Positions 1-14,221 of a stretch of DNA of 14,221 nucleotides are shown here, piece by piece. The notes beneath the pieces were generated by a model that saw nothing but the letters and a program-made list of their open reading frames with translations, made no database searches and was not told the origin of the DNA. Numbering within the stretch: the first letter of the stretch is position 1; each line of letters starts with the position of its first letter. The stretch spans positions 1 to 14,221 of the forward strand of contig JACRCS010000139.1 of assembly GCA_016218905.1 (NCBI GenBank). The letters run 5' to 3'. The DNA comes from Deltaproteobacteria bacterium. GTDB taxonomy: Bacteria; Desulfobacterota_C; Deferrisomatia; Deferrisomatales; JACRMM01. The position numbers and the translations under genes are program-made.

Positions 1-2
1 TC

Positions 3-203
3 GGCGTCGACGTGCTGGGGCCGGCGCCCGCCCCGATCGAGCGCCTCCGGAACCGGTTTCGCGTCCAGGTGCTGCTCCGAGCTCCCGGCGCGGAGCCCGG
101 GCCGGTCCAGGCCCTGATCCGGCGCCTCTTCGGAGCGGACACGGTCCGTCCCGGCAGAGAGGTCCGGATCCACGCCGACGTGGATCCCGTGTCGTTCCTC
201 TGA
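3..203 (+). CDS. priA: PriA, C-terminal fragment (primosomal helicase N')
   Basis: Last 66 codons of a gene that begins before the window. The visible protein has the PriA C-terminal signature: a GVDVLGPAPAPIERLRNRFR segment followed by the RVQVLLRAP strand and the family ending DVDPVSFL. In known PriA proteins this is the C-terminal domain of the 3'-to-5' helicase that restarts stalled replication forks by binding branched DNA and recruiting the primosome. Only the end is visible, so helicase motifs and zinc sites cannot be checked. About 180 bases separate it from dprA on the same strand, and I see no clear terminator there. Recognition rests on the PAPI-x-R-LR-x-RFR and DVDP motifs. Confidence 0.85.
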   Translation, partial: GVDVLGPAPAPIERLRNRFRVQVLLRAPGAEPGPVQALIRRLFGADTVRPGREVRIHADVDPVSFL

Positions 204-382
204 CGCCGGCGTCCCCGTGCCCGGCCGAGCGTCCCGTTTGGAAAGTTTTTGCCGCCCCCAGCCGCGGCCCTGCTGGTTGCGATGCACGGACTAACCGCAC
301 AGGGCACTGGCGAAACTTGCATTCGCGGAACTGAGCGGATAACGTATGCCCCCCGGCGGGCCGAGAATCGTCAGGAGGGGGC

Positions 383-1486
383 TTGGGACGCGACGGCTGG
401 GTCGAGGCGCTCGTCATTTCGCGGTCGGCGAAGGTCGGGGACCGCAGCTTCAAGCTCCTGGTGGAGGCCTTCGGTTCCGCGGGGGCGGCGCTGCGGGCCG
501 GCAGAAGCGGCCTCTCCCGCGCGGGGATACCACCCGCGGCGGTCGAAGCCCTCTGCGGACCGCTCGACTGGCAGGGAGCACGCCGCGCCGCCGACGCCGT
601 GGCGCGGCTCGGGTTTCGGCTCCTCCCGTTCGGCGACCCGGAGTACCCGAAGCTCCTCGCCGCCGTCCACGATCCGCCGGCTCTCCTGTACGTTTCCGGG
701 TCTCTGGAGCCGCGGGATGAGACGGCGGTGGCGATCGTCGGCAGCCGGGGAGCGAGTGCGCACGGGCTCCGATTCGCCCGGAGACTCGCCCGGGAACTCG
801 TCCGGGAGGGCGTGACCGTGGTGAGCGGGCTCGCCCAGGGCATTGACGCCGCGGCCCACCGGGGCGCCGTAGAGGGAGGAGGGCGCACGATCGCCGTCTT
901 CGGCTCCGGCCTCGACATCGTATATCCTGAGTGGAACCGGGAGTTGGCGGCGTCGCTGCGGGAGCACGGCGCCTGGCTGAGCGAGCTCCCCCTGGGCAGC
1001 CCACCTCTCGCGCATCACTTTCCCCGCCGGAACCGGATCATCAGCGGACTCTCCCTGGGAGTCGTGGTCGTGGAGGCGGCCGAGAAGAGCGGATCGCTCA
1101 TCACCGCGAGCGCAGCGCTGGAGCAGGGCAGGGAGGTCTTCGCGGTGCCGGGGCTGCCCGGTACCGTCCACTCGCGCGGAGCCCACCGGCTGCTGCGATC
1201 GGGAGCGACGCTAGTGGAGGGCGTCGAAGACGTCCTCGAAGAGCTGCCGAGAGCTCGCTCGAGAGCTCCGCAGGCAGCCAGCCGGCAGGAGCCGCCGGCG
1301 GTCTCCGACGAGCTCGTCGGGATCTGGAAGGCGCTGGACGAAGCCCCGCTGCACATCGACGAGTTGGCGGAGCGGGCGCGCTTGCCGGCCTCCCAGACCG
1401 GGGCAGGATTGATGGAGCTGTGTCTTCAGGGACTGGCGGAGGAGTGGCCCGGCAAGCGTTACTCCCGCTTGAACGGAAGAGGATAG
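383..1486 (+). CDS. dprA: DprA/Smf, DNA-processing protein
   Basis: A 367-residue protein matching the DprA family. DprA binds incoming single-stranded DNA and loads RecA during natural transformation. The Rossmann-like core is plain: AIVGSR from about residue 117, SGLAQGIDAAAH from about 148, then FGSGLDIVYP, the FPRRNRIISGLS segment, and EAAEKSGSLITASAALEQGR leading to FAVPG. An N-terminal SAM-like region (1-100) and a C-terminal winged-helix DprA_WH region (about 305-360, HIDELAERA) complete the usual three-part layout. The start is a TTG, chosen because AGGAGGGG lies directly upstream (373-380). The stop is 5 bases before the smg start, so dprA and smg are likely cotranscribed. Presence of DprA alone does not prove competence, since many non-competent bacteria keep it. 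Confidence 0.95.
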   Translation: MGRDGWVEALVISRSAKVGDRSFKLLVEAFGSAGAALRAGRSGLSRAGIPPAAVEALCGPLDWQGARRAADAVARLGFRLLPFGDPEYPKLLAAVHDPPALLYVSGSLEPRDETAVAIVGSRGASAHGLRFARRLARELVREGVTVVSGLAQGIDAAAHRGAVEGGGRTIAVFGSGLDIVYPEWNRELAASLREHGAWLSELPLGSPPLAHHFPRRNRIISGLSLGVVVVEAAEKSGSLITASAALEQGREVFAVPGLPGTVHSRGAHRLLRSGATLVEGVEDVLEELPRARSRAPQAASRQEPPAVSDELVGIWKALDEAPLHIDELAERARLPASQTGAGLMELCLQGLAEEWPGKRYSRLNGRG

Positions 1487-1491
1487 GATAG

Positions 1492-1950
1492 ATGTTCGAG
1501 GTCATGGCATACATGTTTCGCCGCTACGGGCTCGACGCCGGCAGTCCCGAACGGGCGACCGAGCTCTTCGACGAGCTGCTCGATGCGGGCTTCTCCGCCC
1601 CCGACGTGGAGAGGGCCCTCACCTGGATGAGGAGCCTGGCGTCTTTTCCGAGACCGTGGCGGGGCATGATGGCCGCCCCGTCGACTTCGCTGCGGGTCCC
1701 CACGTGCGAAGAGGCGCTCAAGTTCACGCCTGCCGCGAGAGGGCTCCTGTTGCGCCTCGAGAAGGGGGGCATCCTGGACGAAACGTTCCGGGAGCTGGTC
1801 TACGAGAAGGCGCTGAAGCTCGACGTGCCCGAGATCGGTGTGGAGGAGCTCTGCGTGCTCGTTGCCGTGCTCCTGGAGGCGGGCGGCCTCGGCACCGGCT
1901 CGGTCTGCGCCCGTCTCCTCCAGGGCGAGATCGACCGAATCCACCACTGA
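1492..1950 (+). CDS. smg: Smg family protein (DUF494)
   Basis: A 152-residue protein of the Smg/DUF494 family, whose biochemical role is not established. The start MFEVMAYMFRRY and the later EELCVLVAVLLE stretch are typical, and length is normal for the family. It is mostly helical and acidic with no membrane segment, so it is probably cytoplasmic. It begins 5 bases after the dprA stop, with GAAGAGGA (1477-1484) as ribosome-binding site. The dprA-smg-topA order is a recurring arrangement in proteobacteria, which supports both the assignment and cotranscription. Identification is by family resemblance and by neighbours; function is left open. Confidence 0.88.
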   Translation: MFEVMAYMFRRYGLDAGSPERATELFDELLDAGFSAPDVERALTWMRSLASFPRPWRGMMAAPSTSLRVPTCEEALKFTPAARGLLLRLEKGGILDETFRELVYEKALKLDVPEIGVEELCVLVAVLLEAGGLGTGSVCARLLQGEIDRIHH

Positions 1951-1960
1951 AGCGTTTGGC

Positions 1961-1979
1961 CCGGCGGCTGAGCCGCCGG
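1961..1979 (+). other. Perfect 8-bp GC hairpin between smg and topA
   Basis: CCGGCGGC and GCCGCCGG (1961-1968 and 1972-1979) form a perfect 8-base-pair stem with a three-base TGA loop, 10 bases after the smg stop and 24 bases before the topA start. There is no T-run after it, so it is not a standard intrinsic terminator. It could be an RNA processing or stabilising hairpin, an attenuator, or a negative-supercoiling-sensitive cruciform. The structure is directly visible; the role is inference. Confidence 0.55.
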
Positions 1980-2002
1980 CGATTCGAAGAGACGAACCAT
2001 CC

Positions 2003-4249
2003 ATGGCGAAATCCCTGCTCATCGTCGAAAGCCCGGCCAAGGCCAGAACCCTCAAGGGGTATCTCGGCAACGAGTTCCGCGTCGAAGCCTCGGTCGGGCA
2101 CGTGAAGGATCTGCCCAAGAGCGAGCTCGGCGTGGACGTCGACGACTTCACCCCCCACTACGGCGTCATCCGGGGCAAGGGAAAGGTGCTCCAGGAGCTG
2201 AAGAAGGCCGCGCAGGAGGCCGACGTCATCTACCTGGCCCCCGACCCGGATCGCGAGGGGGAGGCGATCGCCTGGCACATCGCCGAGGAGATCGCGCCGA
2301 AGAAGACCCAGAAGCCGATCTACCGGGTCATGATCCACGAGATCACGAAGAGCGGCGTCAAGGAGGCGCTCTCCCATCCCGGCAAGCTCGACGAGGACCG
2401 CTACAACGCCCAGCAGGCGCGCAGGATCCTCGATCGACTCGTGGGCTATCAAATCAGCCCGATCCTCTGGGACAAGGTGCGAAGGGGCCTCTCCGCCGGC
2501 CGGGTGCAGTCCGTGGCCTTGCGGCTCGTCGCCGACCGCGAGCGCCAGGTGAAGGCCTTCGTCAGCGAGGAGTACTGGACGATCGGCGCCGAGCTGGAGG
2601 GCCGCAACCCGCCGCCGTTCACGGCGAAGTTGCGGAAGACGGGTGGAAAGGACCCGAAGCTCAAGACGGGCGCGGAAGCCGAGGCCCTGCGGGCTGCCGC
2701 CGCCGGGGAGCCCTTCGTCCTCAAGACCGTCGAACGCAAGGAGAAGAAGCGACACCCGGCCCCGCCCTTCATCACCTCGACGCTCCAGCGGGACGCCTTC
2801 CGGAAGCACCGCTTCTCGGCCAGGAAGACGATGACGCTGGCCCAGAGGCTCTACGAAGGCGTGGACATCGAGGGCCAGCCGGTCGGCCTCATCACCTACA
2901 TGCGGACGGACTCCACCCGGCTCTCCGAGGGGGCCCTCGCCGCCTGCCGCGAGCACATCCGCGACGTCTACGGGGCGGCGTACCTCCCGGCCTCAGCGGT
3001 GCACTACAAGGTGAAGAAGGGTGCGCAGGACGCTCACGAGGCGATCCGCCCGAGCTCCATGGAGCACACGCCCGAGCGCTGCAAGCCCTACCTCGAAGCC
3101 GATCAGTACCGGCTCTACAAGCTCATCTGGGACCGTTTCGTCGCCTGTCAGATGAAGCCGGCCCTCTACGACCAGACGACTTTCGACATCGAGGCCGGGA
3201 CTCACCTCTTCCGTTCCACGGGGTCCATCCTGAAGTTCAAGGGCTTCATGGCGGTCTACGTCGAGGGCGTCGACGAGCCGGAGGAGGAGGGAGAGGAGGG
3301 TGCCGCGCTACCGGACCTCGAAGCGGGCGAGACGCTGAAGCTCTTGAAGGTCACGGCCGACCAGCACTTCACGCAGCCGCCGCCGCGCTTCACGGAGTCG
3401 ACCCTGGTCAAGGAGCTCGAAGAGCAGGGGATCGGCCGCCCGTCGACGTACGCACAGATCCTCTCGACCCTCCGGGACAAGGGCTACGTGGAGATGGTGG
3501 AGCGGAGGTTCGTGCCCACGGATCTCGGCATCCTCGTCAACGACCTGCTCGTGGTCAACTTCCCCGAGGTGCTCGACGTCGGCTTCACGGCGCAGATGGA
3601 GGCCGCCCTCGACGGGGTCGAGGAAGGGAAGCGCCCGTGGCGGGACCTCCTGAAGAGTTTCTACGGTCCCTTCTCGGCGACGCTGGAGCGCGCGAGCCGG
3701 GACATGGTGAACGTGAAGACCCGGGAGGAGCCCACGGACGTCCCCTGCCCCCGGTGCGAGAAGACGATGGTCATCCGGTGGGGGCGAAACGGCTTCTTCC
3801 TGGCCTGCTCGGGCTATCCGGAGTGCCGGACGACCAAGGAGTTCGAGCGCGGACCCGACGGCACGATCCGCATCATCGAGGGCGAGCTCCTCGGCGAGGC
3901 GTGCCCCGACTGCGGCTCCGACCTCATGATCAAGAAGGGTCGCTTCGGGCGGTTCGTGGCGTGCGCCCGGTACCCCGAGTGCCGGTATACCCGGGCGGTT
4001 GGGACGGGAGTTCCGTGCCCGCGGGAGAACTGCGGGGGCGAGCTCGTCGAGAAGCGGAGCAAACGCGGCAGGACCTTCTACGCCTGCAACCGGTATCCCG
4101 GCTGCGACTACGCCCAGTGGGACCGCCCCATCGCGCGCGAGTGCCCGCAGTGCGGAAACCCGTTCCTGGTCGAGAAGGTGGGAAAGCAGGGCACCACGGT
4201 GCGCTGCCCGCGGAAGGGGTGCGGGTATAAGGAAGAAGCGGAAGGATAG
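2003..4249 (+). CDS. topA: DNA topoisomerase I (type IA) with four C-terminal zinc ribbons
   Basis: A 748-residue type IA topoisomerase, which relaxes negative supercoils through a 5'-phosphotyrosine intermediate. The TOPRIM domain carries Glu9 (IVESPAK) and the acidic triad D81-x-D83-x-E85. The catalytic tyrosine is Tyr299 in GLITYMRTDSTRLS. Four Cys4-type zinc ribbons follow from Cys582 to about residue 741: CPRC...CSGYPEC, CPDC...CARYPEC, CPRENC...CNRYPGC and CPQC...CPRKGC. The frame is open further upstream, but the ATG at 2003 gives the conserved MAKSLLIVESPAKA start and is preceded by a weak GAAGAG. It follows smg by 52 bases with a strong hairpin between, so it may have its own expression control. 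The gene is full-length with no missing key residue. Confidence 0.97.
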   Translation: MAKSLLIVESPAKARTLKGYLGNEFRVEASVGHVKDLPKSELGVDVDDFTPHYGVIRGKGKVLQELKKAAQEADVIYLAPDPDREGEAIAWHIAEEIAPKKTQKPIYRVMIHEITKSGVKEALSHPGKLDEDRYNAQQARRILDRLVGYQISPILWDKVRRGLSAGRVQSVALRLVADRERQVKAFVSEEYWTIGAELEGRNPPPFTAKLRKTGGKDPKLKTGAEAEALRAAAAGEPFVLKTVERKEKKRHPAPPFITSTLQRDAFRKHRFSARKTMTLAQRLYEGVDIEGQPVGLITYMRTDSTRLSEGALAACREHIRDVYGAAYLPASAVHYKVKKGAQDAHEAIRPSSMEHTPERCKPYLEADQYRLYKLIWDRFVACQMKPALYDQTTFDIEAGTHLFRSTGSILKFKGFMAVYVEGVDEPEEEGEEGAALPDLEAGETLKLLKVTADQHFTQPPPRFTESTLVKELEEQGIGRPSTYAQILSTLRDKGYVEMVERRFVPTDLGILVNDLLVVNFPEVLDVGFTAQMEAALDGVEEGKRPWRDLLKSFYGPFSATLERASRDMVNVKTREEPTDVPCPRCEKTMVIRWGRNGFFLACSGYPECRTTKEFERGPDGTIRIIEGELLGEACPDCGSDLMIKKGRFGRFVACARYPECRYTRAVGTGVPCPRENCGGELVEKRSKRGRTFYACNRYPGCDYAQWDRPIARECPQCGNPFLVEKVGKQGTTVRCPRKGCGYKEEAEG

Positions 4250-4256
4250 TTACGAG

Positions 4257-4387
4257 TTCTCGGTCTCCGGTTATCGGTTTTCAGTAGAAAGACCGAGAGC
4301 ACCGAGGCTGGTCGCCCACGGCTGAGGCTCCCCGCTTGCTTTCCGGTCGCGGGGTTCTACCGACAACCCATAACCGACAACCGACAA
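4257..4387. repeat. Imperfect inverted repeat with tandem CGGTTNT heptads, between convergent genes
   Basis: Arms 4257-4287 and 4357-4387 are reverse complements at 24 of 31 positions, around a 69-base spacer. Both arms are built from a short tandem motif (CGGTTAT, CGGTTTT on the left; TTGTCGG repeats when the right arm is read on the minus strand). The spacer holds a further 6-bp stem (CCCCGC 4330-4335 / GCGGGG 4349-4354). The element sits between the topA stop and the end of the oppositely oriented DUF167 gene, where a bidirectional terminator or a dispersed palindromic repeat would fit. I see no second copy in this window. Confidence 0.55.
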
Positions 4388-4391
4388 CGCC

Positions 4392-4685
4392 TTACCCCAG
4401 GCCCAAGGCCTGCCTCGCTTGCTCGGCGCTCACTCCGCGGATACGTACCGTCTTCCGCCGCCCGCTGTGGCCTCGGACGAGCTCCACGGAGGAGCGGGGG
4501 GCGCCGGTCAGGTCGGCTAGGAAGCGGACGAGGGCGGCGTTGGCCTCCCCTTCGACGGGGGGTGCGGCGAGGCGGATCTTGAGCGCGTCCTCTCGGAGCC
4601 CGCAGAGCTCGTTTCGCGATGCCCTCGGCTGGACCCAGACGTCGACCTCCACTCCTCCCGAGGTCTCCCTAACCGCCGAGCTCAT
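4392..4685 (-). CDS. DUF167 / YggU family protein
   Basis: A 97-residue protein of the DUF167 (YggU) family; biochemical role unknown. It has the family core: VWVQPRASRNE, then LKIRLAAPPVEGEANAALVRFLA, and a basic GHSGRRKTVRI end. I chose the ATG at 4685 rather than the in-frame ATG at 4706 because AGGAGG lies three bases upstream of the former and nothing similar precedes the latter. With this start it overlaps the end of divIVA by 17 bases, so the two are probably translationally coupled. It is the last gene of the minus-strand unit. In many proteobacteria DUF167 genes follow yggT, in keeping with the order here. Confidence 0.9.
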   Translation of the reverse strand: MSSAVRETSGGVEVDVWVQPRASRNELCGLREDALKIRLAAPPVEGEANAALVRFLADLTGAPRSSVELVRGHSGRRKTVRIRGVSAEQARQALGLG

Positions 4686-5163
4686 CGTCCTCCTGCGGCT
4701 CCTCATCCGCGAGGAGGGTCGGAGGGGCGGGCTCGCCTTCGGCGGTCCTCTGCTCGACCCAGGTGCGGAGACCGTCGGCGAGAGCGGCCAGCTCGGTCAG
4801 GTAGGCGCTGCGGCGCTCGTTGAGGTCGAGGATCTCCCGCCGCAGTCCCACCAGCTCCTCGTTGGCCTTGGCGAGAATCCGATCGGCCCGGAGCTGGGCC
4901 TGATGGACCGCGAGCTCCGCCTCCCCGCGAGCCTTCTCCAGGAGCTCTTCCTGGACGGCGCGAGCGGCCTCCAGCGTCCCTTCCAGGGTCCGGCGGGTCC
5001 TCTTCTCCTCCTCCAGCTCATCCTCGAGCCGCTCGCGCTCTTCGACGAGCCTCTCCCACTCGTCCGCGAGCCTCTGCAGGAACGTGTCGACCTCGCCCGG
5101 ATCGAAGCCTCGAAAGACGACCCGGAACTTCTGCTCCTGGATATCGAGGGAGGTGATCCTCAT
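4669..5163 (-). CDS. divIVA: DivIVA domain coiled-coil protein
   Basis: A 164-residue protein with the DivIVA N-terminal signature (FRVVFRGFDPGEVDTFL, residues about 13-29), followed by a long charged coiled coil from about residue 36 to 130 and an acidic tail. DivIVA proteins recognise curved membrane or septa and recruit division, growth or chromosome-anchoring factors. In Gram-negative members the partners are poorly known. The ATG at 5163 is chosen because translation further upstream in this frame would run through yggT, and this ATG shares one base with the yggT stop (TGATG), a coupling arrangement. The family call is firm; the cellular role in this organism is not established. Confidence 0.9.
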   Translation of the reverse strand: MRITSLDIQEQKFRVVFRGFDPGEVDTFLQRLADEWERLVEERERLEDELEEEKRTRRTLEGTLEAARAVQEELLEKARGEAELAVHQAQLRADRILAKANEELVGLRREILDLNERRSAYLTELAALADGLRTWVEQRTAEGEPAPPTLLADEEPQEDDELGG

Positions 5164-5462
5164 CAGTAGATCCGCTGCGCGGCCTGGATCAGGGTCTTCA
5201 CCAGGAAGAACTGGAGAAAATAGATGCCGAGGATCGCGAGCATCGGGGAAAGGTCGAGACCGCCGTAGACGACCGGCAGCCGGCGCCGGATCCAGTAGAG
5301 CACGGGATCCGTGGCCCGCGCGATGAAGCGGACGATGGGGTTGTAGGGGTCCGCGTTCACCCACGAGAGCACCGCGCGGATGATGATCAGGTAGAGGTAG
5401 ATGTTGAGCCCGAAGTCGAGCACCATCGCCAGGGCAACGACGAAGTTGGCCAGGATGAACAT
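5163..5462 (-). CDS. YggT family inner-membrane protein
   Basis: A 99-residue membrane protein of the YggT family. Two hydrophobic segments are visible, roughly residues 5-27 and 72-94, separated by the family signature RAVLSWVNADPYNPIVRFIARATDPVL with its conserved Arg, Ser-Trp and T-D-P. The family is implicated in envelope integrity and osmotic or ion tolerance in some bacteria, with a CCB3-like role in plastids, but the molecular activity is unclear. It starts 4 bases after the proC stop and overlaps the divIVA start by one base, so it belongs to the same operon. Family membership is clear; function is unknown. Confidence 0.92.
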   Translation of the reverse strand: MFILANFVVALAMVLDFGLNIYLYLIIIRAVLSWVNADPYNPIVRFIARATDPVLYWIRRRLPVVYGGLDLSPMLAILGIYFLQFFLVKTLIQAAQRIY

Positions 5463-5466
5463 CTTC

Positions 5467-6276
5467 TCAACTCCCCAGTTGACGGGAGCGCTCGGCGGCG
5501 GCCCGGACGGCCTCGATCACCGCTCCCCGGAAGCCCCGGAGCTCGAGCTCCCGGAGCCCGGCCGCCGTCGTGCCTCCGGGCGAGGTGACGCGGTCCTTGA
5601 GCTCGGCCGTGTGGAGGGGCGAATCGTGGACCAGACGCGCGGCCCCGAGGACCGTCTGGCAGGCGAGCGCTCGCGCCAGGTCCCTCGGAAGCCCGGCGAG
5701 CACGCCGCCGTCAGCCAAGGCTTCGATGAAGGTGTAGACGTAGGCCGGCCCGCTCCCCGAGAGGCCGGTGACCGCGTCGAGCAAGCCCTCCTTCTCCACG
5801 GAGTAGACCTCGCCGACGGCCCCGAGGAGCGTCTCGACCCAGGCGCGCCGCGCGGGGTCCACCCACCGGTTCGCGCAGTAGACGCTCGCGCCGCAGCCAA
5901 CGAGGGCGGGCGTGTTGGGCATGACGCGGACGATCGGAGTCTCCTCGGGAAGCGCTTGCGCGAGCCGCTCCAGGGTGATGCCCGCGCAGACGGAGACGAG
6001 GAGCTTTCCGCCCGCGGCCGCCGCCAGGTCGGAGAGCGCAGGGCCCACGTCCTGGGGTTTGACCGCGAGCAGGCAGATCTCGGCGCCCCGGCAGGCGTCG
6101 CCGACCTCGGCCGACACCCGGATCCCGTAGGCAGAGGAGATCGCGTCGGCGCGCTCCTTCAACTTCTCGGCGGCGCTCACGTCGGCCGCGGAGACGGCAC
6201 CCTTCTCCAGCAGGCCGCGCAGGAGCGCCTCGCCCATGTTGCCGGCGCCGATGATCGCCAGCGATGGAAGCTTCAT
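5467..6276 (-). CDS. proC: Pyrroline-5-carboxylate reductase
   Basis: A 269-residue enzyme catalysing the last step of proline synthesis, the NAD(P)H reduction of 1-pyrroline-5-carboxylate to L-proline. The N-terminal dinucleotide-binding loop IIGAGNMG is at residues 8-15; the cofactor-domain motif LAVKPQ and the MPNTPALVGCGAS segment follow. The C-terminal helical dimerisation domain carries LSGSGPAYVY and the substrate-site sequence DRVTSPGGTTAAGL. Length is normal. The ATG at 6276 has GAGGAAAG upstream. It lies 21 bases downstream of yggS and 4 bases upstream of yggT, the common yggS-proC-yggT order. Confidence 0.97.
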   Translation of the reverse strand: MKLPSLAIIGAGNMGEALLRGLLEKGAVSAADVSAAEKLKERADAISSAYGIRVSAEVGDACRGAEICLLAVKPQDVGPALSDLAAAAGGKLLVSVCAGITLERLAQALPEETPIVRVMPNTPALVGCGASVYCANRWVDPARRAWVETLLGAVGEVYSVEKEGLLDAVTGLSGSGPAYVYTFIEALADGGVLAGLPRDLARALACQTVLGAARLVHDSPLHTAELKDRVTSPGGTTAAGLRELELRGFRGAVIEAVRAAAERSRQLGS

Positions 6277-6297
6277 CTCTTTCCTCTCTGTTGGGGA

Positions 6298-7011
6298 TTA
6301 CTCCGACGGAACCCTCGGCCCGAACAACGCCGTGCCGATCCTGACGATCGTGGCGCCCTCCTCGACCGCGACCTCGTAGTCACCGCTCATGCCCATACTC
6401 AGCTCCCGCAGGTCCACGCCCGGCAAACGGAGCGCCGCGATCCGGTCCCGCAGCTCCCGAAGCGCGCGAAAGTGGGGGCGCGTCTCCTCCGGATCGAGAG
6501 AGTAGGGTGGGATTACCATCAAGCCGCCGAACTCGAGGTGAGGCCACTCCGGCGCGCGGCGCACCAGCTCGACGGCACCCTCCGGCGGCGCGCCGGCCTT
6601 CGTCTCTTCGCCGGCCGCGTTCACCTGCACCAGGACCCTCACCCGGATTCCGCGGCTTCGGGCGGCGTTCTCCAGGGCATCGGCGAGGGAAGGCCGATCG
6701 AGGCACTCGATGACCGAGAACCTCTCCACGGCGAGCTTCGCCTTGTTCGTCTGGAGCCGCCCGATGAAGTGCCACTCGATGTCCGGCGGGAGCTCGTCGG
6801 CCTTGGCGAGGGCCTCCTGGACGTAGTTCTCCCCGAAGGCCCGGACTCCGAGCTCCCACGCCTCCCGGATGGTCGCGGGCGAGACCTTCTTCGTGACGGC
6901 GAGGAGCTTGACCACGCCCGGCTCACGTCCGGCGCGCTCCTCCGCGCTGCGCAGGTCCTTGCGGATGCGCTCGAGCCTGTCTCGCAGGGAGGAGGCGGCA
7001 CCTTCAGTCAT
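6298..7011 (-). CDS. YggS/PLPBP family pyridoxal-phosphate homeostasis protein
   Basis: A 237-residue PLP-binding protein of the YggS family (human PLPBP, E. coli YggS), a single TIM-barrel protein without known catalysis that buffers PLP and affects amino-acid pools. The Schiff-base lysine is Lys41 in LLAVTKK. The conserved GENYVQEA, WHFIGRLQTNK and ELSMGMSGDYEVAVEEGATIVRIGTALFG motifs are all present. I start at 7011 because the frame further upstream runs inside maf. This ATG overlaps the maf stop by 8 bases (ATGACTGA), so translation is probably coupled. Its place directly before proC is a widely conserved pairing. Confidence 0.95.
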   Translation of the reverse strand: MTEGAASSLRDRLERIRKDLRSAEERAGREPGVVKLLAVTKKVSPATIREAWELGVRAFGENYVQEALAKADELPPDIEWHFIGRLQTNKAKLAVERFSVIECLDRPSLADALENAARSRGIRVRVLVQVNAAGEETKAGAPPEGAVELVRRAPEWPHLEFGGLMVIPPYSLDPEETRPHFRALRELRDRIAALRLPGVDLRELSMGMSGDYEVAVEEGATIVRIGTALFGPRVPSE

Positions 7012-7600
7012 GCGTCGGGCTCCGCGGTGTCCAGGAGGTGAGCCCCACCGAATCCAGGAGGCGGACCGTCTCGGCCATCGGGAGGCCGACGACGTTCGTA
7101 TAGGAGCCACGGATCGACTCCACGAGGAACCCTCCCTGCCCCTGGATCGCGTAGGCGCCCGCCTTGTCGTACGGCTCGTCCAGGGAGGCGTACCAGACGA
7201 GGTGCGCCTCCCTCAGTTCCTGGAAGGAGACGGAGGTCTCGACGGAGAAGCTCTTGGCGTAGTCCGGCCCGAGGAGCCCCACGCCGGTGATGACGCGGTG
7301 CGTTCGGCCGGCCAGGCTCCGCAGCATGCCCAAGGCCTCCGCTCGGTCACGCGGCTTGCCGAGCACCCGCTGGTCCAAGACGACCGCGGTGTCCGCAGCC
7401 AGGACCCACGCGTCCGCGCCGAGGTCCTGCCGCACTCCGCTCGCCTTTCGAACCGCCACTTCTTCGAGCGCCAGCTCGACAGGAAGGCCCGGGCGGAGAC
7501 TCTCGTCGGCCGACCCGGGCACCACTTCCAAGTCGATCCCGAGCGCCTCGAGGAGCTGTTTGCGTCGAGGTGAGCGGGACGCAAGAATAAGCTTACCCAT
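7004..7600 (-). CDS. maf: Maf family nucleotide pyrophosphatase (dTTP/UTP type)
   Basis: A 198-residue Maf protein. This family hydrolyses nucleoside triphosphates, especially modified or pyrimidine forms, to monophosphates, as house-cleaning enzymes. The N-terminal LASRSPRRKQLL (residues 6-17), the AADTAV segment with Asp70, the GKPRDRAEA loop and the YDKAGAYAIQG segment are clear; the last favours the YhdE-like dTTP/UTP pyrophosphatase subgroup over the YceF subgroup. It is the first gene of the minus-strand unit, behind a promoter-like sequence. The ribosome-binding site is weak (AGGA, about 8 bases before the ATG). Subgroup assignment is by motif memory only. Confidence 0.95.
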   Translation of the reverse strand: MGKLILASRSPRRKQLLEALGIDLEVVPGSADESLRPGLPVELALEEVAVRKASGVRQDLGADAWVLAADTAVVLDQRVLGKPRDRAEALGMLRSLAGRTHRVITGVGLLGPDYAKSFSVETSVSFQELREAHLVWYASLDEPYDKAGAYAIQGQGGFLVESIRGSYTNVVGLPMAETVRLLDSVGLTSWTPRSPTHD

Positions 7601-7629
7601 TCTCGTTAGTCCTAAAAAGAAGCAGGCGT

Positions 7630-7658
7630 ACGGTAGACGAATCGCATTTCAGTGTCAA
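7630..7658 (-). promoter_or_regulatory. Sigma70-type promoter for the maf operon
   Basis: On the minus strand a perfect TTGACA (7658-7653) is followed after exactly 17 bases by TACCGT (7635-7630), which keeps the three most important -10 positions (T, A and final T). Initiation would fall near 7622, leaving about 20 bases of leader before the maf start. No other promoter-like pair is visible between the six packed genes, so this may drive the whole unit. The -35 match is strong, the -10 match is 3 of 6. Confidence 0.5.
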
Positions 7659-7750
7659 GTGGGACGAAACCCATGGTATTGTAAACACATTCATTCCGGC
7701 AGTACCTAGGCAGCAACGGGTTATCCCACGGCACTTCCCTTGAGGGCACC

Positions 7751-9124
7751 ATGCGAGTGGCACTGGTTCTGCTGTCGGCGTGCTTCATGCTCCTCACCGC
7801 GGAGTACGCGAACGCGGAAACCCGTTCCAGAAGCATCGACGTAATCTATACGGGCGACGTACGGGGAACCTTGGGCATCTGCGGCTGAGCGCGAACTCCG
7901 CTTGGCGGTCTTGCCAAGAAGGCTCTATATGTAAGCTCGCTCCGGAAGAAAGGGGAGGGCATCCTCCTCATCGACGGCGGGAACTTGTTGTTCTCGAAAC
8001 CCAACTTGAACAAGCTGGAGCAGAAGCAGCTTACAATGAAGGCCGCGAAGATCATCGAGGCCTACAACGCTATGGAAGTTCAAGCGGTCGCCCTGGGCCC
8101 TCTGGACTTTGCCGCGGGCTTCGATCGGCTGATGGAGTACGGGCGAGCGGCTAAGTTCCCGCTGCTGTGTGCGAATCTGCTGGCAAAGGAGACGGGGCAA
8201 CCGGTCTTCCAAGCTTCCATTGTCGTGCAAGAGCATGGCGTCAAGGCCGGCGTCATCGGGGTCCTGGACAGCGGATTCTCTTTGCCGAAGTCCGATCCGT
8301 GGGCGGAGAAGGTGAGACTCGCCCCCATCCACCCGATCGTCAAGAAGCTCGCAAAGCGGCTTCGAGACGAGGGATGCGGGATCGTGGTGGTCCTCTCGTC
8401 GCTGGAGCCGAAGAAGCTGAGACTCCTCGCCAAGGGTACGGAAGGAGTGGACCTCTTCATCGGCGGCGACCCGATGGACAAGCTCGTGCTGCCCTACGGC
8501 GCCCGGGGCTCCCTCATCGCCTGCTCGAGCCAGCTCGGCAAGTACGTGGGTCACGTGGCGCTCACCCTCGACGAGAGGGGGAGCGTGGCCGGGATGAAAC
8601 ACTCCTTCGTGGCCATGAAGCCGGAACAGCGCGACGATCCCACGGTGCGCCGGATCGTCGACGGTTACTACAAGGCGGTGGCTCTCCTGAGACGCAACGA
8701 GCCCGCCATGTACGTGAAGGAGGCCGAGGAGACGGTGAATCTCCAGCATGACAACCCGGTCTTCGTCTCCTCGGAGGAGTGCCGGAACTGCCACGGCGCG
8801 GAGTACCGGAAGTGGAAGGCGACGAAACACGCGCAGGCGCTTGCGAACCTCCCGGCCGCGGCGCGGGACAACATCGAGTGCCTGGAGTGTCACGTGACCG
8901 GGTTCGGCAAGTGGGGAGGCTTCAGCGGGCTTCGCGCGAAGCCCGACCTCTCCGGGATTCAGTGCGAGGAGTGCCACGGGCCGGGCAGCTCCCACCCGGC
9001 GACGCTCGCGATGACGAGGGGCAAGGCCGTGCAGGCAGTGTGCAAGCGCTGCCACACGAGGTCCCGGAGCCCGGATTTCGACCTGCGCGAGTACCTGTCC
9101 AGGATCGCGTGCCGCCCCGGCTGA
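7751..9124 (+). CDS. Probable selenoprotein: UshA-like domain fused to a tetraheme cytochrome c domain
   Basis: One frame runs 7751-9124 and is interrupted only by TGA at 7886-7888. If the TGA is read as selenocysteine the product is 457 residues with Sec46. The start is ATG with GAGGG at 7742-7746. Residues 1-22 form a Sec signal peptide ending ANA before Glu23, so export is expected; a Cys at 11 (LSAC) makes a lipoprotein conceivable. Residues 29-330 resemble the UshA/5'-nucleotidase metallophosphatase fold: IDVIYTGDVRG, ICG-Sec, LGGLAKKA, LLIDGGN, GPLDF and VDLFIGG. However, the usual ligands are replaced (Arg38 for His in DxH, Pro117-Leu118 for Asn-His in GNHD, Ser217 for His), so phosphatase activity is doubtful. 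Four CxxCH heme sites follow at Cys344, 377, 405 and 431. A gene caller would begin at the internal ATG at 7985 and lose the signal peptide and CGU motif. Alternatives: a nonsense mutation or a TGC-to-TGA sequence error. Confidence 0.8.
7887..7925 (+). promoter_or_regulatory. Candidate bacterial SECIS element after in-frame UGA
   Basis: Directly after the TGA (7886-7888), a perfect 6-bp stem CTTGGC (7901-7906) / GCCAAG (7913-7918) closes a GGTCTT loop, with 12 bases between the TGA and the stem. A lower stem GAGC (7887-7890) / GCTC (7922-7925) ties in the UGA, giving a 39-base hairpin. From established knowledge, the E. coli fdhF SECIS has the same size, 11 bases between UGA and upper stem, and a GGUCU apical loop contacted by SelB. 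The hairpin is compatible with the coded LGGLAK segment. Structure is seen; SelB recognition is inferred. Confidence 0.75.
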
Positions 9125-9191
9125 GGGGACTTCTTGAAAGCGCACACCAAACAAACTATTCTCGCGTCGGACTGCGGGTATTCCTGAGATC

Positions 9192-9205
9192 GTGACACTT
9201 GTCAC
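9192..9205. promoter_or_regulatory. CRP/FNR-superfamily-like dyad
   Basis: GTGACA-CT-TGTCAC is a perfect 6-bp dyad and fits the core GTGA-N6-TCAC of CRP/FNR-type operators (including the HcpR-like form). It lies about 155 bases upstream of the nine-heme cytochrome gene and is directly followed by a 12-base palindrome GCCGGCGCCGGC (9208-9219). No paired -35/-10 was convincing here, so which regulator might bind is open. The remaining 9125-9361 gap holds two more hairpins described separately. Confidence 0.35.
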
Positions 9206-9324
9206 TTGCCGGCGCCGGCTCCCCGGGCGGAGGTGAGGATGGGAAAGGTCAGCTAGGGCGAGCATTTTGGGGGTAGGGGTTTTCGATTCAGGAACTTTCA
9301 GAACTGTTTCATTGGCCGCCCATT

Positions 9325-9352
9325 TGGCATTTCATGCCATTCGTATGAATGG
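9325..9352 (+). promoter_or_regulatory. Two overlapping, mutually exclusive leader hairpins before the cytochrome start
   Basis: TGGCAT-TTC-ATGCCA (9325-9339) and CCATTC-GTAT-GAATGG (9337-9352) are both perfect 6-bp stems that share bases 9337-9339, so they cannot form together. The second runs into the purine-rich ribosome-binding site GGGGGAGAG (9351-9359) of the gene starting at 9362. This layout could let one hairpin expose and the other mask the start region. Only the pairing is seen; regulation is inference. Confidence 0.35.
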
Positions 9353-9361
9353 GGGAGAGTC

Positions 9362-11200
9362 ATGAAGTTCCGATTCCATTCGTTTCGTTTGATCGTCCTC
9401 GCACTGCTTGCAACTGTATCGACTCTGGGACTGTGGAAGGCGGCTGAGGCGGGCATCGACGACAGCCAGTGCTTGGGCTGTCACGACAGCATCGACAGCG
9501 AGGCCTTCGCGAAGTCCGTGCACGGCAGACACGCCTGCAACAGCTGCCATTTCGACGTCGTCGATCTCGACGAGCATCAGAGCTGCGGCTCGAAGACCCA
9601 GGAGAAGGTGGAGACCTGCCACCGTTGCCATCCTTCGGAAGGCAAGGAGCACTTCTCTTCCGTCCACATGCTCAACGACATCAAGTGTGCAGACTGCCAT
9701 TCCAACGTCCACACGATCAAGAAGTGGGACGGCAACAAGAAGAGCGTCGTGGCGAAGTGCGTCGGCTGCCACGACGGAGAGGCCTACACCGCCAGCGTCC
9801 ACGGGACGGCGGTCGAAAAGGGCAACAACGACTCCGCTTCCTGTGCCGATTGCCACGGCCTCCACAAGATCCAAGAAGTCGGCGACCCGAAGACCCACGA
9901 GTACCGCGCCTTCCACACCGAGACCTGCCAGAAGTGCCACGCCAACGCGGCGCTGATGCGGAAGAACAAGGTCTACACGATCGCGGTCAAGACGTACGAA
10001 GAGAGCTACCACGGGAAGGTCGAGGCGCTGGGCTCGGCGCTCGCGGCGGGCTGCTCCGACTGCCACACGGCCCACTCCGTCCTGCCGCGCTCCGACGCGA
10101 ACTCGAGCATCTGCGAGGAGAACCTGCCGAAGACGTGCGGCTCCTGCCACGCCCACTCCTCGGTGAGCTTCGCGCAGTTCCTCCCGCACGCGGACCATCG
10201 GGACCGGAAGCAGTACCCGATCCTCTACTACACCTGGCTGACCATGACCACGCTGCTGGTCTCGGTCTTCGCCGTGTTCTGGTTTCACACGCTCCTCTGG
10301 TGGCGCACGGCCTACTGGTCGAAGCGTGCGCGCCTCATGCAGGGCAACTACGAGATCAGCCACGTGAGCGAGCCCCTGCGCCCCTACCGCAGGTTCTCCG
10401 GCTTCGACCGGATGCTCCACCTTCTCATGATGCTCAGCTTCCTCGGCCTCGTCGTCTCGGGGCTCCCGCTCAAGTTCGCCTCGGCTCCGTGGGCGCCGGG
10501 CGTCATGGGCCTCCTGGGCGGACCGCACAACGCGGGGCTGGTCCATCGCATCTGTGCGATCGTCACCTTCTTCTACTTCGGAGCCTGCTTCCTCTACATC
10601 CTCTACTTCCTGTTCGTGAAGCGGACGGGGGAGGGGTTCTGGGAGAAGCTCTTCGGGCCCGACTCGCTCTTCCCGACGCTGCGTGACGTGGCCGATATCA
10701 CCAACATGTTCCGCTGGTTCCTGGGAAAGGGCACGGAGCCCCACTTCGACCGCTGGACCTATTGGGAGAAGTTCGACTTCCTGGCGGTCTTCTGGGGCAT
10801 GTTCGCCATCTGCGGCTCCGGGCTGCTCCTCTGGTTCCCGGAGTTCTTCGGCAGGCTGCTGCCCGGCTGGGTCTTCAACGTCGCGATCATCGTCCACAGC
10901 GATGAAGCGCTGCTCGCCACCGGGTTCATCTTCACCGTGCACTTCTTCAATACGCACTTCCGGCCCGGGAAGTTCCCGATGGACATGGTGATCTTCACCG
11001 GAAAGCTCCCGAAGGCGGAGCTCTGGGAGGAGCGGAAGGATTGGCGAGCTCGCCTGGAGGCTGACGGGAAGATTCTGGAGCACGTGGCGAAGCCGAGCCA
11101 TCCGCTCCTGGAGCTCATGGCTCAGCTGATCGGGTTTACGGCGCTCGGCGTCGGCCTCGTCTGCGTCGCGCTCATCGTCTGGGGCTTCCTCGCCCACTGA
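9362..11200 (+). CDS. CbcL-like inner-membrane nonaheme cytochrome c / cytochrome b fusion
   Basis: A 612-residue protein. Residues 1-30 are a signal sequence ending AEA. Nine CxxCH heme-c sites follow (Cys37, 59, 86, 109, 133, 161, 189, 231, 259), placing a multiheme domain in the periplasm. About six membrane segments then follow (near 285-312, 349-372, 395-420, 472-497, 506-535, 582-610), resembling the HydC/FdnI-type diheme cytochrome b; candidate b-heme ligands are His353, His395, His512, His527 and His532. Nine c hemes plus this b domain is the architecture described for Geobacter sulfurreducens CbcL, which moves electrons from menaquinol to the periplasm for low-potential metal reduction. 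By analogy this protein is a quinol-periplasm electron conduit; substrate and direction are inferred. The start has GGGGGAGAG. It stands 237 bases after the UshA-like cytochrome gene, so the two may share a pathway but probably have separate control. Confidence 0.9.
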   Translation: MKFRFHSFRLIVLALLATVSTLGLWKAAEAGIDDSQCLGCHDSIDSEAFAKSVHGRHACNSCHFDVVDLDEHQSCGSKTQEKVETCHRCHPSEGKEHFSSVHMLNDIKCADCHSNVHTIKKWDGNKKSVVAKCVGCHDGEAYTASVHGTAVEKGNNDSASCADCHGLHKIQEVGDPKTHEYRAFHTETCQKCHANAALMRKNKVYTIAVKTYEESYHGKVEALGSALAAGCSDCHTAHSVLPRSDANSSICEENLPKTCGSCHAHSSVSFAQFLPHADHRDRKQYPILYYTWLTMTTLLVSVFAVFWFHTLLWWRTAYWSKRARLMQGNYEISHVSEPLRPYRRFSGFDRMLHLLMMLSFLGLVVSGLPLKFASAPWAPGVMGLLGGPHNAGLVHRICAIVTFFYFGACFLYILYFLFVKRTGEGFWEKLFGPDSLFPTLRDVADITNMFRWFLGKGTEPHFDRWTYWEKFDFLAVFWGMFAICGSGLLLWFPEFFGRLLPGWVFNVAIIVHSDEALLATGFIFTVHFFNTHFRPGKFPMDMVIFTGKLPKAELWEERKDWRARLEADGKILEHVAKPSHPLLELMAQLIGFTALGVGLVCVALIVWGFLAH

Positions 11201-11603
11201 CGCGAGAGCGGTTCACGGCGTCACCAGGGGCGGGCGGTCTTCGGGCTCCCGCCCTTGGTCTTGTCTTCGACTCGACGGAACGCGCGGTACGGGTTGATCA
11301 CCGTCTGCGCGGTCGCGGCCATGGCGGGCGCGTTCATCCTGGAACGCTAGGAGAGGGCTGTGGTGCCGCGCAACCGGCACCGCGAGCGCGTTCAGAGGCT
11401 TCCGGGGCGAGGCCGTGGAGCCAGCTTGCGATGGTCGGCCCGCGATCTCCAGCAGTGTGCCGGCCCGGCGCCGGTACCGGTCAACCCACCGGAAGGTCTC
11501 GAAGAACGGGTTCATTTCTCTCTCCGACCAGCGCCATCAGTGCCGAGCACGACCTCCTCGCCGCTCACGGCGGCCGACGTCCCGAAGCGTCTGCCTTCCC
11601 GGG
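11201..11603. other. 403-base stretch without a confident gene
   Basis: Between the cytochrome gene and the convergent btuF-like gene I find no gene I can support. It contains a terminator-like hairpin (11228-11268), a plus-strand open tail in the cytochrome's own frame that ends at 11350 with a hydrophobic segment (YGLITVCAVAAMAGAFILER), and minus-strand open frames, one starting at ATG 11515 behind GGAGAGAGA and one of 38 codons starting at 11335. The plus and 38-codon minus readings have their third codon positions aligned, so high GC there cannot tell which, if either, is coded. It may hold a decayed small gene. Confidence 0.4.
11228..11268 (+). terminator. Intrinsic-terminator-like hairpin after the nonaheme cytochrome gene
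   Basis: GGGCGGG (11228-11234) and CCCGCCC (11248-11254) form a perfect 7-bp GC stem with a 13-base loop, 27 bases after the stop, followed by the T-rich TTGGTCTTGTCTTC (11255-11268). The T-run is broken, so strength is uncertain. The opposite-strand gene ends over 300 bases away, so it would serve mainly the cytochrome gene. Confidence 0.42.
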
Positions 11604-12533
11604 TCAGCACTCCTCCTCGGGTTGGAAGCGCTTCCAGGCCTTCCCCTCGTGACCGAAGCGGAAGAGCTCCGGATGAAGCGCTTCGGCGAGGATTTCGAGC
11701 GATTGGACGAGCCGGGGTCCCGGACGGTTGAAGTAGTGGTTCCCGTCGGCCACGTAGACTCGTCCCGAACGAGTGGCCGACAGCTTCGGCCACCCGGGCT
11801 CCCGGGTGAGGGCGCACGTCTCGCCCCAGGTGCGGTCGAGGTCGAAGCCGCACGGCGCGACGAAGAGCGCGTCCGGATCCCACTCCGCCAGCTCGTCCCA
11901 GCCCAGCCGAGGAGAGCGCCTTCCGGTCGTCCCGAAGACGTTCTCGCCGCCGGCCATGGCGACGAGCTCCGGGACCCAATTCCCGCCGGCCATCAGGGGG
12001 TCGACCCACTCGAGGAAGCCGAGGCGAGGGCGTCCTGTCGCGGAGTCGGCCCGGCGCCGAATCTCGTCCATTCTGGCCCGGAGGACGCGCACGAGCTCGG
12101 CGCCCTTGCCCGGCGCTCCGAGCGCGGCAGCGACGCGCCGGATATCGGACCAGACGCCGGAGAGCGAGTCGGGCTCGAGACTGACGACAGTCGGGCGCGC
12201 GTCCAGCCAGTCGCACAGCGCGTGCTCCACGTCCGTCAGGCTCACCGCGCAGACGTCGCAGTGGGATTGCGTGATCACCACGTCCGGCTGGAGAGCGAGC
12301 AGCGCTTCCGCGTCGACGAGGTAGACGGAGGGGGCCTCCCGGACGAGGGCCCTGACCCGGTCGTCGATCTCACGGCTGGAACCGTCGACGCCGAAGCTGG
12401 GCGCCGTCAGGACGGGTAGTCCGTGGACGGACGGAGGGAAGTCGCACTCGTGGGATCTCCCCACCAGGAAAGAGCCGAACCCGAGGGCGTGGACGATCTC
12501 CGTCCCGCTCGCAATCAAGGAGACGATGCGCAT
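11604..12533 (-). CDS. BtuF-like cobalamin/corrinoid-binding protein (periplasmic-binding-protein fold)
   Basis: A 309-residue member of the BtuF-type substrate-binding family (Peripla_BP_2). It opens MRIVSLIASGTEIVHALG and continues with GRSHECDFP (residues 25-33), LLALQPDVVITQ, VVSLEPDSL, GFLEWVDPLMAGGNWVPELVAMAGG and VYVADGNHYFNRPGPRLVQSLEILAEALHP, all typical of the cobalamin-binding subgroup. No signal peptide is visible: the first strand begins at residue 2, so the protein would stay in the cytoplasm, as seen in a widespread signal-less subgroup whose role is unclear. The ATG at 12533 is supported by AGGAG five bases upstream. That ribosome-binding site overlaps the CCTAG repeat at the edge of the inserted element. 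No permease or ATPase genes are adjacent. Ligand assignment is by family only. Confidence 0.87.
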   Translation of the reverse strand: MRIVSLIASGTEIVHALGFGSFLVGRSHECDFPPSVHGLPVLTAPSFGVDGSSREIDDRVRALVREAPSVYLVDAEALLALQPDVVITQSHCDVCAVSLTDVEHALCDWLDARPTVVSLEPDSLSGVWSDIRRVAAALGAPGKGAELVRVLRARMDEIRRRADSATGRPRLGFLEWVDPLMAGGNWVPELVAMAGGENVFGTTGRRSPRLGWDELAEWDPDALFVAPCGFDLDRTWGETCALTREPGWPKLSATRSGRVYVADGNHYFNRPGPRLVQSLEILAEALHPELFRFGHEGKAWKRFQPEEEC

Positions 12534-12540
12534 CGGCGCT

Positions 12541-12545
12541 CCTAG
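12541..12545. repeat. Left target-site repeat CCTAG
   Basis: CCTAG directly outside the left terminal inverted repeat matches CCTAG at 13287-13291 outside the right one. Both copies face the same way, as expected for a target-site duplication. Whether four (CTAG) or five bases were duplicated cannot be decided, because the next base at each end could belong to either side. A CTAG target is known for some IS5-group elements. Confidence 0.65.
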
Positions 12546-12617
12546 TGTCCCGTTCGGGAAGTCCTTGCCTGTAATTCAGCCCCAGCGATGGCCGAACGGC
12601 GCTGATTCGCCGCCGTT
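12546..12617 (+). repeat. Left terminal inverted repeat
   Basis: Bases 12546-12617 match the reverse complement of 13215-13286 at 65 of 72 positions. The tip contains its own short dyad (TCCCG-TT-CGGGA, 12548-12559). A subterminal perfect 9-bp stem CGAACGGCG / CGCCGTTCG (12593-12601 and 12611-12619) lies at the inner edge. Such structured ends resemble transposase-recognition ends. Confidence 0.85.
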
Positions 12618-12660
12618 CGTCCTGTGAACCATGATCTCGGGCACGGGGACCAGAGTAGGT

Positions 12661-12700
12661 AAGCCCCCGTCTCTTAAGGAGATTATACCCCCAAGGGGGC
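12661..12700 (-). promoter_or_regulatory. Palindrome cluster with perfect TATAAT facing the btuF-like gene
   Basis: Read on the minus strand, CCCCCTTGGGGG is followed immediately by TATAAT (12687-12682), then TCTCCTTAAGAGA (12678-12671 region) and GGGGGC, which can pair with the first GCCCCC. No -35 box is convincing at 16-20 bases, so if this is a promoter it would depend on an activator or be weak. It sits inside the inserted element and about 150 bases upstream of the btuF-like start, so it could replace the promoter cut off by the insertion. Two alternative pairings of the C- and G-runs are possible. Confidence 0.3.
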
Positions 12701-12778
12701 GGAAGACTCAGTGCTGGAGATGGTCCGGGTCCGGGGTTTTGAACAGGCGGAGAGGCAGGCCCTTCGGACCCAGGAGCG

Positions 12779-12794
12779 CCTCCCCGCCCGGAGG
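12779..12794 (-). terminator. GC hairpin after the cargo gene
   Basis: CCTCC (12779-12783) and GGAGG (12790-12794) form a 5-bp stem with a 6-base loop, 9 bases beyond the stop of the minus-strand cargo gene. No T-run follows in that direction, so termination is uncertain. Confidence 0.25.
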
Positions 12795-12803
12795 GGACTC
12801 GGT

Positions 12804-13079
12804 TCAGATCTCCTGACAGTGGGAAATCGCCTGCTCGACCTTCGCGAAGAAGGCGTCGCAGGCCTCCTGGGTCGGGTTCTCCGTGTTGCACGCCTTCAGG
12901 GCCTGCTCCACCTCGCGCATCTCCGACATGAGCTCTTGACTCCGCGCAGACTCGCACTCCAGGGATTCGATACACCCGCAGAGGTTCCTCAGTTCCATGC
13001 GAACCGCATCAGAGCGCGCACTCTCGGCTGCTTCCCTGAAGCTCTCCGTGTAGTCGCACACATCCTTCTCGAGGTCCAT
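12804..13079 (-). CDS. Unrecognised 91-residue Cys-containing helical protein (cargo of the element)
   Basis: I do not recognise this protein. The frame is open further upstream, into the inverted repeat, but ATG 13079 is chosen because AAAGGAG lies five bases before it, a near-ideal ribosome-binding site. The 91 residues are mainly helical and acidic with seven Cys (8, 34, 36, 42, 64, 74, 88), including Cys34-Gly-Cys36. There is no signal peptide or membrane segment. Cys pairing or metal binding is conceivable, but there is no CxxC or CxxCH motif. It is the only gene within the element, so it may be cargo or the remainder of a larger cargo. Good ribosome-binding site and regular coding composition argue that it is expressed; function is unknown. 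Confidence 0.68.
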   Translation of the reverse strand: MDLEKDVCDYTESFREAAESARSDAVRMELRNLCGCIESLECESARSQELMSEMREVEQALKACNTENPTQEACDAFFAKVEQAISHCQEI

Positions 13080-13214
13080 GGCGGCTCCTTTACCGGTAAC
13101 AGCGATTCTTGCCAGCGACATCCTAAACTTGGGCGCTGTCGGCGTGCGTGACAACTCCCACCCCTCCCGTCCTGGTCTCCCGGGCGGCGGGTTCGCGCCT
13201 ACCGGCCAGCAGGC

Positions 13215-13286
13215 CAACGGCGGCGGATCAGCGCCCTTCGGCCATCGCAGAGGCTGAATAGCAGGCAAGGACTTCCCGAACGGGAC
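13215..13286 (-). repeat. Right terminal inverted repeat
   Basis: This is the partner of 12546-12617 (65 of 72 matches as reverse complement). Its subterminal stem is less perfect than the left one, with two mismatches. Weak similarity continues a few bases further in, allowing one gap. The outer end abuts the CCTAG copy at 13287. Confidence 0.85.
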
Positions 13287-13291
13287 CCTAG
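13287..13291. repeat. Right target-site repeat CCTAG
   Basis: This is the second copy of CCTAG, in the same orientation as 12541-12545. On the minus strand it contains the TAG stop codon of the 54-residue gene, so the duplication left that gene intact at its end. Confidence 0.65.
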
Positions 13292-13452
13292 GCTTCTCCC
13301 CGGCCGAAAGTCCGCTCCAGCGCGTGGATGGGGCAGGCTGACCGAAACTTACAGTAGTGCTTGGGGTTTACGCATTGCGGCGCCGCGAGCGGAACATCCT
13401 TGTTCGACTTCTCGCAACGGAACACCTTTCCGGACTCTCGGGCCGTCTCCAT
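13288..13452 (-). CDS. 54-residue four-Cys protein, unknown function
   Basis: A small protein that I cannot name with confidence. ATG 13452 is preceded by AGGAAGG at seven bases' distance. The core is FRCEKSNKDVPL, then QCVNPKHYCKFRSACPIHALER, with Cys13, 27, 34 and 40 (spacing C-x13-C-x6-C-x5-C), which could bind zinc or an iron-sulfur cluster. The run YCKFRSACPIH recalls small conserved proteins of deltaproteobacteria, but this is from memory. There is no signal peptide. Its stop codon lies within the CCTAG repeat; before insertion of the element it would have ended 8 bases ahead of the btuF-like start, in one operon with it. Confidence 0.6.
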   Translation of the reverse strand: METARESGKVFRCEKSNKDVPLAAPQCVNPKHYCKFRSACPIHALERTFGRGEA

Positions 13453-13762
13453 GCAGTCGCCTTCCTGACGTCGACCTCCGGCATCGGCTCTCGGTGCCGC
13501 GAGGCTTCGGATGAGTTGTACCTCGCCCCTTTGATGCCGCCGTCTGCGCGGTGTTACAGCCACCCGCAAGGGAGCCGAGGGCGCCCAACGCGACGCAGAT
13601 CAACGGCAAGCCAATAACAAACAAGGTTCCACAGCCACGAGAGGCGATAAGCTGATCTGGGGGACGGGCTGGGGGTCATTGCGGTGAGGCCGCCGACGCC
13701 GACTCCGCCTGCGGGAGATGGGGCCGGAGGCACGCCGCCCCGAAAACGAACAGGGTTTAGGA
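13453..13762. other. 310-base stretch without a confident gene
   Basis: Between the 54-residue gene and the forward promoter there is no supported gene. On the minus strand a TTG-started frame from 13624 begins MFVIGLPLICVALGALGSLAGGC, resembling the signal sequence of a small lipoprotein (entericidin-like CNTAQ after the Cys). After about 33 codons it loses any natural appearance and runs out of frame over the 54-residue gene. It is either a chance reading or the remnant of a small lipoprotein gene. I see no RNA gene here. Confidence 0.35.
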
Positions 13763-13792
13763 TTGACGCCCTGGGAGGGGACCGGCTATGAT
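13763..13792 (+). promoter_or_regulatory. Sigma70-type promoter upstream of the acyl-CoA dehydrogenase
   Basis: TTGACG (13763-13768) and TATGAT (13787-13792) each match consensus at 5 of 6 positions and are 18 bases apart. Initiation would fall near 13799. The direction agrees with the acyl-CoA dehydrogenase gene, whose earliest possible starts lie 28 to 110 bases further on. Confidence 0.55.
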
Positions 13793-13793
13793 T

Positions 13794-13803
13794 ATCACGT
13801 GAT
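13794..13803. promoter_or_regulatory. Palindromic operator candidate ATCACGTGAT
   Basis: A perfect 10-base palindrome directly after the TATGAT box, covering the expected start of transcription, inside a wider partly repeated TGATTATCACGTGATGATTA context. A repressor bound here would block initiation. TetR-family regulators often control fatty-acid degradation genes in this way, but no regulator gene is in the window, so this is inference. Confidence 0.35.
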
Positions 13804-13908
13804 GATTACAGAGTTCCACATAGTAACATGCGAACGCGTCGCTTGCCCGCTTCGAACCGGCAGCAGCCGGTCCTCCCGGCGGACCGCGGCGGGACCGGGT
13901 TGGCCCGG

Positions 13909-14221
13909 GTGCTGACGCCAGGTAGCTGCGAAGAGAGGGAGGAGGCCCGGGGGACCGGGACGAGCTTGACGGCCGGCGACGCGGACCCGGACGGGATCTT
14001 CACCCCCGAAGACCTCAACACCGAGCAGAAGCTCCTGGGGAACATCGTCGAGGAGTTCGTCAAGGGGGAGGTCGAACCCCGGATCGGAGAGCTGGAGGAG
14101 AAACAGGACGGGCTGATGGCCGACCTCCTCCGCAAGGCCGCGGACGTGGGCCTGCTCGCCGGAGACATCCCCGAGCGGTTCGGGGGCATGGAGCTCAGCC
14201 ACAGCAGCTCCGTCGTCATCA
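13909..14221 (+). CDS. Acyl-CoA dehydrogenase, N-terminal fragment
   Basis: The frame is open to the window edge, so only the first ~104 residues are seen. From about 13978 the protein reads DPDGIFTPEDLNTEQKLLGN, then EEFVKGEVEPRIGELEEKQDG, LLRKAADVGLLAGDIPERFGG. This is the N-terminal helical domain of a FadE-type acyl-CoA dehydrogenase, a flavoenzyme that introduces the 2,3 double bond in fatty-acyl-CoA. The catalytic Glu and FAD sites lie beyond the window. The start is uncertain: GTG 13909 gives a plausible lead, ATG 13828 is nearest to the promoter but adds an Arg/Pro-rich stretch, and TTG 13966 is also possible. GAGGGAGGAGG at about 13934-13944 is too far from TTG 13966 to decide. Confidence 0.82.
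   Translation, partial: MLTPGSCEEREEARGTGTSLTAGDADPDGIFTPEDLNTEQKLLGNIVEEFVKGEVEPRIGELEEKQDGLMADLLRKAADVGLLAGDIPERFGGMELSHSSSVVI

Follow-up and report, generated by a model that had tools for sequence, protein, structure and literature searches.

The locus described here raises the question of whether an in-frame TGA near the start of a gene for a multiheme protein is read as selenocysteine (Sec), and what kind of protein would then result. The window, by which we mean the whole 14,221-nucleotide stretch that was analysed, carries on its + strand a 457-residue frame at 7751-9124, and the parts of this gene given below lie on the same strand. We found by translation that this frame has no stop besides the TGA of codon 46, at 7886-7888, and the one that ends it at 9122-9124, also TGA. 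A first-pass annotation had described one open frame running from ATG 7751, past a single internal TGA, through four CxxCH heme sites, and translation bore this out. The internal TGA stands at the third position of a C-G-U motif (Cys44, Gly45, Sec46; 7880-7888) with the context ICGU-ARTPLGGLAKK, and the frame aligns at full length with TGA-containing relatives. Its ATG end encodes a hydrophobic N-terminus, taken for a signal peptide by eye only. The database gene call (P0002, 372 amino acids) takes TTG 8006, 3' of the TGA, as its start; likewise, the gene calls of 11 of 11 close homologs with sequence examined start after the TGA. Calls truncated in this way lose both the signal peptide and the CxU motif.

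We searched 395 genomes from the phylum of genome G013, and 114 matched at 1e-20. The loci used are the best 30 places of that search, that is, the best-scoring rows rather than a random draw. The window, L053 and 26 of the best 30 loci make up 28 rows with TGA; 4 of the best 30 together with L054, L055, L056 and L058 make up 8 rows with Cys. Left out of these rows were L069 (heme part only) and L071 (without CxC/U, ordinary nucleotidase-like), and the additional short UGA copies that L094 and L095 carry stand outside the count. A separate scan of genome contigs gave 52 loci that matched mainly in the heme part and was uninformative. At aligned codon 46, the 36 rows carry TGA in 28 and TGC or TGT in 8, with no other stop there; the alternation of Cys and Sec that the first-pass annotation had proposed as a check was thus found. 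Such alternation at one position is associated with redox sites. A tree built on 32 rows (28 Sec, 4 Cys) groups the window with L073, L074 and L075 at a support of 100/100; the Sec label requires 2 changes on this tree, and there are long branches among the Cys rows. The three nearest genomes are G300, G259 and G320; the relatives that they encode are 47-54% identical to the window protein, and identity runs at 47-63% over residues 27-45 and at 53-59% over residues 47-78, on either side of the TGA. The motif reads ICGU or MCGU in the window and these three relatives, as against the PCGU that gives the family discussed below its name. One genome, G005, holds both a Cys copy (L055) and a Sec copy (L069) of the family.

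The first-pass annotation had also placed a hairpin with a GGUCUU loop 12 bases past the TGA, and we confirmed it at 7901-7918, where a 6-bp stem (CTTGGC with GCCAAG) closes the loop GGTCTT. We found TGA-N15-GGCGGTCTNGCC a single time in the window, and none of 200 shuffles contained it. Folding energy gives the hairpin weak support: the fold of the 24-nt hairpin (z = -2.0) was matched by 6 of 200 shuffles, and that of a 40-nt stretch (z = -0.38) by 62 of 200. The silent positions are more telling. Of the 56 residues that 85% or more of the 28 Sec rows share, synonymous variation is lacking only at codons 52, 53 and 55, which are GGC in 28/28, GGT in 28/28 and GCC in 26/26 Ala rows, respectively; these codons form the inner stem, the loop and again the inner stem. 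The Leu codon between 53 and 55, whose third base is the end of the loop, varies (CTG 18, CTT 9, CTC 1). Third positions that are frozen in the Sec rows are variable in the 8 Cys rows, where codon 52 is GGC in 5 and GGA, GGT and GGG in 1 each, and codon 53 is GGA in 3, GGG in 2 and GGC, GGT and AGC in 1 each. Pairs were counted on 17 rows, namely 16 of the 28 Sec rows and a paralog in L095: 85.3% of hairpin cells were paired, compared with 16.7-45.1% in slid frames. The second-outermost pair fails in 10/17 rows and the third in 4/17, so that only the inner three are constant, and no compensatory change on both sides was seen in the 17 rows. Because the pair counts hold no such change, the support for the hairpin is the freezing of silent sites, which is the strongest evidence in the sequences that it acts as a SECIS element.

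These data bear on whether the TGA is instead a real stop, whether in a pseudogene, through a sequencing error or ahead of a downstream gene start. Such a reading would fit the P0002 call, which begins 3' of the TGA, and the Rfam search of 7860-7960, which gave no family match at E<=5 at the hairpin. It would have to account, however, for a TGA at the same codon in 27 further rows, drawn from different genomes, with no other stop there in any of the 36, for coding-type conservation on both sides, and for silent positions that are frozen only at the hairpin. We consider a real stop extremely improbable.

The machinery for Sec insertion is present in the genomes of the nearest relatives. All of selA, selB, selD and tRNA-Sec scored above cut-off in G300, G259 and G320. 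Across the 11 genomes searched, selB exceeded its cut-off in 8, tRNA-Sec in 10, selA in 11 and selD in 10; across 14 control genomes, the corresponding counts were 2, 5, 1 and 2. Since 5 of the 14 controls exceed it, the Rfam cut-off of 47 bits for tRNA-Sec is permissive; the scores of the three nearest genomes are 71-74 bits. Two genomes with a TGA copy gave incomplete sets, with neither selB nor tRNA-Sec found over cut-off in G013 and no selB over cut-off in G054, and these absences may be assembly gaps. Reassignment of TGA to another amino acid in the organism's code would explain the open frame and nothing else, and it conflicts with the end of the gene at TGA 9122-9124, with Cys at the same column in relatives that lack the TGA, and with the Sec machinery of the nearest genomes; we give it even less credence than a real stop.

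The window protein belongs to a family that is already curated. It scores 339.9 bits against NF041198 (NCBIfam; UshA_like_PCGU, UshA-like (seleno)protein, equivalog), for which the cut-off is 275, and all 62 aligned homologs match this model at 1e-5. It also shows C-G-[U/C] followed by GGLA[KR], a trait that we drew from this alignment and that is not the curated definition. The copy in G013 matches NF041198 positions 19-518 with one TGA. The heme half of the window protein alone matches positions 394-517 of 519 at 4.6e-30, and for this reason the fusion of an UshA-like part to four hemes belongs to the known family. The first-pass annotation had called the protein a "new-type" selenoprotein; that claim did not survive, and a new selenoprotein type is ruled out, as NF041198 covers the protein above its cut-off with the heme half included. 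What did stand was the description of Sec within a CxU motif, of a SECIS-like hairpin and of an UshA-like domain joined to four hemes, which the alignment, the family model and the CxxCH sites support. We regard Sec insertion, together with membership of NF041198, as close to certain.

What the protein might do depends in part on its UshA-like domain, for which the best NF041198 stretch covers residues 9-275 (7775-8575). We examined what we take to be the seven metal-ligand positions by E. coli UshA numbering, using alignment to a 5'-nucleotidase-like reference, P0036, a procedure that puts one or more ligands of even the nucleotidase P0041 in the wrong place. By this alignment, the window keeps 1 of the 7 UshA-type ligand positions, the first Asp. 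Among the 28 Sec rows, D41 is kept in 24, H43 in 3, D84 in 6, N116 in 0, H217 in 6, H252 in 7 and position 254 (Gln) in 1; the Asn116 position holds Asn in 0 of all 36 rows. A search of the window protein with PF00149, a metallophosphoesterase test, gave no match at E<=0.1. Because the metal ligands are mostly lost, a nucleotidase reaction appears unlikely, perhaps less so for some members of the family; a working nucleotidase was rejected for the window protein.

SoxB, which acts on protein-bound thiosulfate, offers a second hydrolase to consider. If the protein were an active hydrolase like UshA or SoxB, Sec would be a catalytic or sulfur-handling residue, and it is true that SoxB is the second-best NCBIfam match (2.1e-15) and that 60 of the 62 aligned members match it at 1e-5. 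The score, however, is 56 bits against the TIGR04486 cut-off of 550, at which membership in SoxB was rejected, and the loss of metal ligands extends from the window to the family. We thus consider a working hydrolase very unlikely. The C-G-U loop directly follows the first metal motif of the UshA family, and this position, with the other ligands mostly lost, could also suit a soft-ligand site that replaces the UshA site. Cys and Sec are good soft ligands. Cys44 and Sec46 would in that case bind a metal or metalloid ion, and the hemes would be a separate electron-transfer tail. Such a site would lack an obvious third soft ligand, however, as the list of invariant and 90% conserved positions contains no Cys beyond those of CxxCH and CxU/CxC. 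We regard metal binding as unlikely, if less so than hydrolysis, and favor a redox role for the Cys-Sec pair.

The second half of the protein is a cytochrome c554-like tetraheme region (8729-9082; NF041198 positions 394-517). Its four heme sites are CRNCH at residue 344 (8780-8794), CLECH at residue 377 (8879-8893), CEECH at residue 405 (8963-8977) and CKRCH at residue 431 (9041-9055), and four CxxCH motifs are present in 32/32 full-length rows. Besides the His residues of the heme sites, the only invariant His residues are His360 and His415, and at least one heme may for this reason lack a His distal ligand; cytochrome c554 has a heme of this kind. Nearer the C-terminus, Cys454 (window 9110-9112, in the context RIAC, RVAC or RLGC) recurs in most of the close relatives compared and is absent from P0023. 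This Cys could be a further redox residue.

The gene neighborhood offered little guide to function. At the three nearest loci, the order is dprA, DUF494, topA, DUF167, YggT, proC, yggS, maf and then the UshA-like gene, where dprA, DUF494, DUF167 and maf were named by Pfam, and the others are what we presume topA, YggT, proC and yggS to be from their sequences. Among six neighborhoods, the dprA-to-maf genes adjoin the gene in these three only. Two of these three loci also clearly have a DivIVA-like gene, for which the third gave a marginal match. Downstream of the gene, at 9362-11200 of the window, the next gene encodes a multiheme cytochrome c with a cytochrome b561-like membrane part. Among the six neighborhoods, only L115 and L118 have stretches with at least three CxxCH besides the gene itself; L115:11324-13405 and L118:4505-6739 encode large NrfH-like multiheme proteins with 17 and 16 CxxCH, respectively. 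A conserved operon was rejected as a guide to function, as L115 alone of the three nearest loci shares the downstream cytochrome in synteny, and no partner or substrate pointed to a particular reaction.

The family extends well beyond the window's group. At 1e-30, NF041198 matched 74 of 80 genomes in the phylum of G006 and 48 of 247 in the phylum of G011, in each case both with and without TGA. We took 42 loci from these two other phyla (40, plus L057 and L069). Thirty of the 42 gave a C-x-TGA row; a narrower filter had passed 23 rows (15 Sec, 8 Cys). Downstream CxxCH motifs number four in 25 of the 30 C-x-TGA rows and none in 5. A shorter UGA-containing UshA-like paralog (PCA-U) adjoins the full-length gene in L095 (around 426-1454) and in L094; no heme match was found for the L095 copy, whose NF041198 score of 164.5 bits is below cut-off. 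Because such heme-less Sec relatives exist (the upstream copy in L095 and the 5 of 30 rows from the two other phyla), the CxU motif can act without hemes of its own.

A GGTCT loop is present in only 4 of these 30 rows (L057, L069, L152 and L157), which contradicts the notion that it is universal in the family. A second hairpin, beginning about eight bases further 3', is possible with 6 or more of its 8 pairs in 22 of the 30 rows. These rows are L121, L123, L124, L127, L128, L130-L132, L135-L137, L139, L140, L148, L150, L153, L155, L156, L158, L160, L057 and L069. Over all 30 rows, 79.2% of second-hairpin cells are paired, compared with 27-51% when slid; for the window-type hairpin, pairing at its three innermost pairs likewise reaches 79% of cells in these rows. 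The narrower 15-row set had given 92.5% for the second hairpin, and we use the all-30 figure. Single pairs of the second hairpin show compensatory types, such as GC, GT, TA, CG and AT; in the window's group (28 rows), 42% of its cells pair. L141-L146, L152 and L157 fit neither the second hairpin nor the full window type. In this exploratory, post hoc comparison of sequences, the second, covarying hairpin emerges as a lineage-specific candidate Sec signal.

Taken with the evidence for Sec insertion, these findings suggest the following model. SelB, bound to the hairpin at 7901-7918, would deliver Sec-tRNA to the UGA at 7886-7888, a step that the comparison of sequences strongly supports. The protein would then be exported, to judge from its N-terminus and its c-type heme sites. 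Its N-terminal UshA-family domain, with most metal-binding residues apparently lost, would carry the C-G-U center in the loop after the first metal motif. There the Cys-Sec pair may carry out two-electron chemistry on a small substrate, perhaps a sulfur, selenium or other oxyanion species, and the four hemes would pass or take electrons singly between this pair and the periplasmic cytochrome pool. We place a redox role in which the exported CxU protein exchanges electrons with its own hemes at slightly better than even, and the redox reading of the first-pass annotation is accordingly plausible. We hold the explanation as a whole, from NF041198 membership through SelB-read Sec and export to a Cys-Sec redox center wired to hemes, to be moderately probable. 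A broader proposal, which we advance tentatively and at somewhat less than even, is that NF041198 comprises widespread self-wired periplasmic selenoenzymes in which the metal site of a nucleotidase-derived domain gave way to a Cys-Sec center plus a tetraheme wire and the Sec signal was re-invented between lineages. The window's group would then use the hairpin with the GGUCU loop, about +15 to +32 from the TGA; most Sec members of the two other phyla would use the covarying one, about +23 to +41 from the TGA, whose loop is mostly GGA or GGC; and the rest would use yet another signal.

The family itself is not new. A COG0737 UshA-like selenoprotein family with a CxU motif was in print in 2008 (PMC2398784), and it was tabulated again in 2022 (PMC9312934) and, with NF041198, in 2026 (PMC13188914). 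Heme receives no mention in the accessible main text of PMC2398784 or PMC13188914, both from the open-licence literature; the term multiheme is absent from the accessible text of PMC9312934, and its single mention in that of PMC13188914 concerns ExtKL. The accessible portion of PMC5029168 mentions none of UshA, COG0737, cytochrome or Geobacter. In such open-licence literature as was accessible, we found no statement of the usual four hemes, the mostly lost hydrolase metal site or the lineage-differing Sec signal, nor an assigned function for the family of 2008, to which the window adds a well-supported member. Together, the four hemes, the lost metal site and the differing Sec signals would turn a misleading "UshA-like" hydrolase label into a testable redox hypothesis.

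Comparison with known systems places the protein as follows. ExtKL (NF040886) is another known combination of Sec and c-type heme, listed in the accessible table of PMC13188914; the window scores 15.2 bits against its cut-off of 250, and membership was rejected. A Geobacter cluster described in the accessible part of PMC1914089, which we infer to be ExtKL, has five N-terminal hemes and a C-terminal part unrelated to that of the window protein. NF049981 (UshA-like (seleno)protein family 2), a model of 262 positions whose motif is given as CxxU in the accessible part of PMC13188914, shares a related N-terminal part with the window protein (2.4e-7), but the window falls below its cut-off (30.5 versus 140 bits). 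The UshA 5'-nucleotidase and SoxB are related by sequence to the window domain, in which, however, the metal ligands are mostly lost and the scores lie far under the cut-offs. Finally, the C-terminal part resembles cytochrome c554 (1bvb, 2.2e-11, residues 338-418; PF13435), but unlike c554, the tetraheme region of the window protein is fused to a CxU domain.
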